DNA of 64,000 nucleotides from Sinorhizobium saheli (GTDB lineage Bacteria; Pseudomonadota; Alphaproteobacteria; Rhizobiales; Rhizobiaceae), in contig NZ_LNQB01000073.1 in NCBI RefSeq assembly GCF_001651875.1, forward strand, positions 124,001 through 188,000. Reading direction: 5' to 3'. The notes under the pieces are model-generated. The model saw only the letters and a list, made by a program, of their open reading frames with translations. It made no database searches and was not told where the DNA came from. The position numbers and the translations under genes are program-made. How positions within the stretch are numbered: the first letter of the stretch is position 1; each line of letters begins with the position of its first letter. Of the stretch, positions 1 through 64,000 are shown piece after piece.

Positions 1-550
1 TTCAACAATGCTGCATTCATTTCCAACCTCAGCGCCAGACCGACAACCATCTGGTTCTTCCGCATGGAGCGCGGGGCGGTTCGGTCGCTTCCGGAAGGGT
101 GCGCCGGGAAACAGCGCCGATGTGTCCAGAAGCAGCGAGTAACCGGCTCGGGCCAAGCCTCACGGCTTCCGCCGGGCCGCGCGGACGCGGCGGCCCGGCC
201 GCGGAATGTCGTCAGGCCAGCCCAACGGGCTCCTATCCATCAGAACTTACATTAACTTAGCTGCGTTCGGCCGTTATTCAATGGGGCTTTTTTGTGGCCC
301 CTCAAAGATTTGCTTCCTTAGCAAATGAGAAAGAACTGATCCTCATGCTAGGATCGGCGGCCTATAGGCCGGCGCGTATTATCAGACGCGCGTGGCAGCG
401 CTGGCGTTGCATCACGGGCTTCGAACGCCTAACTCCCATGTATGGGAAGGCCGGCCATCGCGCGCCGAGACGCAGATCCGACCGGCGTGCCGCCGGCGAC
501 ATCGTCACGCCCACATTTTCGGGCAAGCCGTCGCGAGAGGAGGAATCACG
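1..550. other. Left-edge region without a supported gene
   Basis: Short open frames occur on both strands here, but none has a convincing ribosome-binding site plus a recognisable product. One forward frame is open from the window edge to a stop near 255 and could be the 3' end of an upstream gene, but its translation is arginine-rich and looks like GC-driven noise. Positions 281-300 hold an imperfect GGGGC / GCCCC hairpin around a T-run. The last 15 bases carry the AGGAGG-like site of the next gene. Confidence 0.4.
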
Positions 551-1546
551 ATGAAGAAGGTCGCTGCCGTCGCGCTCGTCGTCATCGCCCTGGTGTGGCT
601 CCTCAACACGTCGCTTCTGGCAACGCCGCCCGCCGGCGCGCCGAAAATCCTCGCCCATCGCGGCATCCACCAGGTCTTCGACCTGGATGATGTCGGAAAC
701 GACACCTGCACCGCCGAGCGCATCGAGCCGCCGCGACACGGCTACCTCGAGAACACGATCGCATCCATGCGCGCGGCGCTCGACAGAGGCGCCGATGTCG
801 TCGAGCTCGATGTCCACCTTACTCCGGACCGCCAGTTCGCCGTCTTCCACGACTGGACGCTCGATTGCCGGACGAACGGAACCGGCGTCACCGAAGAGAC
901 GCCCATGTCGAAGCTGAAGACGCTCGATATCGGCTACGGCTACACCGCGGACGGCGGCAAGACCTATCCCTTCCGCGGCCGGGGTACGGGCCAGATGCCG
1001 ACGTTGACGGAGGTTTTCACCGCCCTTCCAAATGGCCGCTTCCTGATCAATTTCAAAAGCGAGCGGCGGGAGGAAGGCGCGACCCTTGCCGTTCTTCTCC
1101 GGTTCCACCCGGAATGGCGCAAACAGGTCTTCGGCGTCTATGGCGGCAGCGCCCCGACCCAGGAGACCCTACGCCTGATACCCGGGCTGAAGGGCTACGA
1201 CCGGCAGTCGACGCTCGCCTGCCTCGGCCGTTACGTGGCCTATGGCTGGACCGGCATCGTGCCGGAGGCGTGCCATGACACGCTGATCATAGTGCCCAGC
1301 AACTACGCCCCGCTCCTCTGGGGATGGCCGAACCGTTTCGCCGCCCGCATGCAGGCCGCGGGAAGCGAGATCATCCTTCTTGGCCCCCACGGCGGCGACT
1401 TCACCTCGGGCATCGACAGTGCCGCAGACCTGTCGCGGGTTCCCGACCACTTCGCGGGCTACGTCTGGACCAACCGGGCAGAGACGATCGCGCCGCTCCT
1501 CGGCCGGCATCCCGCCGCGTCGACCGATCAGGCCAACCGGCAATAG
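551..1546 (+). CDS. Glycerophosphodiester phosphodiesterase family protein
   Basis: A 331-residue protein likely to hydrolyse a glycerophosphodiester, or a related phosphodiester, at the outer face of the inner membrane. Residues 3-21 form a hydrophobic signal or anchor. The GDPD signature follows: LAHRG near residues 34-38, an ENT motif near 71, VELDVH near 88-93 and VFHDWTLD near 100-107, which supply the two catalytic histidines and the metal-binding acids of the family. The ATG at 551 has AGAGGAGGAAT just upstream, so it is preferred over the longer open frame that starts at 392. It lies 67 bp before arsR and is probably a separate unit. The substrate cannot be read from sequence. Confidence 0.85.
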   Translation: MKKVAAVALVVIALVWLLNTSLLATPPAGAPKILAHRGIHQVFDLDDVGNDTCTAERIEPPRHGYLENTIASMRAALDRGADVVELDVHLTPDRQFAVFHDWTLDCRTNGTGVTEETPMSKLKTLDIGYGYTADGGKTYPFRGRGTGQMPTLTEVFTALPNGRFLINFKSERREEGATLAVLLRFHPEWRKQVFGVYGGSAPTQETLRLIPGLKGYDRQSTLACLGRYVAYGWTGIVPEACHDTLIIVPSNYAPLLWGWPNRFAARMQAAGSEIILLGPHGGDFTSGIDSAADLSRVPDHFAGYVWTNRAETIAPLLGRHPAASTDQANRQ

Positions 1547-1591
1547 CCGCGCGCTCGCCAGCGCGAGCGAAGGGCGCTTGCATCGATCTCA

Positions 1592-1615
1592 ATATGTCGA
1601 TATATCCCGACATAT
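1592..1615. promoter_or_regulatory. Putative ArsR operator overlapping the arsR start
   Basis: A perfect inverted repeat ATATGTCG (1592-1599) / CGACATAT (1608-1615) with an 8-base spacer. The right arm runs into the arsR start codon at 1614. ArsR-family repressors typically bind an imperfect dyad near their own promoter, so this is a natural autoregulatory operator. Binding itself is inferred. Confidence 0.6.
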
Positions 1616-1970
1616 GGACGCTTCCGACGCAATCACAGCCCTCGCCGCCCTTGCGCAGCCAACACGGCTCGACGCGTTCCGGCTCCTCGTGAAGCACGAG
1701 CCGGATGGTCTGGCGGCGGGCGAAATCGCACGCCTCCTCGAAGTGCCGCACAACACCATGTCGACGCATCTTGCGCAGCTGCAGCGCGCGGGGCTGGTGA
1801 CGACGGAGCGACAGAGCCGGTCAATAATCTACCGTGCCGACCTCGTCGGATTGCGCCGCGTCATCAGCTTCATGCTCAAGGATTGCTGCGCCGGGCATCC
1901 GGATCTTTGCGTCCCGCTGATCGCCGATCTCAGGCCATGCTGTCTGTCAAGGGAGGAGACCCATGCCTGA
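1614..1970 (+). CDS. arsR: ArsR-family arsenic-responsive repressor
   Basis: A 118-residue winged-helix protein, first gene of the arsenic operon, expected to repress it until arsenite binds. The helix-turn-helix spans about residues 30-75 (LAAGEIARLLEVPHNTMSTH). The usual ArsR cysteine pair in the DNA-recognition helix (CxC) is not there; instead cysteines cluster near the C-terminus (DCC, DLC, PCC at about 86-112), as in other rhizobial and type 2-like ArsR proteins with a displaced As(III) site. The start at 1614 overlaps an inverted repeat. The stop overlaps a downstream ATG (1963) that opens a decayed reading frame, so arsR was once translationally coupled to another gene. Confidence 0.85.
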   Translation: MDASDAITALAALAQPTRLDAFRLLVKHEPDGLAAGEIARLLEVPHNTMSTHLAQLQRAGLVTTERQSRSIIYRADLVGLRRVISFMLKDCCAGHPDLCVPLIADLRPCCLSREETHA

Positions 1971-2033
1971 CTCGTCTACAATGCCTTCTTTCTTTGTACC
2001 GGCAATTCGGCGCGCAACATGGACTGCAGATAG
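1963..2033 (+). pseudogene. Remnant of a low-molecular-weight phosphatase-type arsenate reductase
   Basis: Between arsR and aqpS, the frame beginning TAC at 1977 reads YNAFFLCTGNSARN and then stops at 2031-2033. CTGNSAR is the CX5R active-site loop of low-molecular-weight tyrosine phosphatase-type ArsC, and VxxNVLFLCTGNSARS is the typical N-terminus of that family. The natural start would be ATG 1963, which overlaps the arsR stop, but it is in another frame: read from 1963 the product is a 26-residue nonsense peptide ending at the TAA at 2041-2043. A frameshift before the active site plus a large deletion after it explain the pattern. The intact downstream arsC is of the unrelated glutaredoxin-dependent type. 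The homology call rests on a short but diagnostic motif. Confidence 0.7.
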
Positions 2034-2042
2034 GACGAAGTA

Positions 2043-2744
2043 ATGCAGGAATTCGATCTGAGACGCCGCTGCGCGGCGGAGGCGCTTGGCACCGGCCTTC
2101 TCGTCGCCGCCGTCGTCGGTTCGGGGATCATGGCCGACAGCCTGACAGGCGACGACGCGCTGGCGCTCGTCGCCAATACCCTCGCCACGGGCGCGATCCT
2201 CATAGTCCTGATCACGATCCTCGGCCCAGTGTCCGGCGCCCATTTCAATCCGGCGGTGTCACTGATCTTCGCCCTTTCCGGCGACCTCAAGCGGCGCGAC
2301 TGCGGGCTTTATCTGGTTGCACAGGTCGCCGGAGCCGTCGCCGGCACAGTCGTGGCACACCTCATGTTCGATCTTTCACTGCTCGACGTCTCGGTGAAGA
2401 TGCGCACGGGGGCCGCACAATGGCTCTCGGAGGCGATCGCGACCTTCGGGCTCACCGCCACCATCCTTGCCGGGCTCCGCTTTCGGCGCGAGGCGGTGCC
2501 GTGGCTCGTCGGCCTCTACATCACCGCGGCCTACTGGTTCACGGCGTCCACGTCCTTCGCCAATCCCGCGGTGGCCCTGGCGCGATCGTTGACCAACACC
2601 TTCTCGGGCATCCGCCCCGTCGACCTGCCGGGTTTCATGATCGCGGAATTGCTCGGGGCCGTTTGCGCGCTCTCGCTGATGACCTGGCTCCTGCGGCCGG
2701 CCCGGCCCGTCGAAACTCCAACTTCCGCCGAGGTAACCCCATGA
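2043..2744 (+). CDS. aqpS: Aquaglyceroporin of the arsenic operon
   Basis: A 233-residue MIP-family channel with about six membrane segments. Both pore half-helices carry NPA: HFNPAV near residues 68-73 and FANPAVALAR near 172-181, the arginine after the second NPA being the selectivity-filter residue. In S. meliloti, AqpS replaces an ArsB pump and lets arsenite formed by ArsC leave the cell down its gradient. The gene lies between the remnant ArsC frame and arsC, whose ATG overlaps its stop (ATGA at 2741-2744), so the two are translationally coupled. Confidence 0.9.
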   Translation: MQEFDLRRRCAAEALGTGLLVAAVVGSGIMADSLTGDDALALVANTLATGAILIVLITILGPVSGAHFNPAVSLIFALSGDLKRRDCGLYLVAQVAGAVAGTVVAHLMFDLSLLDVSVKMRTGAAQWLSEAIATFGLTATILAGLRFRREAVPWLVGLYITAAYWFTASTSFANPAVALARSLTNTFSGIRPVDLPGFMIAELLGAVCALSLMTWLLRPARPVETPTSAEVTP

Positions 2745-3166
2745 ACGTCACCATTTACCACAATCCAACCTGCGGCACCTCACGCAACACGCTCGCGATG
2801 ATCCGCAATGCCGGGATCGAGCCGAGGGTCGTCGAATACCTCAAGACTCCCCCTTCCCGCGACGAGCTGAAAGCGATGATCGCGGCGGCCGGGCTGACGT
2901 TGCGCGAGGCCGTCCGGGAGAAGGGAACACCGTTCGAAGAGCTCGGCCTTGGCGATCCGGCGCTCGGCGAAGAGGAACTGCTCGATGCGATGATCGAGCA
3001 TCCGATCCTGATCAATCGCCCCTTCGTGGTCACGCCGCTCGGCGCGCGCCTGTGCCGTCCCTCCGAGGTCGTGCTCGACATCCTGCCGGATACGCACAAG
3101 GGCCCGTTCGTCAAGGAGGACGGCGAAGCCGTGCTCGATGCCGAGGGCAAGCGCGTCAACGATTAG
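2741..3166 (+). CDS. arsC: Arsenate reductase, glutaredoxin-dependent type
   Basis: A 141-residue thioredoxin-fold reductase that converts arsenate to arsenite using glutathione and glutaredoxin. The N-terminal YHNPTCGTSRNTL holds the catalytic cysteine near residue 10. RPFVVTPLGARLCRP near 93-107 supplies the conserved arginines that bind the oxyanion. Length matches the family. It overlaps aqpS by 4 bp. S. meliloti is described with arsH as the last gene of this operon; here arsC is followed only by a short repeat and the convergent era gene. Confidence 0.93.
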   Translation: MNVTIYHNPTCGTSRNTLAMIRNAGIEPRVVEYLKTPPSRDELKAMIAAAGLTLREAVREKGTPFEELGLGDPALGEEELLDAMIEHPILINRPFVVTPLGARLCRPSEVVLDILPDTHKGPFVKEDGEAVLDAEGKRVND

Positions 3167-3170
3167 ATCG

Positions 3171-3265
3171 GGATGCGCTCACATGTGTTCGCGCTACCGC
3201 TCTATCCATTTGTTTTGCCGCATTTGTGCGACGTCAGATGATTCCACCTGACTGCAAAATGCTCC
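3171..3265. repeat. Dispersed palindromic repeat, copy 1
   Basis: About 95 bp filling the whole gap between the convergent arsC and era stops. Near one end it holds the family core GTCAGgTG-N4-CAcCTGAC, with one mismatch in this copy, and the flank is GCATTTTGCA read on the minus strand. Related copies lie at 11491-11590, 22284-22372 and 60579-60640. Confidence 0.8.
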
Positions 3266-3273
3266 AGCGCTGA

Positions 3274-4203
3274 TTATTTCGGGAACTCGAGCCCCATCTC
3301 GCGGAAGCGTTCCGGATCGTCGCCCCAGTTCTCGCGCACCTTGACGAAGAGGAAGAGGTGCACGGGCTGCTCCAGGATTTCCGAGATCTCCTTGCGGGCG
3401 GCGGTCGAGATCGCCTTGATCGCCTCCCCGCCCTTGCCGAGCGCGATCTTCTTCTGGCTCTCGCGCTCCACGTAGATCACCTGCTCGATGCGCACGGAAC
3501 CGTCCTTGCGCTCCTCCCACTTCTCCGTCTCCACGTGAGACGCATAGGGAAGCTCCTGGTGCAGCCGCAGGAACAGCTTCTCGCGGGTGATCTCGGCGGC
3601 GAGCTGGCGCATCGGCAGATCGGAAATCTGGTCCTCCGGATAGTACCAGGGCCCTTCCGGCAGCGCCTCGGCAAGATAGTCCATCACGTCGTCGCAGCCG
3701 GAGCCGGACAGCGCGGAGATCATGAAGGTGCGCTCGAACGCGACCTTTTCGTTGGCCGCGGCCGCGAGCTTCAGGAGGTCCTCGGGGCGGACGCGGTCGA
3801 TCTTGTTCAGCACCAGGATCTTCGGTTGCGGAACCTCCTTCAGGCCCTTGAGGATCGCCTCGGCATCGCCCTTCAGCCCGCGCTCGCTGTCGATCAGCAG
3901 CATGATCAGGTCGGCATCCTTGGCGCCGCCCCAAGCGGTCGTCACCATGGCGCGATCGAGCCGGCGTCGCGGCTTGAAGATGCCGGGCGTGTCCATGAAG
4001 ACGATCTGGGCGTTGTCGTGGATCGCGATGCCGCGGATGATCGCGCGGGTCGTCTGCACCTTGTGGCTGACGATCGATACCTTCGCGCCGACGAGGCGGT
4101 TGACCAGCGTCGATTTACCGGCATTCGTCGCACCGATCAGCGCCACGAAGCCCGAGCGCGTCGGCGCGGCGCCGACGGTCGTATCATTTTTCGTTTCCGT
4201 CAT
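3274..4203 (-). CDS. era: GTPase Era
   Basis: A 309-residue GTPase that binds the 3' end of 16S rRNA during 30S assembly. G1 is GATNAGKST near residues 22-30, G3 is DTPG near 70, G4 is NKID near 130, and a KH RNA-binding domain fills the last third. I chose ATG 4203 with GGAAA just upstream; an in-frame TTG at 4239 would add 12 residues overlapping rnc. It is the last gene of acpS-lepB-rnc-era and starts 8 bp after the rnc stop. Confidence 0.95.
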   Translation of the reverse strand: MTETKNDTTVGAAPTRSGFVALIGATNAGKSTLVNRLVGAKVSIVSHKVQTTRAIIRGIAIHDNAQIVFMDTPGIFKPRRRLDRAMVTTAWGGAKDADLIMLLIDSERGLKGDAEAILKGLKEVPQPKILVLNKIDRVRPEDLLKLAAAANEKVAFERTFMISALSGSGCDDVMDYLAEALPEGPWYYPEDQISDLPMRQLAAEITREKLFLRLHQELPYASHVETEKWEERKDGSVRIEQVIYVERESQKKIALGKGGEAIKAISTAARKEISEILEQPVHLFLFVKVRENWGDDPERFREMGLEFPK

Positions 4204-4211
4204 GGTTTCCG

Positions 4212-4928
4212 TCAATTTCCGGCAGATCGCTTCTGCCAAACACCTTCACGTTCCAGCAATCTCGTGGCGGCGATCTGCTCGGCGCCGCGCTTGGAACGAT
4301 CGGTCCCCGTCTCCGGCGCGAGCCCGTCGACCTCGACGGTCACGGTGAAGCGCGGATCGTGATCGGGGCCGGAACGATCGTCCGTCCTGTATTTCGGCGC
4401 GACGCCGTACTTGGCATGCGCCCATTCCTGCAGTTCCGTCTTCGCGTCGCGGCGGGCACCGTCTGCGCTCGCGGCCCGATGCGTCCAATGCCTGAGCACA
4501 AAACGCCGTGCGGCCTCGATGCCGCCATCGAGGTAGATGGCGGCGATCAGCGACTCTACCACATCGGCGCGCACATTCATCATGTGCTTGCCGGTGATCT
4601 TCTTCACGTCGGAGCCGGTCCGGATGAATTCGTGAAGCGAGAGCTCGTCCGCCACCTTGGCGCAGCTCTCGGCACTCACGAGCTGGTTCAGCCGAACCGA
4701 AAGCTCGCCTTCATTGGCGTCGCTGAACGTCTGGAACAACAGTTCCGCCACGCAGAGACCAAGCACGCGGTCACCGAGGAATTCGAGACGCTGGTAGTTG
4801 ATCGCCCGACCGCTCCTGGCGCTCGAATGCGTCAGCGCCCGGTCAAGACGCTCCTTCTCAGCGAACTGGTAACCGATCGCGGCCTCGAGCCGCGCCCGGT
4901 CCTCCACGCTCAACGAGCGGCCCTTCAT
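4212..4928 (-). CDS. rnc: Ribonuclease III
   Basis: A 238-residue double-strand RNA endonuclease for rRNA and sRNA/mRNA processing. RLEFLGDRVLGL near residues 45-56 is the family signature, and the second acidic pair is in ADVVESLIAAIYLDGG near 117-132. The C-terminal 70 residues match a dsRNA-binding domain. The ATG at 4928 shares its A with the lepB stop (TGATG), so translation is coupled; a longer frame from 4976 is less likely. Confidence 0.95.
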   Translation of the reverse strand: MKGRSLSVEDRARLEAAIGYQFAEKERLDRALTHSSARSGRAINYQRLEFLGDRVLGLCVAELLFQTFSDANEGELSVRLNQLVSAESCAKVADELSLHEFIRTGSDVKKITGKHMMNVRADVVESLIAAIYLDGGIEAARRFVLRHWTHRAASADGARRDAKTELQEWAHAKYGVAPKYRTDDRSGPDHDPRFTVTVEVDGLAPETGTDRSKRGAEQIAATRLLEREGVWQKRSAGN

Positions 4929-5728
4929 CAGTGGACGACCTTGAACAGCCGATCGTAACGCAGGTTCGCCGGCCATTTCCAGACTTCCCGGAAGGACGTG
5001 TCGTTGCCGAGCGAGAAGAAGATCAGGCTCGCGCGGCCGACCAGGTTTTCCGCCGGAACGAAGCCGACGTCGAAGCGGCTGTCGGCGGAATTGTCCCGGT
5101 TGTCGCCCATCATGAAATAGTGGCCTTCGGGGACGATGAACTCGCGGGTGTTGTCGCCGCGCGAATCCGGAAACGCGTCAAGCGTGTCGAAAGAGACGCC
5201 GTTGTCCAGCGTCTCGCGGTAAACCGGGGTGTCGCCGCCCGTATCGTACTGGTCGTCGGCGCAGAAGGTGCCGTCCGGCACACGATCGACCGGCTTGTCG
5301 TTGACGTAGAGGATGCTGTTCCGGACCTGGATGCGGTCGCCCGGCAGGCCGACGAGCCGCTTGATGTAGTCGATGTCCGGGTTCGGCGGGAAACGGAAGA
5401 CGACGATATCGCCGCGTTCCGGCTCGCTTGCGAAGATCCGGCCGCTGAAGAGGTTCGGCGAGAACGGCAGCGAGTATTTCGAATAGCCGTAAGCGAACTT
5501 GTTGACGAAGATGTAGTCGCCGACGAGCAGCGTCGGCATCATCGAACCGGACGGGATGGTGAAGGGCTGGAAGAAGACGGTCCGGATGACCACGGCCAGG
5601 AGCAGCGCCTGGATGATGACCTTTACATTCTCCCAGAGGCCGCTCTGCTTCGCTTCTGTCTTCTCTTCCACTCTCAGTTTTTCCTTGTCGTCCTGTCCGG
5701 GAGGCACCCGCTCGTCGCGCTTCAACAT
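4928..5728 (-). CDS. lepB: Signal peptidase I
   Basis: A 266-residue inner-membrane serine/lysine protease that removes signal peptides from exported proteins. A membrane segment lies near residues 36-56. PSGSMMPTL near 61-69 holds the catalytic serine and YIKRLVGLPGD near 124-134 the catalytic lysine; GDNRDNSADSR near the C-terminal region is box E. The start MLKRDE at 5728 is chosen because the open frame continues upstream through acpS sequence in the wrong frame. It sits 110 bp after acpS and overlaps rnc by one base. Confidence 0.95.
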   Translation of the reverse strand: MLKRDERVPPGQDDKEKLRVEEKTEAKQSGLWENVKVIIQALLLAVVIRTVFFQPFTIPSGSMMPTLLVGDYIFVNKFAYGYSKYSLPFSPNLFSGRIFASEPERGDIVVFRFPPNPDIDYIKRLVGLPGDRIQVRNSILYVNDKPVDRVPDGTFCADDQYDTGGDTPVYRETLDNGVSFDTLDAFPDSRGDNTREFIVPEGHYFMMGDNRDNSADSRFDVGFVPAENLVGRASLIFFSLGNDTSFREVWKWPANLRYDRLFKVVH

Positions 5729-5838
5729 TGGTCTGCGCCCCTGAACTGTTCGTGCTGGCGCGGCGCTCGCGCAATCCGATCTATATGTCGCCGGTCCCCC
5801 GCGCTTCAAGCGTTGGCCCGGACTTCTCGGCAAGTGCT

Positions 5839-6258
5839 CTAAACCGTTCCCTCCACGGGGGCAACCGGGAGCGCCTCGATAATCACGAAAGCTTGTGCCA
5901 GCGGGAAATCGTCGGTGATCGTCAGATGGATGGCGGCGCGATGTCCGACGGGCAGAATGTCCTGGAGCCGCGCCGCGGCGCCGCCGGTCAGCTGCATCGT
6001 CGGCTTTCCGCCCGGCATGTTGACGACGCCCATGTCCTTCCAGAAGACCCCCTGGGCCAGGCCGGTGCCGAGCGCCTTGGAACAGGCCTCCTTGGCCGCG
6101 AAACGCTTGGCATAGGAGGCCGCGCGGTTCTTGCGGGCTTCCGATTTGGCGATCTCGATATCGGTGAAGCACCGATTGACGAAGCGCTCGCCGAACCGCT
6201 CGAGCGAATTCTCGATGCGGCGGATGTCGATGAGATCGCTGCCGATGCCGATGATCAT
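5839..6258 (-). CDS. acpS: Holo-acyl-carrier-protein synthase
   Basis: A 139-residue phosphopantetheinyl transferase that attaches the CoA-derived arm to acyl carrier protein. The two family motifs are present: [13 protein letters not shown] at about 4-16 and [14 protein letters not shown] at about 56-69, which supply the Mg and CoA ligands. ATG 6258 overlaps the upstream DUF2062 gene stop by 4 bp (ATGA), so the genes are co-transcribed. Confidence 0.95.
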
Positions 6259-6812
6259 GATGAACGTCCGACCCTTTGCGTCCGCGCCCGCCGACGTCGC
6301 TCCTGGAAGAGCCGGGCCGCCTGGTAGGAAAGCGGGTAGAAGATGACGGCGCCGGTCGCAGCAAGCGGAAGCGAGCCGATGAGCATCGGCTTGAAGACCG
6401 GCCCCCAAAGCTTGTCGAGCTCCATTTGCTCGAACATCCGGGCGATTTCGGCGCCGCCGAGGGCGGGTGTTGCCGGCGGCTCCGCGAGGACGATACCGAG
6501 CTCATAGGACGCCGTCAGGATCACCGGAATCGTGATCGGATTGGCGAGTGCGGTGGTGATCGCCGCCGCGAGCAGGTTGCCGGAGAAGACCGAAGCGACG
6601 AGGACCGCAAGAACGATGTGCAGGCCAAAGAAGGGCGTGAAGGACGAGGCGGCGCCCGCAGCCACGCCGACCGCGATCGAATGCGGAGACGAATTCAGCC
6701 GGAGGACGCGCAAGCCGATGTACCGGAACCCGCGCGACAGCCCCTTGCGCGGCCAGAGAAACGCGCGGAGTCTTTCGGACGTCGTTACCGGTTTTCTGCG
6801 CCTGAATAACAT
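6255..6812 (-). CDS. DUF2062 membrane protein
   Basis: A 185-residue inner-membrane protein of the DUF2062 family. After a basic N-terminus (MLFRRRKP), residues 45-95 form glycine- and alanine-rich membrane segments with the family pattern FxPFFGLH ... ANPITIP, and another segment lies near 150-170. It heads the acpS-lepB-rnc-era string with overlapping stop and start. The role is unknown; the position suggests envelope or lipid metabolism, which is inference only. Confidence 0.8.
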
Positions 6813-7141
6813 TGTGCCGTCACGACCGCATCTTTAAGCGGGTCACGCCTCCAACCGGGGCGCGAGCCCGCACCTTGAAACGCCGCATGTCTGCGTCCTT
6901 GATGCGAGACGATCCAGGAACACATGCAGTAGGAATCATGCGGTAGACGGCCCGTCCGCCTTTCGCGGGCCGCAAGATAGGCGCGACACAGGCCGCATGC
7001 AAGCCGATGCGAAGGGCGGCAAAACCGCGCACGCCGTAGCGCCAGCCGGCCTGGCCAGGCGCCATTCGTCGGCGGGCGTTCTTTGGTATCGCGGCGAAAG
7101 GCAGCGTGTGCACGCGCCTTTTGCGACGTGCCCGTTCCGGA
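6813..7141. other. Intergenic region, no gene seen
   Basis: About 330 bp between the DUF2062 start and the stop of the DUF3563 small gene, both on the minus strand. The reverse-strand open frame here is arginine-rich without a family signature or ribosome-binding site. It probably carries the promoter of the DUF2062-acpS-lepB-rnc-era operon, but I cannot place it. Confidence 0.4.
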
Positions 7142-7294
7142 TCAGAAGCCGTTGCGGAACAGGCCGCGATCGATCTGACGCTGACGGTATTCGAGATCGA
7201 TGCGATCGACGGAGCCGTTCAGATAGGCGATTTCGCGCTCTTCGGTGGTGGGAACGTGCAGCGCACGGGTGATCTTCTTCAACTGCTTGAACAT
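7142..7294 (-). CDS. DUF3563-type small protein
   Basis: A 50-residue protein, MFKQLKKITRALHVPT at the start and EYRQRQIDRGLFRNGF at the end, with REIAYLNGSVDRIDLEYR in the middle. This matches the short DUF3563 family, common in rhizobia and burkholderias. There is no membrane segment. It is a free-standing gene between rsh and DUF2062, and the upstream sequence (minus strand) AACGAAGAGGTTTGCC offers a GAGG site. Function unknown. Its length falls below many gene-calling thresholds. Confidence 0.8.
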   Translation of the reverse strand: MFKQLKKITRALHVPTTEEREIAYLNGSVDRIDLEYRQRQIDRGLFRNGF

Positions 7295-7432
7295 GGCAAA
7301 CCTCTTCGTTTACCTCCCGACGCAGAAGATAGTTCATAGGCATGGGCGCCACCAGCGCCAGGACACGGGCGGCAGGCATGCGCTGCGCGCATGACGCCCG
7401 GATCGCCCGGCACCGCGGCCCGCCGTTGGCGC

Positions 7433-9658
7433 CTATTCGAACAGGCGCTTGACCAGCGAAATGCTCGGCAGATCCTTGAGCTGCGCCATCAGATGATTGA
7501 GCTGACGCAGATCCCAGACTTCCAGATCGAATTGCATCTCGGTGAAATCGGCGGCGACCCGCCCCATGGAAAGCGAGCGGATGTTGACGTCGGTGGTGGC
7601 GATCGCCTGGGCGATTTCGGCCAGCGTGCCGGGCTCGTTGAGCGCACTGACCGCGATCCGTGCCATGAAGCGGCTGCTGTTCGCCTCGTCCAGATCCCAG
7701 CGCACGTCGATCCAGCGTTCGGGTTCGTCATCGAACTTCTGCAGGATCGGCGACTGGATCGGATAGATGGTGATGCCCTTGTCCTTGTCCATGATGCCGA
7801 CGATCCGGTCGCCCGGAACGGCGCCGGCGGGGCTGAAGTGGACCTCCGCATTGCCGGAAAGCCCGCGGATCGGCAATGCTTCCGGCCCCTCTACCTGGCC
7901 TGCCGCGACCGCCTCCTTGGAACGCTCCGGCAGCTTGAACACCATGCCGGCGGCGCTGCGCATGTTGAACCAGCCGTCGTCGGCGCTGGGCTTGACCGTC
8001 ACCCGTTCGTCCTGGTGGTCGGGGAAGACGGCGCGCAGCACGTCGAGCGAAGAGAGTTCGCCGCGGCCAACGGCCGCGATCGCGTCCTCGACTTCCTTCT
8101 GCCCGAGCCGGTGCAGCACCGGCTTCAGCGCGTCGCGCGAGAAGATCTTGCCGGCCCGCTCGAAGGTTCGCTCCAGGATGCGGTAGCCGAGGCCGGCATA
8201 TTGCTTGCGGACGGCGGCGCGGGTTGCCCGGCGAATGGCCGCGCGCGCCTTGCCGGTGACGACGATCTCCTCCCATGCCGGCGGCGGCACCTGGATGCCC
8301 GAACGGATGATCTCCACCTCGTCGCCGTTGTTGAGCCGCGTCACCAGCGGCATGATGCGGCCGTTGATCTTGGCGCCGACGCAGGTGTCGCCGATATTGG
8401 TGTGGACGGCATAGGCGAAGTCGATCGGCGTCGCGCCGCGCGGCAGCGCGATCAATTGGCCCTTTGGGGTGAAACAGAAGACCTGGTCCTGGAAGAGCTC
8501 GAGCTTGGTGTGCTCGAGGAACTCCTCCGGATTGTCGCCTTCGGCGAGCGACTCGATCGTGCGGCGCAGCCATGAATAGGCATTCGACGTCGGCGAGCGC
8601 GTCGCGTCGCCGGATACGGTGTCCCGATCCTTGTAGAGCGCGTGCGCGGCGATGCCGTATTCGGCGATTTCGTGCATGCGTTTCGTTCGGATCTGCAGTT
8701 CGATGCGCTGGCGCGACGGGCCGATGATCGTCGTGTGGATCGACTGGTAATCGTTCTGCTTCGGCGTCGAGATATAATCCTTGAAGCGCCCCGGCACGAC
8801 GCGCCAGCGGGTGTGGACGATGCCGAGCGCCCGGTAGCAGGAGGGAATGTCGCAGACGATGATGCGGAAGCCCCAGACGTCCGACAGTTGCTCGAAGGAA
8901 AGCGACTTCGACTGCATCTTGCGGAAGACCGAATAGGGCTTCTTCTGCCGCCCCTTGACCTGCGCGTCCTTCAGCCCCTCGCCCTGGAGCAGCTCGCTCA
9001 GTTCCTCCTCGATCTTCCTGATCAGGCCCTCGTTGCGCTCGGAAAGTTCCTGCAGTCGCCGGGTTACGGTTTCGAAAGCCTCCGGATTGATGTGGCGGAA
9101 GGCGAGGTTCTCGAGCTCCTCGCGCATGTCCTGCATGCCCATGCGCCCGGCCAGCGGCGCATAGATGTCCATTGTCTCCTCGGAGATGCGGGCGCGCTTG
9201 TCTGCCGACATGTGATCGAGCGTGCGCATGTTGTGCAGGCGGTCGGCGAGCTTGACGAGCAGCACGCGCACGTCGTCGGAAATGGCGAGCAGCAGCTTGC
9301 GGAGATTTTCCGCCTGCTTGGCCTTCTTGGTGACGAGGTCGAGCTTCTTGATCTTGGTGAGGCCCTCGACCAGCGCACCGATATCCTCGCCGAAGAGATC
9401 GTCGATCTCCTGGCGCGTGGCGGTCGTGTCCTCGATCGTATCGTGCAGCAGCGCGACCGCGATCGTCGATTCGTCGAGGCGCATCTCGGTCAGGATCGCC
9501 GCCACTTCGAGCGGATGGGAAATGTAGGGATCGCCGCTTGCCCGCTTCTGCTGGCCATGCTTCTGCATCGCGTAGACATAGGCCTTGTTCAGCAGGGCCT
9601 CATTGACGTCGGGCTTGTATTTCTGCACGCGCTCAACGAGCTCGTATTGGCGCATCAT
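7433..9658 (-). CDS. rsh: Bifunctional (p)ppGpp synthetase/hydrolase (RelA/SpoT family)
   Basis: A 741-residue cytosolic enzyme that makes and degrades the stringent-response alarmone. In order: HD hydrolase domain (ISHPLEVA near 46-53, LLHDTIEDT near 70-78), synthetase domain with YQSIHTT near 300-306, TGS domain (FTPKGQLIALPRGATPIDFA, about 390-450), a conserved linker, and a C-terminal ACT domain (about 665-741). Both HD motifs look intact, so hydrolase and synthetase should both work, as usual for the single alphaproteobacterial Rsh. It lies 108 bp after rpoZ on the same strand, the order seen in many bacteria. Confidence 0.95.
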   Translation of the reverse strand: MMRQYELVERVQKYKPDVNEALLNKAYVYAMQKHGQQKRASGDPYISHPLEVAAILTEMRLDESTIAVALLHDTIEDTTATRQEIDDLFGEDIGALVEGLTKIKKLDLVTKKAKQAENLRKLLLAISDDVRVLLVKLADRLHNMRTLDHMSADKRARISEETMDIYAPLAGRMGMQDMREELENLAFRHINPEAFETVTRRLQELSERNEGLIRKIEEELSELLQGEGLKDAQVKGRQKKPYSVFRKMQSKSLSFEQLSDVWGFRIIVCDIPSCYRALGIVHTRWRVVPGRFKDYISTPKQNDYQSIHTTIIGPSRQRIELQIRTKRMHEIAEYGIAAHALYKDRDTVSGDATRSPTSNAYSWLRRTIESLAEGDNPEEFLEHTKLELFQDQVFCFTPKGQLIALPRGATPIDFAYAVHTNIGDTCVGAKINGRIMPLVTRLNNGDEVEIIRSGIQVPPPAWEEIVVTGKARAAIRRATRAAVRKQYAGLGYRILERTFERAGKIFSRDALKPVLHRLGQKEVEDAIAAVGRGELSSLDVLRAVFPDHQDERVTVKPSADDGWFNMRSAAGMVFKLPERSKEAVAAGQVEGPEALPIRGLSGNAEVHFSPAGAVPGDRIVGIMDKDKGITIYPIQSPILQKFDDEPERWIDVRWDLDEANSSRFMARIAVSALNEPGTLAEIAQAIATTDVNIRSLSMGRVAADFTEMQFDLEVWDLRQLNHLMAQLKDLPSISLVKRLFE

Positions 9659-9766
9659 ACGCTGGCGGCTCCAGTGGAATCAGGCACATAAACATAAAAA
9701 AGTGCGCCAATCATACGAGTGGCGCACTGCTGCGAAACACGTTGGAACGGGCGTTCCGGACGGATC

Positions 9767-10174
9767 TCAGTAGTCGTCGCTCTTTTCCGGGGGGACGAGG
9801 CCTTCGATACCGGCAAGCAGCTCTTCCTCGGACATGCGGTCGAAGGTGAGCGCTTCCGGCTGGTCCTCGTCCTCGGCGGTTTCGGTGAAGGCCGCAGCCG
9901 CTTCGGTCGGGGCGAGCGAGGCCGCATCGGGTTCCGGCTCGTCCACTTCCACATGCTTCTGCAGCGAGTGGATCAGATCCTCCTTCAGATCGCCGGGAGA
10001 AAGCGTTTCGTCGGCGATCTCGCGCAACGCAACGACCGGATTCTTGTCGTTGTCGCGATCGACGGTGATCGGCGCACCTTGCGAAATCAGGCGTGCGCGA
10101 TGGCTGGCAAGCAGGACGAGTTCGAAGCGGTTCTCGACCTTGTCAATGCAATCTTCGACGGTGACGCGGGCCAT
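9767..10174 (-). CDS. rpoZ: RNA polymerase omega subunit
   Basis: A 135-residue subunit that helps assemble RNA polymerase. [19 protein letters not shown] is the conserved N-terminus; [11 protein letters not shown] near residues 49-59 is the second conserved block. The acidic C-terminal tail (about 80-135) is typical of rhizobia. ATG 10174 is chosen over an upstream in-frame start at 10219; AAAGGACAGG lies upstream. A promoter-like sequence is at 10291-10319. Confidence 0.95.
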
Positions 10175-10290
10175 GGCCTGTCCTTTACGACTTAGGAGGC
10201 GCGGCGGCGTGCCGCGCATGATTAACGACGCGAAACCGGATCGGCCGCTGGCGCGGCCCCATCAGCTCCGATTTCTGGAATTAGTCGCTC

Positions 10291-10319
10291 GGATACAATC
10301 AAAACAACATAAGTTCAAG
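10291..10319 (-). promoter_or_regulatory. Housekeeping promoter candidate for rpoZ-rsh
   Basis: On the minus strand the sequence reads CTTGAA - 17 bases - GTATCC, close to the S. meliloti sigma-70 consensus CTTGAC-N17-CTATAT. It ends about 115 bp before the rpoZ start. Inferred from consensus only. Confidence 0.5.
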
Positions 10320-10509
10320 TTTTTCCTGCACCGACGCTCACACCATCGCTCGCCACATGTTAAAATACGACACCTGCGGGTTGCCGTGGGACGTCACAGA
10401 CACTGATTGTATTTCGTGATATCCTAGTACAAACAGCAGCGGCAATCGCAAATTGAAGTGTGGACGAACTGCAGCGACTGCTAAAACTAGCTATAGTCGT
10501 CACGCGCCG

Positions 10510-10538
10510 GTTGGCATAATGCGTGGCATGACCTACAT
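10510..10538 (+). promoter_or_regulatory. Housekeeping promoter candidate for the NYN gene
   Basis: GTTGGC - 17 bases - CTACAT, a good fit to the rhizobial CTTGAC-N17-CTATAT pattern, about 100 bp before the NYN gene start. Confidence 0.5.
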
Positions 10539-10640
10539 TATTTGCAATATAAGCAACTGTTAATGTACTCCGGCTATTTGCTGCGCAGCCTCCGTGGGTC
10601 GGTGCGGGTCAATGTGCAGGGCATGGAAAAGGAAGTGACG

Positions 10641-11219
10641 ATGTTCGATCCGCGCGAGAAATTAGCTCTTTTCATCGATGGCGCCAATCTGTACGCCGCA
10701 TCGAAGAGCCTGGGTTTCGACATCGACTACCGCAAGCTGCTCAAGGCTTTCCAGAAACGCGGCTATCTGCTTAGGGCCTACTACTACACGGCATTGATCG
10801 AAGACCAGGAATATTCCTCGATCCGCCCGCTGATCGATTGGCTGGACTATAACGGCTACAAGGTCGTCACCAAGCCGGCGAAGGAATTCACCGACTCGCT
10901 CGGACGACGGAAGATCAAGGGCAACATGGACATCGAACTGGCGATCGACGCCATGGAGCAATCCGAGACCGTCGACCATCTGGTGATCTTCTCCGGCGAC
11001 GGCGATTTCACGACGCTCGTCGAGGCCCTGCAGCGCAAGGGCCGCAAGGTATCCGTCGTCTCGACGATGTCGACGCAGCCACCGATGATCGCCGACGACC
11101 TGCGCCGCCAGGCCGACCACTTCATCGACCTCGCAACGCTCAGAGGCGAGATCGGCCGCGACCCCTCCGAACGCGTGCAGCGCCCGGTCGAACCCGTTGC
11201 CGACGACGTCGAGCTTTAG
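10641..11219 (+). CDS. NYN-domain (LabA/DUF88-type) protein
   Basis: A 192-residue PIN-like nuclease-fold protein. LALFIDGANLYAAS near residues 7-20 carries the first conserved aspartate, KGNMDIELAIDAM near 93-105 the second, and VIFSGDGDFTTLVEAL near 114-129 the third cluster, the usual acidic set of NYN/LabA proteins. The ATG at 10641 follows GGAAGTGACG; longer in-frame starts upstream are less likely. Homologues are suspected RNA-processing nucleases. It is a single-gene unit ending against a repeat-filled gap. Confidence 0.85.
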   Translation: MFDPREKLALFIDGANLYAASKSLGFDIDYRKLLKAFQKRGYLLRAYYYTALIEDQEYSSIRPLIDWLDYNGYKVVTKPAKEFTDSLGRRKIKGNMDIELAIDAMEQSETVDHLVIFSGDGDFTTLVEALQRKGRKVSVVSTMSTQPPMIADDLRRQADHFIDLATLRGEIGRDPSERVQRPVEPVADDVEL

Positions 11220-11253
11220 GTTCGGTAATCTACATAAAGGCTGCGACGAGTTG

Positions 11254-11366
11254 TCTGCCCCTAACCCTCTCCCCGCAGGCGGTGAGAGGTGACTGGGAGT
11301 GCGCCGCGAGTCTCCTTCGCCCCGCTTGCGGGGAGAAGGTGGCCGGCAGGCCGGATGAGGGCAGAA
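11254..11366. repeat. RIME-like rhizobial intergenic mosaic element
   Basis: CCCCTAACCCTCTCCCCGC opens the element and GCGGGGAGAAGGTGGCCGG followed by CAGGCCGGATGAGGG closes it, a large imperfect inverted repeat. This is the well-known RIME-type repeat scattered between rhizobial genes. It lies in the convergent gap between the NYN gene and smpB. Confidence 0.8.
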
Positions 11367-11437
11367 GCGCCCTCCAACGCACAGTAAAGCGCCTCTGAAT
11401 GAATGTATTCATGCGACGCGCTTCAGGTGTTTTTATC

Positions 11438-11487
11438 CATGTCGTGTCGCGGCCCCAAACCGCCGCATATTCCTGGGCGACATGCAC
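11438..11487. repeat. CATGTCG...CGACATG inverted repeat, copy 1
   Basis: Arms at 11438-11444 and 11478-11484 bracket a GC-rich centre. A close relative is at 23487-23533. It matches a dispersed short repeat familiar from Sinorhizobium intergenic regions. Confidence 0.65.
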
Positions 11488-11490
11488 TTA

Positions 11491-11590
11491 GAGCCGGAAT
11501 GCGCTCACATGCGTTCGCGCCACCGCCCTATCTGCTTGCTTTTTGCCGCATTTGTACGACGTCAGGTGATTCCACCTGACTGCAAAATCA
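11491..11590. repeat. Dispersed palindromic repeat, copy 2
   Basis: Same family and orientation as the copy at 3171-3265. In this copy the core GTCAGGTG-N4-CACCTGAC is perfect. It ends 8 bp before the smpB stop, so RIME, CATGTCG repeat and this element together fill the whole 378 bp convergent gap from 11220. Confidence 0.8.
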
Positions 11591-11597
11591 CTAGGCC

Positions 11598-12077
11598 TCA
11601 GCCGCGTTCCTTCAGCAGACGGTTCTTCTGCCGGTTCCAGTCGCGCTCCTTCGAGGTCTCGCGCTTGTCGTGCAGCTTCTTGCCCTTGCCGAGCGCCAGT
11701 TCCAGCTTCGCCCGGCCCCGCTCGTTGAAATAGATCCGGAGCGGGATCAGCGACATGCCTTCGCGGTTGACCGCGCCCTGCAGGCGGTTCACCTCGCGCT
11801 TCGACAAGAGCAATTTGCGGCGGCGCCGGGTCTCGTGATTGAAGCGGTTGGCCTGCAGGTATTCGGGCAGGTAGGAATTGATCAGCCAGATCTCGCCGCC
11901 CTCGTCGGTGGCGTAGGATTCCGAGATATTGGCCTTCCCCTCGCGCAGCGACTTCACCTCCGTGCCGGTCAGCACGAGACCAGCCTCGTAGGTGTCGACG
12001 ATCTCGTAGTTGAAGCGGGCCTTGCGGTTTTCCGCCACGACGCGTTTGACCGTGCGTTCGCTGCCTTTCGGAGCCAT
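11598..12077 (-). CDS. smpB: SsrA-binding protein SmpB
   Basis: A 159-residue partner of tmRNA in rescue of stalled ribosomes. [10 protein letters not shown] near 17-26, [20 protein letters not shown] near 36-55 and the basic C-terminal tail ([16 protein letters not shown], about 135-150) are characteristic. Its ATG at 12077 shares a base with the dapA stop (TGATG), so it is coupled to dapA, the usual order in alphaproteobacteria. Confidence 0.95.
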
Positions 12078-12961
12078 CAGTTCATCAATCCCGCATGCCG
12101 GAGCGCTGCGTCGATCGCCGCTTCCGTCTGGGGCTCGAGCGTCGGCAGCAGGGGCGAGCGGACGGTGCGGCCCATCCTTCCAAGGCGGTGGAGCGCGTAT
12201 TTCGCGCCGCAGAGGCCCGGCTCCATGAAGATCGCCTTGTGAAGCGGCATCAACTTGTCCTGATACTCCAGCGCCTTGGCGAAATCGCCTCTAAGGGTCG
12301 CCTCCTGGAATTCGGCGCAGAGCCGCGGCGCGACATTGGCGGTGACGGAAATGCAGCCGACGCCGCCATGCGCATTGAAGCCGAGCGCCGTTGCATCCTC
12401 GCCCGAAAGCTGCACGAAATCCTTGCCGCAGGCCATGCGTTGTTCGGAAACGCGCTCGATCTTGCCGGTCGCATCCTTGACCCCGACGATCGTCGGATAG
12501 GCCTTCGCCAGCGCCGCCATGGTCTCGACGCTCATGTCGACGACCGAGCGGCCGGGAATGTTGTAGATCACGATCGGCAGCTTCACGCTTTCGGCGATCG
12601 CGGCATAGTGGGCGAAGAGGCCCTTCTGCGTCGGCTTGTTGTAATAGGGCGTCACGACGAGGACGGCATCCGCGCCGGCCCTTTCCGCATGCTGCGCAAG
12701 CTCGACCGCTTCGATCGTGTTGTTGGAGCCGGCGCCGGCGATGACCGGCACCCGTCGCGCGGCCGCCTCGACGCACAGCTCCACGACCTTCTTGTGCTCG
12801 TCATGGGACAACGTCGGTGATTCGCCCGTGGTGCCCACCGGCACGAGGCCGTGGCTGCCCTCTTTTATCTGCCACTCCACATGCGCGACGAAACCATCCG
12901 CATCGACCGAGCCTGTGGTCGTGAACGGCGTTACGAGTGCGGGAATGGAACCCTTGAACAT
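12077..12961 (-). CDS. dapA: 4-hydroxy-tetrahydrodipicolinate synthase
   Basis: A 294-residue TIM-barrel aldolase condensing pyruvate with aspartate semialdehyde in the lysine/diaminopimelate pathway. GTTGESPTL near residues 44-52, the catalytic tyrosine in YNIPGRS near 134-140 and the Schiff-base lysine in VGVKDATG near 159-166 are present. The start [13 protein letters not shown] at 12961 matches the family N-terminus; the open frame upstream is extra. A promoter candidate lies at 13036-13064. Confidence 0.95.
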
Positions 12962-13035
12962 GCACAACTCCTGCCGGCCGAACGGGCGAATACACCCACG
13001 CTTTGGCCGCAATCGACGGTTAAAAAACTGCCGCA

Positions 13036-13064
13036 CCATAATCATGTGAAGTGGCTGCGGCAAG
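13036..13064 (-). promoter_or_regulatory. Housekeeping promoter candidate for dapA-smpB
   Basis: On the minus strand CTTGCC - 17 bases - TTATGG, close to the rhizobial CTTGAC-N17-CTATAT consensus, about 75 bp before the dapA start. Confidence 0.45.
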
Positions 13065-13282
13065 CGTCGCGACGATGCATTTCGTCCCGGCTCCCAACCC
13101 ATGACGCGATCGAGACGAACCGCGCACCGGCGCCGGATGCGGGAGGACCGAGGATCGCGAAGAGCGCGCTGCCATTTGCGACGGCCGGCCAATCCGCTAA
13201 CGTTTCGTTAGCCGATATGGCCGCAAATCCAGCATCGGCCCGAAAATCGGAATCGATCTTCGGAGAGCACGATGCGTCGATG

Positions 13283-13333
13283 CAAAGTGTTACAGCGTCC
13301 TTTGAGCGTCTGATAAGACGCGCGGCGCTGTAG
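13283..13333. repeat. AAAGTGTTACAGCG-type repeat, partial copy
   Basis: About 50 bp containing CAAAGTGTTACAGCGTCC and the small dyad GCGTC-TGATAA-GACGC, ending GGCGCTGTAG. A second, diverged and longer copy is at 31919-32022. Confidence 0.65.
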
Positions 13334-13361
13334 TGTGAGACGGGGAACCACGGGGCTCTTG

Positions 13362-15446
13362 ATGCGCGGAATTCTGTTTCTGCCTGTCGCCGCCATGATC
13401 GGGGCAGCGATGCTGGCCGCTTCGGCCGGCGCGGCCGAGAGCCGGATACCGGTGCCGACGAGCAAGCCCGGCCCCTCGGGCAAATCAGGCCCCTCGAACA
13501 AATCAGAACAGGCCGCAACCGGTGAGGCGACCGGAGCGATACCGGCCGCTGCCGCCCAAATCGCTCAGGACCTGAAGGCCGGCCTCGATGCCTTGTCCAA
13601 CCGGCAGCCGGCAGCGGCACTCGCTGTCCGCGACCAGATGCCGGCCGGGACGCTCGACCGGCACATCCTCACCTGGGCGATCGCCGTCTCGGGACAGAAG
13701 GATATTCCGTCCTTCGAGATCGCCGAAGCGCAGCGCGAGCTCAAAGGCTGGCCGGGCCTCAAGACGTTGCGGGCCCATTCGGAACGGGCACTCTACAGGG
13801 AGGATCCGCGCGCCGCGGACGTCATCGCCGCCTTCGGCACGACCCGTCCGGAGACGGCGGAGGGGGCGATCATCCTTGCGCGCGCGCTGGTGGCCGAGGG
13901 CAAGACCGCGGCGGCCGCCGAACGGCTGCGCGCCCTCTGGCAGAAAGAGCTGCTCGACAAGGGCACGGAAACGAAAATTCTCGCGGAGTTCCCCGCTCTG
14001 CTGACCGCGGACGACCACAGGCGACGGATGGAGACGCTGCTTTATCGCGGCCGCATCGAGCAGGCCGGACGATTCGGCGATCTCGGCAAGGCGCAATCGC
14101 TCTTGCGTGCCTGGGCGGCAGTCATCCGCGGCGGCGACAATGCCGCGGCGGCGGTGGCAGCCGTCGATCGCTCCTGGCACGACGATCCCGCCTATCTCTT
14201 CATTCGCGTCATGCTTCTGCGAAAGCAGGAGAAATACGAGGAAGCCGCGGCGCTTCTCGCCCGGATGCCGAAGGACGGCGACGCCCTCGTCAATCCCGGA
14301 GCATGGTGGACGGAACAGCGCATCGTCAGCCGCGGCCTCATCGACAAGGGTGACTTCCGCGGCGCCTACCGGATCGCCGCCAACCATGCGGCGACCCGGG
14401 CGGCAGACGTCGTCGACGCGGAGTTCCACGCGGGATGGTATGCCCTTCGCGGGCTTGAGGAGCCGGCAACGGCCGCGCGCCATTTCCGCAAAATCCTCGA
14501 GGCTTCGAACCGGCCGATCTCAGCCGCGCGCGCCTGGTATTGGCTGGGACGCGCCGCCGAGGCCGGCGGACCCGGAGATGCGGGCGCCTTCTTCGACAAG
14601 GCGGCGCGCTACCCCGGCACATTCTACGGGCAGCTCGCCGCCACGCGTCTCGGCCGCTCGTCGCTCGATGTCCGCTATCCCTCGCCCACGGAGGAAGATC
14701 GCATCCGCTTCGAAGGGCGCGGGGCCGTCAAGGCGATCGGCCAGCTCGAAGCCGCCGGGCACGGCTGGCGCGCGGACAGCCTCTATCGCGCGCTTGCCGA
14801 GGAGCTGACCAGTCCCGGAGAGCTCGCGATCCTGGCGGCGCGGGCGGAGAACACGGGCAATCACCAGCTTTCCCTGCAGGTCGGCAAGATCGCCTTCGGT
14901 CGCGGGATCGACGTGGCTGCGCTGGCTTTCCCGATCGGCGTCATTCCGGCGAGCGCCGATATCAGCGGCGCCGGCAAGGCGCTCGCCTATGCAATCGCCC
15001 GGCAGGAGAGCGCCTTCAATCCGGCGGCGGTCTCGGCGGCGAACGCCCGCGGCCTCTTGCAGCTTCTGCCGGGCACGGCCAAGGGCGTCGCCGGCCGCTA
15101 CGGCCTCGCCTATTCCAGCGACCGCCTGACGACGGACGCCGGCTACAATGCGACGCTCGGGGCGCATTATCTCGGCGAACAGATCGACAGCTTCGGCGGC
15201 TCCTACATCCTGACCTTCATCGCCTACAATGCCGGCCCGCGTCGCGTCCCGGAATGGCTCGCCCGTTACGGCGACCCGCGCGGCAAGCCGATCGACGAGG
15301 TCGTCGACTGGATCGAGCGCATTCCTTTCGAGGAGACCCGCAACTACGTCCAGCGGGTCATGGAGAACTACCAGGTCTACAAATCCCGCCTCGGGCAGGA
15401 GACGGACATCGTCTCGGATTTGCGCATTGGGCGGCAGTCGCGTTAG
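13362..15446 (+). CDS. slt: Soluble lytic murein transglycosylase
   Basis: A 694-residue periplasmic enzyme that cleaves peptidoglycan glycan strands. A signal peptide spans residues 1-25 (ending ASAGAAES). The long middle part is an alanine-rich helical superhelix with TPR-like repeats. The C-terminal SLT domain (about 530-670) shows YAIARQESAFNPAAVS with the catalytic glutamate, SAANARGLLQLLPGTA, and AYNAGPRRV. The ATG at 13362 is preferred because it directly precedes the signal peptide; a GTG at 13335 would add nine residues. Likely a monocistronic unit. Confidence 0.9.
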   Translation: MRGILFLPVAAMIGAAMLAASAGAAESRIPVPTSKPGPSGKSGPSNKSEQAATGEATGAIPAAAAQIAQDLKAGLDALSNRQPAAALAVRDQMPAGTLDRHILTWAIAVSGQKDIPSFEIAEAQRELKGWPGLKTLRAHSERALYREDPRAADVIAAFGTTRPETAEGAIILARALVAEGKTAAAAERLRALWQKELLDKGTETKILAEFPALLTADDHRRRMETLLYRGRIEQAGRFGDLGKAQSLLRAWAAVIRGGDNAAAAVAAVDRSWHDDPAYLFIRVMLLRKQEKYEEAAALLARMPKDGDALVNPGAWWTEQRIVSRGLIDKGDFRGAYRIAANHAATRAADVVDAEFHAGWYALRGLEEPATAARHFRKILEASNRPISAARAWYWLGRAAEAGGPGDAGAFFDKAARYPGTFYGQLAATRLGRSSLDVRYPSPTEEDRIRFEGRGAVKAIGQLEAAGHGWRADSLYRALAEELTSPGELAILAARAENTGNHQLSLQVGKIAFGRGIDVAALAFPIGVIPASADISGAGKALAYAIARQESAFNPAAVSAANARGLLQLLPGTAKGVAGRYGLAYSSDRLTTDAGYNATLGAHYLGEQIDSFGGSYILTFIAYNAGPRRVPEWLARYGDPRGKPIDEVVDWIERIPFEETRNYVQRVMENYQVYKSRLGQETDIVSDLRIGRQSR

Positions 15447-15560
15447 GCTCCTGTCGGCCACGCATAGGTGGTCAAATCTTCGTGATTCGGCGCTAAGCCA
15501 TGGCACAAAACAGCTTTTCAGCCATTTTCCCGTGGAAAGGAATCCCTTTTTCCGAGGGAA

Positions 15561-16052
15561 ATGGTGAGGCCGATGAAGACCTTGGCAATTGTGGCTCTGT
15601 CGCTGGCGACGGCGATCAGCAGCGTTCCTCCCGCGGAAGCGTTCCCAGTCGTACCAGCGATCAAGGCGCAGGCCGCGGACATTCAACAGGCGCAGTTCAC
15701 CTACGAGCGTGGCGAAGCCCGCAAGAGCGGCAGATGCAGCTTCCCCGGCGGCTGCCAGCGGATGTGGGTTCCGCGCGGTCATCGCGGCGGCTATTCGAAC
15801 TATCGCCGCTATCACCGACGCCACTATCACGACGACGATAACGATCTCGGCGCTCTCTTCGGCGGTCTTGCGGCCGGCGCAATCGTCGGCGGCCTGCTTG
15901 CCCAACCGCGCTATTACGGCCCGACATATTACGGCGGGGGCAATGCCCATACCCGCTGGTGCTACGCGCGCTACAGATCCTATCGAGCCTGGGACAATAC
16001 CTTTCAGCCGTACTATGGACCGCGGCGCCAGTGCAATTCGCCCTACGGGTGA
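15561..16052 (+). CDS. BA14K-like secreted protein
   Basis: A protein of about 163 residues with a signal peptide (cleaved near SVPPAEAFP), a Tyr/His/Arg-rich segment ([12 protein letters not shown] near 83-95), a glycine-rich hydrophobic stretch (about 98-116) and a C-terminal [19 protein letters not shown] motif, the hallmark of the BA14K family of Brucella and rhizobial surface proteins. Cysteines in that C-terminal motif probably pair. The true start may be the ATG at 15573 (MKTLAIV), since both are in frame and share weak GAGG sites. Lectin-like or immunoreactive roles are known only for the Brucella relative. Confidence 0.8.
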
Positions 16053-16207
16053 GCCGAGGAACCTGAACCAGCTCGTCCTGGCTTGAATGCCTTCCGGACG
16101 TAAAGGCCTGGAGCCGCCCCCCCTGGCAGGCAGCAGCCGGAGCCGTCCGCTTCTTCCTCGGGGGCTGACTCGGCCTTGCGGTTCGAGATTCAAAAGCTAC
16201 GATCCAC

Positions 16208-16239
16208 CTACGCTCGCGTCTTATCGAACGCGAGCGTAG
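16208..16239. promoter_or_regulatory. Perfect 12-bp inverted repeat before the hydrolase gene
   Basis: CTACGCTCGCGT / ACGCGAGCGTAG with an 8-base loop, 28 bp before the hydrolase start. There is no T-run, so it is not a standard terminator. It may be an operator or an mRNA hairpin. Confidence 0.55.
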
Positions 16240-16267
16240 TGCCGATTTTGGATGCAGGGAGCCGTTC

Positions 16268-17143
16268 GTGGATCGTGGAGAGTTTCGGGAACACCGTTTT
16301 CGAGCGGCGGACGGCTTGGAACTCTATGCAAGGTCCTATGGGCCGGAAGCACGCGGGTGCGCCAAGCCGATCGTCTGCCTGCCCGGCCTCACACGCAACT
16401 CCCGCGATTTCCACGCCATCGCCTGCTTTCTCGCCTCGCCGGCGGGCGGCAGCCGTTCCGTCATCGCCCTTGACTACCGTGGCCGTGGCAATTCCGCACG
16501 CGATCACGACAAGACCCGCTACACGATCGCGATCGAGGCGTCCGACGTCATCGCCGCTTGCGGGCATCTGCAGATCGACAGGGCGATCTTCATCGGCACC
16601 TCGCGCGGCGGCCTGATCCTCCATCACCTGATCGGCATCGCCCCTGCCCTGATCGACGGCGTCATCCTCAATGATATCGGGCCGGTCGTGGAAATCGAGG
16701 GCCTGCTCAAGATCAGGGACTATCTCCAGGCTGCCAAGGGACCCGAAAGCTGGGCGGCCGCGCCTCGTTATCTGCGAGCCGTCCATGGAGGCGATTTCCC
16801 GGCCCTCAACGAGCAGGACTGGCAGGAAATGGCAAGAGCCATCTACCGCGACGAGGGCGGGGCGCCGGTTGCCGACTTCGACCCTGCGATCGCCGCACCG
16901 CTGCAGGCGCTGAAAGGCAATACCCCGCTTCCCGATCTCTGGCCGCAGTTCGATGCCTTCGCCGGTTTGCCGATGATGGTCATTCGCGGCCAGCACTCCA
17001 GGCTGTTGTCTCAGTCCACGGTGGAAGAGATGGCACGCCGGCATCCGGAACTTGTCGCGTTGACCGCCCGCGGACAGGGCCACGCGCCGCTGTTGCACCT
17101 CGACGGGCCGAGAGAGGCGATCGCCGCTTTTGTCCAGCAATAA
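16268..17143 (+). CDS. Alpha/beta-fold hydrolase
   Basis: A 291-residue hydrolase or esterase-like protein. VCLPGLTRNSRDF near residues 36-48 is the oxyanion-hole strand, LDYRGRGNS near 68-76 precedes the core, GTSRGG near 114-119 is the nucleophile elbow with the catalytic serine, and the final GQGHAPLLH near 268-276 gives the histidine. The GTG start at 16268 follows AGGGAG. Substrate unknown. A 12-bp inverted repeat lies just upstream. Confidence 0.85.
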   Translation: MDRGEFREHRFRAADGLELYARSYGPEARGCAKPIVCLPGLTRNSRDFHAIACFLASPAGGSRSVIALDYRGRGNSARDHDKTRYTIAIEASDVIAACGHLQIDRAIFIGTSRGGLILHHLIGIAPALIDGVILNDIGPVVEIEGLLKIRDYLQAAKGPESWAAAPRYLRAVHGGDFPALNEQDWQEMARAIYRDEGGAPVADFDPAIAAPLQALKGNTPLPDLWPQFDAFAGLPMMVIRGQHSRLLSQSTVEEMARRHPELVALTARGQGHAPLLHLDGPREAIAAFVQQ

Positions 17144-17200
17144 GCCGGCCGCCCGCCGCCCGGCGTTCACGCCGAGGCGCTGCGAACGGCGCCAAAACGA

Positions 17201-17231
17201 AAAAGCCCGGCTTTGTGGAGCCGGGCTTTCC
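17201..17231 (-). terminator. Rho-independent terminator of the porin gene
   Basis: AAAGCCCGGCT - loop - AGCCGGGCTTT. On the minus strand the stem is followed by a T-run (CTTTTTCGTTTT), 25 bp after the porin stop. Confidence 0.85.
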
Positions 17232-17255
17232 CTTACTGACCGAGGTCAGGTCAGA

Positions 17256-18287
17256 TTAGAAGTCACGCTGCAGACGGACGAAGCCGCTGACGAAATCGTC
17301 AGAGTTGTCGGCGTCGTTGTACTGAACCGACACGCGGCTAGCGAGGCCTTCGGTGATCTTGTAGTCAACCGTTGCACCAGCGCGCCATGCATCGTCGTTG
17401 CCGAAGCTGGTGAGCGAGTCCTGCAGGTTACCCCAGTACTGAACGCCGGGGGTGATTGCGAGCTTGTCGGTAGCGTTCCAACGGTAGGAAGCAGCAACCG
17501 TCCACTCGGAGTCATCCCAGTAGGCGTTCGGGTCGGATGCCCAGATGGCAGCAGCCTGAAGGGTGCCCGGGCCGATGTCTGCGGAAACCAGGCCGCGGAT
17601 CGCGCCTTCTTCGAATTCGGTGTCGTAGCCGCCGAGCAGGTCGACGCTTACGCCGCCGAGCGTAGCGGAAACGATGCCGGCAATGCCAACGCCGTTCGGC
17701 TTCGTGGAGGTGCCTTCGAGCTCATCGATAGACACACCAGCCTGGAAGGTGCCGCCATCATAGATGTAGGCAACCGAGTTGAACTCGGTGACGTTGCCGA
17801 GCGTGTCGGTTTCGCCGTTCAGGCCCTTATCCCACCAGCTGTAGAAGAAGCCGGCCTTGAAGCCGCCGAGCTGGATGTAGGCTTCGTCGACGTCGAACAG
17901 GCTGTCGCCAGCGTCAACGGCGTCGGTGTCAGCGTTTGCTTCCATTGCGAAGAAGCCGGTGAGCGTGCCGTACTCGGTGTCGCTCTTGGCGTCGAACGAG
18001 ATGTAAGCGCGGGAGAAGACATCCCAATCAGAGGTGCCAGCGGTGCCCCAGCCGATCTTGTTGTTGACGGCGTCCGGACCAAAGTCACCCTGAACGCGGA
18101 TGAAGCCGCCGATCTTGAGGCAGGTTTCCGTGCCCGGGATGTAGAAGTAGCCCGTGCCGAAAGCGTCGCAGACGCGAACGTATTCCATGGGTTCCGGCTC
18201 AGCGGCGACGATAGCGTCAGCTGCCTGCGCGCCGGAGACTGCTGCGAGAGCAGCAGCGGAGCCGAGAAGAAGGCTCTTGATGTTCAT
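17256..18287 (-). CDS. ropA: Outer-membrane porin, RopA family
   Basis: A 343-residue trimeric porin of the rhizobial RopA/Omp2b family. MNIKSLLLGSAAALAAVSG is the signal peptide, cut before ADAIVAA. YVRVCDAFGTGYFYIPGTET followed by CLKIGG is the conserved first strands with the two cysteines, and GFVRLQRDF ends in phenylalanine as expected of a beta barrel. The ATG at 18287 follows GGAGGTCAG. A promoter candidate is at 18409-18436, a perfect CtrA-type box at 18529-18543, and a strong terminator follows. Confidence 0.92.
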   Translation of the reverse strand: MNIKSLLLGSAAALAAVSGAQAADAIVAAEPEPMEYVRVCDAFGTGYFYIPGTETCLKIGGFIRVQGDFGPDAVNNKIGWGTAGTSDWDVFSRAYISFDAKSDTEYGTLTGFFAMEANADTDAVDAGDSLFDVDEAYIQLGGFKAGFFYSWWDKGLNGETDTLGNVTEFNSVAYIYDGGTFQAGVSIDELEGTSTKPNGVGIAGIVSATLGGVSVDLLGGYDTEFEEGAIRGLVSADIGPGTLQAAAIWASDPNAYWDDSEWTVAASYRWNATDKLAITPGVQYWGNLQDSLTSFGNDDAWRAGATVDYKITEGLASRVSVQYNDADNSDDFVSGFVRLQRDF

Positions 18288-18408
18288 TTCTGACCTCCAG
18301 TCAAAAGTTTCAAACGGGTCTGGGTTTCTTTGCTGAAGGACAGCGTTCCCTGCCCCATCCCCAACGTTCAAGAAGTCGGACGATCAACCGCCCTTGCTTC
18401 CGGAGTTG

Positions 18409-18436
18409 AAAATACAAAACCGATTGGGGTGCGCAA
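18409..18436 (-). promoter_or_regulatory. Promoter candidate for the porin gene
   Basis: On the minus strand TTGCGC - 16 bases - TATTTT, giving a leader of roughly 115 nt before the porin ATG. Porin mRNAs often have long leaders that are targets of small RNAs. Confidence 0.4.
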
Positions 18437-18528
18437 CGGCCAACTTGTCTGATCAACTCCTTTGCGCTGCCCTTCCCTGATCCCTGTTGCTGAAACGACA
18501 CAAAATCGCCCCAGACGGCCCGAGAGGC

Positions 18529-18543
18529 TTAACAAAGCATTAA
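18529..18543. promoter_or_regulatory. CtrA-type box TTAA-N7-TTAA
   Basis: TTAACAAAGCATTAA matches both half-sites of the consensus for the cell-cycle regulator CtrA (TTAA-N7-TTAA) exactly. It lies about 240 bp before the porin start. Chance occurrence is possible but less likely in a GC-rich genome. Confidence 0.45.
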
Positions 18544-18974
18544 GAAAATCCTTTGGCCACGGGGGGTTAGCGCGAGCGCGAGCGCCCCCTTCTGTGTCGA
18601 AAAGAGGCAGAAAATGGCCGAAAACAGGGGCAGAACCGGGCAATGCCGGTTGTTTCGCTGCCGGCTCTGCACCCGCGCTGCCCGACCGGCAAGGCGGCCC
18701 GGCGGGGTGGAGTCGATGCGTTTTGCGCGATTCTCAACAGAATCAACGGAGAAGGAATCGCCGCCCGGCGACAGAGAGGCGCGGCACGGGATAGCCGCGC
18801 GTCGAGGCGTGGGCGCGATTCGCGCGCATCCTGCCGGATAGGATGAACCGTGATTCCTGGAGACGGGCGTTGGCCGGAGACCCCCTGTGAACAGCGTGCA
18901 TGCGTCGGGCCGCAGAGAAGGCGCCGAAAGCGTCTCCTGATTTATCCGCACGCTCCACTTCCGGCCGGCATGCG

Positions 18975-19328
18975 TCAGAGGCCGCTCGCGAATTGCATGC
19001 GGATCAGCCGGCTTAGGAATTCCGGCGCCAGGAGCATGTTGAAGCGCACGCCGAGTTCGGTGCCGCTGCGATGCACTTCGGCGCAGCCGATCTCCTCCTT
19101 CAATCCGTCGATCTCCAGGAAGAAGTGTTTCGGCAGCAGGATTGCGGCATTGAAATCGAGCATGGCGCCGCCGATCGAGATGTGGCGCAGAAGGCAACGA
19201 TACCTCGTCTTCGCCTTCAACAGCTGGCCGATGACGAGAATACGGCAGGGTCGCTCGATGAAATAATGCGGGTAGACCACGGCCTTCTCGCCGGATCTCG
19301 CTTGTGCGCGATGCATGATCATCGACAT
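18975..19328 (-). CDS. PilZ-like domain protein
   Basis: A 117-residue protein resembling the PilZ c-di-GMP receptor fold: an RPCR motif near residues 22-25 and HISIGGAML near 46-54, then a beta-rich segment ending ELGVRFN near 92-98. The canonical motifs are RxxxR and (D/N)xSxxG; here the arginine spacing is short and histidine replaces the acidic residue, so nucleotide binding may be lost. ATG 19328 with GGAG six bases upstream is preferred to longer in-frame starts. Confidence 0.65.
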   Translation of the reverse strand: MSMIMHRAQARSGEKAVVYPHYFIERPCRILVIGQLLKAKTRYRCLLRHISIGGAMLDFNAAILLPKHFFLEIDGLKEEIGCAEVHRSGTELGVRFNMLLAPEFLSRLIRMQFASGL

Positions 19329-19583
19329 GCCAGGCTCCGGAAATAAATGTCCTTCGATCTTCCACCGGAGGCCGCGACGAAGAATCGCGGTCGACATGCA
19401 GAGCCTTCGCGACGCCGCTTGCCTCAGCCTTGCGAAAGGCGCCCGTCCCGGTTCGACCGCCTGCAACGAGCATCCCGCGCAGTTGCCCCGCACGGGACGG
19501 CTTCTTATATGAGAGAGGCAGCTCAGCCGCGTCGTTCGCAACAGATGAAAATGGAGCGATTTCCCGAAATCCGACAAAAAAAT

Positions 19584-19612
19584 CTTGCATTGAGGACGCG
19601 GTGACACTAGTC
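19584..19612 (+). promoter_or_regulatory. Promoter of the tRNA-Ser gene
   Basis: CTTGCA - 17 bases - CTAGTC, close to the rhizobial CTTGAC-N17-CTATAT consensus, 10 bp before the mature tRNA 5' end. Confidence 0.65.
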
Positions 19613-19622
19613 AGGCGCTAAC

Positions 19623-19712
19623 GGAGAGGTGGCCGAGTGGTCGAAGGCGCTCCCCTGCTAAGGGAGTATACCGGAAACGGTATCGAGGGTTCGAATCCCT
19701 TCTTCTCCGCCA
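19623..19712 (+). tRNA. tRNA-Ser (anticodon GCU)
   Basis: The acceptor stem GGAGAGG pairs with CTTCTCC, the D arm begins GGCCGAGTGG, and the anticodon stem CTCCC-ctGCTaa-GGGAG gives GCT for AGC/AGU codons. There is a long class II variable arm (TACCGGAAACGGTA) and a GGTTCGAATCC T arm. The discriminator is G and CCA is encoded. A good promoter lies just upstream. Confidence 0.97.
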
Positions 19713-19910
19713 TTTCCTTTCTGTCCAGCCCGGAGACCTGAGCGGCGAATCGCAGCTCGACGGCTGTCGGCTTTACCGCCTGCGGGGAACAATTCCAGCC
19801 ATCCCACCGACCACTCTTGCGCCCATCTTTCTTTGCGCAGGCCGATTCCGATTCGCCGGCTGATAGGTTAAGTTCCGCGGCGCCCTTGCGAATGGAGTCG
19901 CCTTTTAAAG

Positions 19911-21032
19911 ATGTCCGCATTCTTACGCTTCACGCCGCTCATCCAGTCCCTCCCCGCCACCGTTCCCTTCGTCGGGCCGGAGGCCATCGAGCGCCAGCGC
20001 GGCCGCAGGATCGCCGCGCGCATCGGCGCCAACGAGAGCGGCTTCGGTCCCGCCGGGTCGGTGCTGGTCGCCATCGAAACGGCGGCCAGCGAGACCTGGA
20101 AATATGCCGATCCGGAGAATCACGACCTGAAGCATGCGCTTGCCGCGCATCTCGGCATCTCTGCCGCGAACATTGCCATCGGAGAAGGAATCGACGGCCT
20201 GCTCGGACAGATCGTACGCCTCGTCATCGAGCCGGGCGCACCGGTCGTAACCTCGTTCGGAGGTTATCCGACCTTCAACTATCATGTCGCCGGCCACGGC
20301 GGGCGGCTCGTCGCGACGCCCTATGTCGACGACCGGGAAGATCTCGAGGGATTGCTCGCCGCGGTGAAGCGCGAAAACGCTCCGCTCGTCTATTTCGCCA
20401 ATCCCGACAATCCGATGGGAAGCTGGTGGCCGGCCGAACGCGTGGTCGAATTCGCCGAGGCCTTGCCTGAAACGACCCTCCTCATTCTCGACGAGGCCTA
20501 TTGCGAAACGGCGCCAGCGGGGACGCCGCCGTCGATCGAAAGCCTTATCGACAAGCCCAACGTCATCCGCACGCGCACCTTCTCAAAGGCCTACGGCCTT
20601 GCGGGGTCGCGCGTCGGATACGCGCTGGCGACACCCGGGACCGCTCAGGCCTTCGACAAGATCCGCAATCATTTCGGGATGAACCGCATCGGCGTTGCGG
20701 CGGCGATCGCCGCCCTGGCGGATCAGGACTATCTGAAGGAGGTCCTGGTCCGAATCTCGACGTCGCGCGAGCGCATTGCCGGAATCGCCCGGGCCAACGG
20801 GCTCGTCCCGCTTCCGTCGGCGACGAATTTCGTCGCCGTCGATTGCGGACGGGATGCGGCTTACGCGCGGGCCATCGTCGACCGGTTGATGAGCGACCAC
20901 GGGATTTTCATCCGCATGCCCGGCGTCGCCCCTCTCAATCGCTGCATTCGGATCAGCACGGGTCCTGAAGGCGAAATGGACCTGCTTGCCGCGGCCCTTC
21001 CGGACGTGCTCAAAAGTCTCGCTGCCGCCTGA
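19911..21032 (+). CDS. PLP-dependent aminotransferase, histidinol-phosphate aminotransferase-like
   Basis: A 373-residue fold-type I aminotransferase. NPDNPMGSWW near residues 165-174, ILDEAYCET near 191-199 and TFSKAYGLAGSRVGYAL near 222-238, with the PLP lysine, are diagnostic of the HisC/CobD-like subgroup. A C-terminal arginine in RCIRISTG near 344-351 should bind the carboxylate. It stands alone between tRNA-Ser and a Sel1-like gene, not in a his operon, so aromatic or other amino-acid transamination is equally possible. A GC-rich hairpin overlaps its stop codon. Confidence 0.85.
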   Translation: MSAFLRFTPLIQSLPATVPFVGPEAIERQRGRRIAARIGANESGFGPAGSVLVAIETAASETWKYADPENHDLKHALAAHLGISAANIAIGEGIDGLLGQIVRLVIEPGAPVVTSFGGYPTFNYHVAGHGGRLVATPYVDDREDLEGLLAAVKRENAPLVYFANPDNPMGSWWPAERVVEFAEALPETTLLILDEAYCETAPAGTPPSIESLIDKPNVIRTRTFSKAYGLAGSRVGYALATPGTAQAFDKIRNHFGMNRIGVAAAIAALADQDYLKEVLVRISTSRERIAGIARANGLVPLPSATNFVAVDCGRDAAYARAIVDRLMSDHGIFIRMPGVAPLNRCIRISTGPEGEMDLLAAALPDVLKSLAAA

Positions 21033-21101
21033 GATCGGCGGCAGCCGCCCGCAACTCCCGCTTGGGGCGGGATGCGCGCATCCGCGGCCGACGCGGCGAA
21101 A

Positions 21102-21368
21102 TCAGTGCATGGTCATCCATTCGCGCGCCGCCCGGAGCGCGGCGGCGAGATCGGTCTTGCTCATCGTCGCGGCGAGGTCGGCGCGCAGGTCGGCGGCGCG
21201 GTCCGAACCCCTGATGGCGGCGATGTTCAGCCACTTGTGCGCCGCCACGAGGTCGACCGGCCGTCCGCGGCCCATGGCATAGGCAAGGCCCATCTCGCAA
21301 AGTGCATCGGCCCGATTGTCGCCTGCGACCGCGTCATGCGAAACGATATCGATGTCAAAGCTTGCCAT
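21102..21368 (-). CDS. Sel1-repeat small protein
   Basis: An 88-residue protein. ALCEMGLAYAMGRGRPVDLV near 22-41 and AAHKWLNIAAIRGS near 42-55 form one Sel1-like (TPR-related) repeat, followed by an alanine-rich helix. No signal peptide is visible. It may act as a small protein-protein adaptor; the role is unknown. It converges with the aminotransferase gene. Confidence 0.75.
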   Translation of the reverse strand: MASFDIDIVSHDAVAGDNRADALCEMGLAYAMGRGRPVDLVAAHKWLNIAAIRGSDRAADLRADLAATMSKTDLAAALRAAREWMTMH

Positions 21369-21941
21369 TTGTCCTGTCCCTGTCGTTCTTCATTCGTCCA
21401 GCCGAGCCGGCACGCCCGTTTAGGGCGAGCCTGGCTTCAGCTCGATATTTTTTGATCCCTGTTCAGTCCTGCCTCTTGGCGGGCTTTCCAGAGGCGCACC
21501 GTCTTCTGCGGCATCGCCCCCGGCTGTTCGGCGGGTTGTTTGTCTCCGCTCGTCTTATGGGTTCGAGTATGCCGGACGGCCTTCAACGGGCGCTTAAAAT
21601 GCATGCTTAATTGGACGCAAACAAAGTTCAAACACTTGGTAAACTTGGGTTTTCGTTAAGCATCGAACCGCCTGAGACAGCGAGCATTCGCCTCAAGATT
21701 TACGAAAAATTCAGTTGCGGATATCAACCAAGCGCTAACCACAAGCACAGCCGCCCTTTCCCAGGCGCCGCGAAGCTCCGATCGAGAGCCCCCCCGGTTC
21801 ATGCCGCAGGACCCCGTCTCGGAGATATTTACCTTTACGTACGCGTAATATAACGTGCGGCGCTCGGGCGCAGAGGAGACAGCCCGGGAGTTCAAGCCTG
21901 GGCCGAGATGCAGCCGGCCGTTTCTTTTCGGAGGATATCGA
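21369..21941. other. Intergenic region between the Sel1-like and DUF2147 genes
   Basis: About 570 bp, AT-richer around 21600-21740. Short open frames exist but none has a signal or family motif. It presumably holds divergent promoters for both neighbours; none fits the rhizobial consensus convincingly. Confidence 0.4.
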
Positions 21942-22283
21942 ATGATTCGCACATTGCTCTTCACCACGGCGCTGGCCTTCGCCGCGACGGCCGCGGCGCA
22001 AGCGGCCGAACCGATCGTCGGCAACTGGAAGACGGCGAGCGGGGCGACGGCGGAGATTGCGCCCTGCGGCGGAGCATTCTGCGTCACGCTCAAGACCGGC
22101 AAGCACGCGGGCAAGCGCATCGGCAACCTGGCGGGGAGCGGCGGCAGCTATAGCGGCGAGATCACCGACCCGGAAAGCGACAAGACCTATAGCGGCTCCG
22201 GCTCCGTCGACGGCAATGCGTTGAAGATGAAGGGCTGCGTGCTGAAAATCCTTTGCAAATCGCAGACCTGGACGCGGCTATAG
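21942..22283 (+). CDS. DUF2147 secreted protein
   Basis: A 113-residue protein with a signal peptide (residues 1-22, ending AAAQAAEP) and a DUF2147 domain: IVGNWKTASG near 24-33, a central ITDPESDKTYSGSGSVDGN (about 73-91) and CKSQTWTRL at the end. Four cysteines could form two disulfides in the periplasm. CGGAGG lies eight bases before the ATG. Function unknown. It converges with the glutathione transferase gene across a repeat. Confidence 0.8.
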   Translation: MIRTLLFTTALAFAATAAAQAAEPIVGNWKTASGATAEIAPCGGAFCVTLKTGKHAGKRIGNLAGSGGSYSGEITDPESDKTYSGSGSVDGNALKMKGCVLKILCKSQTWTRL

Positions 22284-22372
22284 GGCAATTTGCAGTCAGG
22301 TGGAATCGCCTGACGTCGCACACAACAGATAAGGCGGTGGCGCGAACGCCTACGAGCGCGTTCCGCTCGTCG
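22284..22372. repeat. Dispersed palindromic repeat, copy 3
   Basis: Opposite orientation to copies 1 and 2, with core GTCAGGTG-N4-CGCCTGAC followed by GTCGCACAC. It fills most of the convergent gap between the DUF2147 and glutathione transferase stops. Confidence 0.75.
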
Positions 22373-22420
22373 ACGACAAGGGCGAGGCGCGACGAACAGG
22401 CCGCGCCCCGCCTATTCGTA

Positions 22421-23122
22421 TCAGCGGGCACGCTGGCCGAACAGGATCTTCTTCGCTTCCTCGTCCTCGGCAAGGGCCTTCTGGCGGGCCCGCTCCTCCT
22501 TGCCCACCTCGATCGCCCTCTTGACCGCGGGCCGCGCAAGGATCGTCTCGAACCAGCGTTTCAGGTTCGGGAATTCGTTCAGGTCCTGTCCCTGATTTTC
22601 GTGCGGGATCACCCAGCCGACCGCGGCCATGTCGGCGATCGAATAGTCGCCGGCGAGGAACGGTCGATCGCCCAGCCGCTTGTTCATCACGCCGTAGAGG
22701 CGGTTCACTTCATTGGTGTAGCGGTCGATGCCGTAGGCGATCCTTTCCGGCGCATATTGGCGGAAGTGGTGGGCCTGCCCGGCCATCGGCCCGAGCCCGC
22801 CCACCTGCCAGAACAGCCACTGATCGACCTCGACGCGGCCGCGCTCGTCGGCGGGATAGAATTTCCCGTATTTGCGGCCGAGATATTGCAGGATCGCTCC
22901 CGACTCGAACACCGAAATCGGTTCGCCGCCGGGGCCGTCCGGGTCGATGATCGCCGGCATGCGGTTGTTCGGAGAAATCTTCAGGAAGTCCGGCGCGAAC
23001 TGGTCTCCCCGGCCGATGTTGACGTATTTCACGACATAGGGAACGCCGAGCTCCTCCAGCATTATGGTGATTTTCCAGCCGTTCGGCGTCGGCCAGTAGT
23101 AAAGCTCGATCGGAGCAGTCAT
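22421..23122 (-). CDS. Glutathione S-transferase family protein (YghU/YfcG-like)
   Basis: A 233-residue protein with an N-terminal thioredoxin-like domain (IELYYWPTPNGWKITIMLEE, about 5-24; NRMPAIIDPDG near 54-64; SVFESGAILQYLG near 72-84) and an all-helical C-terminal domain. TPNGWK replaces the usual Ser/Cys active-site segment and is typical of the Nu-class YghU/YfcG group, which reduces disulfides. ATG 23122 has AGGAG seven bases upstream. Confidence 0.88.
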   Translation of the reverse strand: MTAPIELYYWPTPNGWKITIMLEELGVPYVVKYVNIGRGDQFAPDFLKISPNNRMPAIIDPDGPGGEPISVFESGAILQYLGRKYGKFYPADERGRVEVDQWLFWQVGGLGPMAGQAHHFRQYAPERIAYGIDRYTNEVNRLYGVMNKRLGDRPFLAGDYSIADMAAVGWVIPHENQGQDLNEFPNLKRWFETILARPAVKRAIEVGKEERARQKALAEDEEAKKILFGQRAR

Positions 23123-23300
23123 CAGCATTCTCCTGCTGTTACGGGAATAGTCACTTAGGAACGCCGACGGCCGGCGGCAAGGCCACCACCTTTCCGCGAA
23201 GATGAACGGCAGATGAACGGGCATCTCAGCAACAATTCAGTTTGGTTGTGCGAAAAGACGGTCAATCGATTTGAACGTGCTCCAGCCAACGGACAAAACC

Positions 23301-23474
23301 ATGGATATTCTCGCCCGCCGCCTCACCATCATAAGCCTCTTGATGGTCGTCTTCGCGATGACGCTCGCCGCCGCGGTCGGCGCCGATACGGAGCGCCGCC
23401 GCCAGAACACCTACATCGGCTCGCTGACCGATTGCACCGCGCACACGGCGCAATATTGCCAGGCCAAGCTTTAG
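23301..23474 (+). CDS. Small secreted or membrane protein
   Basis: A 57-residue ORF: a hydrophobic segment at about 8-30 (TIISLLMVVFAMTLAAAVGA), then a polar tail with two cysteines (LTDCTAHTAQYCQAKL). It looks like a signal peptide with a short mature peptide, or a single-pass membrane protein. No family is recognised. The ribosome-binding site is weak and the start could be a few codons earlier. Confidence 0.5.
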   Translation: MDILARRLTIISLLMVVFAMTLAAAVGADTERRRQNTYIGSLTDCTAHTAQYCQAKL

Positions 23475-23486
23475 GTCTCTCGCTTG

Positions 23487-23533
23487 TGCATGTCGTGGCC
23501 GCGACGCGGATTCGCCATTACGGGCGACATGCA
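23487..23533. repeat. CATGTCG...CGACATG inverted repeat, copy 2
   Basis: Arms TGCATGTCG (23487-23495) and CGACATGCA (23525-23533) are a perfect 9-bp inverted repeat with a GC-rich centre, related to the copy at 11438-11487. It lies between two small ORFs, immediately before the second one's ribosome-binding site. Confidence 0.7.
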
Positions 23534-23550
23534 TTGAAGGAATCACGGAA

Positions 23551-23724
23551 ATGGCCGCTCTCCTTTCCTCTGCCATTCTTTCGCTCCGGCTCCTGATCCT
23601 CACGGCCCTGCTGATGGCGCCGATCGGAGCGGTCGCCTACACCAAGGCCAGCGGCCTCGGCATCGGCAAGCACGGTGCCGGCCTCGTACTCTTCGTCACG
23701 CTGCAGCGCCAGGCGATGAGCTGA
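23551..23724 (+). CDS. Possible small membrane protein
   Basis: A 57-residue ORF with a strong hydrophobic stretch (LSLRLLILTALLMAPIGAVA at about 11-30) and a shorter one near the end (GAGLVLFVTLQ). GAAGGAA lies upstream. No family recognised. It is supported by hydrophobicity, the ribosome-binding site and a position between genes, so it is tentative. Confidence 0.4.
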   Translation: MAALLSSAILSLRLLILTALLMAPIGAVAYTKASGLGIGKHGAGLVLFVTLQRQAMS

Positions 23725-23765
23725 TCCGCGTCCTTCTCGTCATCCTCTTGCACACCGAATGAAAT

Positions 23766-23793
23766 TCCGGTCCTTTCGCGTGAAAGGACCGGA
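23766..23793 (+). promoter_or_regulatory. Perfect 12-bp hairpin covering the ynfA ribosome-binding site
   Basis: TCCGGTCCTTTC - GCGT - GAAAGGACCGGA. The 3' arm contains AAGGA, the only Shine-Dalgarno-like sequence before the ATG at 23799. No T-run follows, so a normal terminator is unlikely. It may shut translation until the stem opens; the regulatory role is inferred. Confidence 0.6.
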
Positions 23794-23798
23794 CAATC

Positions 23799-24119
23799 AT
23801 GACGGCACTTGCCTTTTATCTCCTCGCCGCCCTTGCCGAAATCGCCGGATGCTTCGCCTTCTGGGCGTGGCTCAAGCTCGGCAAATCAGCATGGTGGCTC
23901 GCACCGGGCATGGGCTCGCTGGCGCTCTTCGCCTGGCTCCTGACGCTGATCGACACGGCTGCCGCCGGCCGCGCCTATGCCGCCTATGGCGGCGTCTATA
24001 TCGGCGCATCGCTTGCGTGGCTGTGGCTCGTCGAAGAGGTGCGGCCGGATCGTTGGGACATGACGGGTGCGGCGGTGGCGCTCGCCGGCAGCGCGATTAT
24101 CCTCGGTGGGCCCCGTTGA
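23799..24119 (+). CDS. ynfA: YnfA family (UPF0060) membrane protein
   Basis: A 106-residue inner-membrane protein with four predicted helices (about 3-25, 30-50, 60-80 and 88-104). [20 protein letters not shown] near 13-32 and [19 protein letters not shown] near 58-76 match the UPF0060/YnfA family, small relatives of SMR multidrug exporters. Export activity is reported for some homologues; the substrate here is unknown. A stable hairpin precedes it and amn follows 72 bp downstream. Confidence 0.9.
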
Positions 24120-24191
24120 CCTCAAAACCGACGATGTGAAAAGCGCCTATCTTGTCGTTTGCTTGTCAGGAGTCGCAGCCTATAATGCGAC

Positions 24192-25694
24192 ATGGACAAA
24201 CGAATCTCTTCAAACTCCGTTCTTTCCACCGTCACTCCTGAACCTTTCGAGCCGCAGTTCTTCGAAGACCCGGCCAGCGCCGTCGATTGCCTCGAGGCAC
24301 TTTACGAGCGCAATACGCGCTTCCTGCGCGAGGCCTTCGAGGGGCTCGGCAGAAGCGGCAAGCCGCTCACCCGCTTCCGTGCCTGCTATCCGCAGGTCGG
24401 CATCGAGACGAGCAGCTTCGGCCATGTCGATTCGCGGCTCTCCTTCGGCTACGTCAGCGCCCCCGGCGTCTATACGACGACGATTACGCATCCGCGGCTC
24501 TTCCGCCACTACCTGAAGGAACAGCTCGGCCTTCTGATGCGCAACCACGGCGTCGGCGTCACGGTGTCGGAATCCTCGACGCCGATCCCGCTCCATTTCG
24601 CGTTCGGAGAGGGCGCCCATGTGGAGGCATCGGCGGCCGAGAGCATCGACATTCCGCTGCGCGACCTGTTCGATGCGCCGGATCTCACGACCACCGACGA
24701 CGAGATCGCCAACGGCTCCTACGAGCCGGGCCCGGGCGAACCGACGCCGCTCGCGCCGTTTACGGCCCAGCGGATCGACTACTCGCTCGCCCGCCTCAGC
24801 CATTATACGGCGACCAGTGCCGCACATTTCCAGAACTTCGTGCTCTTCACCAACTACCAGTTCTATGTCGACGAGTTCTGCGCCTGGGCGCGCCAGCAGA
24901 TGGCGGAGGGCGGCAACGGCTATACGGCTTTCGTCGAACCCGGCAACATCGTCACCCCGGCGGGCGCCGACAAGCCCGACGCGGACTATGCGCTCGCCCG
25001 CATGCCGCAGATGCCGGCCTATCACCTGAAGAAGAAGGGGCACGGCGGCATCACCATGGTCAATATCGGCGTCGGCCCGTCCAACGCCAAGACGATCACC
25101 GACCACATTGCCGTTCTCCGGCCGCATGTATGGCTGATGCTCGGCCATTGCGCCGGGCTTCGCAACAGCCAGCGGCTCGGCGACTACGTGCTGGCGCACG
25201 CCTATATGCGCGAAGACCACGTGCTCGACGACGACCTGCCCGTCTGGATCCCCTTGCCCGCACTGGCTGAGGTTCAGGTGGCGCTGCAGGATGCGGTGGC
25301 GGAGGTGACGGGCTACAAGGGCTACGACCTCAAGCGGATCATGCGCACGGGGACGGTTGCGACCATCGACAACCGCAACTGGGAACTGCGCGACCAGCGC
25401 GGCCCGGTCAAGCGCCTGTCGCAGGCGCGCGCCATTGCGCTCGACATGGAATCGGCGACGATCGCCGCCAATGGCTTCCGCTTCCGCGTGCCCTATGGAA
25501 CGCTGCTCTGCGTCTCCGACAAGCCGCTGCACGGCGAACTGAAGCTGCCGGGCATGGCGACGGCCTTCTACCGCACACAGGTGAGCCAGCATCTGAAGAT
25601 CGGCATCCTGGCGCTGCAGAAGCTCGCGGCAATGCCGCCGGAGAAGCTGCACTCGCGCAAGCTCAGAAGCTTCTACGAGACCTCGTTCCAGTAG
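24192..25694 (+). CDS. amn: AMP nucleosidase
   Basis: A 500-residue cytosolic enzyme that hydrolyses AMP to adenine and ribose 5-phosphate. The N-terminal domain (about 1-190) is the Amn-specific regulatory part (RFRACYPQVGIETSSFGHVD). The C-terminal part is the nucleoside-phosphorylase fold, with NIGVGPSNAKTITDHIAVLR near 290-309, LGHCAGLRNSQ near 316-326 and LDMESATIAANGFRF near 417-431 around the substrate pocket. Length and order fit the family throughout. It converges with the next gene only 10 bp away. Confidence 0.93.
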   Translation: MDKRISSNSVLSTVTPEPFEPQFFEDPASAVDCLEALYERNTRFLREAFEGLGRSGKPLTRFRACYPQVGIETSSFGHVDSRLSFGYVSAPGVYTTTITHPRLFRHYLKEQLGLLMRNHGVGVTVSESSTPIPLHFAFGEGAHVEASAAESIDIPLRDLFDAPDLTTTDDEIANGSYEPGPGEPTPLAPFTAQRIDYSLARLSHYTATSAAHFQNFVLFTNYQFYVDEFCAWARQQMAEGGNGYTAFVEPGNIVTPAGADKPDADYALARMPQMPAYHLKKKGHGGITMVNIGVGPSNAKTITDHIAVLRPHVWLMLGHCAGLRNSQRLGDYVLAHAYMREDHVLDDDLPVWIPLPALAEVQVALQDAVAEVTGYKGYDLKRIMRTGTVATIDNRNWELRDQRGPVKRLSQARAIALDMESATIAANGFRFRVPYGTLLCVSDKPLHGELKLPGMATAFYRTQVSQHLKIGILALQKLAAMPPEKLHSRKLRSFYETSFQ

Positions 25695-25704
25695 CGCCGG
25701 ACGC

Positions 25705-26661
25705 TCACGTCTTCGGTTTCAGCGCCAGGGACAGCAGCGTGCCGGCGACGGCCGAGACGATCACCAGGAGATGAGCGTTGACGCTCGCGCGGCCGAGCGT
25801 CTCGAGCGTCACCTGGTCCGTCGCAGCGCCGAGGGACACGGCCCCCGCGACGATCGCCGCCGCATAGGTGCCGACCCCGGCCGGCGCGTGCACCGGCAGG
25901 ACCGAAGAGAGCTCGCCGCCGAGCGCGCCGCCGAACGCGGCGGCCAGCGGCGCCACGCCCATGATGGCGAGCACCCAGGCCAGCACCACCACCTTGACCG
26001 CCCAGTTCACGAGCGTCATCGTCCAGGCGCGCATAAAGGCAGGAAGGTCGTCCGGCAAGCCCGCCTCGACTTCGTCAAGCATGGTCGCGAACCTTGCCGG
26101 CGCCAGGCCTCGGGCCACCGTGAGTGCCCGCCCCTTCATGAGAAAGAAGGCAAACGGTGACAGGAAAGCGACCAGCCAGAGAAGCCAGTCGACCGCCCGG
26201 TGGCCGCGGTCGACCACCAATCCTATCGCTGCGACCGTGAGCAGGGCATGAAGATCCAGAAGCCGCATCACCAGGAGCGCCGACGTGCCGCGCACCAGGG
26301 GAATGCCGAATTCGGTGCGCATGAGCAATGGAAAGCTCGTCTCGCCGGCTCTGAAGGGCAGCATGATGTTGAGCAGGTTATGGACTTGCGTCACCCGGAA
26401 AAGCGAGAGGAAGCGGCCCCTGGTCTGATCCGGAAAATAGTCGCGGATGCGGTGGCAGCGGATGAAATAGGTCGCGACGAGCAGGCCGAGCGCCGGCAGG
26501 ATCGACGAAAGCCCGAGCTCGGCCCACTGGCTGACGAGGGTCGCCCAGCCCCAGACCCACTCGACGAAAATCGCATAAGCCGCTATTGCCGCCACGGAAA
26601 CCAGTGCCATGCGGTTGCGCTTGAGCCACGACTGCCGGCTGAACTGCAAGTTCGAATTCAT
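25705..26661 (-). CDS. Lysylphosphatidylglycerol synthase TM-region/flippase-like membrane protein
   Basis: A 318-residue protein with about seven or eight membrane segments. FRAGETSFPLLMR near residues 105-117 and LPVHAPAGVGTYAAAIVAG near 255-273 are the signatures of the MprF-flippase-like UPF0104 family. There is no lysyltransferase domain, so it is not a full MprF. It is divergent from the GT2/GT39 pair, which suggests a part in lipid or glycolipid handling, by context only. The start at 26661 or 26685 is uncertain. Confidence 0.8.
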   Translation of the reverse strand: MNSNLQFSRQSWLKRNRMALVSVAAIAAYAIFVEWVWGWATLVSQWAELGLSSILPALGLLVATYFIRCHRIRDYFPDQTRGRFLSLFRVTQVHNLLNIMLPFRAGETSFPLLMRTEFGIPLVRGTSALLVMRLLDLHALLTVAAIGLVVDRGHRAVDWLLWLVAFLSPFAFFLMKGRALTVARGLAPARFATMLDEVEAGLPDDLPAFMRAWTMTLVNWAVKVVVLAWVLAIMGVAPLAAAFGGALGGELSSVLPVHAPAGVGTYAAAIVAGAVSLGAATDQVTLETLGRASVNAHLLVIVSAVAGTLLSLALKPKT

Positions 26662-26756
26662 GAGACACGGATTTCCTGTAGCCATCCCTGCAATTCGGCG
26701 TTGGTTATCACCGTTAACTGTGCAAGAAAACCTGCGAGCACACCGGAGACCGCCCC

Positions 26757-27776
26757 TTGAATCACATTGAAGAACCCGTGAAGGCCATGACCGAGGCGGT
26801 GGAGGCGATCGCGCTGTCCGTCGTCGTGCCGGTGTTCAACGAGGAGGAAAGCGTCGGCCCGCTGGTGACGCGCATCCAGGAGGCGATGGCGGCCTTCTCC
26901 AAGCCCTGGGAGCTGATCCTCATCGATGACGGCAGCACCGACCAGACCTTGCCGAACGCCCGCAGGGAGCTTTCGCGGCCCGACCTCAGACTGAAGATCA
27001 TCGAGCTCCAGAAGAATTTCGGCCAGACCGCGGCAATGCAGGCAGGCATCGACGCTGCTGCCGGCCGGCTGATCGCGACGCTCGACGGCGACCTGCAGAA
27101 CGATCCGGCCGACATTCCCCGGATGGTCGAGGCAATCGAGGAGCGCGGACTCGACCTCCTTGTCGGATGGCGGAAGAACCGCCGCGACGGCCTCATACTG
27201 CGGAAAATCCCGTCCTGGTGCGCCAATTTCCTGATCGGCAAGATCACCGGCGTGAAGCTTCACGACTACGGCTGCAGCCTGAAGATCTATCGCAGCTCGA
27301 TCATCAAACAGGTCAAGCTGATGGGGGAAATGCATCGCTTCATCCCGGCCTGGGTCGCCGGCGTCGTGCCGAGCAGCCGGATCGGCGAAATGCCGGTCAC
27401 CCATCATGCCCGCCACTTCGGCACCTCCAAATACGGCATCTCGCGCACCTTCCGGGTGATACTCGATCTCCTCGCGGTGCTGTTCTTCATGCGCTACAAG
27501 GCGCGCCCGGGGCACTTCTTCGGCTCCATCGGGCTTGCCGCCGGGGGCTTGAGCGGCCTCATCCTGTTCTATCTCGCGATCGACAAGTTCATTTTCGGCA
27601 ACGATATCGGCACGCGCCCGATGCTGCTCGTCGGCGTGATGCTGTTCCTGTCCTCGATCCAGCTCATCACCACCGGCATTCTTTCGGAAATGATGGCGCG
27701 CGCCTATTTCAACGACGACGAGACCACGAGCTATATCGTGCGCCAGGTCTTCGAGCAGGAGCGGCCGAATGCTTGA
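26757..27776 (+). CDS. Family 2 glycosyltransferase, polyprenyl-phosphate sugar synthase type
   Basis: A protein of about 339 residues with a cytosolic GT-A domain: VVVPVFNEEESVG near 22-34, LIDDGSTD near 54-61 and TLDGDLQNDP near 106-115 (nucleotide-sugar and metal binding). Two C-terminal membrane helices follow (about 256-280, 290-312). This is the ArnC/RgtE/GtrB layout that makes a polyprenyl-phosphate sugar donor. It overlaps the GT39 gene by 8 bp, giving a donor-maker and user pair. The TTG at 26757 follows CGGAG; ATG 26787 is an alternative start. Confidence 0.85.
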   Translation: MNHIEEPVKAMTEAVEAIALSVVVPVFNEEESVGPLVTRIQEAMAAFSKPWELILIDDGSTDQTLPNARRELSRPDLRLKIIELQKNFGQTAAMQAGIDAAAGRLIATLDGDLQNDPADIPRMVEAIEERGLDLLVGWRKNRRDGLILRKIPSWCANFLIGKITGVKLHDYGCSLKIYRSSIIKQVKLMGEMHRFIPAWVAGVVPSSRIGEMPVTHHARHFGTSKYGISRTFRVILDLLAVLFFMRYKARPGHFFGSIGLAAGGLSGLILFYLAIDKFIFGNDIGTRPMLLVGVMLFLSSIQLITTGILSEMMARAYFNDDETTSYIVRQVFEQERPNA

Positions 27777-29256
27777 GACGATCGATCGGCGGCCCGGTGC
27801 GGTCGCCCTGGCGGTCGCCGGCTATTTCCTGCTGTGCATCACGCTGCGCCTTGCCGTCTCGAATTCGCTCGAGATCGACGAGGCCGAACAGGCTTTTCTG
27901 TCGCAGTTCCTATTGCTCGGATACGGGCCGCAGCCGCCCTTCTATAACTGGCTGCAATACGGGCTCGCGCAGGCGATCGGCACGTCGCTCGCGACGATGA
28001 CGATCCTCAAGAACGGCCTCCTTTTTCTCTGCTGCCTCTTCTACGGCCTGGCCGCGCGGCACGTTCTCGAGGATCGGCGCCTCTCGGCGACCGCCATGCT
28101 CGGCGTCCTGACGCTGCCGCCGGTTTTCCTGCTGGCGCAGCGCGACCTCTCGCACACGGTCGCCGCGCTTTTTGCCGTCTCGCTTTTTCTTTACGGCTTC
28201 CTGAAGACGCTCACGCGACCGAGCCTCTTTTCCTACCTCGTGACCGGGGTGGCCGTCGGCATCGGCTTGATCGCAAAGTACAACTTCGTGCTCCTGCCGC
28301 TCGCCGCGATCCTCGCCGTCCTGCCGGAGGCCAAGCTCAGGGCGCGCATCCTCGATTGGCGCATCCTGGCCGCCATCGCGGTCGCCTGCCTGATAACGCT
28401 GCCGCACGGCTTCTGGATACTGCAAAATCTCGATTTCGCATCGAGCGGCACCCTGAACGAGATGCGGGAACGCGAAGCGGAAGGGCCCCTGCTCCAGGCC
28501 CTGCACGGTGTCTATTCGCTCGGCTCAGCGATCGTCGGCGGCAGCCTTGTCCCGCTTCTTTTCTTCGGTATCGCCTTTCGCGGCAACATCCGCGCGATCT
28601 GGCAGGTCGAAAGCCAGTGGAGCCGGATCATCGGGCGCATGATCGCCCTATGCCTCGCCGCCGTGCTCGTGATCGTGCTCGGGTTAGCGGCGACCCATGT
28701 GCGCGAGAAGTGGCTGGTCCTCTTTCTCGTCCTGATTCCGCTCTATCTCAGCGTCAAGATCGAGGCGGCGGATATCGACCCCACGGCCGGCTTCAGGCGA
28801 TTTGCCCTCATGGTCGGCTTCGTGGTCGTGACCGCCCTCGTCGTCGTTTCCGCGCGGGCGATCGTGCGCCCGTGGTTCGGAGCCTATTCGCGACTGAACA
28901 TCCCCTATGCCGCGCTGGTCGATGCGGTGACGGAGGCGGAAGGCGGGCGGCCCGCGCTCGTCCTCACCAATGACAAGCAAATAGCCGGAAACATCCGCAC
29001 GCTCATCGCCGAAGCGGCCGTTGCGATGCCGAGGCTGTCGAATCCGCTCCCCATCGACCTGTCGAAACGGCCGCTTCTGGCAGTCTGGCACGACGATGCG
29101 AACCCGGCACCGCCAATGCCCGACCTTCTCAAGGACGCGCTCAAGGCATCGGGCGTGCCGGAGGCGGCGATCACGCCGCGCAACCTTGCCCTGCCCTATC
29201 TCTACGGCTCCGGTTCGGATCGCTACGCCTTCAGTTACGTCTGGGTCTCGAAGTAG
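27769..29256 (+). CDS. Family 39-type membrane glycosyltransferase (ArnT/Rgt-like)
   Basis: A 495-residue polytopic membrane enzyme with roughly ten helices in residues 10-360 and a C-terminal periplasmic domain. LEIDEAEQAF near 36-45 is the acidic first-loop motif of GT39/ArnT-type transferases, which use polyprenyl-phosphate sugars on the periplasmic face. Overlap with the GT2 gene suggests joint synthesis and transfer of one sugar to lipid A, the LPS core or another lipid. Rhizobial RgtABCD enzymes that add galacturonic acid are a plausible model, but the sugar cannot be read here. Confidence 0.8.
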   Translation: MLETIDRRPGAVALAVAGYFLLCITLRLAVSNSLEIDEAEQAFLSQFLLLGYGPQPPFYNWLQYGLAQAIGTSLATMTILKNGLLFLCCLFYGLAARHVLEDRRLSATAMLGVLTLPPVFLLAQRDLSHTVAALFAVSLFLYGFLKTLTRPSLFSYLVTGVAVGIGLIAKYNFVLLPLAAILAVLPEAKLRARILDWRILAAIAVACLITLPHGFWILQNLDFASSGTLNEMREREAEGPLLQALHGVYSLGSAIVGGSLVPLLFFGIAFRGNIRAIWQVESQWSRIIGRMIALCLAAVLVIVLGLAATHVREKWLVLFLVLIPLYLSVKIEAADIDPTAGFRRFALMVGFVVVTALVVVSARAIVRPWFGAYSRLNIPYAALVDAVTEAEGGRPALVLTNDKQIAGNIRTLIAEAAVAMPRLSNPLPIDLSKRPLLAVWHDDANPAPPMPDLLKDALKASGVPEAAITPRNLALPYLYGSGSDRYAFSYVWVSK

Positions 29257-29264
29257 AGCGGGCG

Positions 29265-30167
29265 CTACTCCGAACCGACCAGCAGCTTCAATTCGCCGGG
29301 GTGGATACGAAGCGCAACGTCGCGCCGCGCCAGCGGCAGCAGCTCGCCGTCGATAACGCAGTTGATCTTGCGATCCACCTTCGGGAAATGCAGGTCGACG
29401 GCGAGCGCGCTCGTTTCGGTGATGAGGCGACTGCCGCGGAATTTGCCGCGCAGGATGTCGAAGGCGAGCTTCACGACGCCCGCCGGACGCAAGGGCGGCG
29501 CCGTGTAGAAACCCAGGTGCCCGCTCGTCAGGTCGTCCGCATACATGAGCGTGTCGTGGCCGAAGGGGTTGTTGGAGACGGAGATCGCGGACACATGCCG
29601 TCGCTCGCGATGCCCGTCCGCATCGAACTCGATTTCGAAATCCGGCGGGTTGAAGACGACGCCCACGGCGGCACGCACACTGGCGCCGATCTTGCCGAGG
29701 CGCGATGCGAACCGGTAGGACTCGCGATAGCGCACCATCCGCGCGTGAAGCCCCATCGAAAACTGATGCACGAACGCCCGGCCGTCGGCACTGCCGATAT
29801 CGGCATCAATGATCCTGCCCCTGGCAAGAACCTCGGGCGCCTTCCAGATGTCGAGCGGCAGCTTCAGCGAGCGCGCGAAGAGGTTCATCGTTCCGGCAGG
29901 GATGACCCCGAGCGGCATGCCGTTTCTCCAGGCGACGGCCGCGGCGGCGGAAATCGTGCCGTCACCGCCGCCGGCGACGATCGCATCGAGATCGCCCCGC
30001 CGGCAGGCCGTCTCCAGGGCATGCTGCATCTCGCTCGCCCCAACGGCGGCGATCTCGATCTCATGTCCGGCCGTACGGAAGGCCTCCTCGACCTGCCTGC
30101 CATAGGCCTCCATGTCGGTCGTTCGGAAAGTCCCCCCATCTCGATTGAAGATGGCTTTAACTTTCAA
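29265..30167 (-). CDS. Diacylglycerol/sphingosine kinase family protein
   Basis: A 300-residue protein of the DAGK catalytic fold. AIVAGGGDGTISAAA near residues 62-76 is the ATP-binding GGDGT motif and PAGTMNLFARSL near 90-101 the next conserved block. The C-terminal half is the beta-sandwich domain of YegS/DgkB proteins. It probably phosphorylates a lipid with a free hydroxyl. It converges with the GT39 gene (8 bp apart), extending an envelope-lipid neighbourhood. Confidence 0.85.
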   Translation of the reverse strand: MKVKAIFNRDGGTFRTTDMEAYGRQVEEAFRTAGHEIEIAAVGASEMQHALETACRRGDLDAIVAGGGDGTISAAAAVAWRNGMPLGVIPAGTMNLFARSLKLPLDIWKAPEVLARGRIIDADIGSADGRAFVHQFSMGLHARMVRYRESYRFASRLGKIGASVRAAVGVVFNPPDFEIEFDADGHRERRHVSAISVSNNPFGHDTLMYADDLTSGHLGFYTAPPLRPAGVVKLAFDILRGKFRGSRLITETSALAVDLHFPKVDRKINCVIDGELLPLARRDVALRIHPGELKLLVGSE

Positions 30168-30245
30168 TGATTGTTTTCTCCGGTCATCCGAGGGCGTCTC
30201 GACCTCTCAGATAAGCGCGGCGACGGGGGTTTCCAGAGGAAGCGA

Positions 30246-30653
30246 TCAGGCGGGCTCAAATTTAGATCGCGAAACCGGCGGGGATTCGAGCGGCTTCAGC
30301 ACCATGCGCTCGCCGTCGCAGAGGACATTCTCATCGCCCCAGGCCTTCAGGGCCATGATCACGGGCCTCAGGCTCTCTCCCCTCCGCGTCAAGGCGTAGT
30401 CGACGCGCGGCGGGACGACCGCGAAGACCGTCCGAGACAGGAGCTCCGCCTCCTCCAGTTCGCGCAATTGCTTGGTCAGCATCCGCTGCGTCACGCTCGG
30501 CACGCGCCGACGCAGTTCGTTGAAGCGCAACGTGCCCTCGAGCATCAGATGATAGAGGATGACGCCCTTCCATTTGCCGTCGATGAAGCTCAGCGTCGAC
30601 TCCACGGGGCAACCCGGGAATTTGTTTGTCAGTTTCGCGCGCGGTCGGGACAT
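30246..30653 (-). CDS. HxlR-family transcriptional regulator
   Basis: A 135-residue winged-helix regulator. [22 protein letters not shown] falls at about 13-34, with the conserved cysteine near residue 13 that often senses electrophiles or oxidants. [20 protein letters not shown] near 57-76 is the recognition region. It is divergent from a quinone-oxidoreductase-like gene 102 bp away, a common arrangement in which the regulator represses the neighbour until a reactive compound appears. ATG 30653 with AAGGA upstream is preferred; the open frame continues upstream without meaning. Confidence 0.88.
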
Positions 30654-30755
30654 GGACGGTATCCTTTTCGACACTATAGGCCAAATTTGTGCATTCTTGT
30701 GCTCCATGAGCATAGACGCCATGTAGCTCCTGTACAATTTGCAAAGGAGTATTTC

Positions 30756-31769
30756 ATGCGTGCCATCGCCTACGAGACACCACAACCCATCGCCAACGAG
30801 ACCGCGCTGATCGATGTCGACCTGCCGGTACCGACGCCGGGGCAACACGACCTGCTGGTGGAAGTCCGTGCGGTTTCCGTCAACCCCGTCGACGTGAAGG
30901 TGCGCGCCGGCGTTCAGCCGGAGCCGGATCAACTGAAGGTTCTCGGTTGGGATGCCGCCGGCGTCGTCAAGGCGGTCGGCCCGCAGGTCACGCTCTTCCA
31001 ACCCGGCGACGAAGTGTTCTACGCCGGCGCGATCGACCGGCCCGGCACCAATGCGGAGTTCCACCTCGTCGATGAGCGGATCGTCGGACGGAAACCGAAG
31101 TCGCTCGATTTCGCCGCCGCGGCCGCATTGCCGCTGACCGCGATCACCGCCTGGGAAACGCTCTTCGACCGGCTGAGGGTCAATGATCCCGTGCCGGGCG
31201 CGGCAAACGCGGTGCTGATCATCGGCGGCGCGGGCGGCGTCGGATCGATTGCGATCCAATTGCTCCGCGCTCTCACCAATCTCACCGTCATCGCCACCGC
31301 TTCACGCCCCGAGACACGCGAATGGGTATTGAAGCTCGGTGCGCATCACGTCCTCGACCACAGCCGGCCGCTCGCCGCGGAGATCGAGCAACTTGCGCTC
31401 GGGGCACCGGCCTTCGTTTTCTCGACGACCAACACTGACAAGCACGTCGGCGAAATCGTCGAGCTGATCGCGCCGCAGGGGCGCTTCGCCCTAATCGACG
31501 ACCTGCCCGCGCTCGATGTCATGCCGTTCAAGCGCAAGTCGGTCTCGACGCACTGGGAAATGATGTTTGCCCGCCCGCTCTTCAAAACACCGGACATGAT
31601 CGAGCAGCACAACCTTTTGAACAGGGTTGCGGAGCTGGTCGACAACGGCAAGATCCGCACGACGCTCACGGAAACGCTCGGGCCGATAAATGCTGCAACG
31701 CTCAGGAAGGCGCACCAGATGATCGAAACCGGGCGCACGCGCGGTAAACTGGTGCTCGCCGGTTTTTGA
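30756..31769 (+). CDS. Zinc-type alcohol dehydrogenase-like / quinone oxidoreductase
   Basis: A 337-residue medium-chain dehydrogenase/reductase. The N-terminal GroES-like domain ([12 protein letters not shown] near 41-52, GWDAAGVV near 63-70) lacks the zinc ligands. The Rossmann domain follows ([19 protein letters not shown] near 153-171), so the enzyme should use [21 protein letters not shown] near 123-138 matches the ZADH subfamily. AAAGGAG precedes the ATG. Likely controlled by the divergent HxlR regulator. Confidence 0.88.
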
Positions 31770-31787
31770 TAGGATCGTCTGAGGTCC

Positions 31788-32060
31788 CGCGGTTTTCCCG
31801 TGAGCAAGGCCCTCCCCACACGCGGGAGGGGCTACCTGCCTCGCTGTCTCCGCCTCCATATCGACGTTGGCGCCAGACCCAAAGCTTGGAAAATGGCAGC
31901 GATCACCGCGGGCGCCTACTGCATGTTTCCTTGGATCGTAGCCAATTCGAGCATAAAAACACGCAGCAATTCAAAGTATTACGGCGACCTTTGTGCGTCT
32001 GATGAGACGCACGGTGCCGTAGCCCCTCCCACCCGTGGGGAGGGGCCAAATCTGGTTCAC
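31788..32060. repeat. Repeat mosaic in the convergent gap
   Basis: The space between two convergent genes is filled by nested repeats. CCCTCCCC...GGGAGGGG dyads lie at about 31817-31841 and 32022-32048. Between them at 31919-32022 is a longer copy of the AAAGTGTTACAGCG-type repeat, here diverged to AAAGTATTACGGCG, with the dyad GCGTC-TGATGA-GACGC. No gene is supported. Confidence 0.65.
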
Positions 32061-32062
32061 CA

Positions 32063-32950
32063 CTAACCGTGCACGATCTCGCGATGCCGCTGCAGGCGGC
32101 GGCCATAGGCCTGGCTGACGCGATCGAAGATGATGGCGATGCCGACGATGGCTAGGCCGTTGAAAATGCCGAGCGTGAAGTACTGGTTGGCAATCGCCTT
32201 CAGCACCGGCTGGCCGAGGCCCTGGACGCCGATCATCGAGGCGATGACGACCATGGCGAGCGCCATCATGATGGTCTGGTTGATGCCGGCCATGATGGTG
32301 GGCAGCGCCAGCGGCATCTGCACGTTCTTCAGCTTCTGCCAGTTGGACGAGCCGAAAGCGTCGGCGGCCTCCAACACGTCCTTGTCGACCAGCCGGATGC
32401 CGAGATTGGTGAGGCGGATCATCGGCGGGATCGCATAGATGACGACCGCGATCAGGCCGGGGACCTTGCCGATACCGAGCAGCATCACCACCGGAATGAG
32501 GTAGACGAAGCTCGGCATCGTCTGCATCACGTCGAGTACCGGGTTGACGATATTCTGCACCCGATCCGAGCGCGACATGATGATGCCGAGCGGAATGCCG
32601 ATCGCGATCGACAGGACCGTACAGACGAAGATCATCGAGATCGTCTTCATCGTGTCGTCCCACATGTCGAAGTAGCCGATGACGAGCAGCGTGCCGACGG
32701 CGCCAGCGACAACCTTCCAGTTGCGGCTGGCGAGCCACGCGATCAGGGCGATCAGGATCAGGATGATCGGCCAGGGCGTGCGCGTCATGAAGCGCTCGGC
32801 CTGGATCAGAAAGAACTGCAGCGGATCAAAGAAGGATTCGATGCCGTCGCCATAGCTGCGCGTGAATGTGCGAAAACCTTCGTCGATCACCTTCTTCAAT
32901 TCTCGAAGCCGATCGCCATCCATGCTCGGAAATTTGGTTAGCCATTCCAT
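32063..32950 (-). CDS. Glycine betaine/choline-type ABC transporter permease (ProW/ChoW-like)
   Basis: A 295-residue inner-membrane permease with about seven helices between residues 58 and 275. IAIGIPLGIIMSRSDRVQNI near 115-134 and VIYAIPPMIRLTNLGIR near 170-186 are family blocks; EAADAFGSSNWQKLKNVQMP near 195-214 is the EAA loop that docks the ATPase. It follows the binding-protein gene on the same strand, separated by a hairpin. No ATP-binding subunit lies beside it in this window. Confidence 0.88.
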   Translation of the reverse strand: MEWLTKFPSMDGDRLRELKKVIDEGFRTFTRSYGDGIESFFDPLQFFLIQAERFMTRTPWPIILILIALIAWLASRNWKVVAGAVGTLLVIGYFDMWDDTMKTISMIFVCTVLSIAIGIPLGIIMSRSDRVQNIVNPVLDVMQTMPSFVYLIPVVMLLGIGKVPGLIAVVIYAIPPMIRLTNLGIRLVDKDVLEAADAFGSSNWQKLKNVQMPLALPTIMAGINQTIMMALAMVVIASMIGVQGLGQPVLKAIANQYFTLGIFNGLAIVGIAIIFDRVSQAYGRRLQRHREIVHG

Positions 32951-33083
32951 GTCGTGATTCCCCTTCGCACTTCCTCGGGCGGCCTATGATTCTTCTTGCT
33001 TCGCCGCCGGTCTTCAAACGGGATGCGCCATCATATTCCCAAACCGACAGGCGGCGAGTGAAATCGTGCGCGTCCGTAAACGA

Positions 33084-33109
33084 AACGGCGCGCTTTCACG
33101 CGCGCCGTT
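33084..33109 (-). terminator. Hairpin between binding-protein and permease genes
   Basis: A 10-bp stem AACGGCGCGC / GCGCGCCGTT with a 6-base loop. On the minus strand it is followed by a modest T-rich stretch (TTCGTTTACG). It probably attenuates or processes the transcript so that the binding protein is made in excess over the permease. Confidence 0.6.
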
Positions 33110-33125
33110 CGTCCTGATCAGCCGA

Positions 33126-34124
33126 TCAGAGGGCAGCCTTGACCTTCTCGGCAACTTCCGGAGAGACCCACTTGCTCCAGATGTCCTGGTTCTCTTCGAG
33201 GAAGTGCTTGGCACCTTCCTCGCCGCTCGCCTGGTTGTCGGTCATCCAGGCCATCAGCTTGTTGACGACGTCGTTCGGCCAGGCGCGGACCTTGAGGTAG
33301 TCCATGGCCGGGCCGGCGCGGTCGGCGAAGGCCTTGGTGACCAGCGTCTGGACCTTGTCCTTCGGCCAGTCGTTCTTCTTCGGATCCGGGCAATCGGCAA
33401 CCGTGTTGCAGCGCTTCCACTCGGCCGGGTCCGCCGCTACGCCATGGTCGAGCTTGACCATTTCGTATTTGCCGAGGAGTGCCGTCGGAGCCCAGTAGTA
33501 GCCGACCCAGCCCTGCTTGCGCTCATAGGCCTTGGCGATCGAACCGTCGAGGCCGGCCGCGGAGCCCGTATCGACCAGCGTGAAGCCGGCAGCCTCGGCG
33601 CCATAGGCCTTGTAGAGCTGCGTGGTCACGACCGTGCCGCCCCAACCCTGGGGACCGTTGTGGATCGCACCCTTGCTCGGATCCTCCGGATCGGGGAAGA
33701 GTTCCTTGTGCTTCAAAACGTCGTCGATCGTCTTGATGTCCGGATGCTCATCGGCGATGTACTTCGGCATCCACCAGCCCTGCACGCCGCCGTCGGAGAG
33801 CGCCACGGCCGCACCGACGAGCTTTCCTTCCTGGAGGCCGCGGTTGACGACGTCCGGCAGCAGATCGACCCAGCCTTCCGGCGCGACGTCCGGTTCGCCC
33901 TTCTCGATCATCGAGGTGATGGTCGGAACCGTGTCGCCGACGACCAGTTCGGCATTGCAGCCATAGCCTTCCGTGAGGATGAACTTGTCCACGTTCGCCA
34001 GGACTTCGGCGCTCTGCCAGTTCATATTGGCGATCGTCACGTCGCCGCATTCCGCCGCGGATGCCGCGCTGCCCAGTCCGAGAAGACCGGCGGCCAGGCA
34101 TGTCGTTGCAAGGAATTTTTTCAT
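33126..34124 (-). CDS. Glycine betaine/choline-type ABC substrate-binding protein
   Basis: A 332-residue periplasmic protein. A signal peptide (MKKFLATTCLAAGLLGLGSA) is cut before AECGDV. Aromatic-rich segments typical of the ProX/ChoX class are visible (NMNWQSAEV near 34-42, GVQGWWMPKY near 112-121, GWVGYYWAP near 204-212); tryptophan/tyrosine boxes bind quaternary amines by cation-pi contacts. AGAGGGAACC precedes the ATG. Whether the ligand is choline, betaine or a related osmolyte is not certain. It precedes the permease gene. Confidence 0.88.
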   Translation of the reverse strand: MKKFLATTCLAAGLLGLGSAASAAECGDVTIANMNWQSAEVLANVDKFILTEGYGCNAELVVGDTVPTITSMIEKGEPDVAPEGWVDLLPDVVNRGLQEGKLVGAAVALSDGGVQGWWMPKYIADEHPDIKTIDDVLKHKELFPDPEDPSKGAIHNGPQGWGGTVVTTQLYKAYGAEAAGFTLVDTGSAAGLDGSIAKAYERKQGWVGYYWAPTALLGKYEMVKLDHGVAADPAEWKRCNTVADCPDPKKNDWPKDKVQTLVTKAFADRAGPAMDYLKVRAWPNDVVNKLMAWMTDNQASGEEGAKHFLEENQDIWSKWVSPEVAEKVKAAL

Positions 34125-34448
34125 ATTTGGTTCCCTCTGTTTGGCGGTGTACTCATCGCGGGCTGCCAGCCACACCGCGGTTGCCGGCAGCGAATGGAAC
34201 AAGATCGGTTCAGCCCTAGGGCTCGAACGCAATTGCTTGCACGGCTCAGGATACCCTCCTCGGATCAGTGCCGTTCACAATTGCTATCTTGACTTTCCGG
34301 CAAACACTTTCCCATTTGCGTCAGCAAGTGATCTTGGTGCTTTTTTCTGGAACTCTGCAAGTTTTTTATAGGCTTAAGCCGGCCTTGCCGACCATTTTCT
34401 TGACTGCCGACTGCGGAAGCGACGGCCGTACCGACATGCGGGCGACAG
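34125..34448. other. Upstream region of the binding-protein gene
   Basis: About 320 bp holding the binding-protein ribosome-binding site and presumably its promoter. It is AT-rich around 34290-34375. No reliable promoter hexamers or extra genes were found. Confidence 0.4.
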
Positions 34449-34451
34449 CAA

Positions 34452-34477
34452 AAAGGCCGGCGATCATTCGCCGGCCT
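34452..34477 (-). terminator. Rho-independent terminator of the ETF-QO gene
   Basis: An 11-bp stem AAGGCCGGCGA / TCGCCGGCCTT with a 4-base loop. On the minus strand a run of T follows (CTTTTTGC). It lies 40 bp after the ETF-QO stop. Confidence 0.85.
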
Positions 34478-34517
34478 TCAATTGCTTCAACGAACTCGGT
34501 CCGCTGCCTCCCGAGCG

Positions 34518-36182
34518 TTACATGTTCGGATAGACCGGCCCCTCACCCCCTTGTGGCGGCACCCAGTTGATGTTCTGGTTCGGGTCCTTGATGTCGCAGG
34601 TCTTGCAGTGCACGCAGTTCTGGGCGTTGATGACGAAGGTCGGCTTGCCGTCCTTCTCCACCCATTCGTAGACCCCGGCCGGACAGTAGCGGGTAGAGGG
34701 ACCGGCATAGACGTCGTGCTCCGAGCGCTTCTGCAACTCCATGTCCTTCACCTGCAGGTGGATCGGCTGGTCCTCCTCGTGGTTGGTGTTCGACAGGAAC
34801 ACCGAGGAGAGCCGGTCGAAGGTCAGGACACCGTCCGGCTTCGGATAGTCGATCTTCTGGTGTTGCGCCGCCGGTTCGAGGCTCTGCGCATCGGTCTTGC
34901 CGTGCTTCAGCGTGCCGAAGAAGGAGAAGCCGAAGAGCGTGTTCGTCCACATGTCGAGGCCGCCGAGCGCGACGCCGATCGCCGTGCCGAAGCGCGACCA
35001 TAGCGGCTTGACGTTTCTCACCTTCTTCAGGTCCTGGCCGATGGCGCTCTCGCGCCAGCCATGTTCGATCTCGATCGGCTCGTCATTGGCGCGGCCGGCG
35101 GCGATCGCTTGCGCAAGCTTCTCGGCGGCGAGAATCCCCGACAGCACCGCATTATGGCTGCCCTTGATACGCGGCACGTTGACGAAGCCGGCCGAGCAGC
35201 CGATCAGCGCGCCGCCGGGGAAGGAGAGCTTCGGCACCGACTGCCAGCCACCCTCGGTGATGGCGCGAGCACCATAGGAAAGCCTTTTTCCCCCCTCGAA
35301 GGTGCCGCGGATCGCCGGATGGGTCTTGAAGCGCTGGAACTCCTCGAAGGGATAGAGCCAGGGGTTCTTGTAGTTCAGGTGCACGACGAAGCCGACGGCG
35401 ACGAGGTTGTCCTCAAGATGATAGAGGAAGGAGCCGCCGCCGGTCTTCATGTCGAGCGGCCAGCCGAAGGAATGCTGGACGAGGCCGGGTTTATGTTTCT
35501 CCGGCTTCACCTCCCAGAGCTCCTTGAGCCCGATGCCGAATTTCGGCACGTCGCGGCCCTCGTCGAGCTTGTATTTGGCGATCAGCTGTTTCGCCAGCGA
35601 ACCGCGCACGCCCTCGCCGATCAGCGTGTACTTGCCAAGGAGCGCCATGCCGCGGGCATAGTTCGGGCCCGGCTCGCCGGAGCGTTCGATGCCCATGTCG
35701 CCGGTGGCGACGCCGATCACCGCGCCCTCATCGTTGTAGAGCACCTCGGTCGCGGCAAAGCCCGGATAGATCTCGACGCCCAAGGCTTCGGCATGGGTCG
35801 CGAGCCAGCGACAGACATTGCCGAGCGAGACCACGTAGTTGCCGTGATTGTTCATCAAGGGCGGCATCAGGAAGTTCGGCAGGCGGATCGAGCCGGCCGG
35901 GCCGAGGAAGAGGAACTGGTCGTCGGTGACTTCGGTCTTGAACGGATGATCCGGCTCGTCGCGCCAACCGGGCAACAGCCGGTCGATGCCGATCGGATCG
36001 ACGACGGCGCCGGAGAGGATATGGGCGCCGACTTCCGCACCCTTCTCGAGCACGACGACCGAAAGCTCCGGATTGACCTGCTTCAGCCGGATCGCTGCGG
36101 CCAAGCCCGCCGGACCGGCGCCGACGATCACCACGTCGAATTCCATGCTTTCGCGTTCGGGCAGTTCTTGTCGCTCGGTCAT
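34518..36182 (-). CDS. Electron transfer flavoprotein-ubiquinone oxidoreductase
   Basis: A 554-residue inner-membrane-associated enzyme passing electrons from ETF (fatty-acid, amino-acid and methylated-amine oxidation) to ubiquinone. FVVIVGAGPAGLAAAIRL-like FAD binding lies near 17-34 (DVVIVGAGPAG). The C-terminal ferredoxin-like part carries the four 4Fe-4S cysteines: one in RYCPAGVYEW and three in NCVHCKTCDIKDP near 522-534. ATG 36182 gives the usual family length. A strong terminator follows; it is divergent from the Hsp70-like gene. Confidence 0.95.
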   Translation of the reverse strand: MTERQELPERESMEFDVVIVGAGPAGLAAAIRLKQVNPELSVVVLEKGAEVGAHILSGAVVDPIGIDRLLPGWRDEPDHPFKTEVTDDQFLFLGPAGSIRLPNFLMPPLMNNHGNYVVSLGNVCRWLATHAEALGVEIYPGFAATEVLYNDEGAVIGVATGDMGIERSGEPGPNYARGMALLGKYTLIGEGVRGSLAKQLIAKYKLDEGRDVPKFGIGLKELWEVKPEKHKPGLVQHSFGWPLDMKTGGGSFLYHLEDNLVAVGFVVHLNYKNPWLYPFEEFQRFKTHPAIRGTFEGGKRLSYGARAITEGGWQSVPKLSFPGGALIGCSAGFVNVPRIKGSHNAVLSGILAAEKLAQAIAAGRANDEPIEIEHGWRESAIGQDLKKVRNVKPLWSRFGTAIGVALGGLDMWTNTLFGFSFFGTLKHGKTDAQSLEPAAQHQKIDYPKPDGVLTFDRLSSVFLSNTNHEEDQPIHLQVKDMELQKRSEHDVYAGPSTRYCPAGVYEWVEKDGKPTFVINAQNCVHCKTCDIKDPNQNINWVPPQGGEGPVYPNM

Positions 36183-36450
36183 TTCCGTGTTCTCCAGTCT
36201 GGCCGGTCTTCCGCCGGCTCCCTTCCCAGCCAATCGTCCCGTCATGGCAAATGCAACAAGTGTTGTCGAGCCGGGATGCGACAGACTGTCTCTGCATTTG
36301 CGCATGAGTTCATGAGTTTACGACGTCCCCATATCTTACTTGTACGTAAACGTAAATGTCTTTGCGGCCAACCTGCCCGGAAAGCCGGCTTGCATTTGCC
36401 GCGCCCGCATGCGAGGAGGCCCGCCCCAATCGAACGGAACGGACTAAACC

Positions 36451-37752
36451 ATGGCATCGGCGCTCGGCCTCGACTTCGGCACGACCAACTCCGTACTGGC
36501 GCTCGCCGAAGGCGCATCGACCCGCTCCATCATCGTCGAAAGCCCTGCCGGCAAATCCGATACGACAAGGACCGCCCTTTCCTTCCTGAAGGATTCGGGC
36601 CTGAAGGGGTCGGGCACCCCCTTGAAGGTCGAAGCCGGACAGGCCGCGATCCGCGACTTCATCGACAATCCCGGCGAATGCCGCTTCCTGCAGTCGATCA
36701 AAACCTTTGCCGCAAGCGCGCTCTTCCAGGGCACGCTGGTCTTCGCGAAACGCTATGAGTTCGAGGATCTGATGCACCGCTTCCTCGCACGACTGCGAGA
36801 CTATGCCGGCGGCAACTGGGACGGCAGCCTCCGCCGCGTCGTCGTCGGGCGCCCGGTGCAATTCGCCGGCGCCAACCCCGACGAGAAACTGGCGCTCGAA
36901 CGCTACAATCGCGCGCTCGAGCGTTTCGGCTTCCCGGAAATCCATTACGTCTACGAACCGGTTGCGGCGGCCTTCTATTTCGCCCGCGGCTTGACGCGCG
37001 ACGCGACGGTGCTCGTCGCGGATTTCGGCGGCGGCACGACCGACTATTCGATCATCCGCTTCGAAAGCCGGGGCGGGCAAGTGACGGCGACGCCGATCGG
37101 ACATTCCGGCGTCGGCATCGCCGGCGATCACTTCGACTTCCGCATCATCGACAACATCGTCTCGCCGCTCATCGGAAAGGGGAGTCTCTTCAAGAGCTTC
37201 GACAAGCTGCTTGAGGTGCCGTCGAGCTACTATGCCAATTTCGGCCGCTGGAATCAGCTTTCGATCTTCAAGACATTGAAAGACTTCGCTGAATTGAAGA
37301 AGCTCGTCCGCGCGAGCCTCGAGCCGGAAAAGCTCGAAGCCTTCGTGGAACTCATCGAGCATGACGAGGGCTACCCGCTCTATCAGGCGGTTTCGGCCAC
37401 GAAGATGCAACTCTCCGAAAGGGAGGAGACCGAGTTCGCCTTCGCGCCGCTCGGCGAGCGCGCGCGCCGAACCGTGCGACGGGCCGATTTCGAGGCTTGG
37501 ATCGCGCCGGACCTCGCACGCATCGAAGACGCGCTCGACGACGTGCTTCAAAAGACGCAGACATCTTCCCAGTCGATCGACAGGGTATTTCTGACCGGCG
37601 GCACCTCTTTCGTGCCTGCCGTTCGGCGGCTGTTCGAGAACCGCTTTGGCCGCGAACGGATCGAAAGCGGTGGCGAGCTCCTGTCGATCGCCCACGGGCT
37701 GGCGCTCATCGGCGAGCGGGAGGATATCGCCACCTGGACGGCGGCCGCGTAA
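36451..37752 (+). CDS. yegD: Hsp70-family protein, YegD-like
   Basis: A 433-residue protein of the Hsp70 ATPase fold. LGLDFGTTNSVLAL near 5-18 is phosphate loop 1 and VADFGGGTTDYSII near 189-202 is phosphate loop 2; VFLTGGTSFVPAVRRLFENR near 380-399 is the adenosine motif. The C-terminal peptide-binding domain of DnaK is absent, as in YegD. A chaperone role is not established. The uracil-DNA glycosylase gene follows 52 bp later on the same strand. Confidence 0.88.
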   Translation: MASALGLDFGTTNSVLALAEGASTRSIIVESPAGKSDTTRTALSFLKDSGLKGSGTPLKVEAGQAAIRDFIDNPGECRFLQSIKTFAASALFQGTLVFAKRYEFEDLMHRFLARLRDYAGGNWDGSLRRVVVGRPVQFAGANPDEKLALERYNRALERFGFPEIHYVYEPVAAAFYFARGLTRDATVLVADFGGGTTDYSIIRFESRGGQVTATPIGHSGVGIAGDHFDFRIIDNIVSPLIGKGSLFKSFDKLLEVPSSYYANFGRWNQLSIFKTLKDFAELKKLVRASLEPEKLEAFVELIEHDEGYPLYQAVSATKMQLSEREETEFAFAPLGERARRTVRRADFEAWIAPDLARIEDALDDVLQKTQTSSQSIDRVFLTGGTSFVPAVRRLFENRFGRERIESGGELLSIAHGLALIGEREDIATWTAAA

Positions 37753-37804
37753 TTTATCCGCGACCGCTGCTGGACCGCCCCCGCCGATCTGCTAAATTCA
37801 CGCC

Positions 37805-38677
37805 ATGATCTCGGCCAACGACCTCTCCCGACCGGAACTCGCCGCCCTGCTCGCCTTTCACGCGGAGGCGGGCGTCGAATGGCTGCTCGAGGACGAGCCC
37901 GTCGACCGGCTGGCGGAATTCGAGGCGCTGAAGGCCCGGCGCGCCGACAGTCGCGCCCCGCCGCCAATGCGGCAGCCGAGCCCTTCGGAGGCGAATGCCG
38001 CAACGCGACAGGCCGCCCGGACGCGCGACGTTCCGTCGTCGCTGCCGGCCGCGGTACCGGCCGTCGCAATTCCCGACGAGCAGGCCGTCAAGGAGGCGCA
38101 ATTCGTCGCCGATGCCGCACGCTCGCTTGCGGAATTGCGCGGCGCCATGGAAGGCTTTGCCGGCTGCAATCTCAAGAACAGCGCCCGCAACCTCGTCTTC
38201 GCCGAGGGTGATGCCGCCTCGGGCATCATGGTCATCGGTCCCATGCCTTTCGCGGATGACGACCGCGACGGGCGCCCCTTTGCCGGAAAGCACGGCGAAA
38301 TGCTCGAGCGCATGCTGTCCGGGATCGGGTTGTCGAGGGCGGAGGTGCTGGTCACCAACGTCGTCCCCTGGCGGCCGCCGGGAAACCGGGTGCCGAGCGC
38401 CCGGGAAGCGGATATCTGCCGCCCGTTCATCGAAAGGCAGATCGCGCTGGCGGAGCCGCGACAGTTGCTGCTCCTCGGCAATTTCACCGCTCGCTTCTTC
38501 TTCGGCGCCAGCGAGACGATCCATCAGTTGCGTGGGCAATGGCGCGAGCTTTCGCTCGGCGGCCATAAGGTCGCGACACTCGCCACACTGCACCCGCAGG
38601 ACCTCATCGCGGCACCGGTGAACAAGCGTTTCGCATGGGCGGATCTGCTCGCCTTCAAGGCCCGCATCGCCGGCTGA
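37805..38677 (+). CDS. Uracil-DNA glycosylase superfamily protein (family 4-like)
   Basis: A 290-residue protein whose residues 115-285 form the UDG fold; the N-terminal third is a Pro/Ala-rich extension seen in many rhizobial homologues. GCNLKNSARNLVFAEG near 119-134 and TLHPQDLIAAP near 261-271 (motif with the HP pair) are conserved, as is DRDGRPFAGKHGEML near 153-167. Motif A, usually GEAPG, reads GPMPF here, and the extra cysteines of iron-sulfur family 4 enzymes are not evident. Activity is therefore uncertain. Confidence 0.8.
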   Translation: MISANDLSRPELAALLAFHAEAGVEWLLEDEPVDRLAEFEALKARRADSRAPPPMRQPSPSEANAATRQAARTRDVPSSLPAAVPAVAIPDEQAVKEAQFVADAARSLAELRGAMEGFAGCNLKNSARNLVFAEGDAASGIMVIGPMPFADDDRDGRPFAGKHGEMLERMLSGIGLSRAEVLVTNVVPWRPPGNRVPSAREADICRPFIERQIALAEPRQLLLLGNFTARFFFGASETIHQLRGQWRELSLGGHKVATLATLHPQDLIAAPVNKRFAWADLLAFKARIAG

Positions 38678-38818
38678 CCGGGCGCTGCCCGATTCATGAA
38701 CGAACGATGAAGACAGCCATGCGAATTGCGCATGTCAGCGCGGCGTTTCAATGCATTGCAAAATTGATGCTGCATCGCAATATGAGGCAACGGGAGGAAT
38801 GGATTAAGGAACTGAACC

Positions 38819-38989
38819 ATGACTGCCCGTTATCGTCCGATTCACAGCAGCTTTGAAACGCTCCGCCACGTGGCGCTCAGGACGCCGTTCAACCACTTCG
38901 GCACGGCAGCCAACGAGCAGATGACCGCGACCGGCCTCGCCCGGACCACGCGCCCCACGCAGATTTACGCCGAGTTCATCCAACGCTGA
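38819..38989 (+). CDS. Small hypothetical protein
   Basis: A 56-residue basic, soluble-looking ORF (starts MTARYRPIHSSFETLRHV, ends IYAEFIQR). AAGGA sits nine bases before the ATG. No family is recognised. It is followed 67 bp later by another short ORF on the same strand. Confidence 0.5.
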   Translation: MTARYRPIHSSFETLRHVALRTPFNHFGTAANEQMTATGLARTTRPTQIYAEFIQR

Positions 38990-39056
38990 TGCTCCGAGCG
39001 GAGCCGCGCGCCGGCTCCGCTGCCGCATGTCCCTTGACCGCAGGAAGGCTGAGATC

Positions 39057-39212
39057 ATGTCCAGGCCGCTCGACACCATTCGTGGCCTCATCGAGACGAT
39101 CTCCGACATCGGCACCGCCGTCCGCGCGTCGCGGGAATATAGCCGCCTGAGCACGATCGACGACGCCCGGCGAGCCCATCGCGGCGCCGTCAGCCCGCTG
39201 CTGCCGAATTAA
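39057..39212 (+). CDS. Small hypothetical protein
   Basis: A 51-residue ORF, MSRPLDTIRGLIETISDIGT at the start, amphipathic-helical for its first half and then basic. AGGAAGG lies about ten bases upstream. An in-frame ATG at 39027 would add ten residues. No domain is recognised. It converges with the EamA transporter gene. Confidence 0.5.
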   Translation: MSRPLDTIRGLIETISDIGTAVRASREYSRLSTIDDARRAHRGAVSPLLPN

Positions 39213-39230
39213 TCCTGCTTTTCCGTCTTA

Positions 39231-40169
39231 TCAGCCCTGCGGCGTCACGTGCTTGCGGGCACCCTTCCGCTCCAGCCCCAATTGGTGCTCGCGGTAGATG
39301 ATGAAAATGCCGGCGCCGACGACGATCGCGGTACCGGCGAGCATCGTCCCGGTCGGCACGTCGCCGAAGAGCACGTAGCCGATGATCATGCCGAGCACGA
39401 TCGAGGTGTATTCGAAGGGAGCGATCGTCGACATGTCCGCGTGACGATAGCTCTCGGTCAGGAGGATCTGGGCGATGCCGCCGCAGAAGCCGGCGAGCAT
39501 CAGCAGAAAGAAGGCCTGCCAGGACATCGCGACCCAGCCGAACGGCACCGTCGCGAGTGAATACACCGAGGCGGAAAGCGAGAAATAGAGGACGATCGTG
39601 TGCGTGCGTTCCTTCTGCACGAGCTTGCGCACGAGTACCATCGCTATCGCCCCAAGCGTCGCCGAAAGCAGCACGGCGACGGCGCCGAGCGCCTCGCCGG
39701 AGCCGAAACCGCCCTCTTCGAACAATGTCAGCCGCGGCCAGGTGATGATGAGTACGCCGACCATCCCGATGACCACGGCGGACCAGCGATAGAGCCGGAC
39801 GATCTCGCCCAGGAAAATCGCCGCGAAAGCGACCGCGAGCAGCGGCATCGCGTAGCCGATCGCGATCGCCTCCGGCAGCGGCAGATGGACGAGACCGTAG
39901 AAGCCGCAGCTCATCGAGAGAATGCCGACGAAGCCGCGCGCGAGATGCCCGCTGACGTTCCGGGTCCTGAAGGCGTCCCGCAGTTGGCCTCGGCAGGCGA
40001 GGAATACGAGAATCGGCACCATGGCGAAGGCGGAGCGATAGAAGGTGATCTGACCGGTGGCGATGCCGTTGCCGGCCGCCTTGATGCAGGTCGACATGCA
40101 CACGAAGACGACGACGGAGAGCACCTTGAGCACAATCCCCTTCATCGGGCTCTCGACGTCCGCATCCAT
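39231..40169 (-). CDS. EamA/DMT-family transporter
   Basis: A 312-residue inner-membrane exporter-like protein with ten predicted helices arranged as two EamA repeats (about 10-145 and 160-300). ITFYRSAFAMVPILVF near 41-56 and APFEYTSIVLGMIIGYVLFGD near 248-268 are the conserved positions of the two repeats. The substrate (metabolite or amino acid) is unknown. It is divergent from pepN across 419 bp. Confidence 0.85.
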   Translation of the reverse strand: MDADVESPMKGIVLKVLSVVVFVCMSTCIKAAGNGIATGQITFYRSAFAMVPILVFLACRGQLRDAFRTRNVSGHLARGFVGILSMSCGFYGLVHLPLPEAIAIGYAMPLLAVAFAAIFLGEIVRLYRWSAVVIGMVGVLIITWPRLTLFEEGGFGSGEALGAVAVLLSATLGAIAMVLVRKLVQKERTHTIVLYFSLSASVYSLATVPFGWVAMSWQAFFLLMLAGFCGGIAQILLTESYRHADMSTIAPFEYTSIVLGMIIGYVLFGDVPTGTMLAGTAIVVGAGIFIIYREHQLGLERKGARKHVTPQG

Positions 40170-40588
40170 TAAACTAGCTTTTCAATATGCCTTCGGCGAA
40201 CCGACAGGAGGAGGAATCAGTCTGGCAGGAACTCGGCGCGATGCCGCGATAGACAGGCGCCACCTTAGCCGCGCCCACGCGGAATGTTGGATCAAATTTG
40301 TTGATGGACGCGGCTTTTTCGTGATGGTTTGCCCCCCACGGCGGCACGCGTCCGTTAGCCCGATACGCGGCTTGATTAGCAACTTGCGAAAAATCGCCGC
40401 CGATTTAGGTCTTGTTAGTGCTGTTTCCATTAGTCTGCGCCGCCAAGGGAGCGGGAGGATCGACGCCTTTTGCTGCCGGGGGCGCGGTCGCCGGCAGTAC
40501 AATGGTGTAAAAATCTCGGCTTTTGGCTTTTCACCATCACAGGCGCCCTCTACATGTCGAAGGGCAAGAGGCGCAAGCGGGAATGACC
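40170..40588. other. Divergent intergenic region between the EamA gene and pepN
   Basis: About 420 bp. A weak promoter-like CTTGCG - 17 bases - TAGGTC (40383-40411, plus strand) could drive pepN. Nothing else was recognised. Confidence 0.35.
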
Positions 40589-43243
40589 ATGCGGACAAAT
40601 ACAGGCCAAATCGTTCATTTGGAAGACTACCGGCCGACCGATTTCGTTCTCGAGAGGGTGGACCTGACCTTCGAGCTCGACCCGAGGGAAACGAAAGTCG
40701 AGGCGCGGCTGATCTTCCACCGGCGCGAAGGCGTCAGTCCCTCGGCACCGCTCGTTCTCGACGGCGACGAGCTCACCATGACCGGCCTGCTGCTCGACCA
40801 GGTGGATATCCCGGCCGCGCTCTATGAGGCGACCGACGAAGCGCTCATCATTCGCGGCCTGCCGGAAACCGCCCCCTTCGAGATCACCATTACGACGGTG
40901 CTGTCTCCCGAAACCAACACCAAGCTGATGGGGCTCTACCGGACCAGCAACGTCTATTGCACCCAGTGCGAGGCCGAGGGCTTCCGCCGCATCACCTATT
41001 TCCCCGACCGCCCCGACGTGCTCGCGGTCTACACGGTCAACATCATCGCCGACAAGGCAGCGGCACCGCTGCTGCTTTCCAACGGCAATTATCTCGGCGG
41101 GGCCGACATGGGCGATGGCCGCCATTTCGCCTCCTGGTTCGATCCGCATCCGAAGCCGAGCTATCTCTTCGCGCTGGTCGCCGGCGACCTCGGGGTCGTC
41201 GAGGACAGGTTCACCACCGCTTCCGGCCGCGAGGTCGCGCTGAAGATCTATGTCGAGCACGGCAAGGAACCGCGCGCCGCCTACGCCATGGACGCGCTGA
41301 AACGCGCGATGAAATGGGACGAGGAGGTCTTCGGCCGGGAGTACGACCTCGACATCTTCATGATCGTCGCCGTCTCCGACTTCAACATGGGCGCCATGGA
41401 GAACAAGGGGCTCAACGTCTTCAACGACAAATACGTGCTCGCCGATCCCGAAACGGCGACCGATACGGACTACGCCAATATCGAGGCGATCATCGCCCAC
41501 GAATATTTCCACAACTGGACCGGCAATCGCATCACCTGCCGGGACTGGTTCCAGCTCTGCCTCAAGGAAGGCCTGACAGTTTACCGCGACCATGAATTTT
41601 CCGCGGACATGCGCTCGCGCACGGTCAAGCGCATTGCCGAGGTGCGGCATCTGAAATCCGAGCAGTTCCCGGAGGATGCTGGGCCGCTGGCCCATCCGGT
41701 ACGCCCGACGAAATACCGCGAGATCAACAACTTCTACACGACGACCGTTTACGAGAAGGGCTCGGAGGTGACGCGGATGATCGCGACGATCCTCGGGCGC
41801 GACCTCTTCAAGAAGGGCATGGATCTCTATTTCGAGCGCCACGACGGCCAGGCGGTGACGATCGAGGACTTCGTTGCCTGCTTCGAAGCCGCGAGCGGGC
41901 GCGACCTCGCGCAATTCTCGCTCTGGTACCACCAGGCCGGGACGCCGCTGGTGACCGCTTCCGGGTCCTACGACGCGGGCAAGCAGACCTATACGCTCTC
42001 GCTGGAGCAGAGCGTGCCGCCGACGCCGGAACAGAGCGCCAAGGCGCCGATGCACATCCCGCTCCGCCTCGGGCTGCTGCTCGAAGATGGCACCGAGGCG
42101 ACGCCGACGGCCGTTTCCGGCGCCGACATCACCGGCGACGTGCTGCACCTGACCGAGCGCAAGCAGACGGTCGTCTTCTCCGGCATTCCGTCGCGGCCGG
42201 TTCCATCGTTCAACCGCGGCTTTTCCGCACCGATCAACCTGCATTTCGAACAAGGCGCCAGGGACCGCGCCCTGATCGCGCGCCACGAGACCGATCTCTT
42301 TGCGCGCTGGCAGGCGCTGAACACGATGGCGCTCGACAACCTGGTCAAGGCGGCGGCGGAAGCGCGGAGAGGGCAGCCGCTCACCTGTGACGATGCCCTC
42401 ATCGATGGGCTTCTCGCCGCGGCGGCCGAGGACCGGCTGGAGCCGGCTTTCCGCTCACAGGTGCTCTCCCTGCCGAGCGAAGCCGACATTGCCCGGGAAA
42501 TCGGTTCCAACAACGACCCGGACGCCATCCAGGCGGGCCGCCAGGCGGTTCTTGCCGCAATCGCCGCCGCCGGCAGCAACACATTCGCCCAATTGGTCGA
42601 CAGGATGTCCCTCTCCGGCCCCTTCCGGCCGGACGCGGAGAGTGCCGGCCGGCGGGCGCTGCGCAATGCGGCGCTTTCCTATGTCGTCTATGCCGACGAT
42701 CGGCCGGAGAAGGCGACGAACGCCTTCCGCGCGGCCAACAACATGACCGATCTCAGTCACGCGCTGACGCTGCTGGCGCATCGCTTTCCGGACGCCGACG
42801 AGACCGTGGATGCGCTGGCATCGTTCAAGAAGCGCTTCGCGGACAATGCGCTCGTCATCGACAAATGGTTCGCCATCCAGGCGACGATCCCGGGCGCCGC
42901 GACCCTCGACCGCGTCAGGGCGCTGATGTCGGATCCGCTCTTCAACGCCAACAATCCCAACCGCGTCCGCTCGCTCGTCGGCACCTTCGCCTTCGCCAAC
43001 GCCACGGGCTTCAACCGCGCCGACGGTGAAGGCTACCGCTTCCTCGCCCATCAGATTCTCGATATCGACGCCCGCAACCCGCAGCTTGCGGCACGCATCC
43101 TGACCTCGATGCGCTCCTGGCGGTCGCTGGAAAAGGTGCGGTCCGGTCATGCCCGCAGCGCGCTCGAGGGGATCGCGGGCGCTGCCAACCTGTCGGCCGA
43201 CGTCAGCGACATCGTCGAGCGGATGCTGAAGGACGAGGATTGA
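40589..43243 (+). CDS. pepN: Aminopeptidase N
   Basis: An 884-residue zinc metallopeptidase (M1 family) trimming N-terminal residues from peptides in the cytosol. GAMENKGLNVFNDKY near 268-282 is the substrate-binding exopeptidase motif. HEYFHNW near 305-311 with a glutamate 19 residues later forms the HExxH-18-E zinc site. The C-terminal helical domain is complete. ATG 40589 has CGGGA at good spacing; ATG 40583 two codons earlier is possible. Confidence 0.95.
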   Translation: MRTNTGQIVHLEDYRPTDFVLERVDLTFELDPRETKVEARLIFHRREGVSPSAPLVLDGDELTMTGLLLDQVDIPAALYEATDEALIIRGLPETAPFEITITTVLSPETNTKLMGLYRTSNVYCTQCEAEGFRRITYFPDRPDVLAVYTVNIIADKAAAPLLLSNGNYLGGADMGDGRHFASWFDPHPKPSYLFALVAGDLGVVEDRFTTASGREVALKIYVEHGKEPRAAYAMDALKRAMKWDEEVFGREYDLDIFMIVAVSDFNMGAMENKGLNVFNDKYVLADPETATDTDYANIEAIIAHEYFHNWTGNRITCRDWFQLCLKEGLTVYRDHEFSADMRSRTVKRIAEVRHLKSEQFPEDAGPLAHPVRPTKYREINNFYTTTVYEKGSEVTRMIATILGRDLFKKGMDLYFERHDGQAVTIEDFVACFEAASGRDLAQFSLWYHQAGTPLVTASGSYDAGKQTYTLSLEQSVPPTPEQSAKAPMHIPLRLGLLLEDGTEATPTAVSGADITGDVLHLTERKQTVVFSGIPSRPVPSFNRGFSAPINLHFEQGARDRALIARHETDLFARWQALNTMALDNLVKAAAEARRGQPLTCDDALIDGLLAAAAEDRLEPAFRSQVLSLPSEADIAREIGSNNDPDAIQAGRQAVLAAIAAAGSNTFAQLVDRMSLSGPFRPDAESAGRRALRNAALSYVVYADDRPEKATNAFRAANNMTDLSHALTLLAHRFPDADETVDALASFKKRFADNALVIDKWFAIQATIPGAATLDRVRALMSDPLFNANNPNRVRSLVGTFAFANATGFNRADGEGYRFLAHQILDIDARNPQLAARILTSMRSWRSLEKVRSGHARSALEGIAGAANLSADVSDIVERMLKDED

Positions 43244-43549
43244 CCGCCGCGCCATGCGGCGCGGCCCTCCACTTCACGCCTTCCGGCCGGTGCGCAAACC
43301 GCCGGGCTATGATTTTCCAACGATGAGAATTGGTTAATAAATCTTTACCTCTGCCTCTGGACAAGGCGAATCGCCCTGTGATTCATTGAGTCAGATTCGG
43401 GCGGGCGGTGCGCCGAATCACCGAAACGTCCCCCTTCCCGGGCAAACCGCGGAAAATGGGGCCGATGTTTCGGATTGAGAGGATCAAAGCGTCCCTTGCG
43501 CATTCATGGGCTGCAAGGCGCGCTCTCGAGGACGATAAAATTGGGAAAA
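43244..43549. other. Intergenic region before the pleC-like gene
   Basis: About 305 bp. An AT-rich patch at 43326-43350 carries a CtrA-like box. No other gene is supported. Confidence 0.45.
43334..43348. promoter_or_regulatory. CtrA-like box TTAA-N7-TTAC
   Basis: TTAATAAATCTTTAC matches seven of the eight specified bases of TTAA-N7-TTAA, about 200 bp before the pleC-like gene. Regulation by CtrA is inferred. Confidence 0.35.
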
Positions 43550-45868
<2,319 letters not shown>

Positions 45869-45883
45869 AGTCGCGTCACCCGC

Positions 45884-48841
45884 TTACGCTGCAATCACCG
45901 CCTGGAATATGCGGCGCACGTCCCGCGAGTAGCGGCGAATGTCGGCCTCGAGATGCGTCAGGTCCGGGTAGTCGCCGGCCCGGCAGACGAGATCGACGAG
46001 GCCGCTCGGCGCCTCCTCCGGGTTGAAATCGCCATCGATGCAAAGCCGGACGATCTGCGACACCTCGGTAAAGAGCGACAGCGCCTCGACCGCCCTGTCG
46101 ACGTCGTTTGCATCCATCATCGCCGCACCGAGCGCCTTAAGCGCCTCCAGGGTGTGCGTGCCGGCCGGCGGCGGCGTAACCCCTTTCGCCGGCGCGATCA
46201 GGGTCAGGTACTGGGCGATGAACTCGATGTCGACCAGGCCGCCAGGGATGAGCTTGAAATCCCAGATGTCCTTCGGTGGCTTTTCCTTGTCGATAAGGGC
46301 GCGCATCTCCTGCACATCCTTGCGGATCTTCTGAGCGTCGCGCTTCACCGAGAGAACCTCGGAAAAAATCGCCTCCGCCTCGCGGATCAGGTTCTCGTCG
46401 CCGCAGATGCACCGCGCCCGCGTCAGCGCCAGATGCTCCCAGGTCCAGGCCTCCTGGCGCTGGTACTTGGCAAAGGCGGTGATGCGCGTCGCGACCGGCC
46501 CCTTGTTGCCGGACGGCCTCAGCCGCATGTCGACATCATAGAGGATGCCCTCGGCGGTCGGCGCGGAAAGCGCTGAGATGAGGCGCTGCGTCACGCGGGT
46601 GAAGTAGCGCACCGGATCGAGCGGCTTGGCACCGTCCGACTGCAACGCCTCGTCGTCGTAGTCGTAGAGCAGGATCAGGTCAACGTCGGAGCCGGCGGTC
46701 AGTTCGTGGCTGCCGAGCTTGCCCATGCCGATGATCGCAACGCGCCCGCCGGGGAAGCGGCCGTGCGCGGCGCGGACTTCCTCCGAAACCGCATCGAGCG
46801 CGGCGGCGATGATCAGGTCGGCGAGATCGGCGAAGGCCCGGCCGGCCTGCAGGCCGGTGATGGCGCCGGTGAGCAGCCTGATGCCGATCAGGAAGCGCTG
46901 CTCGGCGGCGATGATGCGCAAACGGTCCAGCACCTCCTCATAATGGTGTGCGCCGGCGACGAAGTTCGCGATGCGCGGGGCGAGATAATCCCTGGTCGGC
47001 AGCTCCGCGAGCAGGCCCGGGTCCAGCATGCCGTCGAAGACATGCGGTTTGGCGGCAATGATTTCCGCCAGCCGAGGCGCCGAGGACATGATGTTGACGA
47101 TCAGCGAAAGAAGCCCGGGATTGTTGCCGAGCAGGGAGAAAAGCTGGATGCCCGCCGGGAGGCCGGAGACGAAATGGTCGAAGCGCAGGAGCGCCTCGTC
47201 GGCACGCCGGCTTTCGCCGAAGACACGCAGAAGCTCCGGCGTCAGTTCCGTCAGCCGCTCGCGCGCCTCGACGGATTGCGTTGCCCGATAGCGCCCGTAA
47301 TGCCAGGTGCGGATGGTGCGGGCGATGTCGGACGGCCGCTGGAAGCCGAGCCTCTTCAACGTCTCGAGGGTATCCGGATCGTCCTGTTGCCCCGTGAAGA
47401 CCAGATTGCCGGTCTCGGTGGAGAGCTTCGCCTCCTGCTCGAAAAGCTGCGCGTAGCGGCGCTCGACCGTCCGGAGCACGCGCGAAAGAGCCTTCGAGAA
47501 GGAGGCCGTGTCCTCGAAGCCGAGCATATAGGCGATCCGCTTCAACTCCGCCTCGGTCTCCGGCAGCACGTGGGTCTGCTCGTCGCGGACCATCTGGATG
47601 CGATGCTCGACATCGCGCAAGAACCAGTAGGCCTCTATCAACTCATCGGCGGTCGAGCCGTCGATCCAGCCGGTTTCGGCAAGGAGGCGCAGCATCGCCT
47701 CGGTCTCGCGACGCCTGAGTGCGGGCATGCGGCCGCCGGCAATCAGTTGCTGCGTCTGGACGAAGAACTCTATCTCGCGGATGCCGCCGCGGCCGAGCTT
47801 GATGTTGTGGCCCTTCACGGCGATTTCGCCGTGGCCCTTGTGTGCGTGGATTTGCCGCTTGATCGAGTGAATGTCGGCGATCGCCGCATAGTCGAGATAC
47901 TTCCGGAAGACGAAGGGCGTCAGTTCCTTCAGGAAGCGCTCGCCGGCCTCGAGGTCGCCGGCAATCGGCCGCGCCTTGATGAAGGCGGCGCGCTCCCAGT
48001 TCTGGCCCCTGCCCTCGTAATAGAGCATCGCCGCCTCGATGGGGATGGCGAGCGGGGTCGAGCCCGGATCGGGACGCAGGCGCAGATCCGTGCGGAAGAT
48101 ATATCCGTCGCCGGTCCTCTCCTGAAGAATACGGATCAGCCGCCTGAGCAGCCGGGCGAAGGTCTCCGAGGCCTCATCGCGGTTGCTGACGATGCCGGAT
48201 TGCAGGTCATAGAAGACGACGAGATCGATGTCGGAGGAGTAGTTGAGCTCGCCTGCACCGAGCTTGCCCATGCCTAGGACCACGATACCGGAGTCGACGC
48301 TGGGCGCGGAGGGGTCCAGGAGCACGAACTTGCCGCTTTCATGGGCACCGAGCAGCAGATGATCGATCGCGGCCGACACGGCCGCCTCCGCAAAGTCGCT
48401 GAGCCAGCGCGTCGTCTCCCGGCCGTCGAAAAGCCGCGCGAGGTCCGCAAGCGCCACGGCGAAGGCGACGTCGCGCTTGGCGCGCCTGAGCCGCGACATG
48501 ATCTCGGCGTCCGGCAGTGCGGCACCCGGCGCCTCCCCCCGCCAGGCGACGCGCGCCGCCTCGATGCGGCGGCTGAGGAAGCAAGGCAGCGATTCGGAAA
48601 GCAGGGATTCGAGGATTGCGGGGTGGCTCCCGGCCGTCTCGCGCAGAAAGGGCGAGAGGGCGAAGGCGGCGACAAGGAAATCCTTGAGCGGCGCATCGGA
48701 GGCGACGAGGTCCGCGATGGGCCCGCGGCCCTTGGCGATGTCCTTGAGAACGGAAAGGGCAGCCTTCGCGTCCGCCTGGCTTGCGGGCCGGATCGGCATT
48801 CCTTCGATGTCGGAAAGGCGCGGCTCGATCGCTTCCGGCAT
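45884..48841 (-). CDS. glnE: Bifunctional glutamine-synthetase adenylyltransferase/deadenylase
   Basis: A 985-residue enzyme that switches glutamine synthetase off and on by adding or removing AMP according to nitrogen status. Two nucleotidyltransferase domains are clear: GMGKLGAGELNYSSDIDLVV near 192-211 (deadenylase half) and GMGKLGSHELTAGSDVDLIL near 707-726 (adenylylase half), each with the paired aspartates, and a linker binds PII. Length is full. It converges with the pleC-like gene 15 bp away. Confidence 0.95.
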   Translation of the reverse strand: MPEAIEPRLSDIEGMPIRPASQADAKAALSVLKDIAKGRGPIADLVASDAPLKDFLVAAFALSPFLRETAGSHPAILESLLSESLPCFLSRRIEAARVAWRGEAPGAALPDAEIMSRLRRAKRDVAFAVALADLARLFDGRETTRWLSDFAEAAVSAAIDHLLLGAHESGKFVLLDPSAPSVDSGIVVLGMGKLGAGELNYSSDIDLVVFYDLQSGIVSNRDEASETFARLLRRLIRILQERTGDGYIFRTDLRLRPDPGSTPLAIPIEAAMLYYEGRGQNWERAAFIKARPIAGDLEAGERFLKELTPFVFRKYLDYAAIADIHSIKRQIHAHKGHGEIAVKGHNIKLGRGGIREIEFFVQTQQLIAGGRMPALRRRETEAMLRLLAETGWIDGSTADELIEAYWFLRDVEHRIQMVRDEQTHVLPETEAELKRIAYMLGFEDTASFSKALSRVLRTVERRYAQLFEQEAKLSTETGNLVFTGQQDDPDTLETLKRLGFQRPSDIARTIRTWHYGRYRATQSVEARERLTELTPELLRVFGESRRADEALLRFDHFVSGLPAGIQLFSLLGNNPGLLSLIVNIMSSAPRLAEIIAAKPHVFDGMLDPGLLAELPTRDYLAPRIANFVAGAHHYEEVLDRLRIIAAEQRFLIGIRLLTGAITGLQAGRAFADLADLIIAAALDAVSEEVRAAHGRFPGGRVAIIGMGKLGSHELTAGSDVDLILLYDYDDEALQSDGAKPLDPVRYFTRVTQRLISALSAPTAEGILYDVDMRLRPSGNKGPVATRITAFAKYQRQEAWTWEHLALTRARCICGDENLIREAEAIFSEVLSVKRDAQKIRKDVQEMRALIDKEKPPKDIWDFKLIPGGLVDIEFIAQYLTLIAPAKGVTPPPAGTHTLEALKALGAAMMDANDVDRAVEALSLFTEVSQIVRLCIDGDFNPEEAPSGLVDLVCRAGDYPDLTHLEADIRRYSRDVRRIFQAVIAA

Positions 48842-48875
48842 GATACCCCCCTTTTCAACTCCACAACCCGGTTTA

Positions 48876-50273
48876 TCAGGTCGCAGCCGCCGGGAAAACC
48901 ATGCGCACCGTCAAGCCCCTACCGTCCTCCTCCGTCGCGGCTATATCCATCGCGCCGCGATGCATCTCCATGACGGCCTCGACGAGCGACAGGCCGAGGC
49001 CCGTGCCCGGCTTCGAACGGCTGGTGTCGAGGCGGACGAAACGCTTGACCACCTCGCCGCGCATGTCCGCCGGCACGCCGGGACCATGGTCGGCAACCGT
49101 CAGCATGACGTGATGATCGCTCTTCTTCATCTCCACCCGGATCAGCGGATTTTCCGCCCCCTCGGCATATTTGATGGCGTTGTCGATCAGGTTGCCAAGC
49201 GCCTGCCCGATCAGTTCGCGGTTGCCCGAGATCTCGACCCCGGGCGCGACTTCCGCCTCGAGCCGCAGCGCGCTCTCCTCCGCCACCGGTTCGTAAAGCT
49301 CGACGCAATCGGCGACGATCTGCGACAAGTCGACATCGCTCATCTCGGCGGGCGCGGAGCCGGCCTCGACGCGGGAGATCATCAGCAGCGCGTTGAAGGT
49401 GCGGATCAACTGGTCTGACTCCGCGATGATTTCCTCGAGCGCGCCGTTCTGGTTTCCGCCTTCGGTGCTGGCGAGCGCGGCTTCCGCCTTGTTGCGCAAG
49501 CGCGTCAACGGCGTCTTGAGGTCGTGTGCTATGTTGTCGGAAACCTGCTTCAGGCCCTCGTTCAGCTTCTCGATCCGGCCGAGCATCGCGTTCAGCGATT
49601 CCGAAAGCCGGTCGAACTCGTCGCCCGAGCCGCTCATCGGCAGCCGCTGCGAGAGGTCTCCGGCCATGATCTTGGTGCTTGCCTCCGACATGCGGTCGAT
49701 CCGCTTCAAGGCGTTGCGCCCGATGCCGAACCAGATCACCAGCGCGCCGAGCCCCATGATGCCGAGCGCCACCATCAGCGCCTGGCGGACGAGCATGCGA
49801 AACTTCTCCCGCTCCTGCAGGTCGCGGCCGACGAGGATCCGGAGGCCGTTGTCGAGGACGAGGACCTGGGCGATCGCGACGTGGTTGTCCGCACGGTTCT
49901 CGTCGGTGAAGCGCCGGTAGCGGAACGGTTCGGACGTCCAGCCCTCGGCGTCGAGCAGGCCGGGCTCCAGGCCCGCCACATTGCCGGCAAGGATTTCACC
50001 GCTCGGTCCGGCGATGACGTAGAGGTTGGCCCCGGGCTGGCGCGCGCGGCGCTCCAGCGAGCGAAGCAGGCCGCTGATGCCGGCGCGATCATAGACGTCC
50101 TCGATCTGCGTGGCCTCGGCGGCAATCGCGTCGCGCGTCTGCTGCTGCAACAGCCGCTCCGACATGCCGGTCACGTAGAAGACGAGGAAGGCGGCGCAGA
50201 TGGAGAAGAGCACGAGGTACAGCGCGGAGAGCCGAACCGCGGTCGTCCTGAACAGAGCGCTGAACCTGCTCAT
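48876..50273 (-). CDS. Two-component sensor histidine kinase
   Basis: A 465-residue inner-membrane kinase. Helix 1 is near 14-36 and helix 2 near 168-188, with a periplasmic sensor of about 130 residues between. A HAMP region follows (about 188-240), then the H-box NIAHDLKTPLTRLRNK near 248-263, and the N (DNAIKYAE), G1 (DHGPGVP) and G2 (GTGLGLSLVEAV) boxes. Its start overlaps the response-regulator stop by 4 bp. The pair follows degP, so an envelope signal is plausible but unproven. Confidence 0.9.
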   Translation of the reverse strand: MSRFSALFRTTAVRLSALYLVLFSICAAFLVFYVTGMSERLLQQQTRDAIAAEATQIEDVYDRAGISGLLRSLERRARQPGANLYVIAGPSGEILAGNVAGLEPGLLDAEGWTSEPFRYRRFTDENRADNHVAIAQVLVLDNGLRILVGRDLQEREKFRMLVRQALMVALGIMGLGALVIWFGIGRNALKRIDRMSEASTKIMAGDLSQRLPMSGSGDEFDRLSESLNAMLGRIEKLNEGLKQVSDNIAHDLKTPLTRLRNKAEAALASTEGGNQNGALEEIIAESDQLIRTFNALLMISRVEAGSAPAEMSDVDLSQIVADCVELYEPVAEESALRLEAEVAPGVEISGNRELIGQALGNLIDNAIKYAEGAENPLIRVEMKKSDHHVMLTVADHGPGVPADMRGEVVKRFVRLDTSRSKPGTGLGLSLVEAVMEMHRGAMDIAATEEDGRGLTVRMVFPAAAT

Positions 50274-50971
50274 GCGTCGGGTGCCCGGTCGTCCTTGATC
50301 ATGTAGCCGGCGCCGCGGATCGTCCTCAGGAGCGGCGGGTCGAAGTCCTTCTCGATCTTCGAGCGCAGCCGAGAGACATGCACGTCGATCACATTGGTCT
50401 GCGGGTCGAAGTGATAGTCCCAGACGTTTTCGAGCAACATCGTCCGGGTCACCACCTGCCCCGCGTTCTTCATCAGATATTCCAGCAGCCGGAATTCGCG
50501 CGGCTGCAGCGGGATCTCCTTGCCCTGGCGGCGAACGGTGTGCGACAGCCGGTCGAGTTCGAGATCGCCGACGCGGTAGACCATGTCCTGCTCCGGCGCG
50601 CCCTTTCGCCGCCCGAGCACTTCGACCCGGGCGAGCAACTCGCTGAAGGCGTAAGGCTTCGGCAGGTAGTCGTCACCGCCCGCGCGCAGGCCGGTGACGC
50701 GGTCGTCGACCTGCCCGAGGGCGGAGAGAATGAGCACGGGCGTGTGGACGTCGCGCCGCCTCAGTTCCGTGATCAGCGACAGCCCGTCACGCCGCGGCAG
50801 CATCCGGTCCACGACGAGCACGTCATAGGCGTTCTCGCTGGCCATGAACAGGCCGCTCTCGCCGTCGCTCGCATGGTCGGAAACAATGCCCGCCTCGCGG
50901 AACGCCTTGGCCAGGTAGGCGGCGGCCTCGAGGTCGTCTTCAACAATCAGAATCTTCATACGCGTGACCAT
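50270..50971 (-). CDS. OmpR/PhoB-family response regulator
   Basis: A 233-residue regulator: a receiver domain (EDD near 14-16, phosphoacceptor in VVDRMLPRRDG near 55-65, lysine in KPYAF) and a C-terminal winged helix (LQPREFRLLEYLMKNAGQVV near 153-172). The ATG at 50971 lies nine bases after AGAGG; MKIL at 50959 is a shorter option without a site. Co-transcribed with the downstream kinase. Confidence 0.9.
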   Translation of the reverse strand: MVTRMKILIVEDDLEAAAYLAKAFREAGIVSDHASDGESGLFMASENAYDVLVVDRMLPRRDGLSLITELRRRDVHTPVLILSALGQVDDRVTGLRAGGDDYLPKPYAFSELLARVEVLGRRKGAPEQDMVYRVGDLELDRLSHTVRRQGKEIPLQPREFRLLEYLMKNAGQVVTRTMLLENVWDYHFDPQTNVIDVHVSRLRSKIEKDFDPPLLRTIRGAGYMIKDDRAPDA

Positions 50972-51015
50972 AGTCCCGGACCTCTGTTCGTCTCAACCGG
51001 TTTCGGTTCGCTGCG

Positions 51016-51075
51016 TGCCGCAGCCGATGGCTGCGGCAGAAACGCGAACGCCGCGACATATGGGTATGTCGCGGC
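51016..51075 (-). terminator. Two tandem perfect hairpins after degP
   Basis: On the minus strand, first GCCGCGACATA - 4 - TATGTCGCGGC (51050-51075), then TGCCGCAGCC - 3 - GGCTGCGGCA (51016-51038), 78 bp or more past the degP stop and before the response-regulator gene. The first is followed by a T-containing stretch (GTTCGCGTTTC). They probably form a terminator or attenuator between degP and the regulator-kinase pair. Confidence 0.6.
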
Positions 51076-51152
51076 GCCAAACTGGAGCGGGATGGGGAAA
51101 GGATGGCGCTCCTATCCGCCTCCCGCCCTGCGGTTCTCGTCCGGCCGCGTCG

Positions 51153-52712
51153 TCAACCCTGCTGCGTGATGGGCAGGGCGACGAAGCGGCTGCCTTCATC
51201 GGCCTCGATCTGGAAGAGCGCCTTGCTCCGCCCCTCCTTCTTGGCGTTGTTGATGACCTTGAGAATGTCGTCGGCCGACTTCACTTCCTGATTGTTGACG
51301 GAGACGATCTTCTCGCCTTCCTTCAAGCCGCGATCGCTGGCGTCGGAGTCCGGGTCGACGGAGGCGATGGTGACGCCCTTGCCGTCATCGGAGGGCATGA
51401 CGGCCAGGCCGAGGTCGGCAAGCGCCTCCTCGCCCGTCGTCTGGCCCTGGTCGGACCGCTCATCACGGCTATCCGGGGCATTGTCGGTCGACTCCTTCGG
51501 CAGCGTTCCGATCTCGAGCTTGACGCTTTCGGACTTGCCGTTGCGCCACAGGGTCACCTCGGAACTGGAACCCGGCCGCAGCGCGGCAACCTTGCGCGCG
51601 AGGTCGCGCGGGTCCTTGATCGGCTCGCCGTTGAGCGCCGTCACGACGTCACCCTTCTTGATGCCCGCCTTGTCGCCCGGCGAGCCTGCCTGCGGCTCGA
51701 CGACCAGGGCGCCCTTGGCTTCGGACAGGCCAAGCGATTCGGCGATGTCCTTGGTGACCGGCTGGATCTGAACGCCGAGCCAGCCGCGCGAAACCTCGCC
51801 GTCCTTGATGAGGGCATCGACGACATCCTTGGCGACCGACGACGGGATGGCAAAGGCAATGCCGATATTGCCGCCCGAGGGCGAGAAGATCGCGGTGTTG
51901 ATGCCGACGACCTCGCCGGAGAGATTGAAGGTCGGACCACCGGAGTTGCCGCGGTTCACCGCCGCGTCGACCTGCAGGTAGTCGTCATAGGGGCCTGAGC
52001 CGATATCGCGTCCGCGAGCGGAGACTATGCCCGCCGTCACCGTGCCGCCGAGACCGAAGGGGTTGCCGACCGCGACGACCCAGTCGCCGACGCGAACCTT
52101 GCTGTCATCGGCGAAGCTGACATAGGTGAACTTGCGATTGCCCGCGTCGACCTTGAGGACGGCGAGGTCGGTGCGGCTATCCTTGCCGACCAGCTTGGCT
52201 TCAAGCTCCGTTCCGTCGTTGAGGATGACGGTAAAGGCGGAGCCGTCCGAGACGACGTGATTGTTGGTGACGAGGTAGCCATCCTCAGTGATGAAGAAGC
52301 CCGAGCCCTGTGCCCGCGGCCGCAGGCGACCTTCGCCACGGGGGCCGCGGCGATCGCGCCAGCGATCGGCCCGGTCGCCGTCGGGACCGCCGAATTCACG
52401 GAAGAAACGCTTCAGCGGATGATCGTCGGGCAGGTCCTCGAAGCCGCGGCCGAAGTCGAAAGTATAGGTGTCGGAGTCGGCATCCTGACGCTCGCGCGCC
52501 TGAACGCGGACGGAAACGACGGCCGGGGTGACCGCGTCGACCACATTGGCGAAGCTCGGAACCGCCGGCGCCTGCACGCTGACCGCCTCTGCAAAGGACT
52601 GCGTGATTTGAGCCGGCAGGCCGGTCGACAGCATCACTGCCGCGAGACCGGCAACGGTCGAGGTCTTCAGCACAGTTTTGAGGGAGGGACGGTGATTCTT
52701 GATCGTAGACAT
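51153..52712 (-). CDS. degP: Periplasmic serine protease DegP/HtrA
   Basis: A 519-residue protease/chaperone for misfolded envelope proteins. The N-terminal signal spans about residues 1-42. The catalytic triad is His in TNNHVV near 148-153, Asp in SRTDLAVL near 178-185 and Ser in GNSGGP near 255-260. Two PDZ domains follow (about 300-390 and 430-510). An Arg/Gly/Asp-rich LA-loop insertion lies before the His motif. It follows cycL by 286 bp on the same strand, the order known from S. meliloti. Confidence 0.95.
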   Translation of the reverse strand: MSTIKNHRPSLKTVLKTSTVAGLAAVMLSTGLPAQITQSFAEAVSVQAPAVPSFANVVDAVTPAVVSVRVQARERQDADSDTYTFDFGRGFEDLPDDHPLKRFFREFGGPDGDRADRWRDRRGPRGEGRLRPRAQGSGFFITEDGYLVTNNHVVSDGSAFTVILNDGTELEAKLVGKDSRTDLAVLKVDAGNRKFTYVSFADDSKVRVGDWVVAVGNPFGLGGTVTAGIVSARGRDIGSGPYDDYLQVDAAVNRGNSGGPTFNLSGEVVGINTAIFSPSGGNIGIAFAIPSSVAKDVVDALIKDGEVSRGWLGVQIQPVTKDIAESLGLSEAKGALVVEPQAGSPGDKAGIKKGDVVTALNGEPIKDPRDLARKVAALRPGSSSEVTLWRNGKSESVKLEIGTLPKESTDNAPDSRDERSDQGQTTGEEALADLGLAVMPSDDGKGVTIASVDPDSDASDRGLKEGEKIVSVNNQEVKSADDILKVINNAKKEGRSKALFQIEADEGSRFVALPITQQG

Positions 52713-52997
52713 TCGTTTTGCCTTCTCTCTTGAAGCCAGCCTTTGGGGCGGCTTGCGAAACCCTTGTCCGCGAGCGGCTTCCGACGGTCTCCCGGCGGGT
52801 CACCGCCCGTCTGGCTGAGCAACAGCCGATGGCCTAGAGATTTAACGAAGGGGACCTTACTGAGTTCTGTCCGGAAGATGAATTTTTGGTAATGTTCGAA
52901 ATGGATGACGGCAGCGCCTCGCGCGGCTGCGCCGGCGCAACCCCGCAAAACGTGTCAAAAGGCTGGACTCGTTCGTCTTTTCGGAACGCCGGCTGTC

Positions 52998-53450
52998 TCA
53001 GGACCTGAGAACCCGGTCCAGCTTTTCCTTTTCCTCGTCCGAAAGCGGCGCACCCGCGGGCCGCGCGCCGCGCCGCCGCGCCGCGACGATGAGCGTGACG
53101 GTGCCGATGACGAGCAGCATGACCGGCATGCCCCAAAGGATCAGCGTCTTCATCTCGAAGCGGGGCTTCAGGAGCACGAACTCGCCATAGCGCGAAACGA
53201 CATAGGAGATGACCGCCTCGTCGCTGTCGCCCGCCGACAGGCGCTCGCGCACCAGCACCCGGAGATCCTTGGCGAGTTCGGCATTGGAATCGTCGATCGA
53301 CTGGTTCTGGCAGACCATGCAGCGAAGCTGGGCCGAAATCGCCCGGGCACGCGCCTCGAGCGCCGGATCGGCGAGCACCTCGTCGGGATCGACCGCCAGG
53401 GCCGGCACGGCGGCAAGGATGAGGAAGAGCGCCAGGAGAACGCGGATCAT
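52998..53450 (-). CDS. cycL: Cytochrome c maturation protein CcmH/CycL
   Basis: A 150-residue periplasmic, membrane-anchored thiol protein. A signal segment spans 1-19, the redox motif [15 protein letters not shown] lies near 42-56 (CxxC that reduces apocytochrome c heme-binding cysteines), and a C-terminal membrane helix near 104-124. It is the last gene of cycHJKL; its ATG overlaps the cycK stop by 4 bp. Confidence 0.95.
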
Positions 53451-55432
53451 TCGGCCGCTCCCGTGGCGAGCACCGCTTTCCTTGCGCGGGACGGCGCCCC
53501 GACGCGCAAACGACGGTCGCTGAGCGAAACGATGCCGCCGGCCATCATGACGAGCGCGCCGCCCCAGATGCAGAGGATCAACGGTTTCCACCAGATGCGC
53601 ACGACGATGCCGCCGCCGGCCATCTGGTCGCCCAGCGAGACATAGAGCTGGCTGAGCCCGAAGGTCCGGATCCCGGCTTCCGTCGTCGGCATCCGGCGCG
53701 CCGGATAGAGCCGTTTCGACGACCAGATCTCGGTCACCGCGACGCCGCCGCGGCTGACGGTGAAATGGCCCCTCTCCTCGGTGTAGTTCGGCCCGCGCCC
53801 CTGGCGCATGCCGTCGAAGCGCAGGCTGTACCGGCCCACGTCGATCATCGCTCCGGGCTTCATCTCGGCAACCACCTCCGTCTGGAAGGCCGTCACGGTG
53901 ACGATGCCGATCAGCGTGATGCCGAGGCCGATATGGGCGAGCGCCGTGCCGAAGGCCGAACGCGGCAGACCCGTGAGCCGCCTCCAGGCGACACCGCCGG
54001 CCACCTTGCCGAGCCCCGAGCGCAGGACGAGGTCGGTAAGCGCACCCAGGATCAGATAGGCGCCGAGGCCGATGCCGAGCGGCGCGAGAACCGGGCCGCC
54101 ATTGGCCGCATAGTAACAGGTCGCGGCGACGACGAGCCCGATGGCGGCGGCTGCGAAAAGGCGTTGTGCCGCACCCGCCAGATCGCCGCGCTTCCAGGCG
54201 AGCAGCGGCCCGAAGGGAACGACGGCGATGAGCGGCAGCATCAGCAGGCCGAAGGTCATGTTGAAGAACGGCGCGCCGACCGAGATCTTGTCGCCGGTCA
54301 GCGCTTCGAGCAGCAGCGGATAGAGCGTCCCGGTGAGCACCGTCGCCGTCGCCGTCGTCAGGATCAGATTGTTCAGGACGAGCGCGCCCTCGCGCGAGAT
54401 CGGCGCGAATATGCCGCCGGCCTTGAGGTGCGACGCGCGGAGGGCGAAGAGCGAAAAGGCGCCGCCGATGAAGATCACCAGGATGGCGAGAATGAACACG
54501 CCGCGCGTCGGGTCGGTTGCGAAGGCATGGACCGAGGTCAGCACGCCCGAGCGCACCAGGAAAGTGCCGAGCAGCGACAGCGAGAAGGTCAGGATGGCAA
54601 GCAGCACCGTCCAGATCTTCAGTGCCTCGCGTTTCTCCATCACCAGCGCCGAGTGCAGGAGCGCGGTGCCGGCAAGCCAGGGCATGAAGGAGGCATTCTC
54701 GACCGGATCCCAGAACCACCAGCCGCCCCAGCCGAGCTCGTAATAGGCCCAGTAGGAGCCCATAGCGATGCCCGCGGTGAGGCATGTCCAGGCCGCAAGC
54801 GTCCAGGGCCTGACCCAGCGCGCCCAGGCCGCGTCGATCCTCCCCTCGATCAGAGCCGCGACCGCGAAGGAGAAGCAGACGGAGAAGCCGACATAGCCGA
54901 GATAGAGCAAGGGCGGGTGGATGGAGAGGCCGATGTCCTGAAGGACGGGATTGAGGTCCTTGCCCTCGCCCGGTGCCGGTATCAGGCGCGCGAAGGGATT
55001 GGAGGTGAGCAGGATGAAGAGGGCGAAGGCGCCGGCGATCCAGGCCTGCACCGCAAGCACCGTCGCCTTCAGCGTCTCGGGCAGGCTGCGGCCGAAAAGC
55101 GAAACGAGCGCGGAGAAGAAGACTAGGATCAGGAGCCAGAGGAGCATCGAGCCCTCGTGGTTTCCCCACACGCCGGTCATCTTGTAGATCAGCGGCTTCA
55201 GGGAATGCGAATTCTCCCAGACGTTCCTGACCGAAAAGTCGGAGGTCACGTAGGCGAAGGTGAGGACGGCGAAGGAGAAGGCGACGAGCAGGAAGCAAAC
55301 GACGGCAGCGCTTGAGGCCAGTTCCATCAAGGCGCGGTCGCCGCGCGTGACCCCTGCGATCGGCAGCCACGCCTGGATGATCGCCGTCGCCAGCGCCAGC
55401 ACCAGCGCATAGTGGCCGAGTTCTATGATCAC
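53447..55432 (-). CDS. cycK: Heme lyase CcmF/CycK
   Basis: A 661-residue membrane protein with about fifteen helices that joins heme to apocytochrome c. The WWD motif [20 protein letters not shown] near 233-252 binds heme, and [16 protein letters not shown] near 89-104 is another family block. The start is GTG at 55432, overlapping the cycJ stop (GTGA), so translation is coupled. Confidence 0.95.
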
Positions 55433-55881
55433 CGGATGTTTTCCTTCCCGCCGAGTGTAACGCCCTGCGCCTTCAAGCGATCCGCGACATCCTTCGGCAT
55501 GTAGGTTTCGTCATGCTTGGCAAGCACCGTGTCGGCAACGAAAACCGGGCTGCCGGCGGCGAATGCACCCTCGGCCACCACGCCCTGGCCCTCGCGAAAG
55601 AGATCGGGCAGGATGCCCGTATAGGTCACGGATACCGTCGCCAGCGTGTCAGTCACGTTGAAGGTGACGGTCCTTCCCTCGCCCCGCTTGACGGAACCGG
55701 TCTCGACCAGACCGCCGAGGCGGATGCGCGTTCCGGGCGCGACGCTGGCCTTGGCGAGGTCGCCCGGCACGTAGAAATAGGCAACCGCCTGGCTGAAGGC
55801 GAACATCACCAGCAACACCGCGGCCGTCAGGAACCCGACGCCCCCGCCGATGATCGCCAACCGCTTCTGCTTACGCGTCAT
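55429..55881 (-). CDS. cycJ: Heme chaperone CcmE/CycJ
   Basis: A 150-residue membrane-anchored periplasmic protein that carries heme covalently. An N-terminal helix lies near 8-32, a beta-barrel OB-fold follows, and AKHDETYMP near 120-128 contains the heme-binding histidine and the flexible tyrosine. It overlaps cycH upstream and cycK downstream by 4 bp each. Confidence 0.95.
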
Positions 55882-57023
55882 TTTTCCTCTCCGCTTGCGT
55901 CGATGCCGAGTTCGCGGCCCAACGCCAGCAATTGTTTTCCCTCGTCACCGGTCGCCGGAAAGGCCTTCAATCCCTCCCGTAACGCCTCTTCGGCCTTGTC
56001 TCGTTGATCGAGCACAACATAGGAACGGATGAGACGCGTCCAGCCCTCGAAGTTCGCTGGGTCTTCCTTCAACCGGCTCGATAGGCTCTCGACCATGCCG
56101 CGGATCATCGCCTGCCGGTCGCCCGCGCCCATCTCGTCGGCGGCGGCGATATCCTTGGATGTCGGATTTCCGGGGGCGGCCCCAGCGGCGTCCGGCGGGG
56201 GGCCGCCGAGCTCGGCGATATGCCGGTTGACGAACGGCATCCAGGTCGCGTCCGCCGGCGACTTGCCGGCGAGCTTGCGGAACGCCGCGAGCGCCTCCGC
56301 CCGCTTGCCCTCCTGCCTCAGACCGAGCGCCAGGTAGAACTCGGAGCGCGGATCGTCGGAATCGAGGGCAAGTGCCTTCTCCAAGGCGCTCTGGGCCTCC
56401 GCCGTCACGAGGCCGCCGGACTGCACCACCAGGGCCTCGGCGTAACCGCCCAGTCTCGCCGGCGTCGGTCCCATGAGCCGGATCGCGCGGTCATAGGCGT
56501 CCACGGCGTCGTCCACGCGGCCACTGCGCATATAGATCGGCGCCAGCAGATCCCAGCCCGCCCCGTCTCCCGGATTGAGCGCCAGGCGATTTTCCGCGTT
56601 TGCGATCAGGATGTTGATGTCGTCACCGGGGCTGGCGAGCCGCGCCGCCAGCGGCTGCGCCGGGACGCCCGGGCTGCCCGTCATCAGGTAAAGACCGACG
56701 CCTATCGCCGGAAGACAAAGAAAGATGAAAGCCTGGGCATGCCGGCTCGACAGCAACCGCTTCGGCGCACTCTGCCCGGCGGTCGCATCGGCAGCGCTGG
56801 CGGCGAGCAGCCGGCGGGCGATCTCGGCCCTGGCGAGTTCCGCCTCCTCGCCGCCGATCAGGCCGGCTTCGCGATCCCGCGCCAGTTCGTCGAGCTGATC
56901 GCGATAGACCTCGATGTCATGGCTATGGGGCGACGGCAGCGGCACTGCGGCCCGCATGAGCGGCAGGACGAGCACGGCTGCGACAGCCGCCGTCAGGATG
57001 GCGACGAGGATCCAGAACAACAT
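55878..57023 (-). CDS. cycH: Cytochrome c maturation TPR protein CcmI/CycH
   Basis: A 381-residue membrane protein that delivers apocytochrome c to the lyase. There are two N-terminal helices (about 2-24 and 95-115) with [15 protein letters not shown] between them, then periplasmic TPR repeats ([20 protein letters not shown] near 159-178; [20 protein letters not shown] near 222-241). It is the first gene of cycHJKL; 196 bp separate it from the lipoprotein gene upstream. Confidence 0.93.
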
Positions 57024-57219
57024 GGAGGGGAAATACTATGAGGCCCGCGCCATTCCAACTCGAAAACCGGAAATGACGGATATTTGAGGCGTTTCGCCGC
57101 AAGACAGGCCCGCATCGCCGGGCACGGCGCGCCCTTTGCCGGCACACCGGTGCCACGACGGGATTTCAGAACGTTTCGGCGGGCCCTGCAAGGTTGCCGC
57201 CGTCCGGGGCGCCGTCCGC

Positions 57220-57687
57220 TCAGGTGAGCGGCGACCAGCTTCCGTCGGCGTTGCGGCAGGCCGCTCCCCGCGCGGTCGTCGCCTCACCCTTCACGGTAAC
57301 GGTGTGGCTGTACTGGCGGCAGTTCTGAGATCCGACCTGGTAAGGGGCGGCCGCGACGACGGAACCGCTGACGTTATGGCCCTCCCAGGCAACCGGCTGG
57401 CCGCCGGGTGCCGCCTCGAGCGCACGATACTCCGCTTCCAGTGCCCGCTGCCGGTCCGACTTGCTGAGATCGATGGCGCCAAGGCGCGCAATGACACCGC
57501 CCTGCAGGGCTTCGATATAGGTCGCCGACGAGGCTCCGCGCGTCGAGGCCCCGCCAAGACCGGCGATCGCAGTGCCGCGGGAGCCGGTTGAGGTCGTGCC
57601 GCAGCCGGCGAGGAGCACGGCCGAAGCCACCACCGCGATCCTTCCGCCTGATGCGAAGGCCCGCGCCATTTCTGCGTAATTCCTCAT
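57220..57687 (-). CDS. Surface-antigen-like outer-membrane lipoprotein (RT0821/Lpp0805 type)
   Basis: A protein of about 155 residues with a lipobox LLAGC near 25-29, so it should be lipidated. The glycine/serine/threonine-rich linker leads to a C-terminal domain (VAWEGHNVSGSVVAAAPYQV, NCRQYSHTVTVKGEATTARG, CRNADGSW) that matches the 17-kDa/RT0821 surface-antigen family. An in-frame ATG at 57669 gives a shorter signal. It precedes cycH on the same strand but is probably separate. Confidence 0.75.
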   Translation of the reverse strand: MRNYAEMARAFASGGRIAVVASAVLLAGCGTTSTGSRGTAIAGLGGASTRGASSATYIEALQGGVIARLGAIDLSKSDRQRALEAEYRALEAAPGGQPVAWEGHNVSGSVVAAAPYQVGSQNCRQYSHTVTVKGEATTARGAACRNADGSWSPLT

Positions 57688-57912
57688 GATACGCGACTAC
57701 TCAAATCCTTATTGACCGGGCGCCGCGCGGCCTTCCGGGATATCCCGTCGGCACGGCGGCTCCTCTCGGTTTTCTTTTTGCACCCTCCGCTGGTTGAGGC
57801 AACCGCCCCTTGGCGGCGTCGGTATTTTTGAGTTCGTGGTGTGACCGGCGGATCACGTTGTCCCGTTTCAGGCCGGTGCCGGCATCGTCACGAAGCACCC
57901 CCGCCGCCCGCC

Positions 57913-59298
57913 TCAGACCGCAGCCGGAAGGACGAGCCTCGCCCTGAGCCCGCCCTCGTCGCGCCGGCTGAGCTCCACGGTGCCCTGGTATTCTCCGACA
58001 ATCTCGCTGACGATCGACAGGCCGAGCCCGGTACCGGGCTTGCTTTCATCGAGCCGCTTGCCGCGCTTCATCGCGAGCGCGATCTGGTCGGGATCGAGCC
58101 CCGGCCCGTCATCGTCGATCTCGAGCACGATCCATTGCCGGCCGGGTTCCTTGCCGCGCGTGTCGTCCGGCGCCGGCCGCACGTTCAGCGAGACGTGGTC
58201 ACGCGCGTGGCGCGCAGCGTTCTCGAGCAGGTTGCCCACCGTTTCCTCGACGTCCTGCTGCTCCATCGCCAGTATCAGCCCCGGCGGATCGATCGACAGG
58301 CTGAACTCTCTTTCGGGATTGAGCCGCCGCAATACCCGGACGATCCGCTCCAGCGCCGGCTGCGCCTCGGTCCTCGCCAGGATCGAGCCGCGCTGGGCGG
58401 CGATCCGGGCGCGGCTCAGATAGGATTGCACCTGCGTCTGCATGGCATCCGCCTGCGCCCTGATCAGTTCGCCATGCGGCACTTCCAGGACGCGCGCCTC
58501 GTTGAGCAGCACCGCGATCGGCGTCTTCAGCGAGTGCGCGAGATTGCCGACCTGCATGCGCGCGCGTTCGACGATGCGGCGGTTGCTGTCGATCAGCGCG
58601 TTCACCTCGTTGGCGAGCGGCTGGATCTCGCGCGGGAACGCGCCGTCGAGCCGCTCGCTCTCGCCGGTGCGGATCTTCTCGAGCGACCGGCGCACCTGGT
58701 CGAGCGGCTTCAGGCCGAACAGGATGGTCAACGCATTCACGCCGAGGCCGCCGATCCCGAAGATCGAAAGCGCGATCGTCAGATTGCGGGTGAAGCGATC
58801 GATGTCCGCCTCGAGCACGTCACGATTACCGGCGACACGAAAGCGGGCGGTATGGCCCTGGATGTCCAGCACGACCTCGGTTTCGGCCACCTCGACTTCG
58901 TTTCCGAACGGATCCTTGGTCGTGTAGAAGCGCTCGTAGCGGATGTCGAAGGGGACCTCGTCGACACTGGCGATCGGCAGTTTCGCCGTGCCGAGCGACG
59001 TCGATATCAACGGCTGCGTTTCGAATTCGCCGATCGGCTCGACGATCCAGTACCAGCCGGTCTGCGGCTGCGAAAAGCGCAGGTCGCCAAGTTGGGGGCT
59101 GCCGGACAGGGCGGCCTTGTCGTCGACCGAGATCGAGTTGATGACGTTGTAGAGCTGCGCCCGCAGGAGATCCTGGAAGCCGCGTTCCGAACCCTGCCGG
59201 TAAAGCGCCGAGATCACCACGCCGATGACGACGAGGGCAACGACGGCCCAGACGGTCGAAACCGCGAGAACGCGCGCCGTGAGGGATCTAATGGCCAT
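57913..59298 (-). CDS. feuQ: Sensor histidine kinase FeuQ
   Basis: A 461-residue inner-membrane kinase of the PhoQ-like group. Helices lie near 10-33 and 172-194, with a periplasmic sensor of about 140 residues. The H-box reads MQVGNLAHSLKTPIAVLLNE near 249-268 (HSLKTP, typical of PhoQ/FeuQ), followed by NLLENAARHA, DDDGPGLD and GTGLGLSIV boxes. It overlaps feuP by 11 bp. In S. meliloti FeuPQ controls ndvA and other genes for cyclic glucan export and symbiosis. Confidence 0.8.
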   Translation of the reverse strand: MAIRSLTARVLAVSTVWAVVALVVIGVVISALYRQGSERGFQDLLRAQLYNVINSISVDDKAALSGSPQLGDLRFSQPQTGWYWIVEPIGEFETQPLISTSLGTAKLPIASVDEVPFDIRYERFYTTKDPFGNEVEVAETEVVLDIQGHTARFRVAGNRDVLEADIDRFTRNLTIALSIFGIGGLGVNALTILFGLKPLDQVRRSLEKIRTGESERLDGAFPREIQPLANEVNALIDSNRRIVERARMQVGNLAHSLKTPIAVLLNEARVLEVPHGELIRAQADAMQTQVQSYLSRARIAAQRGSILARTEAQPALERIVRVLRRLNPEREFSLSIDPPGLILAMEQQDVEETVGNLLENAARHARDHVSLNVRPAPDDTRGKEPGRQWIVLEIDDDGPGLDPDQIALAMKRGKRLDESKPGTGLGLSIVSEIVGEYQGTVELSRRDEGGLRARLVLPAAV

Positions 59299-59959
59299 TG
59301 CCTGGTGCTTGCATGCGATATCCGAGACCGCGCACCGTCTCGATCAGGTCATTGCCGATCTTCTTGCGGAGCCGGCCGATGAAGACCTCGATCGTATTGG
59401 AATCTCGGTCGAAGTCCTGATCATACATGTGCTCGACCAGTTCGGTGCGCGAAACCACCTGCCCCATATGGTGCATGAGATAGGAGAGCAGGCGGAACTC
59501 GTGCGAGGTGAGCTTCAGCGCCACGCCGCCGACCGTCGCCTTGGAGCCCTTGGTATCGAGGCGCACGGGCCCGCAGACGATCTCGGAGCTTGCATGGCCT
59601 GCCGCGCGGCGGATCAGCGCCCGGATGCGGGCGAGCACCTCCTCGACATGGAAGGGCTTGGCCACGTAGTCGTCGGCACCGGCGTCGATGCCTGCTACCT
59701 TGTCGCTCCAGCGGTCGCGCGCCGTCAGGATCAGGACCGGCATCGTCTTGCCGTCGGCGCGCCACTTTTCGAGCACGGTGATGCCGTCCATTTCGGGAAG
59801 GCCGATATCGAGGACCACCGCGTCATAGGGCTCCGCGTCGCCGAGATAATGACCTTCCTCGCCGTCAAAGGCCTGGTCGACGACATAGCCGGCTTCCTTC
59901 AACGCCTCGGCCAGTTGCCGGTTCAGATTGGCGTCGTCCTCGACTATCAGAATGCGCAT
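59288..59959 (-). CDS. feuP: Response regulator FeuP
   Basis: A 223-residue OmpR/PhoB-type regulator. EDDAN near 7-11, phosphoacceptor aspartate in VVLDIGLPEMDG near 48-59 and KPFHVEEVL near 101-109 form the receiver. TSHEFRLLSYLMHHMGQVVS near 152-171 is the winged helix. The start MRILIVEDD at 59959 is the family start; a longer open frame is spurious. It lies 44 bp after feuN and overlaps feuQ. Confidence 0.82.
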   Translation of the reverse strand: MRILIVEDDANLNRQLAEALKEAGYVVDQAFDGEEGHYLGDAEPYDAVVLDIGLPEMDGITVLEKWRADGKTMPVLILTARDRWSDKVAGIDAGADDYVAKPFHVEEVLARIRALIRRAAGHASSEIVCGPVRLDTKGSKATVGGVALKLTSHEFRLLSYLMHHMGQVVSRTELVEHMYDQDFDRDSNTIEVFIGRLRKKIGNDLIETVRGLGYRMQAPGNGH

Positions 59960-60003
59960 CTCTTGCTTACGTCCCTTCGCTGATGGGCCACGTCTCGAGC
60001 GGC

Positions 60004-60255
60004 CTACATCGGCACCTTCACCGTCACCTTCTTCGGCCGGCCGCCATTGCCCGGGATTAGCACGGTTATAACGCACTGACCATCGCCCGTCGGCCGGGCC
60101 GAGAGCAGTTCGCCGCCCGTTTCGGCCACGACCTGGGCTGCGGCAGCGCTGCAATCGCCAGCCGCGCGCAGGACAACCGGAGGCACGTCGACGGCAGGCC
60201 GAGAGGAGCCCGCGAGGCCAGCGGCAAGCGCGGCTATGGTCAGAAATGAGGACAT
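60004..60255 (-). CDS. feuN: Small periplasmic two-component modulator FeuN
   Basis: An 83-residue protein with a signal peptide (MSSFLTIAALAAGLAGSS). The mature part holds two cysteines (GDCSAAAAQVV and DGQCVITVLIP) likely to pair, and a basic end (GGRPKKVTVKVPM). In S. meliloti, FeuN is a small periplasmic protein encoded just before feuP that restrains FeuQ signalling; size, export and position all fit. It shares no large domain family. Confidence 0.75.
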   Translation of the reverse strand: MSSFLTIAALAAGLAGSSRPAVDVPPVVLRAAGDCSAAAAQVVAETGGELLSARPTGDGQCVITVLIPGNGGRPKKVTVKVPM

Positions 60256-60578
60256 GAACGCACTTTCGACTTGGGAAGCACTATGGCAAAATCATTAACC
60301 GATACAGGCTGAATGGCAAATGAATGTCGGCTCGCGGAACGGCGGGAGCCGGCACGACGTCGAATGCCTCAACCATTCACGAAAGCCACCACAGATTGCA
60401 GGGTCGAAGCGTTGCGCCGCGACCCGCGGTTTCACGTCGGCAAAAGGCCGGCCGCCTGTCGGGCCAGAGGCTACAATGTCGTGACGGACCACGATCTCGA
60501 CGGGCCCGAGCCTGATGCTCGCGCTCCCCTCAACTGTCGCTTCAACTTTGAAGAATTTGCGAATCCTTGGAGTCGCTT

Positions 60579-60640
60579 AGAGCATTTTGCAGTCAGGTAA
60601 AATCACCTGACGTCGCACGAATGCGGCAAAGCAAACAGAG
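60579..60640. repeat. Dispersed palindromic repeat, copy 4
   Basis: AGCATTTTGCAGTCAGG at the start and GTCAGGTA-N4-CACCTGAC core (one mismatch), then GTCGCACGAATGCGGCAAA. Same orientation as copy 3. Unlike the other three it lies in a divergent gap. Confidence 0.75.
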
Positions 60641-60835
60641 AAGCATCTCTTCGGGAAGAGAGTCTGATTCCAGAACTCGCGCGTCGATCGAGGTACGGTG
60701 CTGCCTTGCCTTATCGCCTTCAAAGTTGTCGCCCTTTTGGCCTTCTCCCTCCCGATTCCATTCGGTCACGAGCCACCGCGGCCGCAGCCCGGCTATGGCG
60801 CTGCGAAGCTCGACACACCCCTGTGGATCGCGCGA

Positions 60836-60890
60836 AAATTAATCGATTTAAATATTCTTCAATCGTTTAAATCATTTAACCCACTGATTT
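60836..60890. repeat. AT-rich block with repeated ATCG(A)TTTAAAT units
   Basis: AATCGATTTAAAT and AATCGTTTAAAT occur 13 bp apart (unit starts at about 60840 and 60863), followed by ATTTAACC. The AT content is far above the surroundings. It lies 60-110 bp before a small gene, so it may be a promoter or binding region. Confidence 0.5.
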
Positions 60891-60952
60891 ACAAAGCCTT
60901 TGCCCTGTGAAATGGTCCTGCGCATTCCAACCGTCTTACTCAGGAGGAACGG

Positions 60953-61093
60953 ATGCAGACATTCGCGAACAAGCCGCCCGTATTGCCGCAATCCAGGATT
61001 CCACAGTCGCTGCTCGACCGCTTCGAGAACGAGTGGCGCGAAATGCGCACGGCCGGCGAAGCTGCGCAGAAACCCGTTCCGCCCGCAGAGTAA
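60953..61093 (+). CDS. Small hypothetical protein
   Basis: A 46-residue soluble ORF starting MQTFANKPPVLPQSR, with an acidic/basic helix LDRFENEWREMRTAGEAAQK near 21-40. A perfect AGGAGG lies five bases before the ATG, and a strong terminator follows 46 bp after the stop, so it looks like a complete single-gene unit. No family is recognised. Confidence 0.65.
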   Translation: MQTFANKPPVLPQSRIPQSLLDRFENEWREMRTAGEAAQKPVPPAE

Positions 61094-61139
61094 GCCTCCC
61101 GGCGAAGCTCGTCAGGACCATCCGATTTTTCGAGGATGA

Positions 61140-61180
61140 AACCCTCCGGCCGCCCCGGTGGCGGCCGGAGGGTTTTTTGC
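61140..61180 (+). terminator. Rho-independent terminator
   Basis: ACCCTCCGGCCGCC - 4-5 base loop - GGCGGCCGGAGGGT followed by six T. It ends the transcript of the small gene at 60953. Confidence 0.95.
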
Positions 61181-61210
61181 CAATCGGCATTTCCGTGCTA
61201 CTCTTTTCGC

Positions 61211-61546
61211 ATGCTGAGCGAAGAGATCGAAAAGCTGGCGCTGAGTCTGCCTGGGACTCAGGAAAATGCCCATTTCGGAACGCGGGATTTCCGTGTGGGC
61301 AAGCGCATCTTCATGACCCTCCCCGAGGCGGGTCGTGCGGTCTTCAAGTTCACACCCGAACAGCAGCGCATGCTCTTGGAAACGGAGCCCAGCGTCTGCG
61401 CCGCCGTTCCGGGCGGCTGGGGCGCACGCGGTTGGACCTCCTTCTATTTCGTCGACGCCGACGAGGAGCTCATTCGCGAATCTTTGGAGACCGCCTGGCG
61501 CAACGCCGCGCCGAAGAGCCTCGTCAAGAAGAACGGTCGTCACTGA
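61211..61546 (+). CDS. MmcQ/YjbR-family protein
   Basis: A 111-residue protein of the YjbR fold (cyclic dimeric double-wing DNA-binding-like domain). LSLPGTQENAHFGTRDFRVG near 11-30, FKFTPEQQRMLL near 47-58 and PGGWGARGWTSFYFVDAD near 69-86 are family blocks. The ATG at 61211 begins 34 bp after the terminator. Role unknown. It converges with the UPF0260 gene. Confidence 0.85.
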   Translation: MLSEEIEKLALSLPGTQENAHFGTRDFRVGKRIFMTLPEAGRAVFKFTPEQQRMLLETEPSVCAAVPGGWGARGWTSFYFVDADEELIRESLETAWRNAAPKSLVKKNGRH

Positions 61547-61564
61547 CCGTCACGCCGAGCCGGC

Positions 61565-62032
61565 CTATTCCGCCGGCTCCGTCCCCACCTCGAGCGGCCA
61601 TGTCACCAGATAGTCCTCGTAGTCCTCGAGATCGATGCCGTCCTCGGCGACGGTGCGTCCGCGCACCGATATGCCGGCCGCATGCACTGTCTCGGGGTCG
61701 CCGGAGACGAGCGGATGCCACCAATAGAGGTCTCGGCCCTCGGCGATCAGGCGATAGCCGCAGGTCGGCGGCAGCCAGGTGATCTCGCGCACCGCCTCGG
61801 GCGTAAGCTGGATGCAGTCCGGCACCGTCGCCTGGCGATTGTCGTAGTCCCTGCAGCGGCAGCTCTCGCCGTCGAGCAGCGTGCAGCGGATCGAGGTCCA
61901 GGCGATCTCTCCGGTGTCCCAATCCTCAAGCTTGTTGAGGCAACAGAGCCCGCAGCCGTCGCAGATGCTCTCCCACTCGGCGTTGGTCATCTCGTCGAGC
62001 GTCTTCGTCTTCCAGAAAGGCATTTCGCCCAT
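61565..62032 (-). CDS. UPF0260 (YcgN-like) cysteine-cluster protein
   Basis: A 155-residue protein with many cysteines arranged as in the YkgJ/YcgN family: [15 protein letters not shown] near 23-37, [15 protein letters not shown] near 49-63 and PDCIQLTP near 71-78. They are likely to hold zinc or an iron-sulfur cluster. The ATG at 62032 gives MGEMPFWK, matching homologues. Function unknown. It is divergent from the penicillin-binding protein. Confidence 0.88.
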
Positions 62033-62171
62033 GCGTCACACTTTTTTTATTTCCACGCCAAGGTGGAAACTTCTCAGAAAATTGCCGGTTTTTTAAGGCC
62101 GATGGCACGATATGCAAGTAGATTGGATTTTCGCGCCATGCAAATATCGTCATGGGCAGAACCGTCGGGAT

Positions 62172-64000
62172 GTGAAAGCCGTGCAGGAACCGAGGAAAGA
62201 GGACAACCGGCCGAAGAGGCGCCACATCTTCCTCAGGATCGATTCCTGGATCGACTCGACGGTATGGAACGCCGGGTTCAGGCTCGGCGAATGGTGGGAG
62301 GACATCACCATCTTCTTCCGCCGCTTCCGCATGCGCGGCTGGAAACGAGTCCTTTTCGAAGTTCTGGGTGAAGGCATGACCTGGGGCACCGTCGGTTCCG
62401 TTCTGATGCTGGCGCTCGCCCTTCCCGCCTTCGAGGAGACCAAGGGCAACTGGCGCGCCCAGGGCGACTTCGCGGTCACCTTCCTCGACCGTTACGGCAA
62501 CGAGATCGGCCATCGCGGCATCATCCATGAGGATTCCGTTCCGATCGACGAGTTGCCGGATCATCTGATCAAGGCCGTGCTGGCGACCGAGGACCGGCGC
62601 TTCTTCGAACATTGGGGCATCGACTTCTTCGGCCTTGCGCGCGCCATGACCGAGAATGCCCGCGCGGGCGGCGTGGTCCAGGGCGGGTCCACCCTCACCC
62701 AGCAGCTCGCGAAGAACCTGTTCCTCTCGAACGAGCGCACGATCGAGCGCAAGATCAAGGAGGCCTTCCTTGCCGTCTGGCTCGAATGCAATCTCTCGAA
62801 GAAGGAGATTCTCCGGCTCTATCTCGACCGCGCCTATATGGGCGGCGGCACCTTCGGCGCAGCGGCCGCCGCGCAATTCTATTTCGGCAAGGCGATCACC
62901 GACATCAATCTTGCCGAGTCCGCGATGCTCGCCGGCCTCTTCAAGGCCCCGGCGCGCTATGCCCCGCATGTAAACCTGCCGGCGGCGCGCGCCCGCGCCA
63001 ACGAGGTCCTGAGCAACATGGTCCAGGGCGGGCTGATGACCGAAGGCCAGGTGATCGCCGCCCGCCTCAATCCGGCAACCGTCATTGACCGCGCCCAGGT
63101 CAAGGCCCCGGATTTCTTCCTCGACTGGGCCTTCGAGGAGGTCCAGCGGATCGCCACGCCCTTCGCCCAGCATTCGCTGATCGTGCGCACGACGATCGAC
63201 ATGGGCCTGCAGCAGGCCGCCGAGGAGTCGGTCGAATCGGGACTCAGGCAGTATGGCGAAAGCTACAAGGTGAAGCAGGGCGCGCTGGTGATGATCGAAC
63301 ACGGCGGCGCCGTGCGCGCCATGGTCGGCGGCCGCGACTATGGCGAAAGCCAGTTCAACCGCGCCACCCGGGCGCTGCGCCAGCCGGGCTCGTCCTTCAA
63401 GGTCTATACCTACGCCGCTGCAATGGAAAAAGGCATGACGCCGGAGACGGTCGTCGTCGATGCGCCCATCACCTGGCGCGGCTGGTCGCCGCAGAACTAC
63501 GGCCGCAGCTATGCCGGCCGCGTGACGCTGATGAACGCCCTGGCACGATCGATCAACACGATACCCGTCCGCCTTGCCAAGGATAAGCTCGGCACCGAGA
63601 TCATCGCCGCGACCGCCAAGAAAATGGGCGTCGAGACGCCGATCCGCACCGACAAGACCATGCCCCTCGGCACTTCGGAAGTCACCGTGCTCGACCAGGC
63701 AACGGCCTATGCCGTCTTCCCGGCCGGCGGTTTCCAGGCGCGACGCCACGGCATCAGCCAGATTCTCAACTATGACGGCGACATTCTCTACGATTTCCGG
63801 CGCGACGCGCCGCCGGCGCAGCGGGTCTTGAGCGAGCAGGCGGTGTCGTCGATGAACCGGATCCTGACCCAGATCCCCGTCATCGGCACGGGGCGCCGCG
63901 CCGCCCTCGACAACGGCATCGTCACCGGCGGCAAAACCGGGACGACGCAAGCCTATCGAGATGCCTGGTTCGTCGGCTTCACGGGCGACTACACCACCGC
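62172..64000 (+). CDS. Class A penicillin-binding protein (bifunctional, PBP1A-like), truncated by window edge
   Basis: A partial coding region of over 600 residues continuing past the window edge. It makes and cross-links peptidoglycan at the inner membrane. A basic cytosolic N-terminus leads to one membrane helix (about 73-90). Glycosyltransferase motifs: ATEDRRFFEHWGID near 138-151 and GGSTLTQQLAKNLF near 174-187, then RKIKEAFLA. Transpeptidase motifs: SSFK with the catalytic serine near 407-410, SIN near 459-461 and KTGTT near 588-592. The start GTG 62172 is uncertain; ATG 62112 and GTG 62181 are in frame. Confidence 0.9.
   Translation, partial: MKAVQEPRKEDNRPKRRHIFLRIDSWIDSTVWNAGFRLGEWWEDITIFFRRFRMRGWKRVLFEVLGEGMTWGTVGSVLMLALALPAFEETKGNWRAQGDFAVTFLDRYGNEIGHRGIIHEDSVPIDELPDHLIKAVLATEDRRFFEHWGIDFFGLARAMTENARAGGVVQGGSTLTQQLAKNLFLSNERTIERKIKEAFLAVWLECNLSKKEILRLYLDRAYMGGGTFGAAAAAQFYFGKAITDINLAESAMLAGLFKAPARYAPHVNLPAARARANEVLSNMVQGGLMTEGQVIAARLNPATVIDRAQVKAPDFFLDWAFEEVQRIATPFAQHSLIVRTTIDMGLQQAAEESVESGLRQYGESYKVKQGALVMIEHGGAVRAMVGGRDYGESQFNRATRALRQPGSSFKVYTYAAAMEKGMTPETVVVDAPITWRGWSPQNYGRSYAGRVTLMNALARSINTIPVRLAKDKLGTEIIAATAKKMGVETPIRTDKTMPLGTSEVTVLDQATAYAVFPAGGFQARRHGISQILNYDGDILYDFRRDAPPAQRVLSEQAVSSMNRILTQIPVIGTGRRAALDNGIVTGGKTGTTQAYRDAWFVGFTGDYTT

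Follow-up and report, generated by a model that had tools for sequence, protein, structure and literature searches.

The Shine-Dalgarno (SD) sequence of ynfA in Sinorhizobium saheli lies within a perfect hairpin, an arrangement that raises the question of which ynfA transcripts can be translated, and when. The window analysed here is the whole stretch of 64,000 nucleotides containing this locus (contig NZ_LNQB01000073.1, positions 124,001 to 188,000), and it lies in a 6-Mb genome. The ynfA product is a small membrane protein of the YnfA family (PF02694, E 1.1e-31; NF002586 equivalog). A preliminary description of the sequence had suggested that translation may depend on opening of the stem by heat, a ligand, a small RNA or a ribosome arriving from the small ORF just upstream. 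The elements around which the question turns are given below in window coordinates.

23766 to 23777, plus strand: 5′ arm of the hairpin, TCCGGTCCTTTC, which pairs with the SD-bearing arm and holds the proposed -10
23778 to 23781, plus strand: hairpin loop, GCGT, whose length ranges from 4 to 14 nt across relatives
23782 to 23793, plus strand: 3′ arm of the hairpin, GAAAGGACCGGA
23783 to 23788, plus strand: ynfA SD, AAAGGA, inside the 3′ arm, for which the unpaired probability was computed with and without the 5′ arm
23799 to 24119, plus strand: ynfA, UPF0060/YnfA family, 106 aa

The uninterrupted 12-bp stem with a 4-base loop that had been described was confirmed as TCCGGTCCTTTC-GCGT-GAAAGGACCGGA at positions 23766-23793. 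The end point originally assigned to it, 23798, is the base preceding the ATG; the stem itself stops at 23793 and is followed by the five bases CAATC and the ynfA ATG at 23799. The AAGGA sequence was likewise found to be unique within the 60 bases before ynfA and to sit in the 3′ arm, and no T-run follows the stem on the plus strand, where the pattern of an intrinsic terminator (a stem and then a T-run) is consequently absent. A terminator on the minus strand was considered and rejected, the sole terminator-like call between 23200 and 24300 being the stem read on that strand (one call, against a mean of 1.2 in shuffled sequences).

A 12-bp stem alone is unremarkable, because 16 perfect inverted repeats with arms of at least 12 and loops of 3–8 occur in 344 kb of the genome, and four of them lie in the window. 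Stems of at least 7 bp that contain an SD were found at only 4 of 612 starts in the same 344 kb (a crude set of ATGs with an SD and 60 open codons, on both strands), the stem being 12 bp at ynfA and 7 bp at each of the other three. The unusual feature is the placement of the hairpin over the SD, rather than the 12-bp repeat as such. The local fold, at -21.7 kcal/mol, was equalled by 1 of 82 crude gene starts, and the 136-nt region gave a folding z of -2.8 against shuffles, 3 of 200 of which folded equally well. The exact element, with up to three mismatches allowed, occurs once in the window and in none of 100 shuffles. As for a dispersed repeat, a DNA search of the genome with a 221-base region matched only its own place and its own inverted copy, the CTTGC-to-TCC half finding two further places at three mismatches, with CTTGC altered in both; tandem repeats were also searched for and none was found.

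Any transcript that contains the whole stem is predicted to have its SD sequestered, as the preliminary description had claimed, with a computed unpaired probability of about 0.001 at 37 °C. The same computation was extended to 46 of 48 loci, L033 and L036 being excluded for having no standard SD. With the 5′ arm present, the SD was less than 0.3 unpaired in 42 of the 46 loci; when the RNA was truncated so that it began 12 bases beyond the T of the TCC, it was more than 0.7 unpaired in 37 of them. For the window, the SD of this short RNA was 0.99 unpaired if the RNA ended at the ATG, and 0.45-0.58 unpaired with 30 coding bases added.

The sequence that separates the open from the closed form overlaps a conserved motif, with which we associate the following predicted elements.

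23747 to 23752, plus strand: proposed -35, CTTGCA, in which CTTGC is invariant in the alignment; the consensus given in the literature is CTTGAC (PMC2873474, PMC4943231)
23771 to 23776, plus strand: proposed -10, TCCTTT, inside the 5′ arm; TCCTAT in most of the sister genus
23781 to 23785, plus strand: predicted zone of transcription initiation, 5-9 nt downstream of the -10, placed from promoter geometry

In an unselected alignment, CTTGC and TCC were invariant in 25 of 25 rows, within a spacer between ynfA and the upstream gene ORF57 that has otherwise diverged. The pattern CTTGC-N19-TCC was present in 49 of 53 sequences, spanning both genera, and in 49 of the 50 loci of the same gene context; the sequences lacking it are L174, of the same context, with TTC for TCC, and three ynfA copies in another context (L177-L179). 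The distance between CTTGC and TCC was 19 in all 49, in a pattern search that allowed 17-21, and CTTGC stands 48-54 nt before the ynfA start codon in these loci. The 49 motif-bearing sequences comprise 45 distinct ones (L083/L160 and L102/L167 look like duplicates), and because the counts are pattern-based, the presence of TCC in 45 of 45 distinct rows is true by selection. The -10 ends in T in 42 of the 45, and most sister-genus elements read CTTGC...TTCCTAT. The motif alone is not rare, with two occurrences in the window against 0.42 expected. Further afield, with starts set mechanically, CTTG[CA]-N19-TCC within 100 nt of the start was found among 25 family loci (L008-L032) only in L027, misplaced at -74, and the motif was found among 80 named-genome loci (L060-L139) only in L069, L073, L083 and L102. 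The first two are the loci of Ensifer sp. IC3342 and BR816, relatives of which belong to the genus; upstream of ynfA they are identical to L041 and L046, both from the genus. The upstream sequences of the other two equal those of sister-genus loci L160 and L167.

The geometry of this putative promoter, CTTGC plus one base, an 18-base spacer and TCCTWT, may be compared with the rhizobial housekeeping promoter, described as CTTGAC-N17-CTATAT in a passage of PMC2873474, and with the R. etli promoter, given as CTTGAC-16 to 23-TATNNT in a passage of PMC4943231. For S. meliloti, a section of PMC3616915 describes the sigma-70 -10 region as poorly conserved and reports 159 upstream regions in which a TTG and an A downstream of it are conserved and RpoD features are otherwise missing, and an upstream sequence starting CTTGCA carries the label 'RpoD promoter motifs' in part of PMC6180224. 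CTTGC-N19-TCC looks like a rhizobial housekeeping promoter, and we read it as the predicted promoter of ynfA itself. Since the proposed -10 lies in the 5′ arm, the predicted start falls in the loop or in the first bases of the 3′ arm. TCCTTT is a poor match to the -10 consensus, having no A at the second position, and a simple promoter scan did not call the proposed promoter. Other candidates were rejected: the ECF motifs in the part of PMC6180224 concerned do not match; the -24/-12 GG..GC spacing of a sigma-54 promoter was sought by eye in two loci; and the A of an ATG at 23759, from which a leader peptide might start, is found in no printed genus sequence other than that of this genome.

Transcripts containing the whole stem would have to come from upstream, where two small genes lie on the same strand.

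23551 to 23724, plus strand: ORF57, a conserved 57-aa gene directly upstream of ynfA, the proposed source of read-through
23271 to 23474, plus strand: ORF67, a conserved small gene ahead of ORF57

Pfam and NCBIfam searches with ORF57 gave no match, and the true start of ORF67 may lie further inside its ORF. A ynfA match was present in 32 of 33 genus genomes, with some copies broken or partial (L056-L059, G222), and the 30 genus loci were drawn from these 32, G204 and G222 not being included. ORF67, ORF57 and amn accompany ynfA in all 30 genus loci and in 24 of 27 sister-genus loci; ORF57 is directly upstream of ynfA on the same strand in all 30 of the former. ORF67 and ORF57 look operon-like, because the SD of ORF57 abuts the ORF67 stop in clades E and G and in the sister genus. 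In the window, the ORF57 stop (23724) is 22 nt from CTTGC (23747) and 41 nt from the stem, and no terminator-like site was called on the plus strand from 23200 to 24300.

In L056-L059 ynfA is broken, yet ORF57 and amn are present beside it; ynfA may be dispensable there, because it is broken or partial although these neighbours adjoin it. All four broken copies carry the motif, the SD arm being missing in L059, and all four were dropped from the rows counted. The ynfA copies of L039 and L041 each contain one in-frame stop.

With confidence that is about evenly balanced, we regard as the best explanation of this locus a read-through lock, in which a promoter and a lock on the ribosome-binding site would share the same 52 bases. 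The predicted promoter of ynfA would consist of the -35 CTTGCA, the 18-base spacer and the -10 TCCTTT in the hairpin 5′ arm, and transcription from it would begin in the loop or early 3′ arm, at about 23781-23785. The resulting mRNA would have a leader of about 14-18 nt and no hairpin, so that its SD would be more exposed and the message translated. RNA reading in from ORF67-ORF57, with no recognisable terminator before ynfA, would carry both arms, and on such RNA the 12-bp stem would close the SD and leave ynfA untranslated. Expression of ynfA would in this way follow its own promoter and be shielded from the neighbouring genes, and the hairpin would probably act only on the predicted read-through transcripts.

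The main rival to this explanation is accident, in which a promoter -10 (TCCT..) and an SD (AGGA) are complementary by chance and the hairpin has no function. Promoter and SD alone would explain the conserved core of both arms. Among 29 folded loci, the base before TCC is paired in 20 (as G-C, C-G, A-T, T-A or G-T) and the second base before TCC in 25 (as G-C, G-T or C-G); the partners were taken from minimum-energy folds, so these counts are biased towards pairs, and a swap test of the arms served as the control. When arms were exchanged among eight lineages, 4 of 40320 permutations folded as well as the real arms. With 11 groups represented by one sequence each, the median p was 0.001 (0-0.012), and within the genus, again with one sequence per group, it was 0.016 (0.0004-0.065). 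A coarser grouping gave a median p of 0.0036 for all loci, 0.018 (up to 0.12) for the genus, and 0.033 (up to 0.17) for the genus without clade E.

The groups for these tests were first drawn by eye and then checked against an amn tree of 35 loci. This tree supported B, D, E and G as clades, left C whole as drawn, and split group A into L003 and L044/L055, matching the division used in the eight-lineage test; subgroups C1, C2, S and T of the 11-group test were not clean clades. L046 was omitted from the swap tests, the fold set and the SD computation, with L073, of the same upstream sequence, as its substitute, and L040 was present in the 11-group test and absent from the 25-row alignment, the fold set, the eight-lineage and coarser swap tests and the SD computation. 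The arms co-vary between lineages, and modestly so within the genus, corresponding to two or three independent changes as judged by eye. The preliminary description had named a lack of compensatory changes in relatives as grounds for abandoning its reading; the co-variation between lineages is the opposite of that. Its second ground was a transcription start mapped inside or after the stem, and a start inside it is what the conserved promoter-like motif would predict.

The five sequences of clade E keep TCC and CTTGC and have lost most of the outer stem. In the eight-lineage test, swapped arms fitted as well as the real ones for clade E and for L033. Given this result, and the weak stem that accompanies the motif in clade E, not every lineage has the lock; the 5′ arm is also constrained beyond pairing, since clade E retains TCC with little outer stem. 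An accidental hairpin agrees with the persistence of clade E with much of its stem lost, and with 127 control starts from this genome, 26 of which have an SD less than 0.3 unpaired anyway; as the 46 loci are related, their comparison with these controls is descriptive. Against accident stand the co-variation of the outer pairs and the better fit of own than of swapped arms, the 12 perfect pairs compared with a maximum of 7 at other starts in 344 kb, and the retention of a strong stem on two branches of the amn tree (L003 and L044/L055). On balance, we judge a functionless hairpin to be unlikely.

A third explanation, close to the original suggestion, places the start of the main ynfA mRNA ahead of the stem and treats the hairpin as a sensor, opened by heat, a ligand, a small RNA or an upstream ribosome. 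The closed SD of any transcript containing the whole stem and the co-variation of the stem would both be expected of such a device, and leaders of more than 100 nt precede 1,041 S. meliloti genes according to a section of PMC3616915. The specific switches fared less well. Opening by heat became less likely, the computed unpaired probability of the SD going only from 0.000 at 15 °C to 0.002 at 50 °C, and an RNA thermometer was rejected on this closure of the stem from 15 to 50 °C. A known ligand-binding RNA is also less likely, no Rfam element matching here at the gathering score: the only match in the window at that score is a tRNA elsewhere, all others falling far below the cut-off, and a riboswitch or other Rfam leader was set aside. 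Translational coupling to ORF57 was rejected on the 41-nt gap between its stop and the stem, which makes opening by an upstream ribosome less likely, and on a distance from this stop to CTTGC that ranges from 17 to 128 nt over the 50 loci measured. The spacer between ORF57 and CTTGC is unconserved, and no second conserved start region was seen there. Thus, of the idea that translation depends on opening of the stem, the closure of the SD stands, and its switching by heat, ligand or coupling has lost ground; we consider a sensor rather improbable.

A DNA operator, in which a dimeric repressor of ynfA would bind a dyad spanning the -10 and the start point, is very improbable: the dyad is perfect in the window and a position over the -10/+1 is typical of repressor sites, but the half-sites differ between lineages (TCCTTTC/GAAAGGA vs CCTTCCT/AGGAAGG), loop length ranges between 4 and 14 nt, which fits RNA pairing and not a two-site DNA operator, and the 221-base genome search matched only this place and its own inverted copy.

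The read-through lock has close parallels in phage T4. In the T4 lysozyme gene e, and in soc and 49, the SD is closed by a hairpin on long upstream transcripts, transcripts from late promoters immediately ahead of the gene do not include the 5′ part and are translated efficiently, and in related phages a promoter lies in the region encoding the 5′ strand of the hairpin, as a section of PMC3014915 relates. A comparable arrangement is described in part of PMC2988022 for T4 I-TevI, I-TevII, I-TevIII and segB and for Aeh1 mobE, where a stable RNA structure sequesters the ribosome-binding site on transcripts from distant promoters and a proximal promoter omits the structure. From the features described for these systems, the ynfA element is best explained as working like the gene e and I-TevI locks, a membership that is proposed rather than proven. 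Gene e and ynfA share an SD within a hairpin; to the promoter that phages related to T4 have in the DNA of the 5′ strand would correspond, at ynfA, the putative promoter, whose fixed distances fit and whose -10 is weak. They differ in that gene e has late promoters, a temporal programme, mapped ends and a 100-fold effect, whereas ynfA has a putative promoter of housekeeping type, on a bacterial chromosome, and is known from sequence only. The I-TevI group consists of phage homing endonuclease genes, and its likeness to ynfA is one of arrangement, not of sequence.

Other structures that close a ribosome-binding site are less similar. In IS10/IS200, read-in transcripts fold over the transposase ribosome-binding site and the hairpin arms derive from the ends of the element, unlike those of ynfA, which come from the putative promoter. 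The ROSE and fourU RNA thermometers hold the SD in a stem with mismatches that melts near growth temperature, whereas the ynfA stem is perfect and closed at 50 °C in silico. The relevant portion of PMC8450116 deals with antisense RNAs, and IS200 mRNA structure is mentioned in it only within a cited title.

Somewhat short of even confidence, we extend the read-through lock to a broader proposal: an alphaproteobacterial chromosomal gene would carry a co-evolving element in which its own -10 also serves as the anti-SD arm of a lock on translation, transcript identity would decide whether ynfA is translated, and two genera would have retained the element, with compensatory change, as terminator-free insulation in compact genomes. 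If this is true, a phage T4 trick would be in use on bacterial chromosomes and maintained by compensatory evolution. A leader hairpin that covers a ribosome-binding site is often interpreted as a thermometer or a riboswitch; if its 5′ arm contained a promoter, the meaning would be the opposite, insulation in place of sensing, and SD hairpins whose 5′ arm lies about 24 nt after a CTTG -35 offer a rule for rescanning genomes. Among the titles and abstract openings listed in a literature search, with subscription journals outside its scope, there was neither an earlier description of a ynfA leader hairpin nor a report of chromosomal read-through locks.

Further sequence features were observed around the upstream genes, among them the following.

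23199 to 23255, plus strand: strongly conserved block upstream of ORF67, holding a pair of GATGAAC half-sites separated by 11 bp and followed by TTCAGTTTGG

The block reads AAGATGAACGGCAGATGAACGG...CTCAG...TTCAGTTTGG, its half-sites being direct repeats, and it occurs in two genera, with one or two bases altered in some loci. It could be recognised in all 24 loci printed, which are a hand-picked subset, and has a single match in the genome at up to three mismatches. It is a possible regulated promoter of ORF67-ORF57, and may be the box of a response regulator acting on an uncharacterised operon of small proteins. The gap between ORF67 and ORF57 contains an inverted repeat, GCATGTCG...CGACATGC, at 23488-23532, just before the ORF57 SD, which is also found in L044; clade C rows have a different inverted repeat there (GCAATTCC...GGAATTGC), and the gap is almost absent in clades E and G and in the sister genus. 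Elsewhere, at 61139-61175, stands a perfect inverted repeat (AAACCCTCCGGCCGCC...GGCGGCCGGAGGGTTT) with 16-bp arms and a 5-base loop; among those with loops of 3-8 it is the longest in the window, and it is perhaps a terminator.
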